Shown here in pieces: positions 1-64,000 of a stretch of 64,000 bases of DNA. Position 1 is the first letter of the stretch. The number at the start of each line of letters is the position of its first letter. This DNA is from a virus, in the IMG/VR virus record IMGVR_UViG_3300022700_000177, positions 19,929 to 83,928 of that record; one strand, given 5' to 3'. The notes beneath the pieces were generated by a model, which saw only the letters and a program-made list of their open reading frames with translations, was not told the origin of the DNA and ran no database searches. The position numbers and the translations under genes are program-made.

Positions 1-24
1 AAGCTTCAAGAGGGATTGTTGAAA

Positions 25-1047
25 ATGAGAATACTTGAAATATTAGATTCCATAAGACGCTCAATAGAGGACAACCCTTCCTTTTATTCGGAAAAAGTGG
101 AAGAAATTTTATCAACTGCCCTCTCAGAAATCCCCGAAGATCAACGAAACCACTTAATTAAGGAAGTACAGGCCCTTCTTGTCCCTTTTGTCGGAAAAAA
201 AGGTGAAGAGCCAAAAAAACTTAAACGCAGGAAGTTAACTAAAAGGGAAAGATTATCAAAAGTCAAAACCGATAAAGAACCAGAAGAGAAAAAGAAACCA
301 AGATTTAAGGAGTTAGAATATCCAGTAAAGAAATGGGTGGACTACTATATAAATCACGCAAAAGCACCAAAGCATAGAGAACATACAAGAAAAATGAACA
401 TGATTATTGCGAGGATTGAGGATTTAATGACGGCTAAATTTAAAGTTTTATCTGGTTTAACTTTTAATTATAGTTCTTTTTCTTTTGAGGACTTTCAATA
501 CTCTGTTGATAATTACAGGAAAGCTGCATTAGATTGGGCTTACAAACCAAGAAACAAACACCATTTGTTAGATGAAAACAAAAGACTAATATCACTGGAA
601 GCTTTTATATTCAACCCTAACAACGCCACGAGACCTTCATTATTTATGTACTTTTTAGAAAATCCAGCAGAGCTTAAACATCAATCAGAGTATCAAGAAT
701 TAGTTCAACTTATAATAAATAAATATAGGGAAAGTTTAAAAATAACAAAGGTTGAATTTAATGAGAAAGACTTAGATTGCTTTAATAAATCAGCTACGAA
801 ACTTAAGGAGTTCAAAAAAGACAATGGTATTGAAGTTAAAGACGCTCAACTTGTGGCCTATTTGATAGATGCTCTTAATAAAAGGTATAAGGATGATTTT
901 TACATAGCTTCATTAGCAAGCCACACCACATTTAACACTGTACTACCAAACTATATGAAGAAATTGAATGTAACAACTTCAAAGACAAGGGAAGAACAGA
1001 GGAAGAAACAAAGGGAATTTTTCAAAAACAAAAACATTGTAGGATAA
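25..1047 (+). CDS. Hypothetical replication-region protein
   Basis: 340 residues. I do not recognise the family. The first 60 residues look helical, residues about 60-100 are very rich in Lys and Glu (a likely flexible linker), and the rest is a soluble mixed domain ending in a basic tail. The ATG at 25 was chosen over a TTG nine bases upstream because AGAGGG lies about ten bases before it. It is the gene immediately upstream of the DnaB-type helicase, so a helicase loader or replication accessory role is possible, but this rests on position alone. Confidence 0.6.
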   Translation: MRILEILDSIRRSIEDNPSFYSEKVEEILSTALSEIPEDQRNHLIKEVQALLVPFVGKKGEEPKKLKRRKLTKRERLSKVKTDKEPEEKKKPRFKELEYPVKKWVDYYINHAKAPKHREHTRKMNMIIARIEDLMTAKFKVLSGLTFNYSSFSFEDFQYSVDNYRKAALDWAYKPRNKHHLLDENKRLISLEAFIFNPNNATRPSLFMYFLENPAELKHQSEYQELVQLIINKYRESLKITKVEFNEKDLDCFNKSATKLKEFKKDNGIEVKDAQLVAYLIDALNKRYKDDFYIASLASHTTFNTVLPNYMKKLNVTTSKTREEQRKKQREFFKNKNIVG

Positions 1048-1096
1048 GGGGGATCTGATGCTTGTTACACCCAAAATGGCTGAATAAGGAAATACT

Positions 1097-2638
1097 ATGG
1101 CAATAGAGGTCCGTGCTGTTAATAAGGATTCCTCTTTAGAAAAACAAATCACACTCTCAATACTGACTTCAACAGAGTTCTTAAAAAGGATACGTTATTC
1201 CTACAACAAGGACTATTTCCAAAATTCAGCAATGGCTTTGATCTCTTATTGGGCCATCGAATTTTTTGACAATTACGGGGAAGCCCCTAAAGAAAACATA
1301 TTTAGAATATTTGATGTAGAAAAGGAGGATTTAGACTCAAGCATTATACCTGTAATAGAAGGTGTATTGCAAAGAGTTACAAGTCAACAACCAGATGCCT
1401 TAGAATACATCCTTGAAAAGACGAAAAGCTATTTTGAGAAAAGGGATCTATTGCTGACAGCAAGGAGAATGGAAAGTCTTGCAGAGAGAGGTTTGGTTGA
1501 CAAAGCTAAAGAGGTTAGGTATGACATAACAAAAAGCGTTGAATTGGTACAAGATGACTTTAGGGATATTTTAGATGAACACACGATTGAGACAGCATTA
1601 AATGCGAAGAAGGAAACAACCCTGTTTACGTTTCCAGGGGTTGTTGGCAACATTATTAAGCCATTACGCAGAGGCGAATTTATAACGTTTCAGGGTCCAG
1701 GAAAAAGGGGGAAAAGTTGGTGGCTTGTTTACACAGCAGTACAGGCATTATACCAACGAATACCTTTTGTCTATTTCTCATTAGAATTGCCAAGAGAAAT
1801 GGTTGAGACAAGAATCTATCAAGCTTTGACAGGATTTGTAGATGAATCAGATGATACGGTGTCAGATAAAGACGTTTTTCCTGTGTTTGACTGTAACCTC
1901 AACCAAACAGATGAATGTGCGAGAAGCGAGCGAACTTGCGATGTTGGGCTTTTATTGGAGGATGGATCAAAGCCTCCCTTTGGTAATGAGGATAGAAGAT
2001 ACATTCCATGTTCCAGTTGTCGCAACCACCCTGAACTGAGAGAGTTCTTTGAACCTGCAGTTTGGTATGAAAGAGAATCAAGACCGGACTTATACAACAC
2101 AAAGAATGTCAAGAGTAAAATAAGAAAACTCAAAACATATTTAAGGGCTTGTGGGGTTGTTGAAAGTTACCCAAAAGCTTCAGTAACCATTGAAGATATT
2201 GAAACCAGATTAAACATTCTTGAATATGAAAGGAACTTTATACCACAAGTTGTAATAATAGACATGCTTGATAATACAGCGAAAACTGTTGCAGATCAAA
2301 GGGCTGCCACAAATCATATTTGGGAATATGCTGACAGAATATCGAAAGACAGAAAAATTCTTTTTGTAACAGCAAATCAGGGAGGCAGAGGGGCAGCAAA
2401 TAAAGAAACACAGACTGAGGATGATGTATTTGAAGATATTAGGAAGCAGCATCATGTGGATGCAATGATTGCAATTAACCAGTTAAAGAAAGAAAAACTT
2501 GAAAAATGTTGGCGTATTGGGATGCTTGCTAAACGTGATGGAATGTTTGACTCATACCACCAAGCACTCGTATTGAGTAATTTGAGTGCGGGGCAGGTAA
2601 ATTTGGATTCAACGTTTTGGTTTTCTTCTGGTGGTTAA
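1097..2638 (+). CDS. dnaB: DnaB-type replicative helicase with cysteine-rich insertion
   Basis: Replicative DNA helicase of the RecA-fold DnaB family, 513 residues. An N-terminal helical domain (about 1-150) precedes the motor. Walker A is GPGKRGKS at about residues 200-207, followed by the H1a-like stretch YFSLELPREM; Walker B is VVIIDM near 385; then a sensor-like FVTANQGG and a basic C-terminal segment. Between H1a and Walker B, residues about 264-308 contain a cluster of cysteines (CNLNQTDEC, then a further C, then CSSC), which looks like a zinc-binding insertion and is not part of ordinary DnaB. It would unwind DNA for the phage polymerase encoded at 12455. RBS AAGGA precedes the ATG. 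Confidence 0.88.
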   Translation: MAIEVRAVNKDSSLEKQITLSILTSTEFLKRIRYSYNKDYFQNSAMALISYWAIEFFDNYGEAPKENIFRIFDVEKEDLDSSIIPVIEGVLQRVTSQQPDALEYILEKTKSYFEKRDLLLTARRMESLAERGLVDKAKEVRYDITKSVELVQDDFRDILDEHTIETALNAKKETTLFTFPGVVGNIIKPLRRGEFITFQGPGKRGKSWWLVYTAVQALYQRIPFVYFSLELPREMVETRIYQALTGFVDESDDTVSDKDVFPVFDCNLNQTDECARSERTCDVGLLLEDGSKPPFGNEDRRYIPCSSCRNHPELREFFEPAVWYERESRPDLYNTKNVKSKIRKLKTYLRACGVVESYPKASVTIEDIETRLNILEYERNFIPQVVIIDMLDNTAKTVADQRAATNHIWEYADRISKDRKILFVTANQGGRGAANKETQTEDDVFEDIRKQHHVDAMIAINQLKKEKLEKCWRIGMLAKRDGMFDSYHQALVLSNLSAGQVNLDSTFWFSSGG

Positions 2639-2658
2639 AATAACATAAGGAAAGAAAA

Positions 2659-2856
2659 ATGTACTGGAAAATAGAACCTTATCATACTAACGAAGCTGAT
2701 TTCTGTGTTTTACCAGCTGAAGATGACTTAGATCATCAAATAGCTTTAGACTATGCTAAAGAAAGACTTGAAGAAGTATGGGATCAACTTGGTCCGGGGG
2801 AAAAAGCGACTGTGAATATAGAATTATGTGAAGGTGATATGCCTGAAGTAGATTAG
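2659..2856 (+). CDS. Hypothetical acidic protein
   Basis: 65 residues, acidic, family not recognised. It follows the helicase by 20 bases and is preceded by an AAGGAAAG ribosome binding site, so it is probably co-transcribed with the helicase. No membrane segment or metal-binding motif is visible. Confidence 0.6.
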   Translation: MYWKIEPYHTNEADFCVLPAEDDLDHQIALDYAKERLEEVWDQLGPGEKATVNIELCEGDMPEVD

Positions 2857-2872
2857 GGAAGGAGAAATAATT

Positions 2873-3280
2873 ATGCCATGCATACACAAAGAAGCATTAA
2901 AGGCCATTGAAAAAGCTCATAATATGGTAGGCGATTTGGCCGCTGGCCGGAAACGCTGGATTATGACCGTACCTGTTCGAGACGATGATACAGACATGAT
3001 TCTTGCGGATGCTCTCATCAAGGCAAAAGAGGCTTTGGAGTGCAAACCCCGCACGATCACGATTCCGCAGTCAGAATTGCCAGAACCGATGCGGGAAGAG
3101 CCGGCGATAGGGTCGTATTATTTTACATGGAAGAAGCTGGGACTTTCTGTGTGCAAATATAGATGGGATGGTGATTCATCAGACAAGATGAGACTTAATG
3201 CGTGTTTGTCGTTCCACACCGAAGAGGACGCCAGGGCGTGGCGGGACTGGTGGCGAGAGAATGTTATGGGGAGGGGATAA
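2873..3280 (+). CDS. Hypothetical protein, GC-rich gene
   Basis: 135 residues with a Trp-rich C-terminus (RAWRDWWREN). Family not recognised. A good GGAAGGAG ribosome binding site precedes the ATG. The gene has clearly higher GC content than its neighbours, suggesting recent acquisition. It probably shares an operon with the genes on either side. Confidence 0.6.
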   Translation: MPCIHKEALKAIEKAHNMVGDLAAGRKRWIMTVPVRDDDTDMILADALIKAKEALECKPRTITIPQSELPEPMREEPAIGSYYFTWKKLGLSVCKYRWDGDSSDKMRLNACLSFHTEEDARAWRDWWRENVMGRG

Positions 3281-3282
3281 CT

Positions 3283-3369
3283 ATGCTATATGCGCACGAT
3301 AGGGAACGGCCCTGGCCGAAGCCTGAATCTCTATATTATGTTGTCGGCGGTGTAATGATTACAATGTGA
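3283..3369 (+). CDS. Possible 28-residue peptide
   Basis: A very short open frame beginning two bases after the previous stop, preceded by GAGGGG and ending just before the next ribosome binding site. It fills the space between two genes exactly, which is the main argument for it. It shares the raised GC content of the preceding gene. No function can be suggested. Confidence 0.3.
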   Translation: MLYAHDRERPWPKPESLYYVVGGVMITM

Positions 3370-3384
3370 TAAGGAGAGTCAAAA

Positions 3385-3561
3385 ATGAACACTGTACCAA
3401 AGACGCAACTCACTCCAAAACAGGTACTTGAATTTATTATCCTCGGGATAGAAAAAGGAAACTATCAAGCGGCTATAGATATAGCCAAGCAGTGTATTGA
3501 ACAGTTGGACGAAGAGCCTGTTAATGAAAAGCCTGACGAGCATGTGATAGGGAGGGAGTAA
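3385..3561 (+). CDS. Small hypothetical protein
   Basis: 58 residues, starting at the ATG after AAGGAGAG and ending two bases before the next gene. It is predicted to be helical, with an acidic C-terminus. No family recognised. The strong ribosome binding site and tight spacing support it as real. Confidence 0.55.
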   Translation: MNTVPKTQLTPKQVLEFIILGIEKGNYQAAIDIAKQCIEQLDEEPVNEKPDEHVIGRE

Positions 3562-3563
3562 CC

Positions 3564-3890
3564 ATGCCAACAGGATATACTTTTGACGAAATACAAGAAC
3601 TTCGCTTCGAAAACCGCCGCCTTGCCACTCTCTTGGACGAGATCAAGCAGGAGAATGATACCCTCAGATCCCATGCGCGAGATGCTGAACAAGCATTTCA
3701 GAATTATGGAGAAATCAAACAGGAGAACCAGCAGTTGCGGGAGGCGTTGAAAGTCTACGCAAACAAGAGGAATTGGACACGGAATGGGCCTCACTTGAAC
3801 ATATTTACTTGCGATACAAATGGGCCATATATAGCTATAAAAGTCCTGGAGAGGGAAAAGGAGAAGAGCAAGGGAGGGAGGAAGATATGA
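3564..3890 (+). CDS. Coiled-coil hypothetical protein
   Basis: 108 residues. Residues about 8-68 form an evident coiled coil containing two EIKQEN segments. The C-terminal 35 residues are basic. It is preceded by GGGAGGG and overlaps the start of the next gene in an ATGA arrangement, indicating translational coupling. Function unknown. Confidence 0.6.
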   Translation: MPTGYTFDEIQELRFENRRLATLLDEIKQENDTLRSHARDAEQAFQNYGEIKQENQQLREALKVYANKRNWTRNGPHLNIFTCDTNGPYIAIKVLEREKEKSKGGRKI

Positions 3891-4144
3891 TAAAGTCAAC
3901 AGATTTTGAATCAGAAACCGTAGCTTTGGAAAGGTTAATTGATATTTTTAATCAAAAGATGAAAAACAAACTCATAATAAAACACATGGAAGACAAAAGA
4001 GGTTGGGACAATCCCAAATTAAAAGAAGCTATCACTGTGTCTCTTGAAGACCATGTAAGGAAGGCTAAAGAAGATCCCAGACAATGGGTAGATGTAGCGA
4101 ATCTTGCTGCTATGCTCTGGAACTTTGGAGAGACTAATGGATAA
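3887..4144 (+). CDS. Small MazG-like phage protein
   Basis: 85 residues, starting at the ATG that overlaps the previous stop, after GGGAGGGAGG. The pattern KMKNKL, RGWDN, then DHVRKAKEDP and WVDVANLAAMLW resembles a group of small phage proteins related in sequence to MazG-like nucleotide pyrophosphohydrolases. The acidic metal-binding residues of active MazG are not clearly present, so catalysis is uncertain. It is coupled to the nucleotidyltransferase that follows. Confidence 0.5.
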   Translation: MIKSTDFESETVALERLIDIFNQKMKNKLIIKHMEDKRGWDNPKLKEAITVSLEDHVRKAKEDPRQWVDVANLAAMLWNFGETNG

Positions 4145-4598
4145 TACAACAAAAGAAGCAATCGAAAGGCTTAACCCCATAAATGAAGACTTAAAAGCTT
4201 TCTTCAAAAAACATGGGGTTGTTACAGGTTCATTTAAATTTGGGGGATTTGTAAAGGGAAAATCTGACATTGATATAATTATACCTTACTTTTTAAAAGA
4301 AGACGGTTTCTTTCAAGACCTTATTGATAACAAACAAGGTTTTTATATTCCACATGAATATTCAAAAGAAGAATTTCGATGTATTTATGTTAAAACAAAA
4401 GACGGTACAATACTAAATCTATTGCTTCCACATACAAAAGAGTATTATAATATAATGGTAAGAGCAACAAAAATAACGATAGGAATTACAAAGTATTTTG
4501 AGAGTATAGGAATAAAACACCCATTTGAACAAAGAGAAACCCGGCTGAGAGTATTTGAATACTGCAAAGATATATGTAAGGAGCTAATATGCGAGTAA
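4137..4598 (+). CDS. Nucleotidyltransferase-fold protein (MNT type)
   Basis: 153 residues. Residues about 30-50 hold the polymerase-beta superfamily signature: GSFKFGGFVKG followed by SDIDIII, that is a Gly-Ser, a glycine-containing helix and the Asp-x-Asp metal pair. Such enzymes move a nucleotide onto a protein, RNA or small molecule; the substrate here is unknown. The ATG at 4137 is chosen because GGAGAG precedes it; a longer frame upstream lacks a ribosome binding site. It overlaps its neighbours on both sides. A HEPN partner, as in HEPN/MNT toxin-antitoxin pairs, is not visible. Confidence 0.65.
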   Translation: MDNTTKEAIERLNPINEDLKAFFKKHGVVTGSFKFGGFVKGKSDIDIIIPYFLKEDGFFQDLIDNKQGFYIPHEYSKEEFRCIYVKTKDGTILNLLLPHTKEYYNIMVRATKITIGITKYFESIGIKHPFEQRETRLRVFEYCKDICKELICE

Positions 4599-4759
4599 GG
4601 ATGACAATTACTTTGGATGAAAAAACAATTGATGAACTGGATTCTTTTCCGAGAAATCGTGTCAAAAACAAATCTGCATTGATTGAGGGGTTGTTAAAAG
4701 AGTGGATTAGAAAAGAGAAAAAACTTATAGAGAAAGAGGAGGAGGAAGATGACGAGTGA
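4589..4759 (+). CDS. Ribbon-helix-helix DNA-binding protein
   Basis: 56 residues. The start RVRMTITLDEKTIDELD is the short beta strand and first helix typical of CopG/Arc-type regulators, and RVKNKSALIEGLLKEWI forms the second helix with the usual Asn/Lys-Ser turn. A Glu-rich tail follows. Such dimers bind operators through the beta ribbon. It overlaps the end of the nucleotidyltransferase gene and the start of queD, so it may control the queuosine-like genes or its own transcript; this is inferred from position. Confidence 0.65.
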   Translation: MRVRMTITLDEKTIDELDSFPRNRVKNKSALIEGLLKEWIRKEKKLIEKEEEEDDE

Positions 4760-5138
4760 ACAAATCAAAGTGGGATTGAGGTTTGAAATAAGCTATGCTC
4801 ATTGGCTGCCAAGACATGGGGGAAAATGTAAAAATCTGCATGGGCACAATGGAATATGTGAGATAGTGTTCAAACAATCAATAAATTATCTTGATGACGG
4901 AATGGTAATGGACTTTTCTTTAATGAAAAACAGATTTGCAGCAGAGATAAAAAACAGATTAGACCATAAATATCTTAATGAATGTTTTGATTGGAGACCC
5001 ACAGCAGAGAACACCGTAATTTTTATCAAAAATGAATTGAAAGCTATGTTGAATTGTAAGGGTACTGATCATGTAAAACTCCATAAAGTCAAATTTTGGG
5101 AGGATAGGGATTCTTATGCAGAGTGGGAAGATAAGTGA
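4749..5138 (+). CDS. queD: 6-carboxytetrahydropterin synthase QueD
   Basis: 129 residues of the tunnelling-fold pterin synthase family. It converts dihydroneopterin triphosphate to 6-carboxy-tetrahydropterin, the second step toward 7-deazaguanine. The zinc ligands are the His in SYAHWL and the two in NLHGHNG; the catalytic Cys lies in GGKCKN; PTAEN near residue 84 and the Glu in FWED complete the pattern. A strong AGGAGGAGG ribosome binding site precedes the ATG. It overlaps queE downstream, and folE at 6589 makes its substrate. Confidence 0.9.
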   Translation: MTSEQIKVGLRFEISYAHWLPRHGGKCKNLHGHNGICEIVFKQSINYLDDGMVMDFSLMKNRFAAEIKNRLDHKYLNECFDWRPTAENTVIFIKNELKAMLNCKGTDHVKLHKVKFWEDRDSYAEWEDK

Positions 5139-5769
5139 AATTTTTAGATCGTTTGATGGAGAGCATAACCGTTTTGGAATAGGGGCACCTTCTATCTTTA
5201 TAAGATTTTATGGCTGTTCCTGCGATTGTTCCTATTGTGACACCAGACAAGTTTCCTTTAAAGAATACACAGTTGATGAAGTTTTCAAGGATATTGGGAG
5301 GCTGAAAGCAAATACCGTTAAGAAATTGACAATTACAGGAGGTGAGCCATTAGAACAACCTAAATTCTTTTTGGAATTGACAGATTTCTTGAGTTCGCAG
5401 AGATATAGCATGACAGTTGAAACAAATGGTAAACATCCAAGAACACCGTATGACCCAAATATTTCATTTGTTATGGACTGGAAGATGCCAAGCTCTGGAT
5501 GTTATGATGAAAATGATTTAACAAATATTTTGACATTAGAAGATGAGGATAGCGTAAAATTTGTGATTGATGATCAAAAGGATTTTGAGACTGCTGTTCA
5601 TTGTGCCGGTTATTTACTTAACCATGAGTTTACAGCAGAACAGATAGTATTTTCTCCAACATATTCCGCAGATCATAATAAAGCAAAAATTCTTTCAAAT
5701 CAGATGATCAGTCACAATTTGCCTTATAGGATCTCTTACCAAATGCATAAAATTATTCATATTAAATAA
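5116..5769 (+). CDS. queE: 7-carboxy-7-deazaguanine synthase QueE
   Basis: 217 residues, radical SAM family. It rearranges 6-carboxy-tetrahydropterin into 7-carboxy-7-deazaguanine (CDG). The cluster-binding motif C-x3-C-x2-C is seen in GCSCDCSYCDT at about residues 34-44, and the SAM-binding TGGEPLEQP is at about 75. The N-terminus SEIFRSFDGEHNRFGIGAP matches the substrate-binding lead of QueE proteins. The start overlaps the end of queD by 23 bases, so the two are translationally coupled. Confidence 0.9.
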   Translation: MQSGKISEIFRSFDGEHNRFGIGAPSIFIRFYGCSCDCSYCDTRQVSFKEYTVDEVFKDIGRLKANTVKKLTITGGEPLEQPKFFLELTDFLSSQRYSMTVETNGKHPRTPYDPNISFVMDWKMPSSGCYDENDLTNILTLEDEDSVKFVIDDQKDFETAVHCAGYLLNHEFTAEQIVFSPTYSADHNKAKILSNQMISHNLPYRISYQMHKIIHIK

Positions 5770-5785
5770 AACCGTACAGGACCTA

Positions 5786-5814
5786 TTGACTTTATGTTAC
5801 AATAGTTTTATCAT
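5786..5814 (+). promoter_or_regulatory. Predicted sigma70-type promoter
   Basis: TTGACT and TATCAT are separated by exactly 17 bases in the gap between queE and the Lys/Glu-rich gene. Transcription would begin about 5821 and run into the gene at 5861, leaving a leader of about 40 bases with an AGGAGG ribosome binding site. Confidence 0.6.
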
Positions 5815-5860
5815 AGTTTCTTCCCATCACAAATTTTTAACCCAAACGTAGGAGGCATTT

Positions 5861-6586
5861 ATGGCAATCAAAGGAGACTTTGAATCAATCAGTCTGAAAA
5901 ATCTGAAAATGGTTTGTAATGAGCTGAATGATTCTGGACTGGTTGAGAAAAAGAAAAAGGTTGACACCAAGAAACTGAAGAAAAAGCTCGATCTTATCGA
6001 AGGTTTCATTGATGCAATCGAAAGTATCCCAGAGAAATCTGAGGAAGAAACCAAGCTGGAGAAGGAGCACAACAAAGTAGTCGAGATGCACAACTCTATC
6101 ACTGACATCATTGACCAAGCAGAAAACGGGGAAACAGCCGATCCTGAACCTGAGGCTGGAGAAAAAGATGAATCTGAGCCTGAGCCTGAGAAAAAGTCTG
6201 AGAAGAAGGACAAAGGCAAGGGCAAAGCTAAAGAAAAAGCAAAGCCTAAAGCAGAGAAGAAGGAGAAGTCTGAGAAAAAGTCTGAAGGCAAAAAGAAGGG
6301 CGGGTTGCCCCACATGAACGCTCCCAAAGATGATCTCGGGGCCGTAATTGGTAAAGGAACAAATCTTATCAATGAAGAGTTCAAAGCAGGGGCCACTTTT
6401 GAGGAGATTGCTGACAAGATTGGTTGCAAACCAGGAAGGGTACGGACTCACTATGCTTCTCTTGTGAAAAGCGGAGTTGAATTTGAAACCAAAACCCGAA
6501 AATATAAATTGATTGGAGGCAAAGAAAAGGATACTGTTTATTGGGTTAAGATCAAAAAGATCCCCAAAAACTTCAAAAAGGTTTAG
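5861..6586 (+). CDS. Lys/Glu-rich protein with C-terminal winged-helix-like domain
   Basis: 241 residues in three parts: a helical N-terminus (1-85), a low-complexity Lys/Glu/Pro linker (about 85-150), and a C-terminal domain where GATFEEIADKIGCKPGRVR reads as a helix-turn-helix. It has its own promoter and an AGGAGG ribosome binding site, so it is probably made in quantity early in infection. A DNA-binding or DNA-coating role is likely; the exact function is unknown. Codon use is richer in GC than in the neighbours. Confidence 0.6.
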   Translation: MAIKGDFESISLKNLKMVCNELNDSGLVEKKKKVDTKKLKKKLDLIEGFIDAIESIPEKSEEETKLEKEHNKVVEMHNSITDIIDQAENGETADPEPEAGEKDESEPEPEKKSEKKDKGKGKAKEKAKPKAEKKEKSEKKSEGKKKGGLPHMNAPKDDLGAVIGKGTNLINEEFKAGATFEEIADKIGCKPGRVRTHYASLVKSGVEFETKTRKYKLIGGKEKDTVYWVKIKKIPKNFKKV

Positions 6587-6588
6587 TC

Positions 6589-7143
6589 ATGCCTACGAAA
6601 GCATTTGTTGAAAATCTGGTGTCCCATTGGAAAGAAGACCCTAATCTTCAAGAGACACCAGAAAGAATTGAACGAATGTATAGGGAAGAGCTTTTCAAAA
6701 ATGTGGATAAGGAATTTACAGATTGGAAAGCATTCCCTAATGAGAAAGGTTATAATCAACTCATTGTATTTGACAGGATTTTCTTTTCGTCAACTTGCTC
6801 CCACCATTTCGTCCCCTTCACAGGCTTTGCCTACATTGCATATATACCTGGAGATTATTTGGTGGGGGCAAGTAAGCCTATGAGAGCTGTTGAACATTAC
6901 GCAGCAAGACCGCAAATCCAAGAAAATCTATGTCACGAAGTGTTACAAAGTTTCACTGAAGCAGCAAAACCTATCGGTGCTGCTGTTATAATGAAAGCTT
7001 CTCATATGTGTGTGGTTGGTAGAGGAGCTAAACAACCTACATCAAAGATGGTTACATCTGCTTTGTTTGGAAAGTGTTTTGAGGATAAGGTAAAATGGGA
7101 AATTTTTGAACTAATTAAACTTCAAGGAGGATTACATGACTGA
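6589..7143 (+). CDS. folE: GTP cyclohydrolase I
   Basis: 184 residues. It opens GTP to dihydroneopterin triphosphate, the first step of the 7-deazaguanine pathway. The zinc and active-site residues are visible: STCSHHFVPFTG (about 65-76), RPQIQENL near 104, and the second Cys and His in ASHMCVVGRG near 143. The length is that of compact bacterial FolE. It begins two bases after the previous stop and overlaps the next start by eight bases. With queD and queE it supplies CDG from host GTP. Confidence 0.92.
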   Translation: MPTKAFVENLVSHWKEDPNLQETPERIERMYREELFKNVDKEFTDWKAFPNEKGYNQLIVFDRIFFSSTCSHHFVPFTGFAYIAYIPGDYLVGASKPMRAVEHYAARPQIQENLCHEVLQSFTEAAKPIGAAVIMKASHMCVVGRGAKQPTSKMVTSALFGKCFEDKVKWEIFELIKLQGGLHD

Positions 7144-7336
7144 TTATAGCGAACTCGATACTTTGGAAGAGGTTCATAATGTAATTATGAGTGAAATGGA
7201 AGACTACCAAAACAACGCCGCAAAAGCTATTGAAAAAGGTAACAAGTCTGCTGCTCGTAGAGCAAGGTCAGCACTTCAAAACATTACTAAGTTGAAAAAG
7301 CCTTTCAAAGAAATGTCAATGGATATAGGGAAGTAA
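7136..7336 (+). CDS. Small basic histone H1-like protein
   Basis: 66 residues. The segment AIEKGNKSAARRARSALQ followed by KKPFKEMSMDI resembles bacterial and phage histone H1/Hc1-like proteins that carry a GNK-A-RAR-A pattern and bind DNA non-specifically. The start lies just after AAGGAGG inside the end of folE. It is the last gene before a strong terminator. Confidence 0.55.
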   Translation: MTDYSELDTLEEVHNVIMSEMEDYQNNAAKAIEKGNKSAARRARSALQNITKLKKPFKEMSMDIGK

Positions 7337-7357
7337 ATCTTCTGAAAGGTTAACTTG

Positions 7358-7388
7358 AAATGGCGGGGTTTTTCATCCCGCCATTTTT
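7358..7388 (+). terminator. Intrinsic terminator
   Basis: A perfect 10-base stem (AAATGGCGGG with CCCGCCATTT), a 9-base loop and a run of T. It ends the transcript that begins at the promoter near 5786. Confidence 0.9.
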
Positions 7389-7414
7389 GTTTCGGAAAAG
7401 GAGGGTAAAAAAAA

Positions 7415-7675
7415 ATGGAGATTATGGTATATAAAAACAAAAACGGACAAGAATTTATAAAACAGGTAAAGATTTGTTGTCCAGAAATGAGTAGAATAAT
7501 TTGTGAGGACCCTCAGGTTAGAGCAAATATGAATATTCCATTCTTTTCTGTGAGATCCAGGATATTATATACTTTTGATAAAGCATCACTTCAAATTGAT
7601 TATTGCCCATATTGCGGTGAAAAAATAGAGGTACTAAAAAGAGAATATGACCCAAACACAGAAAGTACAGCATAA
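7415..7675 (+). CDS. Small zinc-ribbon protein
   Basis: 86 residues. CPYCGEKI near residue 69 is one half of a zinc knuckle; KICCPEM near residue 20 may supply the other ligands. It is preceded by AAGGAGGG. The end overlaps the possible upstream extension of the next gene. Function unknown. Confidence 0.6.
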   Translation: MEIMVYKNKNGQEFIKQVKICCPEMSRIICEDPQVRANMNIPFFSVRSRILYTFDKASLQIDYCPYCGEKIEVLKREYDPNTESTA

Positions 7676-7688
7676 AAAGGATGCTTAT

Positions 7689-8825
7689 ATGAGAATAATA
7701 TATTTTCCTTTAGAGTCCTATAAAGAAAGATATACTTGCCAACTCAGTGCAGCTAATACAGGTTGGCTCCACTCCAGATGGCTGGAAAATGAAATTCCAG
7801 TAATAAGAATAAAAGGCGATACAGCATTTTCAACAGCTATTAAGACAGGCAGCGTTCTTGATGCCACAAGAAGACCCCAATATGCTTGTTCCCAAGTAAG
7901 AGAATATTTGTACTATCTTGAGGATGAAAAATTCAGTAAAGAAGATGTAATTTACTTTGATGATTTTTTTCATCCAGGAATTGAAGCAATTGCTTATGCT
8001 CACAATCTTATGAGCAGGTATAATAATCATTACAAGAAAAAGGGCTTGCCAAGAATGTATGCCTTGCTTCATGCACAGTCTGTGGATGTTTATGATTTCA
8101 CTTATCAGATGCGGGACTGGATGCGTTATTATGAAATGATGGTTGGCAGTATTCTTGATGGTGTTTTTGTTTCTTGTAATTTATTAAAGGAATTAGTTGA
8201 TAAAGCAGGTATAAGCCATCCAACAAAGGTACATTCTGTAGGGCTGCCTTTTAATTCTGACAGAGTAAGAGACTATTTTCCTAAAAAGATCCCAGAAAAG
8301 AAAAGACAGGTTATCTTTAGTTCCAGATGGGATGATGAAAAAGACCCTTCTTTATTTTTAGAATTGGCATACTATGCAAAAAAGTATGACCCTACAATTA
8401 AGTTTGTTATCACAACATCCCAACCAAAATTAAGAAGTAACTTTGGGGGGCTTCTTTCTTTATTGCATAAAGCTCTTGCAGAATTGCCAAATCTTGAATT
8501 AAGGGAAAACCAATCAAAAACACAATACTATGAAAACCTTTTGGAATCAAAAATACAATTCAATTGTGCCGATCAGGATTTTATTTCATGGACTTTATTA
8601 GAAGCATTGGTATGTAAATGTATTCCTGTATATCCAAATTTTAGGAGCTTTCCTGAAGTTTTACCTTCTGGGTACTTATATGAAAAAAGAAAGGTACAAG
8701 AGGCATTTGCTTTGATAAATTTCTTTATGGATTTAGAATTTCCAACCCCATTAATAGATGTATATAAAAACCAGGATCTTACATGGAAAAGAATGTTAGA
8801 TATTATGGAGGAAGACAATGGATAG
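7689..8825 (+). CDS. Glycosyltransferase, GT-B fold (GT4-like)
   Basis: 378 residues. The first half is the acceptor side (ALLHAQSVDVYDF, then a Trp/Tyr-rich helix). The second half begins at FSSRWDDEKDPSLF, a typical GT-B interdomain signature, and ends with the nucleotide-sugar site around TLLEALVCKCIPVYPN. The ATG at 7689 is preferred because AAAAAGG precedes it; the frame is open 42 bases further upstream. It sits between the folE/que block and dpdA, so its acceptor could be the modified base, but a protein or lipid acceptor is equally possible. Confidence 0.7.
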   Translation: MRIIYFPLESYKERYTCQLSAANTGWLHSRWLENEIPVIRIKGDTAFSTAIKTGSVLDATRRPQYACSQVREYLYYLEDEKFSKEDVIYFDDFFHPGIEAIAYAHNLMSRYNNHYKKKGLPRMYALLHAQSVDVYDFTYQMRDWMRYYEMMVGSILDGVFVSCNLLKELVDKAGISHPTKVHSVGLPFNSDRVRDYFPKKIPEKKRQVIFSSRWDDEKDPSLFLELAYYAKKYDPTIKFVITTSQPKLRSNFGGLLSLLHKALAELPNLELRENQSKTQYYENLLESKIQFNCADQDFISWTLLEALVCKCIPVYPNFRSFPEVLPSGYLYEKRKVQEAFALINFFMDLEFPTPLIDVYKNQDLTWKRMLDIMEEDNG

Positions 8826-9147
8826 ACATACAGAAATATTTATAACTACTTTTTTCCCTGCTTATCATAGGTGGGTTGACGCTCCTGAAAAGTATTGGGT
8901 ATTGAGAGAATACCACAGACATATATTTCATGTGTCTATGAATTGGGAGGTATCCCATGCTAACAGGGAAATTGAATTTATCGAAATGAAAAACAAAGTG
9001 GATGCGTATATTGAAAAGGAACTAAAGAATAAATATTTTAATTATTCCTGTGAAATGTTAGCTAAAATACTATTAATGAGCTTTGAGGCTTCTTCGGTAA
9101 CTGTATCTGAAGATGGTGAGAATGGGGCAACTGTAATTGTTAAATAG
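8818..9147 (+). CDS. Pterin-synthase-fold protein (second QueD-like protein)
   Basis: 109 residues. FFPAYHRW near residue 12, EYHRHIFHVSMNWEV with REIEFIEMK (about 31-58), and SCEMLAKIL with VTVSEDGENGA near the end follow the layout of 6-pyruvoyl/6-carboxy-tetrahydropterin synthases: a first zinc His, an HxH zinc pair, an SCE segment in place of PTAEN and a final Glu. It lacks the Cys before the HxH found in true QueD. It may be a divergent member acting on a pterin or deazapurine. It overlaps the glycosyltransferase gene by eight bases. Confidence 0.55.
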   Translation: MDRHTEIFITTFFPAYHRWVDAPEKYWVLREYHRHIFHVSMNWEVSHANREIEFIEMKNKVDAYIEKELKNKYFNYSCEMLAKILLMSFEASSVTVSEDGENGATVIVK

Positions 9148-9156
9148 GAGTAAGGT

Positions 9157-9420
9157 ATGTCAAGAATTACATGGGAACCCTCAAAACGCCAATATGGTTC
9201 AGGCGAAGAAGGAAAATTAGATAAATATATAATTTTTGAATTGTTCTATGATGGGAGTAGACCAAAAAGTAAGGAAGTTCCTCCATATAAATTAGTGTGC
9301 CTACTTCCAGGAATAAAAGAGCATCTGGGACATTATAATCAAAAAGAAGGGAAAGAATTTGCTGAAAGGGTTTTAGAACATTGGCTTAAAAATGCGGGAT
9401 TAATTAAAAAAGAGAATTAA
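9157..9420 (+). CDS. Hypothetical protein
   Basis: 87 residues, mixed charge, family not recognised. A GGAGTAAGGT ribosome binding site precedes the ATG. It lies between the pterin-synthase-fold gene and the M15 peptidase in the same transcript. Confidence 0.6.
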   Translation: MSRITWEPSKRQYGSGEEGKLDKYIIFELFYDGSRPKSKEVPPYKLVCLLPGIKEHLGHYNQKEGKEFAERVLEHWLKNAGLIKKEN

Positions 9421-9457
9421 AATGAAGAGGATTCTAAAAACAAATAGAGGAACTATT

Positions 9458-9952
9458 ATGTCAAGAGAATTAGAGGACCTCGTCCCAAGATTACATGACG
9501 CAGCATTGAAAATGAAGGATGCGTTTGAATTAGCTTTTAAAGATGAAAATATAGAATTGTTAATTTATTGCACATATAGATCCTTTGAAGAGCAAGCAAA
9601 ACTTTATCGTCAGGGAAGGCCCTTTCATGTCATACAAGGAATGGCAATAAGGTTAAAGAAAAAATACAATAGGGAAGACCTGCATGACATTTTATTAGGA
9701 GTTGGCCCTCAATATGGAAAGAAGGTGACTTATGCAGCTCCAGGACAATCCTTGCATAATTACAGAATGGCCTTTGATGCTGTTCCTTTAAAGGCAGGGA
9801 GGAAGCCCTTATGGAGTAAAAAAGAAGAGACATGGCAAGTATATGGAAGAATAGCAACACAATCAGGACTTGAATGGGCTGGAAATTGGAAGCGATTCAA
9901 AGAGTTTCCTCATGTCCAACTTCCAAACTTAGACTGGAGACAATTAATTTGA
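9458..9952 (+). CDS. M15-family peptidase (endolysin)
   Basis: 164 residues. The zinc site of M15 D-Ala-D-Ala carboxypeptidase / L-Ala-D-Glu endopeptidases is visible: SLHNYRMAFDAV (S-x-H-x6-D, about 110-121), a Glu in the segment before KEFPHVQL, and its His. YRSFEEQAKLYRQG is the usual N-terminal motif. It would cut peptidoglycan peptides at lysis, as the T5 endolysin does. The ATG at 9458 has AGAGGA before it; the frame extends in phase to an ATG at 9422. Its position in an early block, away from other lysis-like genes, is unusual. Confidence 0.8.
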   Translation: MSRELEDLVPRLHDAALKMKDAFELAFKDENIELLIYCTYRSFEEQAKLYRQGRPFHVIQGMAIRLKKKYNREDLHDILLGVGPQYGKKVTYAAPGQSLHNYRMAFDAVPLKAGRKPLWSKKEETWQVYGRIATQSGLEWAGNWKRFKEFPHVQLPNLDWRQLI

Positions 9953-10914
9953 ACCACAAAGATTTCAAACTAATGGTCGATAGTGGGGCACACGGCCTTT
10001 TCACTCACCTTGTAAGAAAAGGCCATAGAATTGATGAATCTCATAGATGGGACTGGAAAAACTATGAATCTGATGCGTTCAAACACTATGCGGAATACTA
10101 CATACAATTCCTGAAAGAGTATAAACATCTTCTGGATTACTACATAACCATTGATGCCATTTATGAACCTGAAATATCTTATAGATGGTATAGATATTTA
10201 AAAGATGAACATGGATTAGATCCTATTCCTGTTTATCATTACAATGAACCTCTAAAGTATTTTGAGAAGTATCTACAAGAGACTGATTATGTTGCCATAT
10301 CAGGACTTGGACAGGGCATACCAAAAGATAAGTATATTAAGTGGGCTGACTCTGTTTTTGATATTGTATGCGATAATAAAGGTGCATTGCCAAAGTATAA
10401 GATACATGGTTTAGCTTTAACATCATTGCAGATTATAATGCGGTATCCATTCTACTCTGTAGACTCAAGCACTTGGGTACGCTATGCTCAGTTTGGAAAG
10501 ATAATGTTACCAAAAGTCATAAGAGGGGAGAGAAGATATGACGTTATACCAAATGTCATTCACACCTCAACAAGATCACCCTATATGTACAATGGAGACA
10601 TACAACACTTTCATAATTTATCCAAAACGGAACAAAAATTTATCTTGACATATCTGAAAGAGCTTGGCATAAAGTATGGCAAAAGTCATTTCAAAACAGT
10701 AGATAAAGATTACACACCCAAAAAACACGAAAAGACATGGGGCAAGCCAAAAGATGGAAAGCGCACCATTGAAGTTATAAAAGAATACGGTGTTTCTAAT
10801 AGGCATGAATACAGATGCCTTGTAAACATGATATTCTTTTGTAGAGTGGAGCACTTTCTTAAATGGCCGAGACCTTGGCAACATAAAAAGAAGAAATTCA
10901 TGAGGATATTATAA
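9949..10914 (+). CDS. dpdA: DpdA-like DNA 7-deazaguanine transglycosylase
   Basis: 321 residues with a TTG start that overlaps the stop of the peptidase gene (TTGA), with GGAGA eight bases before it. The frame is also open back to an ATG at 9874. The protein resembles phage DpdA, a relative of tRNA-guanine transglycosylase that exchanges guanine in DNA for a 7-deazaguanine: VDSGAHG near residue 10, YYITIDAIYEP near 65, AISGLGQG near 120, then KIHGLALTS and RYPFYSVDSSTW near 165. The conserved Asp residues expected for catalysis are in these segments. FolE, QueD and QueE nearby would supply the base. Confidence 0.75.
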   Translation: MNHKDFKLMVDSGAHGLFTHLVRKGHRIDESHRWDWKNYESDAFKHYAEYYIQFLKEYKHLLDYYITIDAIYEPEISYRWYRYLKDEHGLDPIPVYHYNEPLKYFEKYLQETDYVAISGLGQGIPKDKYIKWADSVFDIVCDNKGALPKYKIHGLALTSLQIIMRYPFYSVDSSTWVRYAQFGKIMLPKVIRGERRYDVIPNVIHTSTRSPYMYNGDIQHFHNLSKTEQKFILTYLKELGIKYGKSHFKTVDKDYTPKKHEKTWGKPKDGKRTIEVIKEYGVSNRHEYRCLVNMIFFCRVEHFLKWPRPWQHKKKKFMRIL

Positions 10915-11216
10915 TGGATTTGTCTCTTACAAAAATGGATTCCTTCAGTATGAAAGACCCATATACAATACCAAAAAGTGAACTTGTTCTTCAGTTTCTT
11001 AATAAAGGTGGGGTCTTTAGATATAACGATGTTGAATTATGTTTATCAGATGAAGACAAGCTTTGTGCAATAGAAATTGAAGATGATGAAGAGGTACTGT
11101 ATGAATTTCATATTGGTTTCAATAACTTTGTTGGGATGTGTAATGAAATAACAGAAGAAGTAAGGTTACATATGTTCCTTTTTATACAAGAGCCAAGAAC
11201 AAAATCAGATGCTTGA
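10914..11216 (+). CDS. Hypothetical acidic protein
   Basis: 100 residues, acidic, family not recognised. Its ATG shares one base with the stop of dpdA, so the two are coupled. It may serve the modification system, but only position suggests this. Confidence 0.55.
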   Translation: MDLSLTKMDSFSMKDPYTIPKSELVLQFLNKGGVFRYNDVELCLSDEDKLCAIEIEDDEEVLYEFHIGFNNFVGMCNEITEEVRLHMFLFIQEPRTKSDA

Positions 11217-11224
11217 GGTACTAC

Positions 11225-11485
11225 ATGACTAAAATTTTTCTGGTGGGCAACTACGATACCCTTATATACCTCCACAAAGAAAAGAAAGTAAAGCGATTTG
11301 TTGAAAAGCTTGGCTATAAGTATAGAAGGCTGGTATCCTTTTGGGACTTTCATAGGATGCCAAATATTATGGATTTCAAAGAAGAAATTATAACAGGAAA
11401 AAAACCAGAGGAGGATCAGGATGAAACTACCCTTGAGAAGTTTAAAAGAATCCATAAGGAAAGTCAAAGTTGGGATATCGACTAA
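11225..11485 (+). CDS. Hypothetical basic protein
   Basis: 86 residues, family not recognised. The ATG at 11225 with GAGG upstream is preferred over an in-frame TTG at 11213. The last 65 bases overlap the sliding clamp gene in another frame. Confidence 0.55.
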   Translation: MTKIFLVGNYDTLIYLHKEKKVKRFVEKLGYKYRRLVSFWDFHRMPNIMDFKEEIITGKKPEEDQDETTLEKFKRIHKESQSWDID

Positions 11486-12458
11486 GGATTTAGTTGAAGA
11501 ACTCACCCACCTTTCATTCATAAATGGTAACATTGTTGCCTATAATGACAAACTTTGTGTTATAAGCCCGTTCCCACAGATAGAGGACAATTTCAGTATC
11601 AAAGCACAGGATTTCCAAAAGATGTTGGATTCCTTTTCAGATGAAGAAATAAAATTTGAGATCAAAACTGAGAATGAAAAGCATACAGTAAAGCTTTCTT
11701 CAAAAGACACAATATCAGAAATTGAAGTCAACAAGGATTTAAGAGTCATTGAAGAGGTCTTTGATAGCTTTGATCTAAAGAAAGGTTTCAAGAAGTTAAA
11801 AACTAAGGAATTCATGAGGAATTTAGGTCTTGTGAGTTTCAGTGCAGACAAGTCAATATCAGAACAAAACCTTCACTGTGTTGCTTTGAAAGACGGTCTT
11901 CTGATGTCAACCGATGGCTTGCGTTTTTCTTTATATGAAATTGAAGAGGATCTTGAGGGGTTCTTAATTCCTGCTGACTCAGCAAACAAAGTTTCTCATG
12001 TAGAAGCAACACACGTCAAAATTGAAAATGACTGGGCAATATTCAAAGATAATGGGGGTACTTTCTATGCTTGTAGAAATGTAGCAGGGGAATATCCTGA
12101 TTTGAAAGAATATGTTAAAGGGCTGTCTTTCAAAGAAGAGGTATATGAATTTCCAAAAGGTACTCAGTCACTTATCAATTCCATTTCATTCATGTGTGAT
12201 GGCGACACCCCATTTGAAAAAAGTGTAACGGTAAGTATGTCACCAAAAGGACTTGTTATTACTGCAAGAAAATCTAATGGATATATTAAAAAGAAGCTGA
12301 AAGCTAAGTATAAAAAAGAAGTAGTATTCCAGATAAATCCAGATGCATTATATGATATATTGTCAATCACAAATGAGGTTATGTTGAGTAAAGAAAACGA
12401 CATGGCAAAGTTAAGTTCTGACAATTTTACACATATTATGAGGATTGCCATACGATGA
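11421..12458 (+). CDS. dnaN: DNA sliding clamp, bacterial beta type
   Basis: 345 residues. Despite low overall identity, the landmarks of the three-domain beta clamp are present: the segment LLMSTDGLRFSLYEI (about 158-172, like ATDGHRLA of DnaN), FLIPADS just after, EYPDL near 228 (FPDY in DnaN), and a final domain ending in MRIAIR. It would tether the phage polymerase that follows. AGGAGG lies before the ATG. The stop overlaps the polymerase start by four bases. Confidence 0.78.
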   Translation: MKLPLRSLKESIRKVKVGISTKDLVEELTHLSFINGNIVAYNDKLCVISPFPQIEDNFSIKAQDFQKMLDSFSDEEIKFEIKTENEKHTVKLSSKDTISEIEVNKDLRVIEEVFDSFDLKKGFKKLKTKEFMRNLGLVSFSADKSISEQNLHCVALKDGLLMSTDGLRFSLYEIEEDLEGFLIPADSANKVSHVEATHVKIENDWAIFKDNGGTFYACRNVAGEYPDLKEYVKGLSFKEEVYEFPKGTQSLINSISFMCDGDTPFEKSVTVSMSPKGLVITARKSNGYIKKKLKAKYKKEVVFQINPDALYDILSITNEVMLSKENDMAKLSSDNFTHIMRIAIR

Positions 12459-15094
12459 CTTTTCAAAGCTTTGGTTTTGTTGATCCATATTTGCCGAAGT
12501 GCAGTAAATGCGGTCTTAATAAAGACTGCAAAACACCGAAGATGAGACATAGCGGTGAGGGCAAGCTTAAAACTCTCATTATTGGAGAGCGACCTGGGGC
12601 TGAAGAGGACAGAGAAGGTATACAGTTTGTAGGAGAAGCTGGCTTTGCGTTTGAGAAACTTTTGAAACAATATGGATTAAAACTCCATTATGATTTTTGG
12701 CTCATCAATGCCACAAACTGCTTTGTAAAAGGCAATCCAAAGCCCACACGAAATGAACTTTTATATTGCTGGCCTTTGGTTCAGAAAGCAATTGATACTT
12801 TGAGTCCAGATAATATATGGCTTATGGGGGGTTCTGTAATTGAAGCATTTTTTATGAAAAGGTTTTCCACTGATACTTCAATTACAAGATTTAGAGGATT
12901 TAGAATACCAGACAGAGACTACAATGCTTGGCTTTTCCCAATGTACCATCCAAGCTATGTTCTTATTAGAAATTCACATGACCGGCACTTAAAAACAACC
13001 TATGAAAGAGACCTCAAACATGCAATTGATCATATAAATAAAGGTAAGCCTGTATTCAATGATGATTATAAGGATGAAGCACAAATTGAAACTGAGTCTA
13101 AGGACATTATAAACCATTTAACAGAAGTAAAAAAGAAAGCCAAGTTCTTCTTTTTTGACTTTGAGACAAGCGGACTAAAGCCATATAACAAAGGACACAA
13201 GATTTACACAATAAGCCATGCTGCGCTTGACAATAAATATAACACAATTTCATTAGCTTCCTACCCACTTCAATACCCAAATCATTTCAAAAAACAAGAA
13301 GTAATTGATATTAGGAATGCCTTTGCCACAATCTTAAAAGATAAGAGCATAAAAAAGGCCGCACACAATATGGCTTATGAAGACGTGTGGGCAGAGTTTG
13401 TTTTGAAAGCAAAAGTTAGAAATTGGTTCTGGTGTACAATGGAAATTGCACACCTAATAGATGAAAGACACAAAACATCTGGACTCGATTTTCAATCTTA
13501 TGTTCATTTAGGAATACCTGATTACAGCGGATGGCTTAGTTCCTACAAAAAATCAAAGACAGCAAACAGTTTCAACAATATGCATAGAGTGGATCTGGCA
13601 AAGCTTTTGATATATGGAGGTACTGATGCTTGGGCGATGAGAGAGTTATTTTTTCTTCAATTTGATATTTATAAACAGGAAGAATATTTACGAAGAATAT
13701 GGAAGGATTTATTTAAGAATGGAACCCTTTGCTTAACAGAAACTACGAAAGATGGTATTAAGGGAGACAGAGATTATTTTGAAGAGAAGAGGTTGGAAGT
13801 TTCTAAAAAGGCTTCGGAGTTAAAAGAAAAGCTGAACGATTCAGATATTGGTAAACAGTTTCGTAAGAGGCAGGGAACTGAGCCAAATTTACGTTCTCCC
13901 GATGATCTAAAGATTATCGTGTATGATCTATTAGGCTGTGAGTCAGAAAAGGTTACAAAGTCAGGAAACAAGTCAGTTGATCAAGAAGTTTTGGAGAGTA
14001 TTGAGGATAGTACTGGGTGGGTAAAAGAATTACTTGAATACAAAAAATTGGATAAGATTGTTGGGACTTTCATAAAGAACATGCAAGTGGAATTGAATGA
14101 TGATGGTTATATAAGACCCTCTTATTATTTACTAAATACCTCCGGGAGGTCCAGTTCCTCCTCACCGAACGTTCAGCAGATCCCGAAGAGACAAGAACAG
14201 GCTAAGAAAATTATCAGGCGGGGACTTATTGTTGAAGAGGATGAGTATCCTGGAGAAGTAGACTATGGATCAATGGAATGGAATATTGCTACTTGCCATA
14301 CAAGAGACCCCGAAATGGTTAAGTATGCCAAAGACCCAACTTCAGATATTCATAGAGATACTTGCATGGGCTTGTTTTTCATTGATGAGTTTGGGACTGA
14401 TAAGGTGCATAAGAAGTTGAGGCAGATTGCAAAGAACAGCTATGTTTTTCCTGAACTGTATGGTTCTTATTGGGGAAGCTGTTCCAAGTCTTTGTGGGAA
14501 GATATTGCATTTTTGTCTTTTGAGGATGGAACTACTGTTAGGCAGCACCTTGCGAATAATGGAGTTGTTTGTTTTTCAAATCGTAAGGGAAAGAAAGAAG
14601 ATCCAAAGCCTGGATCATACGAGTATCACACTAAGGAATTTGAACGTAAATTTTGGAAACGGTTCTCAACTGCTAAGGAATGGCAAGAGGAACAGATTAA
14701 ATTTTATCTTAAACATGGATATATTGAGAACTTTTTTGGTTTTAGAAGGCGGGGATATCTATCTAAAAATCAGGTAATTAATACTAATATTCAAGGTGCT
14801 TCATTTCATTGTCTTCTTTGGTCAATGGTAGAAACAAAAAAGCTTGAGAAAAAAGAGAAATGGAAATCTAAAATACGTGGACAAGTGCATGATGAAATAA
14901 AATATAGTGCCCACAAAGATGAGTATAAACACGTTATGAAAACTTTACAGTATATCATGACTGAGAAAATCAGAGAGGTATATGATTGGATCATAGTACC
15001 GCTAAAAGCAGAGCATAGCATTGGCCCACTTGGGGGGTCATGGCTTGATGTTAAGGAATTAAGTGATGAAGAGTTCAAAGAATTTGTAAAATGA
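12455..15094 (+). CDS. polA: DNA polymerase I with N-terminal uracil-DNA glycosylase-like domain
   Basis: 879 residues with three domains. Residues 1-200 match family 4 uracil-DNA glycosylases: four candidate Fe-S cysteines (CSKC, NATNC, LLYC), IIGERPGAEEDREG with QFVGEAG, and MYHPSYVLI. The 3'-5' exonuclease follows: DFETSGL (about 234), HNMAYEDVW (about 303), YGGTDAWA (about 386). The family A polymerase has motif A DYGSMEWNIA (about 602), motif B RQIAKNSYVFPELYG (about 652-668) and motif C QVHDE (about 810). It replicates phage DNA with the adjacent clamp and loader. Whether the glycosylase part is active cannot be judged from sequence. Confidence 0.92.
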   Translation: MTFQSFGFVDPYLPKCSKCGLNKDCKTPKMRHSGEGKLKTLIIGERPGAEEDREGIQFVGEAGFAFEKLLKQYGLKLHYDFWLINATNCFVKGNPKPTRNELLYCWPLVQKAIDTLSPDNIWLMGGSVIEAFFMKRFSTDTSITRFRGFRIPDRDYNAWLFPMYHPSYVLIRNSHDRHLKTTYERDLKHAIDHINKGKPVFNDDYKDEAQIETESKDIINHLTEVKKKAKFFFFDFETSGLKPYNKGHKIYTISHAALDNKYNTISLASYPLQYPNHFKKQEVIDIRNAFATILKDKSIKKAAHNMAYEDVWAEFVLKAKVRNWFWCTMEIAHLIDERHKTSGLDFQSYVHLGIPDYSGWLSSYKKSKTANSFNNMHRVDLAKLLIYGGTDAWAMRELFFLQFDIYKQEEYLRRIWKDLFKNGTLCLTETTKDGIKGDRDYFEEKRLEVSKKASELKEKLNDSDIGKQFRKRQGTEPNLRSPDDLKIIVYDLLGCESEKVTKSGNKSVDQEVLESIEDSTGWVKELLEYKKLDKIVGTFIKNMQVELNDDGYIRPSYYLLNTSGRSSSSSPNVQQIPKRQEQAKKIIRRGLIVEEDEYPGEVDYGSMEWNIATCHTRDPEMVKYAKDPTSDIHRDTCMGLFFIDEFGTDKVHKKLRQIAKNSYVFPELYGSYWGSCSKSLWEDIAFLSFEDGTTVRQHLANNGVVCFSNRKGKKEDPKPGSYEYHTKEFERKFWKRFSTAKEWQEEQIKFYLKHGYIENFFGFRRRGYLSKNQVINTNIQGASFHCLLWSMVETKKLEKKEKWKSKIRGQVHDEIKYSAHKDEYKHVMKTLQYIMTEKIREVYDWIIVPLKAEHSIGPLGGSWLDVKELSDEEFKEFVK

Positions 15095-16035
15095 AGGAGG
15101 ATGAAGTGGAAGAGAAAACACTGGAATTGAAGTATCGACCAAACAAGATTGAGGATGTGTTTGGTCAGGAGGAGACAAAGAAAGCCCTTCAAAAACTGCT
15201 ACAAAGAAAAACCGGAGTACCAAAATCCTACTTGTTTCATGGTGATAGGGGATGTGGAAAAACAACGTTCAGCAGATTAATTGCTAAAGAGCTTGGTGTC
15301 AGTGGACTGGATTACAAAGAAGTGGATATGGCAGATAAAACAGGGGTAGAAAATATGCGTTCTATCATTGAATCTGCCCACTGTTCACCAAATAAAAGCC
15401 CTTACAGGATATTCATGCTGGACGAGGTCCACCAAGTTAGTAAATCATCAATGAATGCCCTCTTGAAAACTCTTGAAGACCCACCAAAAAAGACAATCTT
15501 TATCCTATCCACTACAGACCCAGAACGCTTACTAAAAACCATTGTATCAAGATGCCACTCATTCCATATCAAACCATTGAAGATGAAAGAGATGGGAAAA
15601 CTTCTTATGCATATTTGCAAACAAGAAGGTATTAAAACCACAAATAAAGTTCTGAAAGCCATTGCAATGAATACTGAAGGTATTCCAAGAGAAGCATTGA
15701 AACTTCTTGATATGGTAAGAGATTGCGATAGTGAAGAGGAAGGGATTGCACTTGCTTCTAATGCTATTGTTGGGGAAAATACTGCTGGAATTGAAATATG
15801 TAAACAGATACTTGATAATCAACCTTGGAAAACACTATCAGAAACGTTGAAAAGCATTGAGAAAGATACTGATTATGCGATATTGAGAAGGGCGATGCTT
15901 AACTATATTAAGAAAGTTCTGCATGACAAAGAAAATGAAAAACTTTTTGATCTATACGATATCCTTTGTGATGAACCTTTCTACTATGTTCCCCAACATA
16001 AACTATTTAGAGCAGTTTACAGTTTGTATCATTAA
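15091..16035 (+). CDS. dnaX: Clamp loader ATPase (DnaX-like)
   Basis: 314 residues of the AAA+ clamp loader family. It opens with LELKYRPNKIEDVFGQEE, Walker A is FHGDRGCGKTT (about 50-60), the Walker B box is MLDEVHQ (about 109-115), sensor 1 is FILSTTDPE and the arginine finger lies in VSRCH (about 152). It loads the sliding clamp onto primed DNA. The ATG overlaps the polymerase stop; a GTG at 15106 with a perfect GGAGG in front is a strong alternative start. No separate delta subunit is seen, so the complex may be homomeric. Confidence 0.88.
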   Translation: MKEDEVEEKTLELKYRPNKIEDVFGQEETKKALQKLLQRKTGVPKSYLFHGDRGCGKTTFSRLIAKELGVSGLDYKEVDMADKTGVENMRSIIESAHCSPNKSPYRIFMLDEVHQVSKSSMNALLKTLEDPPKKTIFILSTTDPERLLKTIVSRCHSFHIKPLKMKEMGKLLMHICKQEGIKTTNKVLKAIAMNTEGIPREALKLLDMVRDCDSEEEGIALASNAIVGENTAGIEICKQILDNQPWKTLSETLKSIEKDTDYAILRRAMLNYIKKVLHDKENEKLFDLYDILCDEPFYYVPQHKLFRAVYSLYH

Positions 16036-16058
16036 CCGCACAGTAAACAATAAAAATA

Positions 16059-16067
16059 TGCTATAAT
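16059..16067 (+). promoter_or_regulatory. Predicted extended -10 promoter
   Basis: TGCTATAAT is a perfect -10 box with the extended TG element; no good -35 box stands at the usual distance. It would start a transcript about 15 bases before the next gene, leading into the recombination block. Confidence 0.5.
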
Positions 16068-16089
16068 ATGAATAGCAAAGGAGAAGTAA

Positions 16090-16590
16090 ATGTTTACTCC
16101 TAACACACCAGATTTCTCACTAACTTCCTTCAACATTGACGAACAATGGTACAAGCTTCCAACAGAATTTGATGAGTGGTTAAGCTTTTATGCAGAAATA
16201 AACAACAAAGTGGACGAACTTAAAAAGCAACTGGAAGAAAAGGATGCAGAACTTGATTTGTATTTCAGAGAACAATGGGATTCTTTGTTTGCAATCAAGA
16301 TGACTGAGACTGCAATTTCAAAAGAGATCATTGATAACAAGAGCAGAAAGGACATAAGCGAAAGGCTTTTGTCCGCAAAAAAGAAACAGAACAATGTTAA
16401 AAGTATCGTGTCAAAATTGGATCATAAGGAAAAAGCTCTGGAATACTTATCGAAACTTTATCTTGGAAACTATTTTGTGAAAACAGGGGAGAATGAAGCA
16501 ACAAAAGAAATTGCTGATGGTGCTTCTAAGAAAGAAATGAATCAGAAAACAAAAGATACTTTAAAGCGTAGAAGGGAAAATCGAGAATGA
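16090..16590 (+). CDS. Coiled-coil hypothetical protein
   Basis: 166 residues, almost entirely helical, with a coiled coil at about 35-60 (NNKVDELKKQLEEKDAEL) and basic C-terminal residues. AAAGGAG precedes the ATG. It is the first gene after the predicted promoter and comes before the single-strand binding protein. Function unknown; a recombination mediator analogous to UvsY would fit the position, but there is no sequence proof. Confidence 0.6.
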   Translation: MFTPNTPDFSLTSFNIDEQWYKLPTEFDEWLSFYAEINNKVDELKKQLEEKDAELDLYFREQWDSLFAIKMTETAISKEIIDNKSRKDISERLLSAKKKQNNVKSIVSKLDHKEKALEYLSKLYLGNYFVKTGENEATKEIADGASKKEMNQKTKDTLKRRRENRE

Positions 16591-16763
16591 TGGAATTCCT
16601 TTATTTTTGTATTCAAATATTTTGTGTGTTATTCCTATTTTTAATTTGTTGGCATATGGTTGTGGATATATTCTTTAAACGTAAAACCCAATTTTATTTG
16701 GAGGTAGCACATGGCCTTAAAAAACAGAAAGAAGGCAAAGAAGGATCTGGAGAAGAGAGTTAA
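16587..16763 (+). CDS. Small single-pass membrane protein
   Basis: 58 residues. Residues about 4-30 (FLYFCIQIFCVLFLFLICW) form one strongly hydrophobic helix, followed by a basic, soluble tail. The ATGATG start overlaps the previous stop, and the last 53 bases overlap the next gene in another frame. The membrane helix, coupling and filled gap support it. Function unknown. Confidence 0.5.
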   Translation: MMEFLYFCIQIFCVLFLFLICWHMVVDIFFKRKTQFYLEVAHGLKKQKEGKEGSGEES

Positions 16764-17820
16764 GGAAAGCCATGAACGGAAAGACATGGGCGGTACTGGA
16801 CAGGGTATTTTTTCATCTGAAGCCCCATTTCAGAAATGGAAATGCTCAGAAGATGACCATGAATTGGACTTTATTCCATGGGAAATTGAAGAGGAACCTA
16901 ATGTTCCTAAATACAACGGTTTGAAAGAAGGCGAAGTCGCCCATTGCATTGACGTTTATGTTCATCAAAGTGTTGGGCCAAACAATGACAGGTATATCTG
17001 CCCTCAAAGAAACTATGGCTTACCTTGCCCAATTTGTGAGGAAAGAGACGAACTTCTGGATGAGGGATACGATTATCAACACCCAAAAGTCAAGGCTACT
17101 GGTGCTTCAAGACGTTGTATCTATAATGTTTGGGTACATGATTCTTTGAAAGAACAAAAAGTTGGCCCGCAAGTGTGGGAAGTTGCCCATTGGTTTATCG
17201 AAAAGCATATTTCAAGTCTTGCTCGTAATGCAAAACGTGGGACTTACGTTCCTTTTGCTGATCCTGACGAAGGAAAAACTTTCTCTTTCACGAAGTCTGG
17301 TAAACAGAGAAATACTGAATATACAGGATTGAAATTCGTTGACAGGGATGAGCCAATTCCAGATGAGATTGTTGATAGTGCTTACGCTATTGAAAAGTAT
17401 TTGTATCTGCCTACTTATGAAGAAATGAAAGAAAGTTTTGAGGCAGGTAAGGTTCAACAGGAAAAGAAAGAAGGTACTGAGCCTGAGCCCGATAAGGAAG
17501 AAAAGCCTGAACCAAAAGAAGAACCAAAACAGGAGGAAAAGGAAGAGGAAGAGAATGAAATTACTAAAGAGGATGTAGAAGCCCTTAAAACAAAAGCTAA
17601 GGCCAAAAAGTTTGTTAAGGAGCACAAAGACGAAATTGACCTCGATGCCGATGATATTAAAGAAATGTCATTAGAAGACATTAAGGAATATATCCTTAGC
17701 GAACTTGGCCTTGAGGAAGATGAAGAGGAAAGGAGAGACGAGAAGAAAGAGGAAGAGAAGGAGGAAGACGGGGATGACCCCGAGGATTTCTTCAGTGACG
17801 ATGATGATGAAGCGTTCTAA
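16711..17820 (+). CDS. Single-stranded DNA binding protein, gp32-like
   Basis: 369 residues. The N-terminus is basic. A central DNA-binding region contains ICPQRNYGLPCPICEER (about 105-121), a zinc-binding motif seen in phage gp32-type proteins. After a Lys/Glu-rich linker there is a small helical domain near 290-335 (ITKEDVEALKTKAKAKKF and SLEDIKEYI), and the tail is strongly acidic ending in SDDDDEAF, as in proteins that recruit replication partners. GGAGG precedes the ATG. It stands directly before recA, the classic pairing. Confidence 0.78.
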   Translation: MALKNRKKAKKDLEKRVKESHERKDMGGTGQGIFSSEAPFQKWKCSEDDHELDFIPWEIEEEPNVPKYNGLKEGEVAHCIDVYVHQSVGPNNDRYICPQRNYGLPCPICEERDELLDEGYDYQHPKVKATGASRRCIYNVWVHDSLKEQKVGPQVWEVAHWFIEKHISSLARNAKRGTYVPFADPDEGKTFSFTKSGKQRNTEYTGLKFVDRDEPIPDEIVDSAYAIEKYLYLPTYEEMKESFEAGKVQQEKKEGTEPEPDKEEKPEPKEEPKQEEKEEEENEITKEDVEALKTKAKAKKFVKEHKDEIDLDADDIKEMSLEDIKEYILSELGLEEDEEERRDEKKEEEKEEDGDDPEDFFSDDDDEAF

Positions 17821-17829
17821 GGGGGTATA

Positions 17830-18855
17830 ATGGCATTAAAAAGAAGAAATAAAAAAGAAGAACCAGAAGAAAAACAAGAATCAGCCGAGTTTTTAACAAA
17901 AATACCAATCAGCGTTGAGCATGTTATTTCTACAGGTTCTACTCTTCTTGACCTTGCCATTACTGGGGGCCGCCGCAGAGGCGGGGGCCTCCCAGGAGGT
18001 GTCTTGGTTGAGATATTTGGCAAATCAGGCAGTGGAAAGACGGCAGTATTAGTGGAAACTGCTTCTTCCGCACAATTCAATGGTGGAAAAATTCAATTTC
18101 AAGACCCAGAAGGAAGGCTTGACAGAGAATATACGAGCCTTTATGGACTCAAGTTGGATAAGGATAATTACCACAGACCTAAATATGTATCAGAATTTTT
18201 TGATGCAATTAATAATTGGGAAACAGATCCCGAAGCAATCAATGTCATTGCTGCTGATTCTCTTGCTGCATTTTCTACTGAAGTTGAAATGAAAGATGGG
18301 GACAAGAGAGGGCAGCTACGAGCAAAGCAATTTTCTGAAGGCACAAGAAAGATGGCATTGAAACTTGCTGAAGAAAACAGGATTGTGCTTTGTTCTAATC
18401 AGGTTCGTCAGGGAGACTTTGGAGACATCACACCCGGAGGAAATGCAATTCCCTTCTATGCTTCTGTACGAATAAAAATGAAAGTGGATGAAAAGATAAC
18501 CCCTGAAAAAACAGTAAGGGAAATTAAACAAAAGAGAGTTGTTGGAATTAAATCCACTTGCGAGATTGTTAAAAATAGTGTGGGGTCCCCTTTCAGAACA
18601 GTTCCTATATATATAATGTTCCAAAAGGGCATTGATGACGTAAGAGCAAACATGCAATGGTATAAAGATAACACCAAATCCACAATGTATGATGCAATTG
18701 ATAAACAATTCAAACAGTTTGACGCAGCGATACGTTATGTTGAGGATAATGATCTGGAAGGTGACGTTAGAGAAAAAGTCATTGATCTTTGGGATGAAAT
18801 TGAGACTGCTTTTCAAGCTGAAAAAGTAAAGCCAAAAAAACGGTTTACATTATGA
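17830..18855 (+). CDS. recA: RecA/UvsX-like recombinase
   Basis: 341 residues. It forms filaments on single-stranded DNA and drives strand exchange. Walker A is FGKSGSGKT (about 63-71), the catalytic Glu follows in QDPEGRL, Walker B is NVIAADSLA (about 137-145), and the L2 region reads SNQVRQGDFGDITPGG with FYASVRIKM. The length is between T4 UvsX and bacterial RecA. AAGGGGG precedes the ATG, and the stop overlaps the exonuclease start (ATGA). Confidence 0.92.
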   Translation: MALKRRNKKEEPEEKQESAEFLTKIPISVEHVISTGSTLLDLAITGGRRRGGGLPGGVLVEIFGKSGSGKTAVLVETASSAQFNGGKIQFQDPEGRLDREYTSLYGLKLDKDNYHRPKYVSEFFDAINNWETDPEAINVIAADSLAAFSTEVEMKDGDKRGQLRAKQFSEGTRKMALKLAEENRIVLCSNQVRQGDFGDITPGGNAIPFYASVRIKMKVDEKITPEKTVREIKQKRVVGIKSTCEIVKNSVGSPFRTVPIYIMFQKGIDDVRANMQWYKDNTKSTMYDAIDKQFKQFDAAIRYVEDNDLEGDVREKVIDLWDEIETAFQAEKVKPKKRFTL

Positions 18856-19709
18856 TTAACGAAGGCCCTCCAATAATAATTGATTCCTCTTCCCTTGCCC
18901 ACCGAGCAAAACATGCTGTGAAAGACCTCTCCTATGATTTTATAAAAACCTCTGTCCTGTTTGGTTTTATGAACCAATTGAAAAAGATTGCAGATAACCT
19001 CAAAAATGCCAATTTTGTATTCTGTTTTGATAGCAGAGAAAATTATAGGAAAAAAATATTTCCTGAGTATAAACTTAGGAAGAGAGCAAAGGAATTAACA
19101 GATTATGAAAAGGAATTGAATGAGGCTACTTATAGACAAATCAATTTGTTAAGGGAAGAAATTCTTCCCTCTTTAGGTTTCAAGAATATTTTCATACAAG
19201 AAGGATTTGAAGCAGATGATCTTATAGCTTCGATTTGCTTTTGTAATGAAGGGCACAAGATAATTGTAAGTAGTGATGAGGATCTTTATCAACTTCTTGA
19301 TACTGCGGATATGTACAAGGCTAACGGTAAGCTTTACTCAAAACAAGATTTACAAGAAGAGTTTGGAATCACACCTAAAGAGTGGTGGAGAGTAAAAGCT
19401 ATTGCTGGATGTAACTCAGACGAGGTTCCAGGAGTACCTAAAGTAGGAGAGAAAACTGCTATTAGGTATCTTAAAGGGACTCTAAAGAAAGATTCAGTTG
19501 CTTATAAAAACATTGAGGATAGCAAAAAGCTACTAAACAGGAATGTAAAGCTTGTTAAACTCCCATTGAAAGGAACAAGGAAAATTAAATTGGATAACTC
19601 TCCTGAAAACATTTCTTTATATGAGTTCAGAAGGTTTGCAAGAATGTATAATATGCAATCTTTGCTAAATAAAACCGACCAATGGGTCTCAAGCTTTTGG
19701 ATGGTATAA
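18852..19709 (+). CDS. 5'-3' exonuclease (FEN family)
   Basis: 285 residues of the flap endonuclease family, like T5 D15 or the PolA 5' nuclease domain. Metal-binding acids are in IIIDSSSLAHR (start), FCFDSRENYRK (about 55), EADDLIAS (about 122) and VSSDEDLYQLL (about 139). The helix-hairpin-helix DNA-binding part is AIAGCNSDEVPGVPKVGEKT (about 191-210). It removes RNA primers and flaps, a job missing from the polymerase, whose N-terminus is a different domain. Confidence 0.9.
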   Translation: MINEGPPIIIDSSSLAHRAKHAVKDLSYDFIKTSVLFGFMNQLKKIADNLKNANFVFCFDSRENYRKKIFPEYKLRKRAKELTDYEKELNEATYRQINLLREEILPSLGFKNIFIQEGFEADDLIASICFCNEGHKIIVSSDEDLYQLLDTADMYKANGKLYSKQDLQEEFGITPKEWWRVKAIAGCNSDEVPGVPKVGEKTAIRYLKGTLKKDSVAYKNIEDSKKLLNRNVKLVKLPLKGTRKIKLDNSPENISLYEFRRFARMYNMQSLLNKTDQWVSSFWMV

Positions 19710-19710
19710 T

Positions 19711-19959
19711 ATGGAACAGACAGTCACTTTCAAAACAACAGAAGAAACACCATCTGGCAGAAGCAAAGATATTAATAATCAACTTTCTAAAGACAGAAGG
19801 AAAAGAAATCCTGATATTGGTTACCACTATATGGATTATTTCATAAATAGCAATGGAGATTTATCTGTTACCTATTATTTAAGAAGAAATTTAATGGATT
19901 GCAACAGTAAGAGGTATATTACCAATGGTGGCGAGGACAGTAGCATCAAGGAAAGCTAA
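19711..19959 (+). CDS. Hypothetical protein
   Basis: 82 residues, family not recognised. It begins two bases after the exonuclease stop. The last 35 bases overlap the nuclease gene that follows. Confidence 0.5.
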   Translation: MEQTVTFKTTEETPSGRSKDINNQLSKDRRKRNPDIGYHYMDYFINSNGDLSVTYYLRRNLMDCNSKRYITNGGEDSSIKES

Positions 19960-20344
19960 AGGCAGGAATCTTCAAAAAGAGATTGCTGAAGCTATTTCTT
20001 ATATATTGGATGAGGAATGTGGAAAAGATTGCCCTATTCAATCAAGGGAAATGGGCCAATCTGGCGTTGATATTAAACTTGAAAAATGGTTACTTAAGGA
20101 ATTTCCATTTTCCATTGAGGTAAAAGCTCAGGACAGATGGAGCGTGCCCGCTTGGATAAAACAAGCAGAAGATAATGAACTTGAAAATACAAACTGGTTA
20201 TTGTTTTTCCAGAGAAAAAATAAAAATCCTGTAGCTGTAATAGATGCTTATGTATTCTTTGACATTTTGAGGAGAGTTTATGGCAGGACTAAAGAGAAAG
20301 AAAAAGAATCAAAGCTCAATAGAAAAACCACCAAGAATACATAA
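19925..20344 (+). CDS. PD-(D/E)XK nuclease, Holliday junction resolvase-like
   Basis: 139 residues. The core is SREMGQSGVDIKL (Asp at about residue 50) followed by FPFSIEVKAQDRW (Glu-x-Lys at about 64-66) and WIKQAEDNE, the pattern of a phage resolvase-like restriction-fold nuclease. The basic start KAKGRNLQKEI is also typical. It probably cuts branched DNA during recombination and packaging. A C-terminal Lys-rich tail overlaps the next gene by 65 bases. Confidence 0.75.
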   Translation: MVARTVASRKAKGRNLQKEIAEAISYILDEECGKDCPIQSREMGQSGVDIKLEKWLLKEFPFSIEVKAQDRWSVPAWIKQAEDNELENTNWLLFFQRKNKNPVAVIDAYVFFDILRRVYGRTKEKEKESKLNRKTTKNT

Positions 20345-20540
20345 ACCCAATAAAAAACTTCCTTGGAAAAAAGTAAAATCAAAAGAAGATTTCCCTCCAG
20401 AGACAAATGATTTGATAGTTTTTTATCAAAGTGATTATGGCTCAGAAATAGGAACTTCTGGAGTTGTGAGACAGCACATGCTAAAAAAAGAAAATCCAAT
20501 AAAAGTACTTGCATGGTTTTTGTTGGAGGAGGCTTTATGA
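20280..20540 (+). CDS. Hypothetical basic protein
   Basis: 86 residues. The first 35 are very basic (Lys/Arg), the rest is a small mixed domain ending VLAWFLLEEAL. GAGGAG precedes the ATG. It overlaps genes on both sides, and no family is recognised. Confidence 0.5.
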   Translation: MAGLKRKKKNQSSIEKPPRIHKPNKKLPWKKVKSKEDFPPETNDLIVFYQSDYGSEIGTSGVVRQHMLKKENPIKVLAWFLLEEAL

Positions 20541-20758
20541 GACAAAAAAGAGTTAGGAGTTTGAGAGAAGCTTTTTTAGGTTTAGTACAGAGGATGAAAA
20601 TAGCGGATAAACAGCAAACCTCTTTTTGGAGAAAACTCAAAAGAGGTTATAATGAATCCAAGCAACCAAAAATGAAAGATCACAGACCAGAAATAAAAGC
20701 AAAAATTGAAAGGAGTAAGAGGAGAAAAAAGAAAAATGCTGAACTGGCTACATCTTAA
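20537..20758 (+). CDS. Very basic small protein
   Basis: 73 residues, over one third Lys and Arg, likely nucleic-acid binding. The ATG that overlaps the previous stop has GGAGG before it. The last bases overlap the start of the SbcC N-half gene. No family recognised. Confidence 0.5.
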   Translation: MRQKRVRSLREAFLGLVQRMKIADKQQTSFWRKLKRGYNESKQPKMKDHRPEIKAKIERSKRRKKKNAELATS

Positions 20759-21770
20759 AAATTTCCAAATCCATAAGGATTCTCTATTGGAGTTTAGTCC
20801 AGGCATAAACTTCATAAAAGGGGAAACTCACAATGGCAAATCCTCTATTGTGAGGGCATTAAGATTAATTGCTTTCAACGATCCCCTAACAGATGAATAC
20901 TTACATGAAGGCAAAACCACCACAATAAAAGCTGATATTGACGGAAATACTGTAACAAAAATACGAAGTAAATCAAAGAATGAATATAAAGTCAACAATG
21001 GCCCTTCTTTGAAAGCTTTCAGAACGAAAGTCCCGGAAGAAGTTTCTCAAGTATTGAATCTCACCACACAAAACTTTCAAGAACAGAAGGAACCCTACTT
21101 CCTAATACAGAATACCCCTACAGAACGAATGTCAATTCTTGACAATATTGCTGGATTTGAGGAAATAAAAAATATTCTTAGTAATGCCAATTTGGAAGTC
21201 CATAGAATTTCAAGTGGTATAAATGCTTTGAAAGAAAGGATTGAAGAACATCAAGAACAGCTTAAGGATTATAAAGGGGTTGAGGAAAAGTATAATCAAG
21301 TTGAATCCACATTGAACAACCTTGAACTTGTAAAATATTATAAAAACTGTATTTTTGAAATTGAAAATATCCTTGAACAGTTAAGAAATTTCAAAAAGAA
21401 GGAAGCCAAATTAAAAAGGATTATAAGTAAAAAACCCGTTGTTGCAGAGTTCAAAAAAGTAAGGAACAAATATTGGGAAATACATTCTGATAGAGTGGGC
21501 TTAATCACCATTCAAAAAGATATCATAGATGTAAAGAGAAAAATAAGTGAATCTCAAAAAGTGATTGAGAAGAAAGAAGCTGTTCAGCAAGCAAAAGATT
21601 TGATACAGAGATTGACAGAAATAGCCAAGGGCAAGGTCCTGCTGAACGATCTACTCAAACATGATAACAAACTACAGGCAGCTAAAAAACGAGCAGAGGA
21701 CCTCAAGGAGCAGAGAAAACAGCTTGAGGCAGAGGTAGAAGTATGCCCTATATGTAAGAAACCCTTCTGA
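20736..21770 (+). CDS. sbcC: SbcC/Rad50-like ATPase, N-terminal half ending at the zinc hook
   Basis: 344 residues. The start MLNWLHLKNFQIHKDS and Walker A GETHNGKSS (about 29-37) are those of SbcC, Rad50 and T4 gp46. A Q-loop-like TQNFQEQKEPYFL follows near 118-130. From about 150 to 335 it is coiled coil. It ends with the zinc hook CPICKKPF and an immediate stop. The missing half, with the ABC signature and Walker B, is encoded 2.1 kb downstream at 23912. The two probably join to make one ATPase head that acts with the SbcD-like nuclease in end processing. GAGGAG precedes the ATG; there is no sign of decay. Confidence 0.85.
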   Translation: MLNWLHLKNFQIHKDSLLEFSPGINFIKGETHNGKSSIVRALRLIAFNDPLTDEYLHEGKTTTIKADIDGNTVTKIRSKSKNEYKVNNGPSLKAFRTKVPEEVSQVLNLTTQNFQEQKEPYFLIQNTPTERMSILDNIAGFEEIKNILSNANLEVHRISSGINALKERIEEHQEQLKDYKGVEEKYNQVESTLNNLELVKYYKNCIFEIENILEQLRNFKKKEAKLKRIISKKPVVAEFKKVRNKYWEIHSDRVGLITIQKDIIDVKRKISESQKVIEKKEAVQQAKDLIQRLTEIAKGKVLLNDLLKHDNKLQAAKKRAEDLKEQRKQLEAEVEVCPICKKPF

Positions 21771-21777
21771 GGAAAAA

Positions 21778-22647
21778 ATGAAACATTTACCAGTATTTAT
21801 TCCATGTTATTTTGGGGACAAATCAGTTAGAGAAAAACGAATCAAAGCATTTGAGACTCAGGTAGAATGGTTTTTATCTTTGGATGAGAGAATAGTTCTC
21901 TTTATTACTATAATGGACCCCCACTATAAACCCGCACCAAACAAAAGAATCTATTATTTTTATTCAACTAAAATTGTGCACCCTTCAGTCATAAAAAATA
22001 GAGGGTTGAAAGAGTTTTATAATAGTGAGGCCAAGTGGTGCATACTTGCTGATAATGATTCTATACTATATGACCACTTCATTGGAGAAAAAATATTCTC
22101 TCATATGCTTGACTACCCAAAAGAATGGTCTAAATTAGATATGTGGTATCCTATCAATCCTATAAATGAGCCTTTTAATTGGAGATACAGGAACGGTACT
22201 GTAAAGCAACTTATTTATTTTGAAACAGCAAGTGTGACTTTGAAAGGGAGCTTAATTGCTTTAAGGAATACAGGAACAAAAGTGTTTTTCAATGAGAACA
22301 GGCTTTGCTCTGAAGACACAGAGTTTCTTATCAATATGATTATGGAGGGCAAGAGGTGCTATAAATGTGTGGGTGCGGTATTAAAGGAATTAGTACAATC
22401 AAAAACACAAAGTACCTTTGAAAAACTAAAAAACCCAGAAGATAGAAAAACAATAGTCTCACAAGATAAATTAGAATTGGCAAAGAAGTACCCCCCACTG
22501 CAAGCGAAAGTTATGGAGAATGGGAATGTGAATTTTATTACCAATCAGTTTTATAAAAAATACAGGGTAGGACCAAAGAATATAAAGATACCCATAGATC
22601 CAAATGATAACCCTGTAATATTCAAATCTATGTTCAATGGGGAATGA
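21778..22647 (+). CDS. Glycosyltransferase-like protein, GT-A fold
   Basis: 289 residues. CILADNDS near residue 85 is a DxD-type metal and nucleotide-sugar motif, and SEDTEFLINMIMEG near 180 is the acidic segment typical of family 2-like transferases. It opens LPVFIPCYFGDKSVREKR. It stands unexpectedly between the two halves of the SbcC system. The acceptor is unknown. Confidence 0.6.
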   Translation: MKHLPVFIPCYFGDKSVREKRIKAFETQVEWFLSLDERIVLFITIMDPHYKPAPNKRIYYFYSTKIVHPSVIKNRGLKEFYNSEAKWCILADNDSILYDHFIGEKIFSHMLDYPKEWSKLDMWYPINPINEPFNWRYRNGTVKQLIYFETASVTLKGSLIALRNTGTKVFFNENRLCSEDTEFLINMIMEGKRCYKCVGAVLKELVQSKTQSTFEKLKNPEDRKTIVSQDKLELAKKYPPLQAKVMENGNVNFITNQFYKKYRVGPKNIKIPIDPNDNPVIFKSMFNGE

Positions 22648-22648
22648 T

Positions 22649-22858
22649 ATGGAAAACGAAGTTGATATTTTTTCACTTCCAATAGAAATGGATGAAACAC
22701 ACGAAAGAGGAAACGCAAGCATTTGTGTAGATAAAATAAAATGCCACCCAGATGATTATGAGTTGCTTGTTACAGGATTAAATGGATTAAGAGGAAAGAT
22801 AAATGAAAATCATGGCGTTGCCGGATCTTCATCTGAGGATTCAGAAACCAAAGAATAG
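22649..22858 (+). CDS. Hypothetical acidic protein
   Basis: 69 residues, family not recognised. The ATG at 22649 follows GGGGA; an in-frame ATG at 22637 lies inside the glycosyltransferase gene. Its last 56 bases overlap the SbcD-like gene. Confidence 0.45.
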   Translation: MENEVDIFSLPIEMDETHERGNASICVDKIKCHPDDYELLVTGLNGLRGKINENHGVAGSSSEDSETKE

Positions 22859-23819
22859 GAAAGACCAAGATTTCTATTCTTCAGTAGTGTTAAAAAAATT
22901 ACAATGGATTCAAGACTTTGCAACTGAGAATGGGATTAATTATGTGATCCAACCTGGGGACTTTTTTGATTCAGCAGAAGTCCCAAAAAGAATCATAGGT
23001 GATGTAATAAAAATTCTTTATCCTAACACATTTGCCAAAATAGACTGGTTTGTTGTTCCAGGCCAGCACGATCTTGTCAATCACTCTCCTAATCTATCAA
23101 ATACACCAATAAGGCTTCTTGAAGAGGCTAAGGTTGTCCGTATTCTCAAAAAAGATGAAGCTGTATGGCTTAGTGATGAAGTTTCCCTCCAGGGGACGGG
23201 TTGGGGAGAAGAGATTCCAGAGCCATCAGAAGATGCTGCTATAAATATTCTCACACTACATAAAATGATTGTGAATGAAGAAAAAGAATGGGATGCTCAG
23301 GAAGGACATACATGGGCATTACAACTTCTAAGAAATAGTGGGTTTGACTATATAATTTCAGGAGACAACCACAGAAGTTTTCATATACGAAACAGAAGTA
23401 AATATTTGATTAATTGCGGCACACTCATCAGAAACAAGATTGACATGAAAGAGTATAAACCTTGTGTTTATGTAATAGACACCGAAAAGAAAGAAGTTAA
23501 AAAGCATTATGTTCCTATAAATACAGATGTATTTCAAGAGGTTGAGACTGAAGTTGAAAAATTGGCAGAAACCTTAAAAACCTCTTTTGAAGTTTCACTA
23601 AGCTACAGAGAGAATGTTTTCAAAAGAATGGAAGAGCAAGAAATAGATGAGTTAACAAGATCCTATATATTAAAAGCAATGGAGGTTGAAGATGGCGAAG
23701 AATATAGAGGAAATGTCCCAGAGGTTTCTGGATCTGGAAGAGGAGATCAATCAAGCAGAACAAAACGTCCATCGCTTAACAGGAGAAAGAAGCGTTTTAG
23801 TCAAGACCTTGAAAGATAA
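22803..23819 (+). CDS. sbcD: SbcD/Mre11-like nuclease
   Basis: 338 residues, metallophosphoesterase fold, like T4 gp47. The metal-binding motifs appear in order: LPDLHL (start), QPGDFFDSAE (about 50), PGQHDLVNH (about 85), LTLHKMI (about 158) and SGDNHRSF (about 190). It cuts DNA ends or hairpins with its ATPase partner, encoded on both sides of it. The final 40 residues are Ser/Arg-rich and overlap the next gene by 128 bases in another frame. Confidence 0.88.
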   Translation: MKIMALPDLHLRIQKPKNRKDQDFYSSVVLKKLQWIQDFATENGINYVIQPGDFFDSAEVPKRIIGDVIKILYPNTFAKIDWFVVPGQHDLVNHSPNLSNTPIRLLEEAKVVRILKKDEAVWLSDEVSLQGTGWGEEIPEPSEDAAINILTLHKMIVNEEKEWDAQEGHTWALQLLRNSGFDYIISGDNHRSFHIRNRSKYLINCGTLIRNKIDMKEYKPCVYVIDTEKKEVKKHYVPINTDVFQEVETEVEKLAETLKTSFEVSLSYRENVFKRMEEQEIDELTRSYILKAMEVEDGEEYRGNVPEVSGSGRGDQSSRTKRPSLNRRKKRFSQDLER

Positions 23820-23940
23820 ATATAATGTGTCCTCAAATAAAGAGACAACAGATAAACTTGAGGAATTAAAAAAGGAAGAACAAGAGGCAAAAGCGAAATT
23901 GGAGGAGTTGTATGAGCAAATTACAGAGGATGCAAGTTAG
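23692..23940 (+). CDS. Coiled-coil protein between SbcD and the SbcC C-half
   Basis: 82 residues, almost wholly coiled coil with heptad-like Leu and Glu/Lys. The ATG has GGAGG six bases upstream. It overlaps SbcD by 128 bases and the next gene by 29, so all three are coupled. It could supply part of the coil that the C-half lacks; this is inference from position and structure. Confidence 0.6.
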   Translation: MAKNIEEMSQRFLDLEEEINQAEQNVHRLTGERSVLVKTLKDKYNVSSNKETTDKLEELKKEEQEAKAKLEELYEQITEDAS

Positions 23941-24529
23941 GCTTGAGGAGATACAGGATGAGTTGAAAGACAAATTAGCCAATAAGAGGTATGTTGAAGA
24001 TCAGATTAAAGAAGTAGAAGAAAGGATTTCTACTGAGGAAGAGAATAAAAATGCAGCAAAGATAGCGAGAGAATTTTTACAATCGGTTGCTACTCAAACC
24101 CAAAATCAGATTGTAGAATATTTTGAAAGTACTGGAACCCATGCAATTCAGCCTCTTTCCGTAGAACCCATATCTGTTAAAATGGATTTTTTGGAGAAGA
24201 GGGGCAAGACAGAATGTGATTTGTATTATCAGGATAAGAATGGCAAGAGGCTGAGTCCTATGTTTTCTTCAGGATATGGACTCAATGATATGAGTTCCAT
24301 AGCTTTCAGACTTCTTTACTGTAACATATTGAAAACGAATAAGATTTTAGTTCTTGATGAACCTATGAAGCAGGTAAGTGAGGGGTATATTGAGGAAGCA
24401 TGTGAAATCCTAAAAACACTTGTTAAGTCAGAAGGTTTCCAAGTAATCCTAATTTCAAATGCTTACAAACCTTTCTTTGAAGAAATTGCAGATAAAGTTT
24501 TTTATGTTGAACAGGGTGAAGTTTATTAA
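23912..24529 (+). CDS. sbcC: SbcC/Rad50-like ATPase, C-terminal half
   Basis: 205 residues. The first 50 are coiled coil. The ABC signature region reads FSSGYGLNDMSSIAFRLL (about 117-134), Walker B is ILVLDEPMKQVSE (about 145-157), and ILISNAYKPFFE occupies the H-loop position with Asn instead of the usual His. It has no Walker A, which is in the protein encoded at 20736. GGAGGAG precedes the ATG. The arrangement is a complete Rad50-type head in two chains rather than a broken gene. Confidence 0.85.
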   Translation: MSKLQRMQVRLEEIQDELKDKLANKRYVEDQIKEVEERISTEEENKNAAKIAREFLQSVATQTQNQIVEYFESTGTHAIQPLSVEPISVKMDFLEKRGKTECDLYYQDKNGKRLSPMFSSGYGLNDMSSIAFRLLYCNILKTNKILVLDEPMKQVSEGYIEEACEILKTLVKSEGFQVILISNAYKPFFEEIADKVFYVEQGEVY

Positions 24530-24541
24530 AGGGGGTGGAAT

Positions 24542-24730
24542 ATGCCCCCAAAACTCAAAAGAAGGGATAAGCGACATAAATGTAAAAGATGCGGAGAAAA
24601 AACCACAAATAGAATGTATTGCTCAGATTGTTTAAGGTATTTAGAAAACAACCCAAAAGATACTTTGTATGATGAGGAAAGCTATAAACTATCAATAGAC
24701 TTTGAACTGGAGGGCTACTATGAGAATTAA
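24542..24730 (+). CDS. Small zinc-ribbon protein
   Basis: 62 residues. HKCKRCGEK and MYCSDCLRY give a CxxC pair of pairs, a classic zinc ribbon, after a basic N-terminus. AAGGGGG precedes the ATG. First of four tiny zinc-binding proteins in this stretch. Function unknown. Confidence 0.6.
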   Translation: MPPKLKRRDKRHKCKRCGEKTTNRMYCSDCLRYLENNPKDTLYDEESYKLSIDFELEGYYEN

Positions 24731-24974
24731 TAATAAAGAAGTCTCTGTTTATTGCGCACATTGTGGGCAGAATTTTACTGTCTCAAGTAATTGTGACCAT
24801 AATGATGAAGTTGTTATTTATGTGGAACCTCACCTTTGTAATATGTATGTGGATGATAGAGGAATGGTGATTGATAGGGTAAAGAAGCAAAATGAAGCTT
24901 TACAAAAAAGGAACACGGAACTTGTTGAGGAGAACAGGAAGTTAAAAGCAGGGGTTGTGCCAAGTGCCACATAA
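24720..24974 (+). CDS. Zinc-finger and coiled-coil protein
   Basis: 84 residues. CAHCGQNF near residue 12 with CDH and HLC may form a zinc site; residues about 55-80 are coiled coil. The ATG at 24720 with GGAGGG before it overlaps the preceding stop region. Function unknown. Confidence 0.55.
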   Translation: MRINNKEVSVYCAHCGQNFTVSSNCDHNDEVVIYVEPHLCNMYVDDRGMVIDRVKKQNEALQKRNTELVEENRKLKAGVVPSAT

Positions 24975-25143
24975 AGGACCCCCAAAAGGATGCAAAAGAA
25001 AGCATCTTGTTTTTTGTTCTGTATGTGGAAAAGAGGTTTATCTATCACACCGTAGAATAGCAGAAGGTAGGGTATGCTCTAAATGCAGAACAGAAAAAAT
25101 AGATTGGCCTGAGTGGATTCCAGAAATAATACAACAGTTTTAG
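24964..25143 (+). CDS. Small zinc-ribbon protein
   Basis: 59 residues from a GTG at 24964 that follows AGGGG; a TTG at 24955 is also in frame. FCSVCGKEVYL and RVCSKCRTE make the two knuckles of a zinc ribbon. It overlaps the end of the previous gene. Function unknown. Confidence 0.5.
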   Translation: MPHKGPPKGCKRKHLVFCSVCGKEVYLSHRRIAEGRVCSKCRTEKIDWPEWIPEIIQQF

Positions 25144-25152
25144 GGGGAGACG

Positions 25153-25755
25153 ATGATGGAAGTTGACTACATAAAGGAAGTAAAAAGGCAATTCAATTTG
25201 GAACCGGTTACTTATTTTATATTCAGGAGGGGGACTCGATTTTCACTTGAGGAACTTCAAATTTATTTAGACCAAATAGATGGTTTAGAAAATGAAATGT
25301 TAAAAAATAACCACAAGTACATACAAGATAAAAGGTATAAAAGACCGTTGATTACTGTGGTGCTGTTTGTTGATCAAAATAGAGAGTGCAAAGTCAAGGC
25401 TTTGTCTGTCAGGTCTCAAAAAGATGAGTTTGATGCTGAAAGGGGAATTAATGAAGCTGCCAGGCACACTTTACGATTGTTAAAAGGAAGAGAAGAAACC
25501 CCAGTAAGAAGACCATATGCTGTTAGGACATTGATTAACTGCTGCATGAATACCACATGCCATGCAGAAGAGTATCCAAAACTCGACCTATTCGAACAGT
25601 CCCTTATCTGTTCCAAGAAAAAGGTGGTAGATATGGTTCAGAATGGAAATGCTTCATCAACACCCTGTTTTGATGCTAAATACCCACCTATAAATGTTAA
25701 CCTATCTTTAAAAAGTACTCTATTTAAAAGCCCCTTTTTAGACAAATTTTTGTGA
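25153..25755 (+). CDS. Hypothetical protein
   Basis: 200 residues, family not recognised. The middle is a mixed alpha/beta domain; several Cys residues near 130-170 are not arranged as an obvious zinc motif. The ATGATG start follows GGGGGAG. It immediately precedes the thymidylate-synthase-like gene. Confidence 0.6.
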   Translation: MMEVDYIKEVKRQFNLEPVTYFIFRRGTRFSLEELQIYLDQIDGLENEMLKNNHKYIQDKRYKRPLITVVLFVDQNRECKVKALSVRSQKDEFDAERGINEAARHTLRLLKGREETPVRRPYAVRTLINCCMNTTCHAEEYPKLDLFEQSLICSKKKVVDMVQNGNASSTPCFDAKYPPINVNLSLKSTLFKSPFLDKFL

Positions 25756-25774
25756 GATAACAGGAGAATTAGAT

Positions 25775-26611
25775 ATGAATAAAGCTGTTTTTGATCCAAT
25801 TTTTATTAAAGGAATGGATCTGGATGACACATGGTTTCAATTGCTATACAACTTAAAACATCATGGAAGACAATACTATATAGACGAAGGTTCATATGCA
25901 GGGCAGTATCGTCTGGCATTTGATTTTGTATCTGGTGTTGTACAATATCCTCATCAAAGACCACTGGCTCCACGTATTCCTGAGTCCAGCCCTTTGCCTC
26001 CTCCAGCAACAGATGAAGAGATAGAGCAGTATTTTGCAAACTATCTTATGGATAGTGAGATTGCTGTAAATGAGGATTATCGCTATGCTACATGGATTGT
26101 TGGTGGTGAATATACTTTACCAAAAGCAAAATTGCTACTGGAGCAAACTGAGGTTGAAATAAGCAAAACCTCCCCATCCATGGAATACATAACAAGAAAA
26201 TTTAAAACAGTGACCGAACAAAAAATTGAAGTCCCAAATCAGGTGCAATGGTTAATTGATCATTTCAAGGAAAAGGGTCATGGAAATGAACATGGATTTA
26301 TTACTATTGGGTATCCTGAGTCTAATTTTGCTTATGACATTCCATACCAAAACGAAAATGAACGTAGGACTTCTCCTTGCTTACGTGGTCTGGACTTTCG
26401 CATTATTGATGGCAGGCTTACTACTCATGTTGTTTATAGGAGTTGGGACCTTGTTGGGGGTTGGCCCACTAACATGGGGGGTTTTACGCTACTCAATGAA
26501 TATATTGCCCAAGAAATAGGGGTTGATCCTGGACCACTCACATTTTCCTGCAAATCCCTTCATGCTTATGATCATGCCCTCAATTTTCTAAATCAAAGGG
26601 TGGGAGGTTAA
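25775..26611 (+). CDS. Thymidylate-synthase-superfamily protein
   Basis: 278 residues. The C-terminal half carries the superfamily core: SPCLRGLDFRI with the candidate catalytic Cys near residue 201, YRSWDLVGGWPTNMGGF (about 221-237, like RS-D--G-P-N of ThyA) and SLHAYDHAL (about 263). The Asn in the RSWD to GGF segment suggests a uracil rather than cytosine nucleotide as substrate. It may be a thymidylate synthase or a dUMP hydroxymethylase; sequence alone does not separate them. Ribonucleotide reductase and dUTPase follow, so the role is in deoxynucleotide supply. Confidence 0.6.
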   Translation: MNKAVFDPIFIKGMDLDDTWFQLLYNLKHHGRQYYIDEGSYAGQYRLAFDFVSGVVQYPHQRPLAPRIPESSPLPPPATDEEIEQYFANYLMDSEIAVNEDYRYATWIVGGEYTLPKAKLLLEQTEVEISKTSPSMEYITRKFKTVTEQKIEVPNQVQWLIDHFKEKGHGNEHGFITIGYPESNFAYDIPYQNENERRTSPCLRGLDFRIIDGRLTTHVVYRSWDLVGGWPTNMGGFTLLNEYIAQEIGVDPGPLTFSCKSLHAYDHALNFLNQRVGG

Positions 26612-26612
26612 A

Positions 26613-26759
26613 ATGAAAAAGAATAAAAAGAAAGAAATACAATGTAGGTATTGCGGTAAAAAGTATTTGGCAACCCCTCAGAAATTGTATTATAGGGGGC
26701 CAGTATGTCATAGGTGTTTAAATACAATTAATAAAGGAGCAGTAAATGGAATACAGTGA
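26613..26759 (+). CDS. Tiny zinc-ribbon protein
   Basis: 48 residues. QCRYCGKKYL and PVCHRCLNT form a CxxC/CxxC zinc ribbon. GGGAGG precedes the ATG, and the end overlaps the ribonucleotide reductase gene by 14 bases. Function unknown; a regulator of the following gene is possible. Confidence 0.5.
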   Translation: MKKNKKKEIQCRYCGKKYLATPQKLYYRGPVCHRCLNTINKGAVNGIQ

Positions 26760-28980
26760 TAATGCAAAGAAAATTTATGAAAATCTTTATCTTGCAAGGA
26801 ATAATAAAGATGAGATTACCGAAAACATTTATATGTGTCATCAAAGGGTGGCAAAATCTTTAGCTGTAAATAAAGAAGAGGAAAAAGAATTCCTCACCCT
26901 TTTGAATGAAAAGAAGTTCAGACCAAACACCCCTGTAATGCTTAATGCCGGGATAAATCCAGACTTGTCCCTATTTGCCTGTTTTATCCTTGATTTAGAA
27001 GACAGCATGGAGTCCATCATCGAAATGTGGGCTACTGTTGCAAAAATATATTCAGGGGGAGGGGGCGCAGGAATACCAATTACAAATCTTAGAGGGGCAG
27101 GGGAGAATATATCTACTGGTGGGCAAGCTTCTGGTCCAGTTTCTTATTCAAGGGTGGTTCAAAGTATTAGTGATCAAGTACGTTCAGGAGGACGTGGAAG
27201 AAGAGCAGCAAACCTTTTATCATTTTGGTACAAGCACAAAGACATCTTTGATTTGATAAAAATGAAAGATGGAAACAATGATTTCTCTGCAATAAATATT
27301 TCAGTACTTTTGGACAATGCCTTTTTTGTCTCACCATTAAAAGAGGATGAAGAACTATTGGATGAAATTGCAAGACAGGCATGGAGAACGGGAGATCCTG
27401 GCTTGTTGTTTTATAACGCCATCAATGAAAAAAATCCATTTCCTTCTATGGGAGATATTATTTGTGGAAATCCTTGCACAGAAATAGTCCTGCCCCCTTG
27501 GTCTGCATGTAATCTTGGGAGTATGAACCTAAATAGATATTGTGGTGAGACCGCATTTGATATAAGTGAGTTTGGAAAGGATATTGATGTAGCAGTAAGA
27601 TTTCTAAACAGAGTTATTGACAAAAGCAGCTATCCAAATTCTAAATTCAAAGACATGATGAAGAAAACAAGGCCAATTGGTTTGGGCCTTATGGGGTTCG
27701 CTGATTTGTTATACAGGCTTAGAATTCCATACAACAGTCAAGAAGCACGTGATCTATTCAGCCAAATAACAATGATTCTCACCAAAAAGGCTTACAAAAG
27801 CTCAGTAAGACTTGCTCAAAAAGAAGGGAGAACTGTGTCTTGTCCAGAGATGGATAAAACCCATTTTCTCAGTCTTCAGAACAGTTTTGGGATAGAAAAC
27901 CCAACCCTGGAAATTGCTAATTCAACTGTGACATGCCTGCCTCCAACCGGATCTACTGCTATATCAGCAGACTGTTCTTATTCTTTTGAACCGCAAATGG
28001 CACTCGTATGGACTAAGAAATTAACAGACTCCAGCGACACTCTAATCTTTGTAAACGAGTATTTCCTTGACTACTGTGCTGAACATGGCATTGGAATAGA
28101 TGAAAACATCAAAGAAAGAATACGGGATAATATGGGGAGTATTCAAGGTATGGATGATGTGTTTCCAAAGGAATGTCAGGAAATATTTGTGACTGCACAT
28201 GACATTCACTGGAAAGACAGAATTGAAATGCAAGCTGAAGGTCAAAAGAACATTACAATGGCAATCTCCTCAACAATAAACCTCCCAAATTCTTCTACAG
28301 AAAAAGATATAAAAAATGCTTACCTTTATGCCTGGAAAAAAGGACTCAAAGGTATAACAGTTTATCGTGACGGAAGCAGAGAAGAGCAACCTGTAAACTT
28401 TGGCAATAAAGTAGAAACTACCATTGAAAACTTCGATCACACCTATGTTCAAGAAAGACCACAAGAGCTTTTTGGCAGAACTGTGAAGATGAAAACTGGG
28501 AGTGGGGAATTATTCTTAACCATTAATGAGTTGAATGGTGTTCCATTTGAAGTCTTTGCTACTATAGGAAAAGGCGGTAGAAGTATGGCCGCAAAGGCAG
28601 AGGCCATTGGCAGACTTGTTTCTCTTTGTTTGAGAGCGGGAATAAATGTTGAGCAGATTGTAAAACAGCTTGAAGGAATTGGCGGTGATTATCAAATATT
28701 CCAAGAGGGAAGGCTGATAAAGAGTATTCCTGATGCAATTGCTAATGTTTTAAAGACATATAAAGATGAAAAACCCAATGATGGGAAATGGAATGAAGAT
28801 CCTGCAATGGAAGAACTTCTTCAAGACATTGCAGACATGAAAGAAACAATAAAAAACCCAGTTGGATATTCTCCAGAATCAATATGCCCCCAATGCGGTC
28901 AGCCTACATTGAAACGTGATATGGGATGTCGTGGAGGAATATGTGTAAATCCGGATTGTGGGTTCTCAAACTGTTCATAG
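26746..28980 (+). CDS. nrdJ: Class II (B12-dependent) ribonucleotide reductase
   Basis: 744 residues. It reduces ribonucleotides to deoxyribonucleotides using adenosylcobalamin, so it needs no separate radical-generating subunit and no oxygen. Visible landmarks are SLFACFILDLEDSMESI (about 65-81), YSGGGGAGIP (about 103), NPCTEIVLPPWSACNLGSMN (about 243-262), the substrate phosphate loop PPTGSTA (about 404) and a C-terminal TSCPD-like domain (GSGELFLTINELNGVPFEVF). It ends in a zinc ribbon with reductant cysteines, CPQCGQ and CVNPDCG. AAAGGAG precedes the ATG. It supplies dNTPs with the dUTPase downstream. Confidence 0.9.
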   Translation: MEYSDNAKKIYENLYLARNNKDEITENIYMCHQRVAKSLAVNKEEEKEFLTLLNEKKFRPNTPVMLNAGINPDLSLFACFILDLEDSMESIIEMWATVAKIYSGGGGAGIPITNLRGAGENISTGGQASGPVSYSRVVQSISDQVRSGGRGRRAANLLSFWYKHKDIFDLIKMKDGNNDFSAINISVLLDNAFFVSPLKEDEELLDEIARQAWRTGDPGLLFYNAINEKNPFPSMGDIICGNPCTEIVLPPWSACNLGSMNLNRYCGETAFDISEFGKDIDVAVRFLNRVIDKSSYPNSKFKDMMKKTRPIGLGLMGFADLLYRLRIPYNSQEARDLFSQITMILTKKAYKSSVRLAQKEGRTVSCPEMDKTHFLSLQNSFGIENPTLEIANSTVTCLPPTGSTAISADCSYSFEPQMALVWTKKLTDSSDTLIFVNEYFLDYCAEHGIGIDENIKERIRDNMGSIQGMDDVFPKECQEIFVTAHDIHWKDRIEMQAEGQKNITMAISSTINLPNSSTEKDIKNAYLYAWKKGLKGITVYRDGSREEQPVNFGNKVETTIENFDHTYVQERPQELFGRTVKMKTGSGELFLTINELNGVPFEVFATIGKGGRSMAAKAEAIGRLVSLCLRAGINVEQIVKQLEGIGGDYQIFQEGRLIKSIPDAIANVLKTYKDEKPNDGKWNEDPAMEELLQDIADMKETIKNPVGYSPESICPQCGQPTLKRDMGCRGGICVNPDCGFSNCS

Positions 28981-28989
28981 GAGGTTGTC

Positions 28990-29100
28990 ATGACAAAGAA
29001 AGGTACCCCAAAAAGAGACGGTAGTGGTAAAGGACAAAGAGCAAATAGAGGTAGGGGAGGCTGTACTCCACCAAAAGACAAGAATAAAAGGAGCAAATAA
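28990..29100 (+). CDS. Tiny Gly/Arg/Lys-rich basic protein
   Basis: 36 residues. The core PKRDGSGKGQ, then ANRGRGGC, resembles a small conserved basic peptide that recurs in phages and environmental bacteria. GGAGG precedes the ATG, and the stop overlaps the dUTPase start. It is probably nucleic-acid binding; function unknown. Confidence 0.5.
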   Translation: MTKKGTPKRDGSGKGQRANRGRGGCTPPKDKNKRSK

Positions 29101-29549
29101 TGCCAGATATCCTTATCAAAAAGCAACCCAACTTCCCTGAAGGGGCTGAACATTCTATAAAGTTTCAAAAAGAAGATGACGCTTGCTTTGATCTTGTTTG
29201 TGCTGTTTATCCATATATAGAAATCAATCATAATCAAGTTTCTAAGGTATACACAGGTATTTCAATGGAAATACCAAAAGGTTATGAACTTCAAATTAGG
29301 CCAAGATCAGGGTTGGCATTGAAATACGGAATAACTATTGTAAACTCACCTGGAACGATAGATTCAGGATATAGAGGAGAAATTATTGTACCAATGATAA
29401 AGATGACCTCTGGTACTTATAAAATTTTTCCAGGTGATAGAATTGCCCAGGCAAAATTATCCATTGTACCCAATACCAAAATAATTTTTGTAAATGAGCT
29501 TTCTGAATCAGAAAGGGGTTCAGACGGCTTTGGGAGTACAGGAGTTTAA
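29100..29549 (+). CDS. dut: dUTP diphosphatase
   Basis: 149 residues. All five motifs of trimeric dUTPase are present: DACFDL (near 24), PRSGLALKYG (near 74), NSPGTIDSGYRGE (near 85), GDRIAQAKL (near 118) and ERGSDGFGSTG at the end. It removes dUTP and yields dUMP, the substrate for the thymidylate-synthase-like enzyme. The ATG shares a base with the previous stop and has AAGGAG before it. Confidence 0.93.
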   Translation: MPDILIKKQPNFPEGAEHSIKFQKEDDACFDLVCAVYPYIEINHNQVSKVYTGISMEIPKGYELQIRPRSGLALKYGITIVNSPGTIDSGYRGEIIVPMIKMTSGTYKIFPGDRIAQAKLSIVPNTKIIFVNELSESERGSDGFGSTGV

Positions 29550-29550
29550 T

Positions 29551-30810
29551 ATGGAAAAAAAGAAAGTATTATTCATAGGGGTTCACCCATCAACTGCTAC
29601 CGGAAACGGTAACATGATGATGGGAATTGCATCTCAAGTTGATAGAGAAAAGTATGAACCCTATTTCCTAACCAATACCTTTAATATGGATTTTGAAAGG
29701 TATTTAGAAGACAAAGATATCATTGATAACATCATTCCAGCAAGAAACACTGATAACGAAGATTATTGGGGTAAGCAAACGGTTGTTAGTTTAATGGGCA
29801 CTGGTTACTTCGATTTGTGTTTCTTTGTCGGTGCTGACATATGGATTTATATTGACATTTTTGATCATATTGAAAAACTCAAAAATACGGAAGGATTTGA
29901 ATGGGGTTTCTTATTCCCGTATGATCTCCCCTATGCAAGAGAAGATTGGATGCAATGGATTAATACTATACCTTTTCCATATGTTTATTCCGAATTTGGT
30001 TATAATATTATAAAGGATTATGTAAAAAGAATACAATATTTCAGACCGCCAAATGGAAATAAGGAAATTCATACAACTGAATATGAAACTTTTAATAGAG
30101 ACCACTTAAAGAAAAATTTCTTTCAAGATATTGATGTAGAAAAAACTGTTATATTGGGGACAATTGGTCCTAATCAGAAAAGAAAGAACATAGCAAGGCA
30201 GATGAAAGGCTTTGGCATTGCCAGAAAAAAACTGAAAGAAAAGTTTCCAGAATTGGAGATGATTTACTATATCCATGCGTCACCAACAGGATATATTGAT
30301 ATTAACAGGTTTGCAAAAGATTATGATTTGACTGGCGGTATTATTAGAACAAAGCCTTCTGATATAAAAGTGGATGAAAAGACAATGAAAAAGCTCATTT
30401 GTTCCTTTGACTGTTTATTGAATTGTTCTTTTCAAGAAGGCTTGTCATGGACAGTATTGGAGGCAATGCTTTGTAAAACACCTGTAATTGCATCAAAATC
30501 AACTGGGCATATTGAATTGCTTGAAGATGGAAATGGTATCTTAGTCACTCCGTACGAAACTGACTTCCTAAACTTAATGACAAAAAGCGGACCAAATCCC
30601 ATTGAAATAAAAGCTTGTGATCAACACTCTATTGCAAATGCCATTGAACAGTTTGTAACCAATTACGAACAAGTTCCGGCGTTGAAAGAAAAAGCATATA
30701 ATAAAGCTATTGAATGGTTATCTGGAGTAAATGATATAAACAAAATACTTGATGATATGGTTAATAGAATTGAAAAGAGTAAAAACGAAGTATGGGGGAT
30801 GGAGCTGTGA
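29551..30810 (+). CDS. Glycosyltransferase, GT4-like
   Basis: 419 residues. It starts KKVLFIGVHPSTATGNGN, a Rossmann strand and glycine loop. The donor half includes LGTIGPNQKRKN near 202 and QEGLSWTVLEAMLCKTPVIA near 298-317, the GT4 signature with the ribose-binding Glu. It begins one base after the dUTPase stop and opens the glycan cassette. Donor and acceptor are unknown. Confidence 0.75.
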   Translation: MEKKKVLFIGVHPSTATGNGNMMMGIASQVDREKYEPYFLTNTFNMDFERYLEDKDIIDNIIPARNTDNEDYWGKQTVVSLMGTGYFDLCFFVGADIWIYIDIFDHIEKLKNTEGFEWGFLFPYDLPYAREDWMQWINTIPFPYVYSEFGYNIIKDYVKRIQYFRPPNGNKEIHTTEYETFNRDHLKKNFFQDIDVEKTVILGTIGPNQKRKNIARQMKGFGIARKKLKEKFPELEMIYYIHASPTGYIDINRFAKDYDLTGGIIRTKPSDIKVDEKTMKKLICSFDCLLNCSFQEGLSWTVLEAMLCKTPVIASKSTGHIELLEDGNGILVTPYETDFLNLMTKSGPNPIEIKACDQHSIANAIEQFVTNYEQVPALKEKAYNKAIEWLSGVNDINKILDDMVNRIEKSKNEVWGMEL

Positions 30811-31931
30811 GTAAAATAGGAATAAGATGGAAGGGGCCTTCCCTTGATCCAAGTGGTTATGGGGAGGCCACAAGGAATTATATAAAAGGGTGTTATTATT
30901 CCGGACTCTTTGATATTCAAGTAGAACCTTGGAATTTTGAAAAAAAAGACGGAAGTTTCTATGGCGATAGTGGTATTTTAGTAGAGAAACTAAAAGAAAA
31001 TAAAGTAGATCATTCAGTTGTTTTTGTCCACTGCGTACCAAATCAGATTTCAGGTTTCATTGAGCCTGGAAAACTTAACGTAGGATACTCTACTTGGGAA
31101 ACTGATAGGATTCCAAAGCATTGGGTTAAAAACATCAACAACCATTTTGATCTTCAATTAGTACCATCAGAATATAACAAACAGGTATATATAAATAGTG
31201 GAGTTACGGTTCCTATTGAAGTCCTGCCTCATTGTATTCATATGGCAGAAATAGACTCTATACCTGCTGCCGATTTAGAAATGTATGCAAACAAATTCAA
31301 ATTTATTTCGGTATTTCAATGGACAGAAAGAAAGAACCCAATAGGGTTATTGAAAGCCTATTTTGCTGAATTTTGGGAACACAATGATGTGGTTTTAATA
31401 CTAAAAAGCTATAGAAGCAACGCCTCACAAATTGAGCAAGACAAAATTATTAATGACATCAAGCATTTAAAAAATGATATGGATTTACCTAAGTACCCTC
31501 CTATATATTTCATAGGGAGTTTAATTCCACATAGAAATGTATTTGAACTTTACAAAGCAAGTGACTGTTTTGTACTACCTTCACGTTCAGAGGGCTTTGG
31601 TATCCCTATTCTTGAAGCAATGTCCTGTAGTTTACCTATTGTCACAACTAATTATGGAGGAGGTAAAGAGTTATTATATGAGAGTGCCTCAAATGTGGGT
31701 TATTTTGAAACACCCGTATGTGGAATGCCTTGGATTCCTTATTATGATTCAACACAGCTTTGGGCAGAACCAAATATTGCAGATTTAAGATTTCACATGC
31801 ACAAAATGTACATTTCAAATAAGGAATCAATTGAAAAAGAAAGTAAATGGTCTTATAAACGAGCTTGGAATTTTGATATATCAACTATCTCAAAAAAATT
31901 CTATGAAATACTGAAAAAATATGGAGCTTAA
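30807..31931 (+). CDS. Glycosyltransferase, GT4-like
   Basis: 374 residues with a GTG start overlapping the previous stop (GTGA), GGAG upstream. The N-terminus IRWKGPSLDPSGYGEATRNY has the glycine loop of GT4 enzymes. Donor side: FQWTERKNPIGLLKAY near 171 and SRSEGFGIPILEAMSCSLPI near 258. Paired with the preceding transferase, with which it is coupled. Confidence 0.78.
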   Translation: MSKIGIRWKGPSLDPSGYGEATRNYIKGCYYSGLFDIQVEPWNFEKKDGSFYGDSGILVEKLKENKVDHSVVFVHCVPNQISGFIEPGKLNVGYSTWETDRIPKHWVKNINNHFDLQLVPSEYNKQVYINSGVTVPIEVLPHCIHMAEIDSIPAADLEMYANKFKFISVFQWTERKNPIGLLKAYFAEFWEHNDVVLILKSYRSNASQIEQDKIINDIKHLKNDMDLPKYPPIYFIGSLIPHRNVFELYKASDCFVLPSRSEGFGIPILEAMSCSLPIVTTNYGGGKELLYESASNVGYFETPVCGMPWIPYYDSTQLWAEPNIADLRFHMHKMYISNKESIEKESKWSYKRAWNFDISTISKKFYEILKKYGA

Positions 31932-31932
31932 T

Positions 31933-32754
31933 ATGAAAATTGCATGTGCCCTATTTGCATATAACAGACCTCACTATTTGAAACCAGTGTTAAAATCTAT
32001 AATTGGAAATACTCATTTTGATAAGGTAGACTGGTATATTATTCAAGATAGTCCAGAATATATAATGCCTAATAAAGAAAAAAGTGTTATAAAGGAACAT
32101 ATAAAACCAGTTAAAGAAAGCACTGAAATTCTCAAAGATTTCAGCAACTACAAAAATGTAAAAGCCCTAAAAATTAATCTTATAAATCAAGGAATCCCAA
32201 GAAACAAAAGTATGGTACATGATTTGGTTATCAAAGGAGGGTATGATGCCGTAATATTCTTTGAAGATGATTTGATTGTAAGCAGATATTATATAAGACT
32301 TCTGACCGAATTATTCAGTCAATTCCCCAAATATATTATTTCAGGTAGCGATTTGACAAAAGGGGAACAATTTGAAAACCCTAAACTGAATGAAATAGCA
32401 AGGTTCAATTGTCATTGGTGGGGTTATATAATGGGTATAGACGTAATTGAAATGCTACAACCCCATTTACAGGAATATATTAATGTTATTGGGCCTTGTT
32501 ATCCAAAGAGACCCCATGAATTTATAAGGAAAAAATTTGGTATTCATGTTACTTCTCATGATGGATTTATTGAAAAAGTAACCAAAGACTATGGAATACA
32601 AAGGCTAAACTTTTGCTTACCAAGAAGCAGATATATTGGTGCTGTTGGAGTACATTCAAAACAAAGTATGTATGAAGGAGCGGGTTTTAATAACTTTAAG
32701 GATTTTGAATTTGAAGAGGATGCAACCTTAACAGATTTTGTATGGAGAGATTAG
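31933..32754 (+). CDS. Glycosyltransferase, GT-A fold
   Basis: 273 residues. It opens KIACALFAYNRPHYLKPVLK, typical of GT-A transferases; FFEDDLIVS near 113 is the DxD-type metal site, and HWWGYIMGID near 160 belongs to the acceptor region. The layout recalls GNT-I/family 2-like enzymes. The ATG at 31933 has GGAG before it. It is the third glycosyltransferase in the cassette. Confidence 0.7.
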   Translation: MKIACALFAYNRPHYLKPVLKSIIGNTHFDKVDWYIIQDSPEYIMPNKEKSVIKEHIKPVKESTEILKDFSNYKNVKALKINLINQGIPRNKSMVHDLVIKGGYDAVIFFEDDLIVSRYYIRLLTELFSQFPKYIISGSDLTKGEQFENPKLNEIARFNCHWWGYIMGIDVIEMLQPHLQEYINVIGPCYPKRPHEFIRKKFGIHVTSHDGFIEKVTKDYGIQRLNFCLPRSRYIGAVGVHSKQSMYEGAGFNNFKDFEFEEDATLTDFVWRD

Positions 32755-32755
32755 C

Positions 32756-33721
32756 ATGAAGAAATCTATTGTTTGTGGTGCAGGCGGTTTTATAGGTTCT
32801 CACTTAGTCAGGGCATTGAAAGAGAGAGGTGACTATGTTATTGGGTTTGATCTTAAAAAACCAGAATGGCCTGAAATGGATTGTGCAGATCACTTTATTA
32901 TCAAAGATTTAAGGAAATTAGAAAGATCCCATTTCTTTAAAAATGTGAAAGAAGTATATCAGCTTGCTGCTGATATGGGCGGGGCAGGATTTGTTTTTAC
33001 AGGTGAAAATGATGCTGCAATAATGCATAACTCCGCATTAATAAACCTAAACGTACTTGAACTTTGCAGGATTTATAATGTAAAGAAAGTTTTCTATTCC
33101 AGTTCAGCTTGTATCTACCCAGAATACAACCAACTCGATCCCAACAACCCAATATGCAAAGAAGAAACAGCTTATCCAGCAGAACCAGATAGCGAATATG
33201 GATGGGAGAAGCTTTTCAGTGAAAGACTTTATTTGTCTTACCAAAGAAATTATGGTATGGATGTTAAGATAGCAAGGTACCATAATATATTTGGGCCTTT
33301 TGGTACATGGAGAGGAGGAAGAGAAAAAGCACCAGCAGCCCTATGTAGAAAAGTTGCAGAAGCAATACTGAATAAAAGCAACAGCATTGAAATTTGGGGC
33401 GACGGTAACCAAACCCGTTCTTTTCTCTACATTGATGAATGTGTGGAAGGTACAATTAAACTTATGGAATCTGATCTTACAGGTCCATATAATATTGGGT
33501 CAAGCGAAATGGTTTCTATCAATGAGCTTGCTGAGGCTATTATGGTGATTGGAGGTAAACAGCTTTACCTAAAACACATTGATGGCCCACTTGGAGTTAG
33601 AGGAAGAACTTCTTATAATGAAAATATTGCAGAGGATCTTAAATGGAGACCCTCCCAACCGCTATTTAAAGGACTGGAAAAAACTTATAGATGGATTGAA
33701 AAGCAGGTATTCCATGATTGA
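32756..33721 (+). CDS. GDP-mannose 3,5-epimerase-like enzyme
   Basis: 321 residues, extended short-chain dehydrogenase fold. NAD binding GAGGFIGS (about 8-15); catalytic SSSACIYPE (about 115) and YGWEK (Tyr148, Lys152). The stretches MGGAGFVFTG, NIFGPFGTWRGGREKAPAA and GDGNQTRSFLYIDECVEG match plant and bacterial GDP-mannose 3,5-epimerase very closely. That enzyme makes GDP-L-galactose (and GDP-L-gulose) from GDP-mannose. Neighbouring transferases and sulfotransferases suggest the product is built into a glycan. GGAGAG precedes the ATG. Confidence 0.85.
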   Translation: MKKSIVCGAGGFIGSHLVRALKERGDYVIGFDLKKPEWPEMDCADHFIIKDLRKLERSHFFKNVKEVYQLAADMGGAGFVFTGENDAAIMHNSALINLNVLELCRIYNVKKVFYSSSACIYPEYNQLDPNNPICKEETAYPAEPDSEYGWEKLFSERLYLSYQRNYGMDVKIARYHNIFGPFGTWRGGREKAPAALCRKVAEAILNKSNSIEIWGDGNQTRSFLYIDECVEGTIKLMESDLTGPYNIGSSEMVSINELAEAIMVIGGKQLYLKHIDGPLGVRGRTSYNENIAEDLKWRPSQPLFKGLEKTYRWIEKQVFHD

Positions 33722-34238
33722 TCACAAAAGAAAAGTTGTATTTGTCCATATACCAAGGACAGGAGGTTCAAGTATTGAAAAAGGCTTTGGTATGATGGAT
33801 CCACCAAAAAAGCATCATACAGCAAGTAAACTTGTGAATAGCAAAATAAAAGATTACACCTGGTTCAGCTTTATAAGAAATCCATATACCAGAGCATTAA
33901 GTGCTTTCTTCCAACCCTACTATAAACATATAGGTTACAAAAGCAACAAGAGCTTCATATATTTTCTTGAAAGATGGAAAGATAATTTACCTGAATGGGA
34001 AAAAGGGTTTACTCAATCTGACTATATTGACTTACCAAACATCCTTGTTTTCAGATTTGAAGATAGAAAGGATATTTTGAAATTAATGTCAAAAGTTTTT
34101 AATTTAACTGGAATTTGCAAGATTCATGAAAAGGAAACAGGAAGTAACAAACATCTTAATTTGTTGGGAGAAAAAGAAAAGAAGATGATACAGAGATTAT
34201 TTCAAAAGGATTTTATGAGGTTTGATTATGATTTCTAA
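33714..34238 (+). CDS. Sulfotransferase-like protein
   Basis: 174 residues. KVVFVHIPRTGGSSIE (about 7-22) is the 5'-phosphosulfate loop of the carbohydrate sulfotransferase family, and FIRNPYTRALSAFF (about 55-68) is the 3'-phosphate motif. Such enzymes move sulfate from PAPS to a sugar. It overlaps the epimerase gene by eight bases and the next sulfotransferase gene by 11, so all are coupled. Short for the family, but both PAPS motifs are intact. Confidence 0.72.
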   Translation: MIDHKRKVVFVHIPRTGGSSIEKGFGMMDPPKKHHTASKLVNSKIKDYTWFSFIRNPYTRALSAFFQPYYKHIGYKSNKSFIYFLERWKDNLPEWEKGFTQSDYIDLPNILVFRFEDRKDILKLMSKVFNLTGICKIHEKETGSNKHLNLLGEKEKKMIQRLFQKDFMRFDYDF

Positions 34239-34767
34239 TGTGTTTGTTGTAGGTACTGGAAGATGTGGTACTACTACTTTCATCCAGGCTTGTAACCATA
34301 TAGTAAACTTTACTGCTGGACATGAAACTCGGATTACCAAATTTGGAGAGTCTCGATTTAAATATTCAAGGAATCACATTGAAGCTGATAACAGATTAAG
34401 CTGGATGCTGCCTGATTTAATAGCCAGGTTTCCTGACTCTGTCCTTGTTCATTTAAGACGTGATGTAGATGATGTCGCAAAGAGCTATTCAAAGCGCAGA
34501 GGACCTCGTTCCCTTGCTGACAATTTGATTCGTGGCATATTATATCAAGCAGATGTTGAACAGAACAGACAAGAAGTATTGAAATTTGGAATGGCAGTTT
34601 TGAGAAACAATGTGGATTACATATTAAAAAGGGTAAATAATAAGGTTTATTTCATTGATATTGAATACCCCAATAACTCTTTTATAGACTTTTGGAATTA
34701 TATAGGTGCAAAGGGCGACATTATTGCCGCCCTTGATTGTTTCAATTATCATTTTAATCAATCATAA
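34228..34767 (+). CDS. Sulfotransferase-like protein
   Basis: 179 residues. NVFVVGTGRCGTTTFIQ (about 4-20) is a PAPS-binding P-loop, and VLVHLRRDVDDVAKSYSKR near 73-91 is the 3'-phosphate region with its Arg and Ser. It is different from the preceding sulfotransferase and nearer to the Sulfotransfer_3 type. Last gene of the + strand block; it converges with the gene at 34758, overlapping by ten bases. Confidence 0.68.
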   Translation: MISNVFVVGTGRCGTTTFIQACNHIVNFTAGHETRITKFGESRFKYSRNHIEADNRLSWMLPDLIARFPDSVLVHLRRDVDDVAKSYSKRRGPRSLADNLIRGILYQADVEQNRQEVLKFGMAVLRNNVDYILKRVNNKVYFIDIEYPNNSFIDFWNYIGAKGDIIAALDCFNYHFNQS

Positions 34768-35579
34768 AAGGTTTGATAAATGTCAAGCATTGTCTTTTCA
34801 GGAAACCTACATCTAAGGAAGTTTGTTACGTTTGAGTTTCCATGAACAATAACATCAGATACCCTACCTAAAACAAAGGTGTCAAGTAATACTTCATATG
34901 CGAGTTGAAGCTTGACACCTTTTTTATTTTCCTCTTTCTGTCTATGGGGCTCACCGTTCTTTGGTCTGATACATTCAAGATAATAAACCCTATCTATGCC
35001 ATACTTTTTTGTGAACATATCAATGACAAGTTTTGCATCTGTAGCAAGAAAAATAGGTCTGGTTTTGGGGAATTTATCTATGTATTCACAAAAAGCTTTG
35101 AATGGTAGATTATTTTGTAGCTCATAATGATTTCTCATCCACGCAGTCCCACCATGTAACCTCAATGGACCCCTACAATGCACACCAATAAAAGTTTCAT
35201 TAGGAAGTCTGTTTTGTGTTTTCTGTATTAAATCCTTAACATTTGGTTTTATTTTGATGAATTTTTTTGCCCCTATTTTTCCAAAAGGTTGTTTTAGGGG
35301 TAAAAGTATTTGTTCTGCTGGAGGTTTTCCTGGCTTAATCACCTTGCGTCTATCCATTGAACCCGACATTCTTGGTAATTTAGAAAAATCAATATTTTGT
35401 TTGAATGGTTGTTCAAAGAACTCTGTCCAAACATTAATAAGACCGTTACCATAGTTGTTTCTTGATTCCCAAACTACCTTGACACCGACATTTTGCATTG
35501 CACATTGATAACACCTATCAATTACTTGGTTTACCATTGCGAAAAATCCAGGACCGTTTTTTAATCTGAACTCATGCAT
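34758..35579 (-). CDS. Fucosyltransferase-like protein (GT23/NodZ type)
   Basis: 273 residues. FIGVHCRGPLRLHGG near 135-149 is the nucleotide-sugar phosphate site seen as HxRR in alpha-1,6-fucosyltransferases. PIFLATDAKLVIDMF (about 187) and LLDTFVLGRVSDVIVHGNSN (about 236-255) match the other conserved blocks of NodZ/FUT8 and O-fucosyltransferases. It would use a GDP-linked sugar of L-fuco configuration; GDP-L-galactose from the epimerase on the other strand has that configuration. Last gene of the tail operon. AGGGG precedes the ATG. Confidence 0.58.
   Translation of the reverse strand: MHEFRLKNGPGFFAMVNQVIDRCYQCAMQNVGVKVVWESRNNYGNGLINVWTEFFEQPFKQNIDFSKLPRMSGSMDRRKVIKPGKPPAEQILLPLKQPFGKIGAKKFIKIKPNVKDLIQKTQNRLPNETFIGVHCRGPLRLHGGTAWMRNHYELQNNLPFKAFCEYIDKFPKTRPIFLATDAKLVIDMFTKKYGIDRVYYLECIRPKNGEPHRQKEENKKGVKLQLAYEVLLDTFVLGRVSDVIVHGNSNVTNFLRCRFPEKTMLDIYQTFYD
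34875..34930 (+). terminator. Intrinsic terminator for the + strand block, inside the convergent gene
   Basis: A perfect 12-base stem (AAAGGTGTCAAG with CTTGACACCTTT), a 24-base loop that can form an inner CTTC/GAAG stem, then T6-A-T4. It lies about 110 bases past the last + strand stop, within the coding region of the fucosyltransferase-like gene. In the - direction the stem is followed by TTTGTTTT, a weaker tract. Confidence 0.8.
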
Positions 35580-35590
35580 AAAAGCCCCTA

Positions 35591-36904
35591 TTAAATTGTG
35601 TATTGTTCAGGTTTTACTTTATCTATAATGTCAGAACTATATTCACCAGAAACATTGGAAACACATACTGCATAGTAATACTCACCAGAAATAAGCTCAC
35701 CGGAAACAAACTCACCTGATATATGGGTTCCGTCTTCTTGGTTAGACACTTCATAAGAACCGCCAACAGAATTTGCTTTTGCAACCAAATTACCAGTGCT
35801 TCTGTTGTATATTCTTACTGGTCTATTTGACAAAACACTTTTGACCCTAACTTCTCCATATATTTTATAAGCCGTTACTGTTGCTACTTGTTCTTCCTCA
35901 GTCCCGAAGGTCAGGAGGTTGTCGGTTTGGGCGTAGTAATTGGCCTTTCTCCAGGCAGCGGATCTTGCAACATCAGAAACTCTTAACTCATCTAAAAACC
36001 CATCTAAGTTCTCGTTTTGCTTGTTCGCATGACCGCCACCCCAATCATTTAAGGAAAAGTCAGTTCCTTGCGAAGCATTCCCTTTAGCTGAAGCATCCTG
36101 CTCGTAATAAATAGTACCAGATGAATTGTATAAAACCCCACAGACCCATCTATCCTCATCAGCACTAAAATCGGCAGGACCTAAATTTAAAGCTGAACCG
36201 CCATCGTGTTGTAAGTAAACATCATCATCATCCTTCCTTTGGAAATCAGTACTTGTTGAATCGTTATTGCCAAATATACGATGACTTGAACTTCCTGCTT
36301 GCATATAATAAGCAAACTCAAGAGTCCAATCGCCACCAGATGACAACGTAATTGTGCTATTTAAAGCAACATGGTCTCCGTTGCCATCAAACTCTTTGCC
36401 ATTTCCTAAAAGACCATCATTTCCAGTTGCATCGCAATTGTCTGTTCCGCTGTTACTGCCAACAGAATCCGTCATTCCTCCATCATGGGAAACATAAGTA
36501 TAGTTGCCATCCCAAACATTCTGAGCCACAGCGTCAGTCGTATCTCCAACGTAAGTGGTGTTGTCCGCTTTTGTGGAATCGTAGTACAGGTACAGCGTTG
36601 AGGCTCCGCTGGAGGAAAGCTCCAGATCAGATTTGGATACCCACAATACCGCCTCTTCATTCGCATCGTCCCAACGCTCGATCTCAACATAAATTTGGGT
36701 TGTACCGTCATCTTTGGTGACGGCGATTTTCTTCCGGTTGGCATCAGAAGTCAGTTCATCAAAGACCGCTGAAACATCATCTGAGGATTGCCCGACAGCC
36801 GTGCCTAAAACAATAGGGATCGGAAAGTGAGTCAGATCACTGTCGATGTTGGTATTATCAACGGTGATCTCTATTCGTTTAGCCCAATCGGAAAGCCATG
36901 CCAT
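35591..36904 (-). CDS. Tail adhesion protein with DUF2341 and LamG-like domains
   Basis: 437 residues. Residues 1-115 are a DUF2341-type domain (WAKRIEITVDNTNID, then TLYLYYDSTKAD). Residues about 130-325 are a concanavalin-like lectin domain (GKEFDGNGDHVALN, LDGFLDELRVSDVARSAAW). The C-terminal 95 residues are a small beta domain with three SGE microrepeats. A host-surface or glycan-binding role is likely. The 5' 450 bases are richer in GC than the rest. GGAGTAA precedes the ATG. Confidence 0.72.
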   Translation of the reverse strand: MAWLSDWAKRIEITVDNTNIDSDLTHFPIPIVLGTAVGQSSDDVSAVFDELTSDANRKKIAVTKDDGTTQIYVEIERWDDANEEAVLWVSKSDLELSSSGASTLYLYYDSTKADNTTYVGDTTDAVAQNVWDGNYTYVSHDGGMTDSVGSNSGTDNCDATGNDGLLGNGKEFDGNGDHVALNSTITLSSGGDWTLEFAYYMQAGSSSHRIFGNNDSTSTDFQRKDDDDVYLQHDGGSALNLGPADFSADEDRWVCGVLYNSSGTIYYEQDASAKGNASQGTDFSLNDWGGGHANKQNENLDGFLDELRVSDVARSAAWRKANYYAQTDNLLTFGTEEEQVATVTAYKIYGEVRVKSVLSNRPVRIYNRSTGNLVAKANSVGGSYEVSNQEDGTHISGEFVSGELISGEYYYAVCVSNVSGEYSSDIIDKVKPEQYTI

Positions 36905-36913
36905 AATTTACTC

Positions 36914-37144
36914 CTAATCAATGCTCACAATAGTGGTTGTTTCAGTTCCCACTTTACCTATTATCTGATCCATATAAACCAAAACATTATCCCCTATACC
37001 AGAAGTTCCCCATACAGTTCTGTTCATACCATTCTCAAGCAAAACCGTCCTTCTATCTCTTTTTATCCCTACAACAGTGCCTATATGGTATTTATTTGGC
37101 TTCCTATTGATAGATTTCTGCATTTTCTTCAACAAATTGCTCAT
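36914..37144 (-). CDS. Small virion-associated beta-rich protein
   Basis: 76 residues: a basic N-terminal helix, then a small beta barrel pattern (GTVVGIKRDRRTVLLENG, IGDNVLVYMDQIIGKV). It sits in the distal tail gene series, so it may be a baseplate or fibre-joining protein. No family recognised. AAAGGAG precedes the ATG. Confidence 0.55.
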   Translation of the reverse strand: MSNLLKKMQKSINRKPNKYHIGTVVGIKRDRRTVLLENGMNRTVWGTSGIGDNVLVYMDQIIGKVGTETTTIVSID

Positions 37145-37455
37145 GTGTCACTCCTTTCCACTGTACAAGTGACCATAGCACTGACACTATCTGAAAAATC
37201 AATGTTCAGTGAAAATCCAGTAAGCTTTCCTCTGAAAACTTCTCCAAGTTGGGAATCATTTACCTCAACCAAATCCCCAATACTTTTCCAGTCCTCATAG
37301 ACTTTTTCTATATCATAAATCCACTTATGGGAGCTTTCCTCGGAGAGATACATCTTCCCCCTCTCAGTTGCAACAGGCTCGGTAGCCATAAGCTCGTCTA
37401 TGATTGGGTCCGGTGCTAACTTATCCCCGGCCCCAGTTATTACTTTCACTTTCAT
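37141..37455 (-). CDS. Hypothetical tail-region protein
   Basis: 104 residues, family not recognised. It overlaps the next gene by four bases (ATGA) and belongs to the distal tail operon by position. Confidence 0.55.
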   Translation of the reverse strand: MKVKVITGAGDKLAPDPIIDELMATEPVATERGKMYLSEESSHKWIYDIEKVYEDWKSIGDLVEVNDSQLGEVFRGKLTGFSLNIDFSDSVSAMVTCTVERSDT

Positions 37456-37466
37456 ACTTACTCCGA

Positions 37467-37964
37467 TTAAGAAGCAGGATAAACTACAACAACAATCATT
37501 CCCTCACCAAAATCACTTGGGGGGGTGAGCTTCATAAGAGTGTATGTTGTTGTATAGTTGACTTTTGCTACTCCAGGGTTTGTATTGGAAGGAGAACCAG
37601 AACACTGGACTTCATTAGCAGCATCAGCTTGGGTTATTGTGCCAAGACCTCCACTTGATGGATACCATGTATAAGAATCAAGGGTGTGTATGAGTTTAGA
37701 AACTGTGTCCGTAGTATCCCCCTCTTCAGTGAAAGTAACATAATCCTCAAGCTCTTCTGTGAATCCTGTTTCCTCAGTTGTAACAGTTCCAGCAGTTGGG
37801 GTAGTAGCAAAAGTCACATTTGCATAAACCCTGAAATAAACAGAATCTCCAGGCAAAAACGTTGTTTTCCCATTATTGTCGTCAGAATTTATTTCTGCAT
37901 CAATATAAAGGTTGCTCGCTGCGTCAGCAGAAAATTGAACTTGTATGGTTGCTGAAACTGCCAT
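37467..37964 (-). CDS. Virion structural protein, beta-rich
   Basis: 165 residues, rich in Thr, Ser and Val with alternating beta pattern, typical of a tail-surface module. No family recognised. The start MAVSATIQVQFSA resembles other small structural proteins of this operon, and GGAGGAAT precedes the ATG. Confidence 0.6.
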   Translation of the reverse strand: MAVSATIQVQFSADAASNLYIDAEINSDDNNGKTTFLPGDSVYFRVYANVTFATTPTAGTVTTEETGFTEELEDYVTFTEEGDTTDTVSKLIHTLDSYTWYPSSGGLGTITQADAANEVQCSGSPSNTNPGVAKVNYTTTYTLMKLTPPSDFGEGMIVVVVYPAS

Positions 37965-37966
37965 AA

Positions 37967-38998
37967 TTATTCCTCCGTATAAAAAAGAGTAGTTGTTCTC
38001 TCATCATGAGTAACTACAAATTTATGGTACTTTGTGGTGTATGTTATATTTAAAAGGGACTCACCTACAACATTTGTATATAGATTCGTCCCATCATGTT
38101 CTAAGCTTCCAAGATTATCCCAATTGTAGGAGTAGCTATCAACACTGAATATTGGTTTTTCAGAACTACCTTGCCCCTCGACAATCTCAATGATTTCCTC
38201 AACTGACTCTGTTTGCTCACCGTAATTTACAATGCTGACTAAACTTGGATCACCCGCACTTAAAAGTTCAACACTGTCTTGGAATGGATAGACTCTTACA
38301 GCAAGAGTAACACTTTTGCTGTCATAATCCCAATCAATCTCCTCAATAGAGTAAGAAATATCGGAATCCAAATCCTTATTCATCAAAATCACAGCATTGT
38401 AAAGTGATCTCAAATCCTTAGTTTCTGAAATACTGATAATATCATCTGCATCGTCTAAGGTTATTGTAGGGGTCTGGTCTGCATCATAATAATGGGATGG
38501 AGTTACACTGTATTTTGGCTGCACCTTTAATGTTCCTCCAGGTGTCGTTTGGAGTATAGCTCCAGCAGCATCAGCAATTCTACGTATAACCTCTATTGGA
38601 TATTCCCCTTCAGCAATTAGAGTATTTGCGGGAATTGTCCAATCAAGAATGTCCCATGATAAAGTTATAGAATGATCATCACAAAGACCCTGAACAATGC
38701 TTTGTGCGGTTTGGTCTGATTCCCATTCATAATATAGTTGAGAAGCATTCCCCTCCCCAAGCTTTGCTGTAATGGATCTTCCTTCTATAGAGTACGAAGT
38801 TTCCCCGAAAGACCTTGTTCTTTCCCTATTGTCAATTATGAAAAGAAACGATGTTCCATTGATATCAATGGTTATTTCAGATCCAGTAGTGCATAAACTC
38901 CATTCATCAGGATCAAGCAATTCTGCTTTCATAGAGATGCAATAAGAATCTTCATCTGTATCTAAGGATATGGATCTGAAATCAGTTATTTGTGTCAT
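37967..38998 (-). CDS. Tail hub / baseplate-type protein
   Basis: 343 residues. The layout is that of the tail hub family (gpD/gp27-like): an N-terminal beta domain (GTSFLFIIDNRERTRSFG), a small alpha/beta domain with QTAQSIVQGLCDDH (about 95-108), then EYPIEVIRRIADAAGAILQT (about 134-153) and LKVQPKY, followed by further beta segments. It would close the tail tube end and carry the fibres. AGAGG precedes the ATG. Confidence 0.65.
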   Translation of the reverse strand: MTQITDFRSISLDTDEDSYCISMKAELLDPDEWSLCTTGSEITIDINGTSFLFIIDNRERTRSFGETSYSIEGRSITAKLGEGNASQLYYEWESDQTAQSIVQGLCDDHSITLSWDILDWTIPANTLIAEGEYPIEVIRRIADAAGAILQTTPGGTLKVQPKYSVTPSHYYDADQTPTITLDDADDIISISETKDLRSLYNAVILMNKDLDSDISYSIEEIDWDYDSKSVTLAVRVYPFQDSVELLSAGDPSLVSIVNYGEQTESVEEIIEIVEGQGSSEKPIFSVDSYSYNWDNLGSLEHDGTNLYTNVVGESLLNITYTTKYHKFVVTHDERTTTLFYTEE

Positions 38999-38999
38999 A

Positions 39000-41006
39000 T
39001 CAAACCTCTGCTGACACTGTAATGGAGTAGAATGAACTTGTTCCTTTTATAAGGGAATCAATAATTGAAAACTCCTTAGAAATTGGATTAAGACTGCTTA
39101 TATCATGCTCATCAATAAATACAAGCCTTACTGTGTTGGCTATATAGTAGCTGTCCTGAACCTCTGTGCTTACTTTTGGACGTAAGCTGTACTCAGCTTC
39201 AGTTTCATTGTTCGTTTGGTAGGAGAGCTGGAATTGCTCTTCATGCTCAGATGATACTCTTAATGAAGATTCTACTTCAAATTCAACATTTGCAGTTTCA
39301 GATAATAAATATTCCTCTTCAAATTCACTATTAACAACCAACCTCAAACTATCCTCAAAAACAAAATTCCTGGATATAATTGGAAGTGCATATCTTTCTT
39401 CAAGAAGCAGTTTAGCAGATATTCGTAAGCCACCAACCTCAATAGAGTTGTTTATATCAAAAGATTCTGAAAAAACAGATTCAATAAATCCTACTTCTCC
39501 AGTATCTATGCTTATGTTTATGCTAAATTCTGGAATCTCTATATTTATTGGGGCAAAAATCTCAACTGTTTCCCCAAGATCCCAATCCATGAGATCCGCA
39601 TAAACATAAAATTCATCTGTTTGTACAAAATGATTGTATTCTGCTTCTGAAAAATAGGTAAAAGTTGAAGGAGAAGTTAGATTGTCATATTCTGTTTTAT
39701 GCCAGTTTAAAGATATCGCATCATATCTGATTCTTATTTCGTCAAGAGATCCCTGCCAATGTCTATCATCTCCTGCCCTTCCACCTATATAAAAAGTTGG
39801 AGTAGAGTCTTCTACATCAGTGGGCCTCATGCTTTCTGTGGAAGACCCTTCTTCACCACCATTTATAAAAGACTTCCAATCAACCCCATCTGCTGTCCAC
39901 GAAGTGTAAAACCAAGTATTGTCAGAAGGAACCCAATTTGTAGTCGTTCTGTATGCAGAAGACCCGTTCCACTCTCTCCAAGTCCGTATCCCATTGGAAT
40001 TGTCGTCTAACCAGTAATAAAAACTATCATCTGAATTTCCGTATAAAGTAAAAAGAACTTGATTTGCGGTATCTCCATCATCAGTTTTGGCAAAGCAAGA
40101 AAAGGTTAGTTCAGAAAATCCAAATTCTTCTAAGGTGTCATACATCCGTATATAAGGACGTGGATCGCTTGGAAAGTCTCCAGAATCCCCTATCTTTCCT
40201 GTAACTGCTGAAGGATTATCATTTGCTACAAAAACTGTATTGTCTACATGATTTGCCCTTGAAAGCATACCATCATGAGAGACAAGCAAATAATCTTTCC
40301 AGCAAGCATCAGCTCCATAAGTACTAAAATAAACATAACCAAAGGCATCTGGATTGTCGAAATAGAGATAAAAATAGGTGTCTTCTGAGGAAGACAGATT
40401 TGGAGCAAGAAAATACATTTCTCCAGTTTTAAGTGCAGTGTCACAAGAAACAACATCTTGCGCACATTCCGTTACCTTATCTCCTTTTGTTATTCTTATG
40501 TCTGCTCCATCTTCTTTTACATAATCCCAAAATGAATCAGAAAATAAAGACAGGTCCAAATAAACCGGAAAATCCTCTACGTCCTCCTGAACTTTGTCTT
40601 TGTCTATTGTTATTTTTATACGTCTTTTAAAATTTCCATCATACCAATGTTCTTCTACATAACCTCCCGACACAGAAAATACAGAGCTGATATCAAAAGA
40701 GGATGATTCTACCTCTATGTCTTCTAATGTGTTCACTTCAGGAACAGGAAATTCAACCCCTACATCAAACTCCACGGAAGAAATACTTATGTCTGCTACT
40801 ATTTTGTCAACAGACAATTCAGTAGTGGTAGAAAATTCCTCTGGCTCTACTGAAAAATCAGCAATAACAGAACCAACAGAAATAGAGGAGGTTACTTCAA
40901 AGGAAGGGACCTCTATTTCTGTTGCTGCATCTCCCAAATTAAAATTAATTGGGGGGTTTGTAGTCCCAAGAGAGGAAGATGTGAGGTTGAAATCTTTAGA
41001 ACTCAT
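39000..41006 (-). CDS. Large tail protein with DUF2341 and LamG-like domains
   Basis: 668 residues. The first 125 residues hold repeated short beta segments (FEVTSSISV, FDVGVEFPV, FDISSVFSV). A DUF2341-type domain follows (WYDGNFKRRIKITID, FYLYFDNPDAF; about 130-235), then a lectin-like domain (about 240-450, GSLDEIRIRYDAISLNWHKTE), and the C-terminal 200 residues repeat the short beta units. A receptor-binding or tip fibre role is likely. AAGGAAG precedes the ATG. Confidence 0.68.
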   Translation of the reverse strand: MSSKDFNLTSSSLGTTNPPINFNLGDAATEIEVPSFEVTSSISVGSVIADFSVEPEEFSTTTELSVDKIVADISISSVEFDVGVEFPVPEVNTLEDIEVESSSFDISSVFSVSGGYVEEHWYDGNFKRRIKITIDKDKVQEDVEDFPVYLDLSLFSDSFWDYVKEDGADIRITKGDKVTECAQDVVSCDTALKTGEMYFLAPNLSSSEDTYFYLYFDNPDAFGYVYFSTYGADACWKDYLLVSHDGMLSRANHVDNTVFVANDNPSAVTGKIGDSGDFPSDPRPYIRMYDTLEEFGFSELTFSCFAKTDDGDTANQVLFTLYGNSDDSFYYWLDDNSNGIRTWREWNGSSAYRTTTNWVPSDNTWFYTSWTADGVDWKSFINGGEEGSSTESMRPTDVEDSTPTFYIGGRAGDDRHWQGSLDEIRIRYDAISLNWHKTEYDNLTSPSTFTYFSEAEYNHFVQTDEFYVYADLMDWDLGETVEIFAPINIEIPEFSINISIDTGEVGFIESVFSESFDINNSIEVGGLRISAKLLLEERYALPIISRNFVFEDSLRLVVNSEFEEEYLLSETANVEFEVESSLRVSSEHEEQFQLSYQTNNETEAEYSLRPKVSTEVQDSYYIANTVRLVFIDEHDISSLNPISKEFSIIDSLIKGTSSFYSITVSAEV

Positions 41007-41015
41007 TGCACTTCC

Positions 41016-41453
41016 TTAATAGACGTTTAACCTAATTGTTTTTATCTTGAAGTCCTGTGCAGAGTCCACGGTGTAGTTCTGTCCAAAATTAATAAAACCC
41101 AAAACAGTGTCATCGTCTGTACTACTGTCATACACAATAGCGGAGCCTATTTCCCCGGAAAAACCGGAAGTTCCAGATCCAGTAAAAGTAACATCATTAA
41201 AAGACACCATAGCTTTGTCATTTGAATCATCCTCAGTATAAGAGGAAACTGTAAGAGTATTACCTCCAGTTGTATAACCACCTCCACCATTTATTTCTCC
41301 ACCAGAAATATCAGAGTATGTTGCGTCCGTATCCTTATCAAAAGCATACTCACCAGACATTAAAGCACATTTAAAAGTGTCATTCAAAAGATCCACCTTT
41401 TTTGCACCTAACTGATATTTGAAATGATTTGAAACCGTTGTTGTGACTGCCAT
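41016..41453 (-). CDS. Phage structural protein
   Basis: 145 residues. The plan, SNHFKYQLGAKKVDLLNDTFKCALM compressed as a short helix then DTFKCAL, a long Gly/Thr-rich beta part and a C-terminal AIVYDSSTDDDTVLGFINFG, is that of a widespread small phage virion protein of uncertain place in the particle. Found in the tail operon here. Confidence 0.6.
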   Translation of the reverse strand: MAVTTTVSNHFKYQLGAKKVDLLNDTFKCALMSGEYAFDKDTDATYSDISGGEINGGGGYTTGGNTLTVSSYTEDDSNDKAMVSFNDVTFTGSGTSGFSGEIGSAIVYDSSTDDDTVLGFINFGQNYTVDSAQDFKIKTIRLNVY

Positions 41454-41462
41454 AATGCCTCC

Positions 41463-42458
41463 TTATGCACTTTCCCCTGCAAAGTTGATTTTAAAAGTAT
41501 TCCCACTCTGACTTGCTGCCCCAGCAGGGACAACTTGTTTTAGCCATACCGGAACCGATGCTGGATGAGTTTTAAACGTGATTGTGTCCCCACTTGCCCA
41601 AGTCCCGCTCCATCCAGCAGCCAATAATGTAAAGTATTTACCACCAACATTAGGATTGGTATATGAAAAATCAGAAGAGGTGTTTCCACTTCCAATGCTG
41701 CCAACTGCTGCACCAGAAACGTTAAATGTAGTTGCTCCTGTAAATTCAACAGTCCAAGTTTCCTCAATCGTTCCAATGTTTGTCAAAGTCGGCGGACTCC
41801 CACTTTCATCATAAGTCCCATCTCCTGCGGCAGTCTCATTCCAGTTGTCAAAACTTGGCTCAACATCCCCATATTCATAAACAGATGCTACGTTTGCTGT
41901 GGTTGTGACATAACTATTAGAAAGCTGGCTATTCAAATTTATAGTGCAGAGTTCACCAGAAACAACAACCTCACCAGATATTGTACCATACTCATATGTA
42001 TCAGAACCGGAAACTCCAGTACCAATAAAAACCTTATCACCATCAACAAACATATCATTAACATTTAGATGCTCAACATTTGCAACCAAAGAAGATTCAC
42101 CGGCATTTACATTAGCATTTAGTGGTGCTGCTCCAAAAACTCTCTCAGAACCAGTAATATTGCCCTGAGTATTTGTTTGAGTGCCAGCAAACATCACAAC
42201 ATAGTCTTCGCCTTGGGTATACTTCGTAAAATGAATCTCCCCATTATACAAAACAAGGTTGGAACTATTGGCATTTTTGAAAAAAACTTTTCTGTACCTT
42301 GTTAAACCAGCGTTTCTTTCAGCTTGAGTAACATCTGGAAGAATAGCATTTTTTATTCCAGAAGTTGCCTGATTAGATGACATTTTGCCACCATTGGCAG
42401 CGGTGTCATTAATTGTTGCAGCTTTATAAATCTTTAATTCCGCACTTGTAATAGACAT
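41463..42458 (-). CDS. Tail structural protein
   Basis: 331 residues. The start includes TQAERNAGLTRYRKVFFKN and is followed by beta-rich modules with many Ser, Thr and Gly. Two SGE microrepeats near 180 echo those in the adhesion protein at 35591. Similar proteins occur downstream of tape measures in other siphoviruses. Role unproven. Confidence 0.58.
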   Translation of the reverse strand: MSITSAELKIYKAATINDTAANGGKMSSNQATSGIKNAILPDVTQAERNAGLTRYRKVFFKNANSSNLVLYNGEIHFTKYTQGEDYVVMFAGTQTNTQGNITGSERVFGAAPLNANVNAGESSLVANVEHLNVNDMFVDGDKVFIGTGVSGSDTYEYGTISGEVVVSGELCTINLNSQLSNSYVTTTANVASVYEYGDVEPSFDNWNETAAGDGTYDESGSPPTLTNIGTIEETWTVEFTGATTFNVSGAAVGSIGSGNTSSDFSYTNPNVGGKYFTLLAAGWSGTWASGDTITFKTHPASVPVWLKQVVPAGAASQSGNTFKINFAGESA

Positions 42459-42469
42459 GCATCCCTCCC

Positions 42470-43372
42470 TTAATCAATAACTATTGTATCGTTTGAAAGT
42501 TCATCCTCATTTGTATCCAAATACCCTGAAGCTGTTATGAGTAAATTGTGCGATCCTGCTGTTGTTTCTACTGTGATGTACCCATTTTCATCAGTCTGTC
42601 CTTTTAAATTTCCGTCAAAATAAACATAAGCACTTGCTATTGGTGTGAGTTCACTATGATCCACAACTAAAAGTTGTATGGTTCTGTCAGTTGTCTCTTC
42701 ATCCTCAGTAGGCACAGACATTGTTATTGTGATTTCTTCTTGGAAAACCCCTTCCCTAAAAAGATAAAATTTATTTACTCCAAGATTTAACAAATCATAT
42801 ACTTCCCAATACTTCCTATTAGATACTCTTTGATAAACAAGTTTGACAGTTCCAGAAATATTTGAACTTTGAAATGAAGGGGTTACGCATAAACCAGAAG
42901 GACTCAATTCAAAATCTTCAACTGGTATCCTCTCATCCTTTGAATACAATGTGGTCATCTGCCCACTTGAAGAAATAGATATAATTGCAGATTCAGCAGT
43001 TACAGACACTATTGATTCAGCAGGATAAGTAAGTGTCTCTTGAGCAAAAGAAACATCTGCCTCTTCACCAAATATTAATTCGGTGTTGTCCACAGTTATA
43101 TTATCAGGGGAAGAATCAAAACTAAAGGTAATGTAAGTTTCAATTTCTTCACTCGTAGCAGTATCATTGGTTCCCAGACCCAAAGCATCATCTGAATAGT
43201 AAAGGGAATATTTACTGCCCTCTTCCTGAGTTTTTGTCCATAAATATATTTTTTGGGAATAGGAAGACAGTCCCGTAAGTGTAAGATTTGTACTTATTCC
43301 ATACTTTTTACTACACTCTGACCCATCACCCTCAGAGCTGTAAGTAACTTGAATTGAATCTTGTAATGCCAT
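42470..43372 (-). CDS. Tail protein with C-terminal PEGA-like domain
   Basis: 300 residues, beta-rich. The last 75 residues (TPIASAYVYFDGNLKGQTDE, TTAGSHNLLITASGYL) look like a PEGA or carboxypeptidase-regulatory surface domain. The rest is Ig-like in pattern. A virion surface component by position and composition. Confidence 0.58.
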   Translation of the reverse strand: MALQDSIQVTYSSEGDGSECSKKYGISTNLTLTGLSSYSQKIYLWTKTQEEGSKYSLYYSDDALGLGTNDTATSEEIETYITFSFDSSPDNITVDNTELIFGEEADVSFAQETLTYPAESIVSVTAESAIISISSSGQMTTLYSKDERIPVEDFELSPSGLCVTPSFQSSNISGTVKLVYQRVSNRKYWEVYDLLNLGVNKFYLFREGVFQEEITITMSVPTEDEETTDRTIQLLVVDHSELTPIASAYVYFDGNLKGQTDENGYITVETTAGSHNLLITASGYLDTNEDELSNDTIVID

Positions 43373-43389
43373 AAAATAAACCTGTTTAT

Positions 43390-44946
43390 TTAGGGAAAAG
43401 AAACGCCTTCTATTGGTGAAAAATCACCTTGAATGAAATAAATAAGATGCCCATTGAAGTTCTCTTCTTCTCCATCAGCCCATAAATATCTTGAAGATGG
43501 ACTGGCATCATCAATCCGTATATTTATATACATAGTCGTAGAACCGCTGACATCTCCACCAGACAAATAATCTACAGTAAAAACAGCTTCATGCTGATTT
43601 ACACCTGCACCTTTATTGTATTCTTTGGAGTTTGTAAAGAATGTGTCTGATTGATCCCCAACACATTCAACATTGTTAACCTCATCACCATCGATTGTAA
43701 CAATAACATTTGCATGGGTATTCGTTACATACTCTTCATCTGATACATCAGGACAACTCTTCGTAAGATTCGCAAAGTATTGAAATCCATCATATGAAAG
43801 TTTGTAATAAGAAAAGCTGCAATCTTCTCCAAGATTGTCTTTCATATTTTCCCATTCAGCATCAGTATATCTTTTTCCATAAATTGTCATTTCTGATTTG
43901 TCATAATCTGGTTCAATCCGTACTCTATATCCAATTCCAGAAATAACATCCCATGATACCGACATTTCCCCAGTGTCACCCTGATTTACTTCTCCAAAAT
44001 TATTTACTCCTGTTATTCCATTATTAGTTTCTTGCCATATTGGAATTTTCATAGAGGAAACAAAATCATAAGCATATACAATGCTATCGTTTGGATCATC
44101 ATTGACACCCCCATAAAATGTGTCCCCATAGTAATATGTATCCTCATACCATCTATTAGAGGTACTGTAAGCTGTGTCAAGATAATCCGTTCCAAAGGCG
44201 TCAAATAATATATTATAGCCTCCCACATATACAGTGCCATTTTCTATATCATCAGGATCAGCCCCACTCCAATCTTTGCCTGTCCAATCAAAATATAAAT
44301 ACCAATACTCAGTCTCTGAATTAAAAGCCACTAAACCCGTGTTTCCTCTTTCATTAAAGTGAAACTCAAGCAAAGAACCCATTCCAGCAGTACTTGTGGT
44401 ATTTATTATAGGGGTGTAATAATGTGAAGTATCGTTATAAACAGACCTGATTATATAAAAATAGTTGTAATGACTCCAATAATCCCCAGGCTCATTTATT
44501 CTAAAAGTGGGAGACTGCGAGTTTGGATCTTCATAGCAGGGCCAAGTCCCGTAATCAGAATCTTCAGTATATTTAATAGGGGCTTCCTCAATATAGGACT
44601 GCCCAAAAGTTTCTGGTGTTAAAGTCTCTCCAGTCAAGCTATCAATAAGCTTAATAGCAATATAAGCAATTGATCCTGTCATCCCCACCATAACTTCCTG
44701 ATCGTAATTCCCAGTTGACATTGAAACTCTAAATGCCTGATCATGGTCCCCTGAAGCAATCTCCGTCAAAGCTGCATATCGGGATAAAAAAGAATAATCC
44801 ATAGCAGCATCTTTGGCTTTCCACTCTCCAGCATCATCATCCCAATATTTCTTATTGAGAGACACAATGTAATCAGCGTTAGGGTAAACGTCATAAAGGT
44901 TGTCATCCTGATCAACAACCCCACCCCTTGGAGACCACGTACTCAT
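43390..44946 (-). CDS. Large tail structural protein
   Basis: 518 residues, Tyr-, Asp- and Asn-rich, beta pattern throughout. No family recognised. It lies between the minor tail protein and the PEGA-like protein, so it is probably part of the tail tip or a side fibre. Confidence 0.55.
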   Translation of the reverse strand: MSTWSPRGGVVDQDDNLYDVYPNADYIVSLNKKYWDDDAGEWKAKDAAMDYSFLSRYAALTEIASGDHDQAFRVSMSTGNYDQEVMVGMTGSIAYIAIKLIDSLTGETLTPETFGQSYIEEAPIKYTEDSDYGTWPCYEDPNSQSPTFRINEPGDYWSHYNYFYIIRSVYNDTSHYYTPIINTTSTAGMGSLLEFHFNERGNTGLVAFNSETEYWYLYFDWTGKDWSGADPDDIENGTVYVGGYNILFDAFGTDYLDTAYSTSNRWYEDTYYYGDTFYGGVNDDPNDSIVYAYDFVSSMKIPIWQETNNGITGVNNFGEVNQGDTGEMSVSWDVISGIGYRVRIEPDYDKSEMTIYGKRYTDAEWENMKDNLGEDCSFSYYKLSYDGFQYFANLTKSCPDVSDEEYVTNTHANVIVTIDGDEVNNVECVGDQSDTFFTNSKEYNKGAGVNQHEAVFTVDYLSGGDVSGSTTMYINIRIDDASPSSRYLWADGEEENFNGHLIYFIQGDFSPIEGVSFP

Positions 44947-44954
44947 AAATACCC

Positions 44955-45374
44955 TTAATCGAAAGATGCTAACTTTATGGTTATATTATAATACTGAAAA
45001 CTGAGGTTGTTTCTATTTTCATAATTTTCACCAATAAAGGGGGTGACTTCTATTGCAGGCTCTTCCCAAAACCTAAACTTAACAGAAGAGAAAGAATCAT
45101 CAGAATGTATAGCAAGAGAAAAAAATTGGTCTGGGTTTGTATAAGAAATAGACCAATTTCTTAAAGTTTCAATATCAGTCCTCAGCAATCTTGAATTGTT
45201 ACCAGAAAGTGTAATTGGTCTGTACCCTGAAATAGAGGCAGTCTGAACCTTAGCAGACCCCTCAATAGTGAACTGGATATTGGATTTTACAGGATTCCAA
45301 TTATATTGATCAATCCATTCTAATCCCAATCCAAGATTGATGGCAGTACTATCTGGATTAGCTAAAACAATCAT
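44955..45374 (-). CDS. Minor tail protein next to tape measure
   Basis: 139 residues. The pattern GLEWIDQYNWNPV, SGYRPITLSGNN, then LRNWSISYTNPDQFFSLAI and VKFRFWEEPAIEVTPF resembles minor tail proteins found directly downstream of the tape measure in siphoviruses. Its ATG overlaps the tape measure stop, so the two are coupled. Confidence 0.62.
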   Translation of the reverse strand: MIVLANPDSTAINLGLGLEWIDQYNWNPVKSNIQFTIEGSAKVQTASISGYRPITLSGNNSRLLRTDIETLRNWSISYTNPDQFFSLAIHSDDSFSSVKFRFWEEPAIEVTPFIGENYENRNNLSFQYYNITIKLASFD

Positions 45375-48300
45375 ATTGCCAGTCCTTTTCTTCTCAATTC
45401 TTTAGTAATGTCTTTCAACACTGCATCTGTTGTCTTAACAGGATACTTATTGTCCCCTATCTGCAAATTGAGCGTAGCAGTCATTGTCTCTTTAGCTTCA
45501 TGCTGACTTACCAAACCACCAGCATTAAATTTCTGAACATCAGGTTTGACACTATCAACCAACCCACCAAAATTGAAAGCCTTGATACCAGAAAGACTGG
45601 TTAATGCTTCTTTACCTTTCATCCGCAACGCTTCAAAAAATTCAACTCCAATCTCTGCCACCCTATTCTTGGGCATCACATACTCGCCTGGAGTAAGCTT
45701 CGCTGGAACAGTATCCTCATTTCCGGAACCTGGAACTGAACCACCTCTTGCAAAAGGTTCTACAATTCCTCCAAGCGCCTTTTCTGCTACTTGTGATACC
45801 GTCTTTACAACATTGTATGAAACAGTCCTTGCATTAAGCCTATCTAACTCTCTATTAAGTTCATTAATTTTGTCTCTCTGTTCATCCACATTAGAGCTTA
45901 TGTCAAACTGCTTATCCTCAATTTTCATCTGATCCATAGCGTCCAAATCATTTAGTATGGAGCTTATCATGGATTTATACCTTGTTGCCAAACCATCTAC
46001 CTGAGTCTTTAGTTCCTTAAAAGAAGTAATCTGTTTCTGGATATTCTCTATCTCTTCCTCTTTTTGCCTATTCTCAACTTTCTCCAAAGCACCATAAGCG
46101 TTTTTCAGACCAGCAATAGCACTTGAAGAACTGACTGCATATCGTTCACCTTCTTTCTTCGCCTGCTTTGCTCCAACAGCAATTTGCTTATACATGGACG
46201 CGGAATCTTTCAAAAGATCCCTTGCCATTTCAAACTTGCCTTCATCAATAAGATTTTGGGCTTCCTGATACAAGTCATTAGCTCTGGAAAAGTCGCCCAT
46301 GACTGCATCCATATCATTCATTCCAGCCTTTCTTATATCATAAAGGTCAGAAGCAAGGCTTGCTTCTATCTTCCTTATATTGTTAGCTCTTTCTTCCTGA
46401 AGGTCTATAAGCTCCTGTTCAAGATCCTTAATCTCATCATAATATTCCTGAGATTTCTGTTTAGCAGTATTATAGGCATTTACTAAGGTGTCTTTCCACT
46501 GATTAAGGTTTTGTTCCTTCTTGTCAGTAAATTCATCAGAAAGATCCAGAAGCTTTCTATTAGTTTCCTGATATATTTCCTTTTGCTTTTCAGCATCATC
46601 CTCATAAAGAGAAAGCATATTTTTCATTTCTTCAACAACGATGTTCTTCCGTTCCTGATATTCTTGTTCTAAAAGCATGCCCCTTTGGTTCTTCAACCTC
46701 TTTTGGGCATCAAGTATCCTTTTATTCTGTTCAATTTCATCATCAGTGGAATTTCGTATTTTATTGATTTCCCAATCAAAATGCCTTTCTACAATAGATC
46801 GTCTTCTGCTAAAAGTATCCTTTGTTTTGTCAGTAAAATCCCCAAATACCTCACCAAAAATATCCTGATCAACAGCATCTTTAACTCCGTCCCATACCAT
46901 TTTGAAATTTGATCCAAAAGCTTTTTCGGCCATCTTCTGAAACTTTTCATTTAATGCTGCTATTTTATCCTCTGTTATTTCCTCTATATCACCGCCAGAA
47001 TCCTTAATAACAGCTTTTGCTGTATCCATTATCTTTTTTGAGGCGTCCTTATAATTATTGATCATATCAAGGAGTTCCTGCTTTTTTGCATCTGTTGGGA
47101 GTTGCTCAAAAGCTTTTTCCCAATGAGGGGGCAGTTTTTCTATCTCCTTTGCAAGGTCAACACTTACCGAAGCCATTTCTTTTATCTGGTCAACTACAGA
47201 AGATAATTGGGTTTCACTAAGATCCTCTAAATCTTCAAAAGATTCTTTTAATTTTTTAACAGTTATATTATCAAGGTCCTCATTTGATTCCTTAGAAAAA
47301 GTATAAATTCTTTGCGCTATATCCTCTAAACTTCCTTGAATTGTATTATTAAGTTCCTTAATTCTGGTTTCTGCTTCACTTGTATCTAAACCTACTACTT
47401 CTAAACCTGCCTTTTCTTTATTAATTTCGGCGATTTTATCACTATAGCTATCAAGTATTTCAATTTCAGCAGCAAGGGCCTTTCCTATACTTTTCTTAAT
47501 ATACTCATCTAAAATTGAGGATCCGTCTTTAAATTCCATATTCAAAAGGTCTATTTCATCCCTTAATTCTGGCACATCCTCAACCAATCTTTGCATTATA
47601 GCACGGTATTCATCAGAACCTTTAGTAACACCATTAAGTCTTTCTTTATAATATTCTAATTTATTGGCAGTATTTTGATATTCTAAAATTAACTTTTTAT
47701 TCTCTTCCACTAATTTCTGGGTTTCATTACGCATTTTCACAAGTAAGGTTACCAAAGCCGCAGCACCCGTAGCTACTAAAATTAAAGGGTGCCTCATTAA
47801 TAAAGCAAATAGGGCTTTCAGCTTTTTTCCTAAAGCAACTACAGCAGTACCTAACCCTGCAAAAGAAGTAGTTGCCATACCTACTGAAGAAACTAATCCA
47901 GATAACCATGAAAAAGCAGATGTAGCCACTAAGGCTTTCAATGCTGCGCTTGCTCCTGTTATGGCTACGGAAAGAGCTATAAATTGACCAATAGCACCAG
48001 TTAAAGGGGTTGAAGCTAAAAAGATTAAGGCATCTTCAACTAATTTTACAGCCTCAAGAAAACCTTTAAAAATACTGATTAATCCGGCCTCTCCAAGCTC
48101 TGTTGATAAAACAGAAAATTTATCTGCAACCTGTTTAGCAGTGATACCCAAACCTTCTTGCTGAGTCTGCATCATTCTTGAAGCGGCCCCTACTTCCTCA
48201 ATAGCTTCCTCTAATTGTTTGAATCCCTCAACACCGTTTTGTGTCAATGCAGAAACAGCGGGGGCACCGCGAACCTTAAAAAATTGAAAAGCATCAGCAG

Positions 48301-50608
48301 CAGTAGGTACAACTTCATTCAATCTTTCAATAATTGTCGAAAATTCATTATACATAGGATTTAAATCATCCAATGTATAACCTGTTCTTTTTATTGCTTC
48401 TTGTAATTTTTCATTAGGGTTGATCAGCCTTCTAATTACCTGCCTTAAACCAGTACCAATTGTTGAAGCCCTGATACCGGCATTAGCAAGGGTCATCATT
48501 GCAGCAGAGGTTTCTTTAAAAGTAACCCCAGCTTTAGCTGCAACAGGAGAAACGTAATTAAAAGCAATCCTTAATTTGTCAACCGTCAGTTTTGATCTGT
48601 TAACCGCATTAGCAAAAACATCAACAATCTCACCAGAATCATAAGCTTCTTTACCAAAAGCTCTAATCGTAGTAGTCACCAAGTCAGAGACAGTTTTGAA
48701 CTCTGTCATTGTACCAGTGGCTAACTTAGCAACCTCTTCCACAGTCTCTAAAATTTCAAAAGTGCTTAAACCTGCCTGACCCAAAGTTTTCATACCATCT
48801 GCAATCTCAGTAGTACTAAACTTTGTTCTACCAGCAACATCCTGAATAGTATCCCCAAGTATTTCGACTTCGACTTCAGTAGCATTGAGAATAGCCTGTA
48901 AATCCTTCAATGCCTGACTATACTCAAATATTGCAGTTATTCCTGTTCTAAAAACAGTAAATACCTGATAAAATATAGCAGCACCAGCAGCATACGAAGC
49001 CATGTTCTTCAAAGAGCCTACAACACTATTCAAAGCTCTTTGAAAAAGCCCCATGGACCTTGTCCCTTCCTGCAAGATACCATTAACAGCTTTTAGCTGA
49101 CCATTTGCTAATTTTTGTGCGGTTGTTAATCTATCTGTGGTTTCATAGTATTTTTTCCCATTCTGGCCTGCCTGGTTCATTGCAACCGCAGTCTTAGAAA
49201 TATAACCCTCAACAGTCCTAAGGGTCTTAGCGTATTCTCTCACTACTGGAGAGTTCTTACCAAATTGATCTGCAATTGTGCCTAAAGCTTTCTTAAATTG
49301 CGTGCTTGTATTAACATTCTGTCCTAAAGCCCGTCCGTATTCTGTTTCAACAGTAGTAGCAGTCTTCAGTCTTTTGTTGTGAGCTTGTAGGACCTTGCCC
49401 GTCTGAGAAAGATTCTTCTCTACTCTCGCATATGCTTCATTGGCTTTCTGTTGTGAAATTACGCCTTCTTGTACCCTTCGATTAAAAGTCTGTTGTGCTT
49501 TTTGAAGCTTATCCCCAACATTCTTCTGATATTGAGTCAATGTTTTGTTTATTGACTGCACCGCAGCATCAGAAGTGCCGAAAGTTTTTGTTAATTCTTG
49601 AAAGGTGGGGACTAACGCTTTATTGTTTCTATAAAGGCTTTGGAGAGTGGTGCCATAATCAGAATACTGCTTTGACAGCATTCCAGCTCTTGCAGCCTGA
49701 TCCTCAGTTATTTTAAGTGCTTTCAACCCCTCAGCATTATTGGCTTTTAACTGATTATTTGCAATGGAAAGATTGTTCTTTAAAAGAGCGTTGGTAGCAG
49801 AAGCAAGCTCAATTTTATTTGCCCAACTTTGAGTAAGTCCAGTACTTGCCTTAAAAGACTTTGCTTGTCTATCAATAGCGGTGTTTACCTGATCCAGAGA
49901 TTTTATCCAAGTTGCAGCTTTGGCGTTTGAGGTACCCCAGGATTTACCTAATTTTTGGACTGCATTAGTATAATTTTGACTAATAGTTTGGGCTTTTTCA
50001 AGGGTTTTGTTGTAGAGACCGTAAGAACTGTTCTGTGCCCCAAGCTGCTTTACCTGATCTTTCGATAAGTTGAGAAGTTTAAGTTGCCCTTCCCTCATTA
50101 TCTGATAGGAGTTTCCAACTCCCTTTATTAACCCCTGTTGCTCTGCAAGCTTGACATTATTAAAATCAATGTTCTTTGACCAGTCTTTCCATTCAGGATT
50201 TATTGTATTGAGCCTGGTTTGCAGGTCCTGAATACGACTTACATAAGTTTGGGTTTGCTTCTTTGCATACTCAAGACCTTGGCCACCCTTTTCTACCCCT
50301 TTAGAAAATTCTGCCCAGGCATCTTTTACAGACCGTATTTGATTGCCTTGTTCATCCCAATCCTGCTTAAAAAAGTCATTGTATTTCTGAAAAGTCTTCC
50401 CTGTTGCCTCAACCCTATCCCCAAAACCCTTTTGGGCATCAGAAAGTTTTTGGGTATCCTTTGCTGCAGATTGGGAGGCTTTTGCATTATCCTTGACCTT
50501 ACTATTAAGGGAATCTAAATCTTTTTTAAGGTTATTAAATACGTCCCTTGTATTTTTAGATAACCTTGCAATAAGGTCGAGAACTACTTGGTCATTGTAT
50601 GTTGCCAT
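45371..50608 (-). CDS. Tail tape measure protein
   Basis: 1745 residues. It sets the tail length and is threaded inside the tube. The first 520 residues and residues about 1000-1600 are coiled coil. The conserved core (about 540-850) contains FSTTEIADGMKTLGQAGLS, FNYVSPVAAKAGVTFKETSA and MTLANAGIRASTIGTGLRQ, the phage tail tape measure signature. Hydrophobic segments at about 880-1000 may insert in the host membrane. At roughly 1.5 angstrom per residue the tail would be about 260 nm, an inference from the general rule. Confidence 0.93.
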   Translation of the reverse strand: MATYNDQVVLDLIARLSKNTRDVFNNLKKDLDSLNSKVKDNAKASQSAAKDTQKLSDAQKGFGDRVEATGKTFQKYNDFFKQDWDEQGNQIRSVKDAWAEFSKGVEKGGQGLEYAKKQTQTYVSRIQDLQTRLNTINPEWKDWSKNIDFNNVKLAEQQGLIKGVGNSYQIMREGQLKLLNLSKDQVKQLGAQNSSYGLYNKTLEKAQTISQNYTNAVQKLGKSWGTSNAKAATWIKSLDQVNTAIDRQAKSFKASTGLTQSWANKIELASATNALLKNNLSIANNQLKANNAEGLKALKITEDQAARAGMLSKQYSDYGTTLQSLYRNNKALVPTFQELTKTFGTSDAAVQSINKTLTQYQKNVGDKLQKAQQTFNRRVQEGVISQQKANEAYARVEKNLSQTGKVLQAHNKRLKTATTVETEYGRALGQNVNTSTQFKKALGTIADQFGKNSPVVREYAKTLRTVEGYISKTAVAMNQAGQNGKKYYETTDRLTTAQKLANGQLKAVNGILQEGTRSMGLFQRALNSVVGSLKNMASYAAGAAIFYQVFTVFRTGITAIFEYSQALKDLQAILNATEVEVEILGDTIQDVAGRTKFSTTEIADGMKTLGQAGLSTFEILETVEEVAKLATGTMTEFKTVSDLVTTTIRAFGKEAYDSGEIVDVFANAVNRSKLTVDKLRIAFNYVSPVAAKAGVTFKETSAAMMTLANAGIRASTIGTGLRQVIRRLINPNEKLQEAIKRTGYTLDDLNPMYNEFSTIIERLNEVVPTAADAFQFFKVRGAPAVSALTQNGVEGFKQLEEAIEEVGAASRMMQTQQEGLGITAKQVADKFSVLSTELGEAGLISIFKGFLEAVKLVEDALIFLASTPLTGAIGQFIALSVAITGASAALKALVATSAFSWLSGLVSSVGMATTSFAGLGTAVVALGKKLKALFALLMRHPLILVATGAAALVTLLVKMRNETQKLVEENKKLILEYQNTANKLEYYKERLNGVTKGSDEYRAIMQRLVEDVPELRDEIDLLNMEFKDGSSILDEYIKKSIGKALAAEIEILDSYSDKIAEINKEKAGLEVVGLDTSEAETRIKELNNTIQGSLEDIAQRIYTFSKESNEDLDNITVKKLKESFEDLEDLSETQLSSVVDQIKEMASVSVDLAKEIEKLPPHWEKAFEQLPTDAKKQELLDMINNYKDASKKIMDTAKAVIKDSGGDIEEITEDKIAALNEKFQKMAEKAFGSNFKMVWDGVKDAVDQDIFGEVFGDFTDKTKDTFSRRRSIVERHFDWEINKIRNSTDDEIEQNKRILDAQKRLKNQRGMLLEQEYQERKNIVVEEMKNMLSLYEDDAEKQKEIYQETNRKLLDLSDEFTDKKEQNLNQWKDTLVNAYNTAKQKSQEYYDEIKDLEQELIDLQEERANNIRKIEASLASDLYDIRKAGMNDMDAVMGDFSRANDLYQEAQNLIDEGKFEMARDLLKDSASMYKQIAVGAKQAKKEGERYAVSSSSAIAGLKNAYGALEKVENRQKEEEIENIQKQITSFKELKTQVDGLATRYKSMISSILNDLDAMDQMKIEDKQFDISSNVDEQRDKINELNRELDRLNARTVSYNVVKTVSQVAEKALGGIVEPFARGGSVPGSGNEDTVPAKLTPGEYVMPKNRVAEIGVEFFEALRMKGKEALTSLSGIKAFNFGGLVDSVKPDVQKFNAGGLVSQHEAKETMTATLNLQIGDNKYPVKTTDAVLKDITKELRRKGLAI

Positions 50609-50943
50609 CAGCGACTCCCGATATCAGAGGAAACACCCCCCACAATTTTCTTGTGTGAGGTGAGCATTTTTTCTGTCAATTCTTTTCTTTGCTCCATTGT
50701 CATATTCTCATAAGCAGAGGGGTCTTTAAATATTGGGGTTTGTGATTTGTCTTCTTCCTTAGATGATCCCTTATCACCCTCAATCTTCGCCCCATGTATA
50801 TTCGCCTGAAACCTCATCTCTTCAAGAGTTCTTTCAACATGATATTCATACAATGCTTCAATCTGTCCAAGAGTAAGCCCGCCTTCAAGGAAAGATTTGT
50901 TGTATATATGTTCAAGCCTGTAACTCGGATAAGCCTGAATCAC
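50608..50943 (-). CDS. Tail assembly chaperone, second frame (frameshift product part)
   Basis: 111 codons from an apparent GTG. It is in the -1 frame relative to the chaperone gene before it, and the frame is open back through the slippery site at 50958-50964. It is therefore probably made as the C-terminal part of a 253-residue fusion, like lambda gpGT. YHVERTLEEMRFQANIHG is a helical segment typical of such C-terminal parts. The stop overlaps the tape measure start. Confidence 0.7.
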   Translation of the reverse strand: MIQAYPSYRLEHIYNKSFLEGGLTLGQIEALYEYHVERTLEEMRFQANIHGAKIEGDKGSSKEEDKSQTPIFKDPSAYENMTMEQRKELTEKMLTSHKKIVGGVSSDIGSR

Positions 50944-50948
50944 TGTGG

Positions 50949-51368
50949 TTATGACCTCCCCAAAAGTTGCTGGCCTTGTTGCAACACCAGGGGCTTCACT
51001 ATCTTGAGAAGGTCCTCCACCTTTTTTGATGGTTCCTTAAAATTTTCTTTATAAATGATATTCACAATCTCTGAAATCTGCATATTGGTTAAACCATCAA
51101 CATCAATTTCTTCTTCTGGATCAGTCACAAGTTCAAGTACAACCTCAATTTTTTCTTTGATCATTTCAATAATTATCATGGGGACATCAGCATCTTTTAA
51201 GTCCTCACCTTCAGCTTTCTCAGAAAAGGTATTTAATCCACCAATAAGATTCTCAACCAAGCTTTGTTGATCTCTGAAGCTCAATGGATAAATTTTGATT
51301 TCCCTCATCTCCCTGATTCCAATTTCCACAGACCGTACTTGTGGATTAAGCTTTTGAGCTTTTGACAT
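50949..51368 (-). CDS. Tail assembly chaperone, first frame
   Basis: 139 residues. It starts with a small beta part (VEIGIREMREIKIYPLSFRD) and continues as an acidic helical protein, the plan of gpG-like chaperones that bind the tape measure during tail assembly. Located directly before the tape measure. A slippery T-TTG-GGG stands just before its stop. AGAGG precedes the ATG. Confidence 0.75.
   Translation of the reverse strand: MSKAQKLNPQVRSVEIGIREMREIKIYPLSFRDQQSLVENLIGGLNTFSEKAEGEDLKDADVPMIIIEMIKEKIEVVLELVTDPEEEIDVDGLTNMQISEIVNIIYKENFKEPSKKVEDLLKIVKPLVLQQGQQLLGRS
50958..50964 (-). promoter_or_regulatory. Probable -1 ribosomal frameshift site
   Basis: In the chaperone reading frame the heptamer reads T TTG GGG, fitting X-XXY-YYZ, nine bases before the stop at 50949. 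Slipping back one base gives TTT GGG GAG and opens directly into the frame at 50943 without a stop. Long-tailed phages commonly make this fusion. Confidence 0.7.
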
Positions 51369-51464
51369 AGAAACCTCTTCTAATTTTTGGATTAGTTAAG
51401 AAAGGAATTCCCATTGGGATTGAATTTACAAAATGAGTAGCCATCTGCTACCCCATTTTTTGGT

Positions 51465-51497
51465 TAGCCCCCGACTTGTTTTATATGCCGGGGGCTA
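51465..51497 (-). repeat. GC-rich hairpin between major tail protein and chaperone genes
   Basis: TAGCCCCCG pairs with CGGGGGCTA around a 15-base loop in the 149-base gap 51369-51517. No T tract follows it on either strand. A second short hairpin (GTAGC/GCTAC, about 51437-51451) lies next to it. They may set the amount of message reaching the chaperone and tape measure genes, or protect the 3' end of the major tail message. Confidence 0.6.
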
Positions 51498-51517
51498 TTG
51501 TGACCTAAGGTCTTTTG

Positions 51518-52126
51518 TTAAGGAGAAGTAGGATCAGCAGTAGTCCAGTAGATTCTACCCAAAGGCATGTCATCCCAAGCTGCATCCCCGCCTGTTGCTT
51601 CAGAGTCAGCCCGTGTTGCCCGAATAGTCATCGGCACGTTAGCTTCAGATTCTTTTGCTGGGTTAATCTCAAGGTTAGACTCAACATTAGCCCTGGGGAA
51701 AATCACGATCATATGATGGTTTTGATCCGGATATGTATAAATGGCTTCCATTCGTACATAAGCAGGAGCAGACATATCACCAAGTGCAACTTCACCAGAA
51801 GTAACTGAATCATACCCAGAGGAGGCATCAATACCTTTTGCAAAAGCAATGGTCTTGGGTTTTACCTCTTTAAACTCACATTCCAACCTTGCATTTTCTC
51901 TCAGAACAATAGTCTTGTCTTCCATAAGAGGAAAACCAGATTCAAGTCTCCAAGACTCCACTTCACTGATAAGATTGGATGATTCCAAAACACCCAGTGT
52001 GTCCGTAGACCAAGCAAGTGCCCTCGATGTGGACGCTATGTTTGTAGCAGAAGCACCAAGCAGCACCTTACCCAATCCGAGCATTACACTACTGGAATCT
52101 TTAGTTGTTGGCCCGTATCTTGCCAT
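51518..52126 (-). CDS. Major tail protein
   Basis: 202 residues, beta-rich, in the expected place before the chaperones. The N-terminal stretch MLGLGKVLLG followed by a Ser/Thr-rich beta core and a C-terminal IRATRADSEATGG is typical of siphovirus tail tube proteins. A perfect AGGAGG ribosome binding site suggests high output. No sheath gene accompanies it. Confidence 0.72.
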   Translation of the reverse strand: MARYGPTTKDSSSVMLGLGKVLLGASATNIASTSRALAWSTDTLGVLESSNLISEVESWRLESGFPLMEDKTIVLRENARLECEFKEVKPKTIAFAKGIDASSGYDSVTSGEVALGDMSAPAYVRMEAIYTYPDQNHHMIVIFPRANVESNLEINPAKESEANVPMTIRATRADSEATGGDAAWDDMPLGRIYWTTADPTSP

Positions 52127-52349
52127 GTTCCACCTCCTGAGTGGCTTTAAACTGTTCAGGGAAAAAGTTAATTACATTTAAATGCCCACATGATGGACGA
52201 AAACACTTTATTTTCACTGAACCATGTATTTCAATATAAACTGCAGGAGAATTTCCGTTCTTTCCAAACATGAAAACAAAAAGTCCATTTGGTTTGCGTT
52301 CAATTAAGCGTTTACCGCATTTTGCACAGTGAATAAACATCCTGTCCAT
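52101..52349 (-). CDS. Small zinc-binding protein, Com-like
   Basis: 82 residues. IHCAKCGKRLIE near the start and VKIKCFRPSCGHLN near 52-65 make a zinc ribbon similar to Mu Com, a translational regulator. It overlaps the start of the major tail gene by 26 bases, which would suit a regulator of that gene. An in-frame ATG 15 bases further upstream is possible as start. Confidence 0.55.
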   Translation of the reverse strand: MDRMFIHCAKCGKRLIERKPNGLFVFMFGKNGNSPAVYIEIHGSVKIKCFRPSCGHLNVINFFPEQFKATQEVEHGKIRANN

Positions 52350-52351
52350 TG

Positions 52352-52783
52352 CTAACCTGCCCATTTTACATATAAAGGTATTCGTGAAAAATTTGTCTGA
52401 TCGTCCAATTTCATTTCGTCATCTATCGGATTCATAAAAATTACTAATTTACCAAGTTCATTATCGTCTGTATCGTATAGAGGTATAGTTTTTACTTCTC
52501 CATCGTCTTCAATCAAAGCGTTTAGTGCGGTGTTCGTAAGTACATCAAGGTCTGTTCCATATCTACAACAACAAAAGAGGATTACGCTGCACTCATTTAT
52601 GGTGTCTATCTCTCTTCCTTCAATATGAATGGCAACCCATTGAGAAACACTTGTATCTTTCAAAAAAGGAATTGCTATATTTTTGTCGAAACTAATCTCA
52701 ATACCATTTGTATCATAAAAGTATTCAACAAAATATTTCCTTAAGGATCGCTTAAGGTTTGTATGCTTTTCTCTATCCTTCAT
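52352..52783 (-). CDS. Tail terminator-like protein
   Basis: 143 residues, alpha/beta, with NTALNALIEDD near 95 and a C-terminal strand IPLYVKW. Its size and position (after the HK97 gp10-like protein and just before the major tail protein) match tail terminator proteins, although no signature residue proves it. The ATG follows AAAGG. Confidence 0.5.
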   Translation of the reverse strand: MKDREKHTNLKRSLRKYFVEYFYDTNGIEISFDKNIAIPFLKDTSVSQWVAIHIEGREIDTINECSVILFCCCRYGTDLDVLTNTALNALIEDDGEVKTIPLYDTDDNELGKLVIFMNPIDDEMKLDDQTNFSRIPLYVKWAG

Positions 52784-52979
52784 TAGTAAACCTTTCAATC
52801 ATTTCAGCAATATAGGGATAGAACTCATCCTTCAAATACTTTGAAGCTTCTTTTTCTTTAGGGCGAATCGCTGTTATCTCACAATTGTTGAGGGCTGTTT
52901 CAATCTTTTTCAATTCCTCCAAAGAGAAATCAAGTAAAAGATGAATATCCCTCGTTTCAAAATTGACTAATGAAGGCAT
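52773..52979 (-). CDS. Small helical hypothetical protein
   Basis: 68 residues, helical, LLLDFSLEELKKIETALNNC and EFYPYIAEMIERF. Coupled on both sides by short overlaps in the head-tail connector series. No family recognised. Confidence 0.55.
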   Translation of the reverse strand: MPSLVNFETRDIHLLLDFSLEELKKIETALNNCEITAIRPKEKEASKYLKDEFYPYIAEMIERFTNEG

Positions 52980-53518
52980 TATTTACCCCAATATCTGCTA
53001 ATATCAGCAGACTGTTTGATAATTGACGGAAGATCCTCTTGAAGGAACTTTTCTAAGCTTTGGGCTACGATTGCTCTTGGGGGCTGGGGTCTTGTAACTC
53101 CCCACCTACCACCTTTTGGCCCAGTTCCCTTCTCAAGCCAAAAAAGCTTTTGTGCAAGAAAGGCATTTTCTGCATTGTCACTTTTTATGCCTACTGCCCA
53201 ACCTTTTCTGTTTACATCACCTCCGGCTCTTGTTCTGAATGTTCCTAAAGCACCTACCATTTCGCCTGTAAAAAACCCGATCTCACTAAAACCGCCTTGC
53301 TTACTTTTCCAATCTTTATAAGCATCACTTAATGGGGGGACATCAAAATCTTGAGAAACAAAGCTTTGAATGAGCACCCTAAGAAAATCCTCAGCAGCCC
53401 TCTTACTAAACCTTGCCCCTCCTTCATCTGAAATATCCACATAGTGATTTCGGGTTTTCTCAAGCTTTTTCCTTATTGAAGGAATATTCGTTTTCCAGTT
53501 AAAATAGGGAAGTACCAT
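52979..53518 (-). CDS. HK97 gp10-like head-tail connector protein
   Basis: 179 residues. FWLEKGTGPKGGRWG near 134-148 followed by RPQPPRAIVAQSLEKF is the typical end of the HK97 gp10 neck/tail completion family. The ATG overlaps the previous stop and has AGGGGAGG upstream; the frame is open a further 27 bases. It would help join the tail to the head. Confidence 0.7.
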   Translation of the reverse strand: MVLPYFNWKTNIPSIRKKLEKTRNHYVDISDEGGARFSKRAAEDFLRVLIQSFVSQDFDVPPLSDAYKDWKSKQGGFSEIGFFTGEMVGALGTFRTRAGGDVNRKGWAVGIKSDNAENAFLAQKLFWLEKGTGPKGGRWGVTRPQPPRAIVAQSLEKFLQEDLPSIIKQSADISRYWGK

Positions 53519-54135
53519 TATCTTGTGTCCTCCCCTACTGTACAAACATCAATAGCATCAAATTGGTGTTTTTCAATATTCGTTATTCGATAATAGTTGT
53601 TTGAGTCAATTTCAAATCTGTCGTCTACTCTGGCCCCAACAGATTCAGGGAGATAAAGCTCCTTGTCTTTGTCCTGGGTGTTTATAAATATTTGCGACTC
53701 ATTCATCTCTGAATTTATAAAACCAGTTACAGCTAAAGGGGCAGCTAATTCCCCAGAAATCAGTTGAAAGTCGTAATTCCTTTTATAGTTGCTATCAAAA
53801 GAGCTACCGCTACCTTCAACCATTCTTTTCAAGGAGCCCTCAACATTACACATATATAAAACGGCATTATACAGAATAATTTCATTTTCAAAAAGCTCCG
53901 GCCTTCTATCAACAACAAGATACTTTGTATCAATGTTTTTGAACTTGATTATGGAACTTTGTTCGATGTTGGTTGTACTTTTGAAGGAAGCCTCAAGAAC
54001 CATCTCCTTATAAAAAGGAGTGTTTCTTCTTGAGGTTTCAGAATCTATAAATTCATCTCTGTAAGAGGTGCCCACTATAGAAACTTTTGAACCTACTTCC
54101 TGAAAAGTTTCTGCCAAATCTTGTTGTAGAGTCAT
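53518..54135 (-). CDS. Head closure / connector-type protein
   Basis: 205 residues, beta-rich. Position between the gp6-like adaptor and gp10-like protein suggests a stopper or head-closure protein, though it is longer than usual: RVDDRFEIDSNNYYRITNIE near the end resembles the small beta barrel of that family. Overlaps the next gene by one base. Confidence 0.52.
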   Translation of the reverse strand: MTLQQDLAETFQEVGSKVSIVGTSYRDEFIDSETSRRNTPFYKEMVLEASFKSTTNIEQSSIIKFKNIDTKYLVVDRRPELFENEIILYNAVLYMCNVEGSLKRMVEGSGSSFDSNYKRNYDFQLISGELAAPLAVTGFINSEMNESQIFINTQDKDKELYLPESVGARVDDRFEIDSNNYYRITNIEKHQFDAIDVCTVGEDTR

Positions 54136-54548
54136 CGGTATGTAATGTCCTGTCCAGTAGAATTATAATAAAAACCAGAACCTATATAAGTGAATAAAGT
54201 ATCAGAATCAATATTCACCAATACAGGATCCTCATCCAACGCTTTTAAAAAAGCCTGATCCATAGATTCAATCATTTTATCATAATGTTCAAATTTATGG
54301 GAAAGGTTTATTTGTTTGTAACGAAACTTCCGTGCAGATTCAGAACGTAACACATCAAAACAATGTCTTTTTGATCTTTCTTTAACCCAATATTCCTTTT
54401 TTGGGTTATTAAGCGGCAAAGACCACCCAAGTTCATCAAGAGCATTTTTTAAAGCTTCAGTACGTTCATTTGTCTCTAACAGATCCCAAACGTCACCTAT
54501 AAGATTTTCAATCTTAGTAGATAGTTCGGTTACGGAAGCTATAGTCAT
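54132..54548 (-). CDS. Head-tail adaptor-like protein
   Basis: 138 residues, helical, with a long central helical pair (HKFEHYDKMIESMDQAFLKA). Position and size fit the adaptor that binds the portal ring. No decisive signature. It overlaps its neighbours by four bases on each side. Confidence 0.52.
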   Translation of the reverse strand: MTIASVTELSTKIENLIGDVWDLLETNERTEALKNALDELGWSLPLNNPKKEYWVKERSKRHCFDVLRSESARKFRYKQINLSHKFEHYDKMIESMDQAFLKALDEDPVLVNIDSDTLFTYIGSGFYYNSTGQDITYR

Positions 54549-54820
54549 TTCTTTTTCCTCTTCAGCCCTGATTTTTTAGTATCAGAGGCTTTCTTTTCTG
54601 AAGTCTCAAGATTTTTGGAGGTATCATCCAATGTTGTCATTTCTTTAACGTCATTGACGCTCCCTGATAACACCTGAATAACTCTCCTATCCCTCTTGAT
54701 TTCCTCAACAAGTTCCTTGGGAAAGGGCTTTTGGTCACTGTCATAAACTCCCTTAATAAGAGTTTTTGTTTTGCCCTTTCCCAAGTTAAACACAAAGTTT
54801 GTCATTAATTTGACTCTCAT
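54545..54820 (-). CDS. Small basic protein after the capsid gene
   Basis: 91 residues. The first 45 form a small domain (FVFNLGKGKTKTLIKGVYDS), the remainder is charged and ends in a Lys/Arg tail. The ATG with AAGGAG upstream is preferred to a GTG at 54841. Function unknown; probably a head completion or assembly protein. Confidence 0.55.
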   Translation of the reverse strand: MRVKLMTNFVFNLGKGKTKTLIKGVYDSDQKPFPKELVEEIKRDRRVIQVLSGSVNDVKEMTTLDDTSKNLETSEKKASDTKKSGLKRKKK

Positions 54821-54865
54821 AGTCAATTGCTCCTTTTTCACATTTTAAAGTGATAAAAACATCAT

Positions 54866-56110
54866 TTACTTAATGGTTAAGACGTAGAGTGCGTCCGGAT
54901 GGTACAACACGGGGAGACCTTTATTCTGACAACGAATCCATACCCCTTCAGGATCCCATTCATCCTTTTTGTCAGTGTACATACCCCAATGCCTGTCATT
55001 ACCAAACGGTGCTTCCATAAACTCGGCGATATTCTCACCCTCAAGTTGATTACAGAACATGAAGAAAGTGTCAGAGGGGATATACTTTTTCCGCATAACC
55101 ACCCTGTCTTCTCCGCCAACGTAATCATTGGATGCACCAGAGCTAACAGTAAGCTTGTTATTTGCTTTATCAACTGCACTGAGAGTCAAGTCTTCATAAG
55201 TGAAACCCTGAGACATATCAAACACCCGAAGTGTTGGGGTGTCTGTTGCGTCAAAATCAGTAGCATCATCCACGTAGAAAGTAGTTGCACCAGCAGTATA
55301 GTCCTGCTTGAGATAACCAGCAACCTCATGGATTTGATCATAGATTTTGATTGTCCCAACACCAAGCAGAAAACCAAGAACTTCAGCAGGTTTGGCAAAA
55401 AGGTCACCTTCACCAAAAGCACTCTTTTTCAGGAGTGCCTGAAGATCCGAGTTAAACAGCAGCATTTTCAAAACATCACTGTTCATCACTGCCAAATCAG
55501 GCTCTTTCCCAATATTCTCTCTCAGAGTTTTCTTGACATCAAAAATGTCTTTAACTGGAGTAGCAGTTGAACCCGGGCTTCCCGATCCATCGTCCCAAAC
55601 ATCATTACCAGTCAATGCAGTTTGATGAGCAGAAGGAATACCATAGTCAACTGTGAACTTAACACCGCCTTCCACTTGGTAAGTAAGACTACCATCGAAG
55701 AAAGCCTTTGCCATCATCCATTCACGCCGTTTCATGTTACGATTTTTCAATCGAGAAAAACCACGAGCAAGCTGTTTGGATGCCCTCCAATAGGTAGCCT
55801 GAGTAAGAGGCTCACGAAGATTATTCAAAAGTGACTCATCGAAGTACATCTTTTCCTTCCAATAAGCTGCCCGTGCCGAACCTTCCTGATAGAGACCCTC
55901 ATCCCCTACTGTAGGGGCAGGGGCACCAGGAGCGACAAATGGGGTCATGCCTGCCGTCCCATACTCAAGAATCCATCGGATAGTATCCGAATCATATTGT
56001 TCCGAAGCAAACAGATTGGTGAAGAAGAGATCCTCAGAGAAGGGCATTTTTTGGATGACCTTGTTCAGGGTTTCCAATCTCAGTGCCGGAATTCCGTTTG
56101 TACCTTTCAT
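54866..56110 (-). CDS. Major capsid protein (lambda E type)
   Basis: 414 residues, HK97 fold. TIRWILEYGTAGMTPFVAPG (about 43-62) and the following helix-rich part (RASKQLARGFSRLKNRNMKR) match the lambda gpE family. The C-terminal part ends YHPDALYVLTIK. A beta insertion at about 270-325 (ATTFYVDDATDF, NNKLTVSSG) looks like an extra surface domain. The gene's composition is richer in GC, as often in highly expressed capsid genes. GGGAGG precedes the ATG. Confidence 0.88.
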   Translation of the reverse strand: MKGTNGIPALRLETLNKVIQKMPFSEDLFFTNLFASEQYDSDTIRWILEYGTAGMTPFVAPGAPAPTVGDEGLYQEGSARAAYWKEKMYFDESLLNNLREPLTQATYWRASKQLARGFSRLKNRNMKRREWMMAKAFFDGSLTYQVEGGVKFTVDYGIPSAHQTALTGNDVWDDGSGSPGSTATPVKDIFDVKKTLRENIGKEPDLAVMNSDVLKMLLFNSDLQALLKKSAFGEGDLFAKPAEVLGFLLGVGTIKIYDQIHEVAGYLKQDYTAGATTFYVDDATDFDATDTPTLRVFDMSQGFTYEDLTLSAVDKANNKLTVSSGASNDYVGGEDRVVMRKKYIPSDTFFMFCNQLEGENIAEFMEAPFGNDRHWGMYTDKKDEWDPEGVWIRCQNKGLPVLYHPDALYVLTIK

Positions 56111-56124
56111 ATAAATGTCCTCCC

Positions 56125-56826
56125 TTATTTCACGATATAAAATCGTCCATCTTCAGTTATATTTCCAAGATCAGTTTGCGCCTGACTATCCATCCCAATA
56201 ACTTCACCACTGTAAATAACAGCATTGGACACCAGAACAGAAGTAAGGCCACCCTCAGTCTCCGTATTCTTGTCATCACCAGTAAAGATATCTTGATCCA
56301 AAATATATTTGGCAGTAGAATACTTACCAGTAGTACCTGCTTTGTGATAAATATTTGCACTCTTTGCAGTGGTAAACGCACCAGAAACGGCACCAGTCAG
56401 TGTAATAACAGCTTTGTAATTATAGGTTGTACGGTCAATAGAGCTAACTTCAGCTTCCTCATAAGAACCGTCAGTATCGGTTAAAATTACAGCATCTCCA
56501 GCTTCAAAACGGTAGGAATCATTAATCAGAACATCCACTTCATCAGAAGTATCACAGTCCTGAATCAGCATTGCCCTACCAACATCGTCTTGGTCTATGG
56601 TATCAGGAACATAGGGCACAAGATAATCATTTGTGGTCTCTTGGGCCATCACAGTTCCAGCTTCCAAATTACCAAAACCGCCTCTGAGAGTCTTTTGAAT
56701 CAACAGCGCAATCTCCCGAAGCGAATAAAAAATCTCTTTCCGCTTCGTTCTGGTATAACCAGTAAGATTCTGCTGAGGTGCCATTCCACTGAGGCCACCA
56801 GTTGTTTTGTTCGGTCCTACAGGCAT
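56125..56826 (-). CDS. Head decoration-type protein
   Basis: 233 residues. Beta-rich, with a flexible N-terminus, between protease-scaffold and capsid genes where lambda D-like decoration proteins are found. The C-terminal SVLVSNAVIYSGEVIGMDSQ resembles decoration proteins of other phages; the middle (about 100-160) is a separate small barrel. Moderate certainty. Confidence 0.6.
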   Translation of the reverse strand: MPVGPNKTTGGLSGMAPQQNLTGYTRTKRKEIFYSLREIALLIQKTLRGGFGNLEAGTVMAQETTNDYLVPYVPDTIDQDDVGRAMLIQDCDTSDEVDVLINDSYRFEAGDAVILTDTDGSYEEAEVSSIDRTTYNYKAVITLTGAVSGAFTTAKSANIYHKAGTTGKYSTAKYILDQDIFTGDDKNTETEGGLTSVLVSNAVIYSGEVIGMDSQAQTDLGNITEDGRFYIVK

Positions 56827-56848
56827 ATTACCCTCCTAATTACAGATT

Positions 56849-58201
56849 TTATTGTACGTTTTTAGAAATCAAGCCAACAATCTTATCCGCTTCTTTGTCT
56901 GCATCAAATTGCTGTCCGCCCGTTTCATCATCGTGTTCCTCAGAAAAGCCAAGTCCATCAATTTTCGGTTTGGTAGTATCTTCCAAACTGGCTTCCATAT
57001 CCTTGACTTCTTTGTCCACATATTCAGCAAATTTTGCTTCGTCAAAAACGTTATTCTCATCCACAAACTGTTCATGATTCATAAAACCCCGCATTTTTTC
57101 CTTAAAGCGGGCACTCCAGCCAGTTTTCTCCAGACGCTTTGTGACAACAGCAAAAGCAGAAGCTTGGATTTCTTTCTCAGTCCGAGCAAAATCCTTTTTC
57201 TCAAGAGACTGTACCCGATCATTGAGTTCAGACTTCTCAGTTTCACTCTTGGAAACAGAAGCTTTCAGATCCGCAATCTCTTTATCCTTCTTCTGCATTT
57301 CTGTTTGATGGGATGCCTGGAGTTCCTCAGTTACCTCTTTCTTGAACTCCTCCAAAAGCGTGGGATACTGTTCTTTCATTTCTTTCAGATCCATAATTTT
57401 GTGCCTCCTATGCAATTTTGTTTCAGTTTCAGTAAAACGGACTATTTCAACTTCAGTTTCTTCCATTTCACTCTCAGAAAATGCCCCTACAGATGTTTTG
57501 TTATCAGCACCAAATACACAAACAGACGATTCATTATAACGTGCTTTCCTTACAATCGAAGCTGGTCCTTTCAATGTATAGCCATTTACTTCAGCTTTGA
57601 CATCTTCAGCAACCTCTTCAATCACCCTTGGTCTAATGCTTATAGAAGCCTGATAAGGAAAACCCGCATTTGCATTTTCATAAAATTCATTTGCAACATC
57701 ATTGTTCAGTAATTCAAATTCATCCAATTCAACAGCGTTATTGTCGGTTGTAGGTTTAGCACTAAATCCTATTTTCCTGCCTCTATTATGTTCTTCAAGT
57801 ATTGGAAATTTTTTCTTGTTCTCAAAATCGAGTCCAGAAACATCAACAACCACCTTTCCGAAGAGCCAGTGTTCCATCGGCTGACCCGTATATGCTTTCA
57901 TATACGCTTTCCTATTATCACCGCCTTCTTTTGAAAACAGTATATCAGCCGGGGAATCAAATTGCAACCCTGACTTTGGAATTTTGCGTTTCTCTGTACT
58001 TACTGATTTATTCATTTCAGCTCCTTCAGCATTATCTTGTTTTTTCTTTTTAACCTCACCTCTGTAACTTTTACCCCCAATTGTACAGTATTTTACATAC
58101 TCACCTTTTTTAAGTCCGTGTTCTTTAGAAGGCCCTGATACTGTACGAACTTTTCCACCTTTTTTCACACAATTTTCAAATGCTTTTGGAATTTTAATCA
58201 C
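56849..58201 (-). CDS. Prohead protease fused to scaffold
   Basis: 450 residues. The N-terminal 65 are a small basic domain. The protease part (about 75-250) contains FPILEEHNRGRKIGF (candidate catalytic His near 136), NAGFPYQASISIRPR (candidate Ser near 183) and SVCVFGADNKTSVGAF. From about 270 to 350 it is coiled coil, the scaffold, and the end is acidic. The same fusion plan is known from lambda C with Nu3 and similar phages. It starts with GTG overlapping the previous stop. Confidence 0.78.
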   Translation of the reverse strand: MIKIPKAFENCVKKGGKVRTVSGPSKEHGLKKGEYVKYCTIGGKSYRGEVKKKKQDNAEGAEMNKSVSTEKRKIPKSGLQFDSPADILFSKEGGDNRKAYMKAYTGQPMEHWLFGKVVVDVSGLDFENKKKFPILEEHNRGRKIGFSAKPTTDNNAVELDEFELLNNDVANEFYENANAGFPYQASISIRPRVIEEVAEDVKAEVNGYTLKGPASIVRKARYNESSVCVFGADNKTSVGAFSESEMEETEVEIVRFTETETKLHRRHKIMDLKEMKEQYPTLLEEFKKEVTEELQASHQTEMQKKDKEIADLKASVSKSETEKSELNDRVQSLEKKDFARTEKEIQASAFAVVTKRLEKTGWSARFKEKMRGFMNHEQFVDENNVFDEAKFAEYVDKEVKDMEASLEDTTKPKIDGLGFSEEHDDETGGQQFDADKEADKIVGLISKNVQ

Positions 58202-58566
58202 CCCCCTCTACCTGTTTTAGAAAGGGAATCTATTTTATCATAAATCCTTTTGAAGTCTTCCTTAGTTTCTTTCCTACTGTCTTCCCTTTGTTTATCCATT
58301 GATAAAAGCTTTTTGTTTACTAAATCAATTTTACTGCAAATTGAGGTATTACATTCCCCTCTTTTTACTTCACACTCGCCTCTTGTAATCGCTGATTCTT
58401 TTGTGTGTCCTGCAATAACATTCACTTGTTCTTTTACCTCCTGCAACTGCTCCCCATGCTGCCTTATAATTTGGTTGATCTTACCCCAAGAAATTAAAGC
58501 AACCGTAAGTACGCCTATAAAAGAGCCTGCCCAGCTTACTCCAATTGCAATCCAATACTGTTCCAT
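58198..58566 (-). CDS. Membrane protein with coiled coil, XhlA/holin-like
   Basis: 122 residues. Residues about 5-27 (WIAIGVSWAGSFIGVLTVAL) are a membrane helix; the rest is coiled coil with a Cys-rich ECEVKRGECNTSIC segment. The layout resembles small lysis-associated membrane proteins. Its stop overlaps the protease-scaffold start. Confidence 0.55.
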   Translation of the reverse strand: MEQYWIAIGVSWAGSFIGVLTVALISWGKINQIIRQHGEQLQEVKEQVNVIAGHTKESAITRGECEVKRGECNTSICSKIDLVNKKLLSMDKQREDSRKETKEDFKRIYDKIDSLSKTGRGG

Positions 58567-58573
58567 GTAAACC

Positions 58574-58759
58574 TCATAATTGTATTTTTTTAATTACTAA
58601 TTCCAATTGGAACTCAGTCAAATAGGAATTCAACAAAATTAACTTTTCCTTCTTTGCTTTCTTTTCCTTTTGGTCTGTTTCTACTTCAACAACATCAATC
58701 CAGTATTTATACAAATATGCTTTTATGAGGTGAACCGCTGTGTCTAATTCGCTTTCCAT
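58574..58759 (-). CDS. Small hypothetical protein
   Basis: 61 residues, helical, with a Lys-rich middle. The ATG at 58759 is preferred over an upstream TTG. It overlaps the end of the DUF1353 gene by 16 bases. Function unknown. Confidence 0.5.
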   Translation of the reverse strand: MESELDTAVHLIKAYLYKYWIDVVEVETDQKEKKAKKEKLILLNSYLTEFQLELVIKKIQL

Positions 58760-59169
58760 GCGAACCACCCACCCAAACGTACTCCGGCCCAAGCAATTCC
58801 TGCACCTATCTTTATGCCTGTCTGGTCTTCAGTAATACTATAGAGTAAATCGTCAGCTTGCTTCCTTGATAAATGCTCTTTTACACCATTGGGAAGCAAT
58901 AAGTAGCCTTTTTTGTACACAAAATCATGTACTATTGCTGCCATCATTAAAGGGCCAAAAGGAGGAAATAACCAAGCAAAGATCCTTGGAACAGAGGCAA
59001 AATCCAATATAAATCCTTTTGGGATTAACACCTTTCTCCCATCAGGCAACTCAATTTCATAATCTTCAAAGAAGATCCATTGCCTTCTGCCAAACCAGGA
59101 TTTAAGCCTTTTGTACCAAGACTCCCCTTTTGTAAACAAGGGGAGCATTTTTACTGGGGGCATTTTCAT
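58744..59169 (-). CDS. DUF1353 family protein
   Basis: 141 residues. LIPKGFILDFASVPRIFAWL near 48-67 and MAAIVHDFVYKKGYLL near 76-91 are the DUF1353 signature, common in phages near lysis genes; the function is not established. The conserved His and Asp (HDF) could bind metal. The ATG overlaps the previous stop. Confidence 0.75.
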   Translation of the reverse strand: MKMPPVKMLPLFTKGESWYKRLKSWFGRRQWIFFEDYEIELPDGRKVLIPKGFILDFASVPRIFAWLFPPFGPLMMAAIVHDFVYKKGYLLLPNGVKEHLSRKQADDLLYSITEDQTGIKIGAGIAWAGVRLGGWFAWKAN

Positions 59170-59333
59170 AGCTCTGGTTGCTCTCTAATCTTTTTGTCCA
59201 GTTTGGCAAGCCTGGAACGTGCCTGTTCGATAGTTTCCGAAGTCTCGTAGCCCTCTTGCATGTACTGCTCCAACACGTCAAACAAGAGGAACAAGGCCCT
59301 GGCTGTGAGTTCTACCTTCAAATCATTATCCAT
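59166..59333 (-). CDS. Small helical hypothetical protein
   Basis: 55 residues, amphipathic helices (LFLLFDVLEQYM, then ARSRLAKLDKKIRE). The start overlaps the lipoprotein stop by one base and the stop overlaps the DUF1353 start, so it exactly bridges the two genes. No family recognised. Confidence 0.58.
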   Translation of the reverse strand: MDNDLKVELTARALFLLFDVLEQYMQEGYETSETIEQARSRLAKLDKKIREQPEL

Positions 59334-59653
59334 TACAGAACCTCCATCATCCGGCTAATCTCTACAAGCAATTTAATAATCACTTCCCTTTGCTGGCCTG
59401 GATCTGTGCCCCGAAGAACCTTGTCGTTGTACTCCAAGATAGCTTCTCGGGCCTTGTTCAGCTCCGGGACGATCTTGCTGTCCATGTACTCTTGTAGCTC
59501 AGGCGAGCTTTCCTTGTAAGTCTCAACATACTCACTGCGGAGCGTGAGGTACTTTTGGGAGACGTTGACTCCCAGGTTGAGAAGGGGAAGCTGCGTAGAC
59601 CCACAGCCAACCAAAAACATCAGCACTAAAATGAATGGAAAACACTTTCTCAT
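59333..59653 (-). CDS. Predicted lipoprotein, possible outer spanin
   Basis: 106 residues. It starts MRKCFPFILVLMFLVGCGST, a lipoprotein signal peptide with lipobox LVGC (Cys at 17). A perfect AAGGAGAAG ribosome binding site at the right distance sets this start, although the frame is open much further upstream. The mature part is helical (EYVETYKESSPELQEYMDSK). In a lysis-like neighbourhood this could be an outer-membrane spanin subunit, but no inner partner is proven. Confidence 0.65.
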   Translation of the reverse strand: MRKCFPFILVLMFLVGCGSTQLPLLNLGVNVSQKYLTLRSEYVETYKESSPELQEYMDSKIVPELNKAREAILEYNDKVLRGTDPGQQREVIIKLLVEISRMMEVL

Positions 59654-59664
59654 AGAACTTCTCC

Positions 59665-59736
59665 TTACCAAATCCATAAAAGATATCCAGCGAATATAAA
59701 ACAAATCAAAGATGCAACCAGATATCCTTTCTCCAT
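59665..59736 (-). CDS. Possible 23-residue membrane peptide
   Basis: ATG with GGAGGG eight bases upstream, then a single hydrophobic helix (LVASLICFIFAGYLLWIW). It ends 12 bases before the lipoprotein start. The ribosome binding site and the fully hydrophobic product are the evidence. It could assist lysis with the neighbouring lipoprotein. Confidence 0.42.
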   Translation of the reverse strand: MEKGYLVASLICFIFAGYLLWIW

Positions 59737-59789
59737 CAGTAAATCCCTCCATGTAGTCTTTCCCTTCCAGGGATTTGCTCTTTAGCTTC

Positions 59790-59930
59790 TCACCTGTCTG
59801 GAATAAGACCACCTTGAAAAGGCTCATTCTTAAAATGTTCAGGCCATTCTCTGAGAGCTGCTTTCCAATGTTCAGGTAGCTCTTGCCATTCAAGTGAAGC
59901 GATATGTTCTGGTTTGAATATTTCTGACAT
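59790..59930 (-). CDS. Small hypothetical protein
   Basis: 46 residues, Trp/Glu/Pro-rich (SLEWQELPEHWKAAL). AGGAG precedes the ATG, whose first base overlaps the stop of the carbohydrate-binding gene. Family not recognised, though short proteins with this pattern are common in phages. Confidence 0.5.
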   Translation of the reverse strand: MSEIFKPEHIASLEWQELPEHWKAALREWPEHFKNEPFQGGLIPDR

Positions 59931-60373
59931 TAGATTTCTCCTTTATCAGTCCAGCCATATACTCCAGGTTCCCAAACATTCGCTGAGATGTCAGACTTCC
60001 AAAGATGCCCGTTATGCGTGACCTGTGCTTCTTCCGCATAAGCGTCATGTGCTCCTTCTGGTTGTACCCATTCCGGGATTACACCAGGAGCAACAACCTC
60101 AGTAAACAAACTCTGAGCAGTTGTAGGCTTCCAATCAGCTTGCGTGGTATGAGCCTGAAGCACCCTAAACAATCCTGCATTGTATTGTAGCTTTTGCCCA
60201 ACAACAACATCCATACCTGCTTCCCACTCCAGGTAATCAGCAATCAACTCTTCCCGTTGTTCGTCAGTCAGATATACTTGACAAGTCTTGATATGTCTCG
60301 ATAGTCTGGCCTGGAAGCACTGTCCTTTTCTCCCCGCTTGTATGTGTGACTCTATAGCTATTTCTCGTAGCAT
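59930..60373 (-). CDS. Carbohydrate-binding (CBM5/12-like) virion protein
   Basis: Up to 147 codons; the true start is uncertain because the first 110 bases overlap the 42-residue gene at 60264-60392. The start may be ATG at 60214 or a near-cognate codon near 60270. The frame encodes two chitin-binding-type modules: LQYNAGLFRVLQAHTTQADW and AQVTHNGHLWKSDIS followed by VWEPG-VYGW. LTDEQREELIADYLEWE before them is the usual lead of such tail proteins. It probably binds a surface polysaccharide. Confidence 0.62.
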   Translation of the reverse strand: MLREIAIESHIQAGRKGQCFQARLSRHIKTCQVYLTDEQREELIADYLEWEAGMDVVVGQKLQYNAGLFRVLQAHTTQADWKPTTAQSLFTEVVAPGVIPEWVQPEGAHDAYAEEAQVTHNGHLWKSDISANVWEPGVYGWTDKGEI

Positions 60374-60392
60374 CGTTCCTATAAGTGGGCAT
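60264..60392 (-). CDS. Small phage protein (YRND type)
   Basis: 42 residues starting MPTYRNDATRNSYRV, with GEKRTVLPGQTIETY: a pattern of short phage proteins with a YRN lead and a PG-turn, found beside tail genes. GAGGAGG stands before the ATG. Its stop falls where the carbohydrate-binding domain begins, so the two may be coupled. Confidence 0.52.
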   Translation of the reverse strand: MPTYRNDATRNSYRVTHTSGEKRTVLPGQTIETYQDLSSISD

Positions 60393-60408
60393 TATTTGTT
60401 CCTCCTCT

Positions 60409-60693
60409 TCAATTTCTGCCTTGAGGGTTCTGCTTCTGTTTTTCTTGTTCTGTAGAGGCTGGAATTGGCCGCCCTATCAAAATCTTTTCCCCTGTATAAG
60501 ATTCAAAGATATTTCTCTCTTTAACCTTCCAAAGTGATTCAATTGAACGTCCTGATCCAGACAAAATAATTCCAGAATGTCCAAATTCGCCTTCAGAATC
60601 AGGTCTCCAAAAAGCTTGAACCAATGAAATTATACTACCCAAACCCTGAGGGTTCGAACTACAAAAAACATCGCCTCTTTGAATATCAAACAT
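60409..60693 (-). CDS. NlpC/P60-like (YiiX-type) domain protein
   Basis: 94 residues. IQRGDVFCSSN at the start, GHSGIIL near 38 and SIESLW near 51 follow the permuted NlpC/P60 layout, but the protein is about half the usual length and the expected Cys after the His is not visible. It might be a degenerate or minimal member. It stands in the lysis-like group; enzymatic function is doubtful. Confidence 0.45.
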   Translation of the reverse strand: MFDIQRGDVFCSSNPQGLGSIISLVQAFWRPDSEGEFGHSGIILSGSGRSIESLWKVKERNIFESYTGEKILIGRPIPASTEQEKQKQNPQGRN

Positions 60694-60701
60694 AGTAAAA
60701 C

Positions 60702-61052
60702 CTAAAAGTAGTTTACAGAAATTTCTCCAGCTAACAAATTCTTTGTACCACCATTGCTTAAAGTTAAAGTCAATTTCAAATAGTATTCACCTACAGGTAG
60801 GTCAACAGCTTGCAACTTTAATTGTAATGTAGTATCACCTGTTAATGTTACCGAACCCGGTTCAACTAAATTTGAGTATTCAATAAAAGTACCAGCAGAA
60901 TATAAATACGCGGTTGCTGTTGCATCCGTTATAGTTAGCGTTGATGGCAATGCGGGACTGCAATCAAAACCATACGGTCCAAAAGCGTCATCAGTAGGAT
61001 ATAATACAATTTTAGTATCCTCTGCTATGAATCTTTCAAAATCAAGATACAT
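60702..61052 (-). CDS. Virion structural protein, beta-rich
   Basis: 116 residues, with EPGSVTLTGDTTLQLKLQA and a final LSNGGTKNLLAGEISV typical of baseplate-upper-protein N-terminal or fibre-cap modules. No certain family. In the structural operon, close-spaced with neighbours. Confidence 0.52.
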   Translation of the reverse strand: MYLDFERFIAEDTKIVLYPTDDAFGPYGFDCSPALPSTLTITDATATAYLYSAGTFIEYSNLVEPGSVTLTGDTTLQLKLQAVDLPVGEYYLKLTLTLSNGGTKNLLAGEISVNYF

Positions 61053-61054
61053 GA

Positions 61055-61390
61055 CTATATCCTTAAATTGAATTTTCTATGTGTTATAATTACCCTTCCA
61101 GTATCAAATACCCAAACACGTTGATGTTCAGTTTCTATGCAATGCAAATAGTTTGATAATTTAAACCCATTTGCTTGCTTAATAAAACCCTTACCAAACC
61201 ATCCCACAAACTTATTATCTTTATGACAGAAAATATCAATTCTCTGTAAATTCTTTATAGATGGTAATATAGAAGCCCTTAGTACAGTATCAGAATCAAT
61301 ATCCTGCCATTTTATACCAGAATCTTGGAAATAGACTTCTCCATCAACTGTTTCAATTTCCCAGAAAAAAAAGGCACTTTTTTGAAGCAT
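61055..61390 (-). CDS. Hypothetical structural-region protein
   Basis: 111 residues, aromatic-rich, family not recognised. It starts six bases after the upstream gene's stop and ends two bases before the next start. Confidence 0.5.
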   Translation of the reverse strand: MLQKSAFFFWEIETVDGEVYFQDSGIKWQDIDSDTVLRASILPSIKNLQRIDIFCHKDNKFVGWFGKGFIKQANGFKLSNYLHCIETEHQRVWVFDTGRVIITHRKFNLRI

Positions 61391-61396
61391 GACAAA

Positions 61397-61888
61397 TTAA
61401 GTTTCTGTATAGCTAAAAGTTAAGGTTTCTGCACTTAAAGATCCTTGAGAGGCGGTATCTGCTACAGTCATTTGTAATCTCAAAATGTCTCCTTGATATC
61501 CTGTACCTGTGTGGGGTCCAGTATTATTAGCATCCATATCAATTGGAGATCCGCTATCAGCAGTAAACAAATCAGTCCCTGAAATATCTGTATTTTGCTG
61601 AGATTGAAAAGAGCTTTGGACATCATATTGAACACCTATTCCAGTGCCAAATCCATTTGACCCATCAGAATAAGCCTCCAAATCTTGTAAATCCGTATCG
61701 GGTGCCACTGTTACATTTAATTGGAGTTGTTTGGTATAACTATAATTTGTACCGCTCTCAGGAACAGTTAACCGATTATTAGTATCAACTGTGGTATTAT
61801 CTGCACTTTTAAATCTAACAGTACCGTCAGTTTTATCCGTCCCTGTATCAGTCGCCGTCATTTCATGTATTTGTACTGTTGCTGCCAT
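61397..61888 (-). CDS. Virion structural protein, Thr/Ser/Asp-rich
   Basis: 163 residues, beta pattern, MAATVQIHEMTATDTGTD start similar in style to the structural proteins at 37467 and 41016. It is probably a virion surface component. GGAGGAAT precedes the ATG. Confidence 0.55.
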   Translation of the reverse strand: MAATVQIHEMTATDTGTDKTDGTVRFKSADNTTVDTNNRLTVPESGTNYSYTKQLQLNVTVAPDTDLQDLEAYSDGSNGFGTGIGVQYDVQSSFQSQQNTDISGTDLFTADSGSPIDMDANNTGPHTGTGYQGDILRLQMTVADTASQGSLSAETLTFSYTET

Positions 61889-61896
61889 AATTCCTC

Positions 61897-63960
61897 CTAA
61901 TTCTTATTTTTTGCTATAAAATTAAATATCTTACTATTTGCAACAAAAGTTGTTATTGGTTCAGGAAAAGCATCTTCTCCAATTATAGCATCCAGATATA
62001 CCATTTGAGAAAATATTCCTGATACAATAGCATCCATTTGCACAGTTGTAGACATTGAACGTAAAAGCATCGCGTCCATTACTGTGGATATAGTTTGATC
62101 AAATTTTGTAAGTAAGGCATCCAAACTTGTTGTAGAGGTTAATCCTGAAGCCAGGAGCAAAGCATCCAGAGTTGTTATTTCTGTATAGCTCTTAGATAAA
62201 ATACTATCAAAACTTAAAGAATTTGTTTTTACTTTCTTTGTTAATGCATCTAAACTCAATTGGGATGAAAAGGTTTTAGAAATTAAAGCATCCATATCTA
62301 TAGATAATGAAATACCCTCTTTCTCAATTAGAGCATCCAAACTTGTTGTTTCTGATAATCTTTCAATTAAAATTGCATCCAGTGAAACACTCTCTGTTAA
62401 GCCCTCTTTTAAAATTAAAGCATCAATTGAAGTAGTTGCCATTATACCCAACTTATTAAGTAAAGCATCAATTGAGACAACTTCGGTTTGTCCTACTTTA
62501 CTAACTATTCCATCAAAAGATAAAGAGGATATTAAAGTTTTTTGTAAAACTGCATCTAAAGAGGTAGTAACTAAATTTTCAGAAATAGATATTAAAATTG
62601 CATCCAGTGAAACACTCTCTGTTAAGCCCTCTTTTAAAATTAAAGCATCTAAATCAACATTTTCTTGAAGGGATTTTTGAATTAATGAGTCCAAGTCTAC
62701 AGTAGAAGTAATCCCAGATTTTAAAAGCAGTGCATCTAAATCAACGTTTTCACTTTTGGCTTGTTGCAATAAAGCATCAAATAATAAGGTTTTTATTTTC
62801 GAAGATTGTATTAAGGAATCCAACCCTGTTCCTATTGTCTGCCCTTTTTGAACTAAGGAATCCAAGCTAAGAGAAGAACCCAGTTGCTTAGAAATAACAC
62901 CGTCCAAATCTGTAACAACACTTTTCAAAGCGGATAGAATGGAATCAATGGACAAATCTACTGTTTGTTGCTTGCTTACCAGGGCGTCCAGGCCGGTGGT
63001 CTTGGAGATCGACTTGCTGATCAGGGCATCCAGGCTGGTGGTCTGCGTCACCGTCGTGCCGCCGCCGACTTCTGTAAAATAGAGCGGACAATAAAAATCC
63101 ACCCCGGTATTTTCTATTTTGCCTTCAATAACCCTATTGTTTGCCGGGGCTGCAAAAAAGTTGTGGTAACACTCATAATAATAATCATTGGATGAGCCGT
63201 CTTTTCGAAGGGCCGCATCGTAATATGACGAGCTACTCACCTCGATAACCGCGCCTGTTGCACCGCTTGGCAGTGTTGATAAATCCTGGTAGCTGCCCGT
63301 AGTGCTCAATGACATATCCGTTGCATTGGTATTAGTAGTCGCCCCCTCGGTCATCCAACCCATGAGCCAGAAGTCTTGATGGCTGGAATCACGGTACGTC
63401 TCACAGATCTCGCTTCCGTCCAGTCCAATCATGGCCCCAATAATTTCAAAACCAGAATCGCCCGTGCGGTTATCAGACGATCCATTCTTTCGAAAACCGT
63501 AATTGCGGCCACCCAGATCTGTGGTGTATTGCCATATAGCGACTATAGCAGTGTCATCTCCGGTGTCGGTCGATATGTCGGTATCGGCCCAAGTGCCACC
63601 AGCTCCGCCGTACTCAGTGGCATTAGTAAGCCAACCGGCTTCAGCTTCCAAGTATCCGACCAGATAGATTTTTACATCAGTCGAGCCGATATATAGATCG
63701 ACATTTAGAGATCCTCCGCCCGCATCGTGGACTCCGCAGGCCGCCATCGTATGCCGGAGACGGGCTACCCCGGCTGTCCGATTATCAGTGCTGTTGCCAT
63801 GCCTCCAGCCAACGTCATATTTCGTAGAGCTATGAGTATTGATGACGTGCAGCAGTACGCCCGTGCAATCCCCAGAGACGTAGCTGGACACATCAACTGA
63901 CACCCAGGAACCTGTAGTCCCTGGTGTGATGTCTTGGTAATCAACCTCAGTATAACTCAC
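61897..63960 (-). CDS. Large fibre-like protein with 14-15 residue repeats
   Basis: 687 residues with a GTG start after AGGA. Residues 1-300 are three related beta modules, each with an R-(K/H)-(N/D)-G-S-S-D-N-R-like turn (WRHGNSTDNR, FRKNGSSDNR, LRKDGSSND). Residues about 305-660 are about 25 repeats of 14-15 residues on the pattern SLDALI-K. The C-terminus PITTFVANSKIFNFIAKN may anchor it. The first 1 kb is GC-rich and the repeat part is AT-rich. The fold of the repeats, perhaps a beta solenoid, is unknown. Likely a fibre or surface protein. Confidence 0.68.
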   Translation of the reverse strand: MSYTEVDYQDITPGTTGSWVSVDVSSYVSGDCTGVLLHVINTHSSTKYDVGWRHGNSTDNRTAGVARLRHTMAACGVHDAGGGSLNVDLYIGSTDVKIYLVGYLEAEAGWLTNATEYGGAGGTWADTDISTDTGDDTAIVAIWQYTTDLGGRNYGFRKNGSSDNRTGDSGFEIIGAMIGLDGSEICETYRDSSHQDFWLMGWMTEGATTNTNATDMSLSTTGSYQDLSTLPSGATGAVIEVSSSSYYDAALRKDGSSNDYYYECYHNFFAAPANNRVIEGKIENTGVDFYCPLYFTEVGGGTTVTQTTSLDALISKSISKTTGLDALVSKQQTVDLSIDSILSALKSVVTDLDGVISKQLGSSLSLDSLVQKGQTIGTGLDSLIQSSKIKTLLFDALLQQAKSENVDLDALLLKSGITSTVDLDSLIQKSLQENVDLDALILKEGLTESVSLDAILISISENLVTTSLDAVLQKTLISSLSFDGIVSKVGQTEVVSIDALLNKLGIMATTSIDALILKEGLTESVSLDAILIERLSETTSLDALIEKEGISLSIDMDALISKTFSSQLSLDALTKKVKTNSLSFDSILSKSYTEITTLDALLLASGLTSTTSLDALLTKFDQTISTVMDAMLLRSMSTTVQMDAIVSGIFSQMVYLDAIIGEDAFPEPITTFVANSKIFNFIAKNKN
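62366..62424 (-). repeat. 59-base direct repeat, copy 1
   Basis: Identical over 59 bases to 62591-62649, 225 bases away, which is exactly five 15-residue protein repeats. A recent duplication or gene conversion inside the repeat array. Confidence 0.85.
62591..62649 (-). repeat. 59-base direct repeat, copy 2
   Basis: Second identical copy of the segment at 62366-62424; see that entry. Confidence 0.85.
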
Positions 63961-64000
63961 GTTGCATCCTGATCGAGAGAGATAGAGACAGACTTGTTTT

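What the first reader, a model, noticed from the sequence alone, without database searches (positions are those of the whole stretch)
20736..24529. SbcC/Rad50 ATPase split in two genes exactly at the zinc hook
The gene at 20736 has Walker A, Q-loop and about 185 residues of coil and stops directly after CPICKKPF. The gene at 23912 has a short coil, ABC signature and Walker B but no Walker A. Between them lie SbcD, a separate 82-residue coiled coil, an acidic small gene and a glycosyltransferase. All frames are open with good ribosome binding sites, so this looks like a working two- or three-chain complex. The coil lengths are unequal (about 185 against 50), and the 82-residue protein could make up part of the difference.
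Basis: partly seen in the sequence, partly recalled or inferred. Interest (0 to 1): 0.8.

Follow-up and report, generated by a model that had tools for sequence, protein, structure and literature searches.

The report
A Rad50 made from three genes
In this phage, and in hundreds of related phages, plasmids and some bacterial chromosomes, the DNA-repair motor SbcC/Rad50, normally one long protein, is encoded as three separate proteins cut at its zinc hook; no account of such a natural split was found, and it raises the question of how such a machine works without its continuous arm.

Summary
Window gene 20736-21770 is lobe I of a Rad50/SbcC ATPase plus an arm, ending at CPICKKPF*. Gene 23912-24529 is lobe II. 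SbcD (22803-23819) and an 82-aa helical hairpin, "K" (23692-23940), lie between them.

It is not an error. 198 non-redundant related loci have the same split. Of 133 with all four genes complete, none joins N and C. 177 of 182 N-halves stop within 40 residues of CxxC. K is a conserved third gene. Pieces lie tens of kb apart in three named replicons, so they work in trans. Plasmids fuse SbcD to the N-half only. About 16% of sampled Bacillota-type genomes carry the C-half; three inspected chromosomes have recA-recX-sbcD-N-K-C-rny, and eight of nine tested genomes show no classical SbcC. One genome carries an SbcD-N-C fusion without arm, hook or K.

The N-arm is built of 47-residue repeats and its length changes in whole units (about 170, 217, 260, 320, 366) while K and C stay constant, so a simple antiparallel N:C arm cannot be the whole structure.

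Best reading: a three-chain Rad50 working with SbcD. Assembly and activity are inferred. I found no published description.

The parts
20736..21770 (+). SbcC/Rad50 N-half: ABC lobe I (Walker A, Q-loop), arm, C-terminal CPIC
   Evidence: HMM match to Rad50 3aux residues 1-222, E 6.6e-19; AlphaFold2 pLDDT 85 and Foldseek to 3auy, 1f2u_A, 3qkr_A
20820..20846 (+). Walker A (GETHNGKSS, residues 29-37)
   Evidence: sequence; G29, G34, K35 each 99% conserved in 132 sequences
21744..21755 (+). zinc-hook motif CPIC (residues 337-340), 4 residues before the stop
   Evidence: C337 100% and C340 99% conserved; 177 of 182 N-halves end within 40 residues after CxxC
22803..23819 (+). SbcD/Mre11 nuclease subunit; family homology ends near residue 296, the last ~42 codons overlap K
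   Evidence: Pfam Metallophos 9.4e-8; conserved D8, H10, D53, H89, D90, H153, H190
23692..23940 (+). K: 82-aa third subunit, predicted helical hairpin (helices 2-44 and 49-81)
   Evidence: AlphaFold2 pLDDT 96 on 96 sequences; conserved next to the C-half in the family
23912..24529 (+). SbcC/Rad50 C-half: about 50-residue coil, degenerate signature motif, Walker B, no Walker A
   Evidence: family profile matches Rad50 chains 3qkr_B, 1ii8_B, 1f2t_B, E down to 2.7e-18
24344..24361 (+). Walker B with catalytic Glu (D149/E150)
   Evidence: D149 and E150 100% conserved in 131 sequences
21778..22647 (+). spacer gene, 289 aa, no family hit; passenger between N and D
   Evidence: relatives carry other genes or none here
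22637..22858 (+). spacer gene, 73 aa acidic, no family hit

Best explanation
The four genes encode a Mre11-Rad50 (SbcCD) type end-processing complex in which Rad50 is made of three chains. The N-half supplies ABC lobe I and the C-half lobe II; together they make one ATPase head, and two heads close on ATP and gate the SbcD nuclease. The N-half also carries the arm, with the zinc-hook cysteines at its very C-terminus, so two N-halves can be joined by one zinc. The short coil of the C-half pairs with the root of the arm, where SbcD would bind. K, a helical hairpin, packs on the arm in place of the missing returning strand or as an arm cap. Shown by computation: the split, its conservation, identity of the lobes, SbcD partnership by synteny and fusion, trans arrangement, predicted hairpin fold of K, 47-residue modular arm. 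Inferred: assembly, zinc binding, ATPase and nuclease activity, K's position and stoichiometry.
For: N and C profiles match complementary parts of solved Rad50 heads (3aux 1-222 and 174-368), including P. furiosus structures held as separate N and C chains (1f2t, 1ii8, 3qkr). In an intact relative (L340) N and C profiles align in order, 60-423 ending just past the hook and 552-748. 133 loci have N, D, K, C all complete: NDKC 108, NKCD 24, DNKC 1; no ORF holds both N and C. Dispersed in trans: Magritte N 93.8 kb, K 127.2 kb, C 0.3 kb; Jeotgalibacillus plasmid D-N fusion and K at 375-377 kb, C at 450 kb; Tunturi_5 N at 127.6 kb, C at 19.3 kb. SbcD fused to the N-half only, on plasmids. D-N-C fusion of 700 aa without arm, hook or K. 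Chromosomal recA-recX-sbcD-N-K-C-rny order; no TIGR00618 match at E<=1e-15 in 8 of 9 such genomes. Split family monophyletic, 100% bootstrap.
Against: No complex model or experiment. The window's own C-half has a degenerate signature and lacks the H-loop histidine, so this copy may be weak. K has no detectable similarity to the post-hook part of an intact relative, and its PDB sequence hits are generic coiled coils. Three records (Tunturi_5, pSC2, Ricciae_BoGa-3) gave no K at E 1e-3, although the two plasmids have a 96- or 88-aa gene in its place.
Confidence: 0.83

Rival explanations
1. The complex forms, but K is not a structural arm piece: it is an assembly chaperone, inhibitor or DNA-binding cofactor that only travels with the C-half.
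For: K is unlike any part of an intact SbcC by sequence, is a self-contained predicted hairpin, and its length does not follow arm length.
Against: K is present next to the C-half in nearly every locus where it could be seen, persists when genes are dispersed, and is absent in the one armless fusion.
Confidence: 0.25
2. In this particular phage the split SbcC is decaying or has become a non-hydrolysing DNA clamp.
For: Signature GGG to GYG and H-loop His to Asn in the window C-half; SbcD overlaps K by 128 nt, unlike relatives.
Against: Walker A, Q-loop, Walker B Asp/Glu, hook cysteines and SbcD metal ligands are all kept; all frames are open.
Confidence: 0.12
3. The halves are rejoined after transcription or translation (trans-splicing, split intein, frameshift or intron), giving one SbcC chain.
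For: A homing-endonuclease-like domain sits right after the hook in L093 and an AP2 gene follows N in vB_BboS-125; such elements can fracture genes.
Against: N ends with a stop 2-20 residues after CxxC with no intein sequence visible; C has its own start and ribosome site; SbcD and other genes lie between; K is a separate gene; genes are dispersed in three replicons.
Confidence: 0.02
4. Sequencing or assembly error, or pseudogene fragments.
For: None.
Against: Same break in 198 non-redundant loci and in complete records of cultured phages and plasmids.
Confidence: 0.01
5. The phage halves do not pair with each other but each poisons or completes the host's own SbcC.
For: Phages often target host SbcCD/RecBCD (general knowledge).
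Against: N, C and the phage's own SbcD travel together; in the chromosomal cases no classical SbcC was found to pair with (8 of 9 genomes).
Confidence: 0.03

Closest known systems
Mre11-Rad50 / SbcD-SbcC complex (E. coli SbcCD, archaeal and T4 Rad50)
   Same: ABC lobes I and II, Q-loop, Walker A/B, CxxC zinc hook, SbcD partner, short coil at the root of lobe II
   Different: Rad50 is three chains cut at the hook; no returning strand in the same chain; modular 47-residue arm; extra subunit K
P. furiosus Rad50 crystal structures with separate N and C chains (1f2t, 1f2u, 1ii8, 3qkr)
   Same: Lobe I and lobe II on separate polypeptides forming one head; top structural and sequence matches
   Different: Laboratory constructs without most of the arm; here the separation is natural, keeps the arm and hook, and adds K
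Mre11/Rad50 fusion proteins (Yoshida et al. 2011, PMC3175470)
   Same: SbcD joined in front of SbcC; the authors noted that one P-loop NTPase segment was not observed in Anaerostipes and in Bacillus phage 0305phi8-36
   Different: Those fusions were described as single-chain; the missing segment was not traced to separate K and C genes. pSC2-type plasmids here are D-N fusions with K and C as separate genes
PHROGs 16465 ('exonuclease') and 15167 ('ATPase')
   Same: Match the N- and C-halves respectively
   Different: Not linked to each other or recognised as one split protein; K reaches no PHROG
Phage genes fractured by homing endonucleases (general knowledge)
   Same: A gene in pieces, with homing-type endonucleases at the break in some members
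   Different: The split is shared across phages, plasmids and chromosomes, and the pieces have moved apart

Membership tests
SbcC/Rad50 | Lobe I with Walker A and Q-loop | tested here: met
   Pfam AAA_23 3.8e-10; Rad50 structures by profile and fold; G34/K35/Q117 99% conserved
SbcC/Rad50 | Lobe II with signature motif, Walker B and H-loop | tested here: inconclusive
   Lobe II by profile to Rad50 chains, 2.7e-18; Walker B D149/E150 intact; signature and H-loop intact in most of the family but degenerate in the window copy
SbcC/Rad50 | CxxC zinc hook at the end of a helical arm | tested here: met
   CPIC at 337-340 after predicted helices; zinc binding itself not testable here
SbcC/Rad50 | Lobes, both arm strands and hook in one polypeptide | tested here: not met
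   Three separate genes in every complete locus
SbcC/Rad50 | Intramolecular antiparallel coiled-coil arm with matched strands | tested here: not met
   N-arm about 170-366 residues in 47-residue steps, K and C constant
SbcC/Rad50 | Partnership with SbcD/Mre11 | tested here: met
   SbcD in the same cluster, or fused to the N-half; genetic association only
SbcC/Rad50 | ATP-dependent end processing | not testable with these tools
   needs biochemistry
SbcD/Mre11 | Metallophosphoesterase motifs DxH, GDxxD, GNHD/E and later histidines | tested here: met
   D8, H10, G52, D53, D56, G87, H89, D90, H153, H190 present; N of GNHD is Q here
Split intein / spliced gene | Intein halves or splice elements at the junction | tested here: not met
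   N stops right after the hook; no further domain except an HNH-like tail in L093

The most novel reading that the evidence does not exclude
This is a Rad50 class with a different arm: two N-halves run side by side, or each N-arm folds as a bundle with the K hairpin, so there is no head-to-hook-to-head antiparallel coil, and arm length evolves freely in 47-residue modules. In several Bacillota it has replaced classical SbcC as the cell's own enzyme.
Probability: 0.45. Interest if true: 0.87.

Novelty: new variant of a known kind. Interest (0 to 1): 0.74.

Why it matters
How Rad50 passes signals between ATPase heads and the distant zinc hook is an open question, usually studied in a protein whose arm is one continuous chain. 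A natural version cut at the hook, with a third subunit and with the hook only on one chain, makes the question directly testable: chain continuity is not needed, arm length can be varied by 47-residue modules already sampled by evolution, and hookless (Magritte) and armless (the G113 fusion) versions exist for comparison. It also means that genes named 'exonuclease', 'ATPase', 'ParA' or 'hypothetical' in phages, plasmids and Bacillota chromosomes are parts of one repair complex, and that some bacteria that appear to lack SbcC probably have it in pieces.

Tried and rejected
Looked for an intact SbcC elsewhere in the record: none. Looked for N-C fusions in the viral set: none. Tried to place K on an intact SbcC by profile: no significant match; PDB profile hits for K are generic coiled coils and its fold has no specific PDB match. 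Tried coupling analysis on 193 adjacent 47-residue unit pairs to tell a zigzag bundle from a straight arm: helical i,i+3/4 signal only, no clear antiparallel pattern, inconclusive. Archaeal ASRP was considered as the nearest intact relative because it is the best NCBIfam hit for N (1.3e-12); the genome search was dominated by SMC/Rad50 and decided nothing. 0305phi8-36, the only earlier hint, could not be opened. Nine literature searches found no split SbcC/Rad50; the library holds open-access papers only, so a description elsewhere is possible.

Full report
Observation. The window is bases 19929-83928 of an 83,928-bp viral record. Gene 20736-21770 encodes 344 residues: ABC lobe I with Walker A and Q-loop, a long helical arm, and CPICKKPF followed by a stop. 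Gene 23912-24529 encodes 205 residues: a short coil and lobe II with Walker B but no Walker A. Between them lie a 289-aa gene, a 73-aa acidic gene, SbcD, and an 82-aa coil here called K. Pfam and PHROGs identify the N-half as AAA_23/SbcC-like, the C-half as PHROG 'ATPase'/SbcC and the third as a metallophosphoesterase. No other SbcC is in the record.

Not an error. Scans of viral contigs with N- and C-half queries gave hundreds of relatives; one C-half scan alone confirmed 466, of which the best 80 were kept. After removing duplicates, 198 loci remained. In 133 all four genes are complete, in the order N-D-K-C (108), N-K-C-D (24) or D-N-K-C (1). No reading frame in the set contains both N and C. 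Of 182 N-halves with a complete end, 177 stop within 40 residues of CxxC; the five others are three with C-x6-C-like endings (L008, L041, L089), one with a homing-endonuclease-like tail (L093), and Microbacterium phage Magritte without hook cysteines. Caution: the 133 were selected for having all four genes; contigs lacking one were mostly cut by contig ends.

Cultured and named members. Bacillus phage vB_BboS-125 has N, an AP2 gene, K, C and an unannotated SbcD. Microcystis phage Mvi-JY20 has N-D-K-C. In Magritte N, K and C lie at 93.8, 127.2 and 0.3 kb; in Tunturiibacter phage Tunturi_5 N and C lie at 127.6 and 19.3 kb on opposite strands; on a Jeotgalibacillus plasmid SbcD-N and K lie at 375-377 kb and C at 450 kb. 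Pieces that far apart must act in trans as separate chains.

Beyond phages. On Bacillota plasmids (pSC2, pGspE55-1) SbcD is fused to the N-half, which still stops after the hook, and K and C follow as separate genes; the annotated 937-aa metallophosphoesterase of the Ricciae_BoGa-3 plasmid looks the same. A search of 300 genomes of the phylum of the Tissierellia genome (L147) found the C-half in 49; two samples of about 200 genomes from other phyla found only the seed genome. Inspected chromosomes show recA-recX-sbcD-N-K-C-rny-ymdB-spoVS or close variants (L370, L371, L373; neighbour names by my reading of the proteins, not by a family search). Eight of nine such genomes gave no match to TIGR00618 (SbcC) at E<=1e-15, a search that does ring in B. 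subtilis and E. coli; a diverged classical SbcC below that threshold is not excluded. One genome, G113, has a single 700-aa protein with SbcD (4-312), lobe I (335-502) and lobe II (510-680) in that order, no arm, no hook and no K. It falls inside the split clade, with moderate support (69), so it is probably a later re-fusion. That natural fusion is direct evidence that N and C are two halves of one ATPase, and suggests K goes with the arm (one case).

Structure. Family profiles of N and C match complementary parts of solved Rad50 heads, 3aux 1-222 and 174-368. The best structural matches to the N model include P. furiosus Rad50 chains solved as separate N and C polypeptides, so a two-chain head is physically sound. 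AlphaFold2 gives the N-half pLDDT 85 with arm helices 141-177, 182-231, 233-278 and 280-333, and K pLDDT 96 as a helical hairpin, 2-44 and 49-81. Only single chains could be modelled; pTM of the N model is 0.38, so the arm's overall shape is not determined.

The arm is modular. Among 110 non-redundant N-halves the distance from the Q-loop region to the hook clusters at about 170 (9), 217 (73), 259-264 (9), 305-321 (5) and 366 (14) residues. Mean hydrophobicity along the 217-class correlates with itself at a shift of 47 residues (r 0.60; next best 0.31). Each unit is a continuous heptad pattern ending in a break at L-x-L-E, and the predicted helix breaks at 232 and 279 are 47 apart. Chromosomal members fall at about 320 and 369 with one near 286. 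K (median 80 aa) and C (median 205 aa) do not vary with arm length. In classical Rad50 the two arm strands match; here they cannot. Either two N-arms run in parallel to the shared hook, or each arm folds as a bundle with K. Coupling analysis could not decide.

Phylogeny. A tree of concatenated lobes puts all split sequences in one clade with 100% bootstrap against eight intact SbcC/Rad50. Outgroup sampling is small, so an intact sister could have been missed. The window groups with L006, L008 and L013.

The window copy. Walker A, Q-loop, Walker B, hook cysteines and SbcD ligands are kept, but the signature motif and the H-loop histidine are changed. SbcD runs 42 codons past the end of the family's homology, across K; K's own start and ribosome site lie inside SbcD. 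This overlap is the longest of all NDKC loci.

Likely role. Neighbours include a UvsX/RecA-like recombinase, a FEN1-type exonuclease and a RusA-like resolvase. The complex most likely processes DNA ends for phage recombination and replication, as gp46/gp47 does in T4 (general knowledge).

Novelty. Open-access searches found no split SbcC/Rad50. The nearest precedent is a 2011 note that one P-loop NTPase segment was not observed in SbcD-SbcC fusions of Anaerostipes and Bacillus phage 0305phi8-36 (PMC3175470), not traced to separate genes. I rate it a new variant of a known kind: it works like Mre11-Rad50 and belongs to that superfamily by its lobes, but fails the single-chain and matched-coil features.

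Noticed in passing
23692-23819: SbcD overlaps K by 128 nt; SbcD homology ends near residue 296, and the extra 42 codons are overprinted on K, unlike relatives. A lost stop codon or a frameshift error in SbcD are possible causes.
   Followed up: partly
L093 423-2015: An HNH/NUMOD-like homing-endonuclease sequence is fused directly after the hook of the N-half, and vB_BboS-125 has an AP2 gene right after N: the split site attracts, or was made by, homing elements.
   Followed up: partly
L057 8001-9390 (same contig as L128): The N-half gene is interrupted by about 480 bp between two matching pieces, possibly an intron.
   Followed up: no
L003 7424-8404 (NC_048735.1 22423-23403): SbcD of Bacillus phage vB_BboS-125 is not annotated in the deposited record.
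   Followed up: yes
L369 4152-6254 (-): A 700-aa natural fusion of SbcD with both ATPase lobes, with no arm, hook or K: a minimal Mre11-Rad50.
   Followed up: partly
L149 4001-5053: Magritte's N-half ends without hook cysteines although K and C are kept, so the hook is dispensable in some members.
   Followed up: partly
window 23912-24529 and 23692-23940: The C-half coil (Gly in 93% of relatives at window position 23) and K share a Gly-x-x-x-x-Leu-like motif in a helix; shared ancestry or a common packing partner is possible.
   Followed up: no
21778-22647: 289-aa gene with an ADND motif, no family match in three libraries or PDB; unknown passenger.
   Followed up: partly
about 36000: GC skew changes sign near 36 kb, suggesting a switch of transcription direction between genome halves.
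   Followed up: no
L379 4224-6989: Escherichia phage IME392 has a 921-aa protein matching the SbcD-N junction of the plasmid fusions; it may be an intact single-chain fusion.
   Followed up: no
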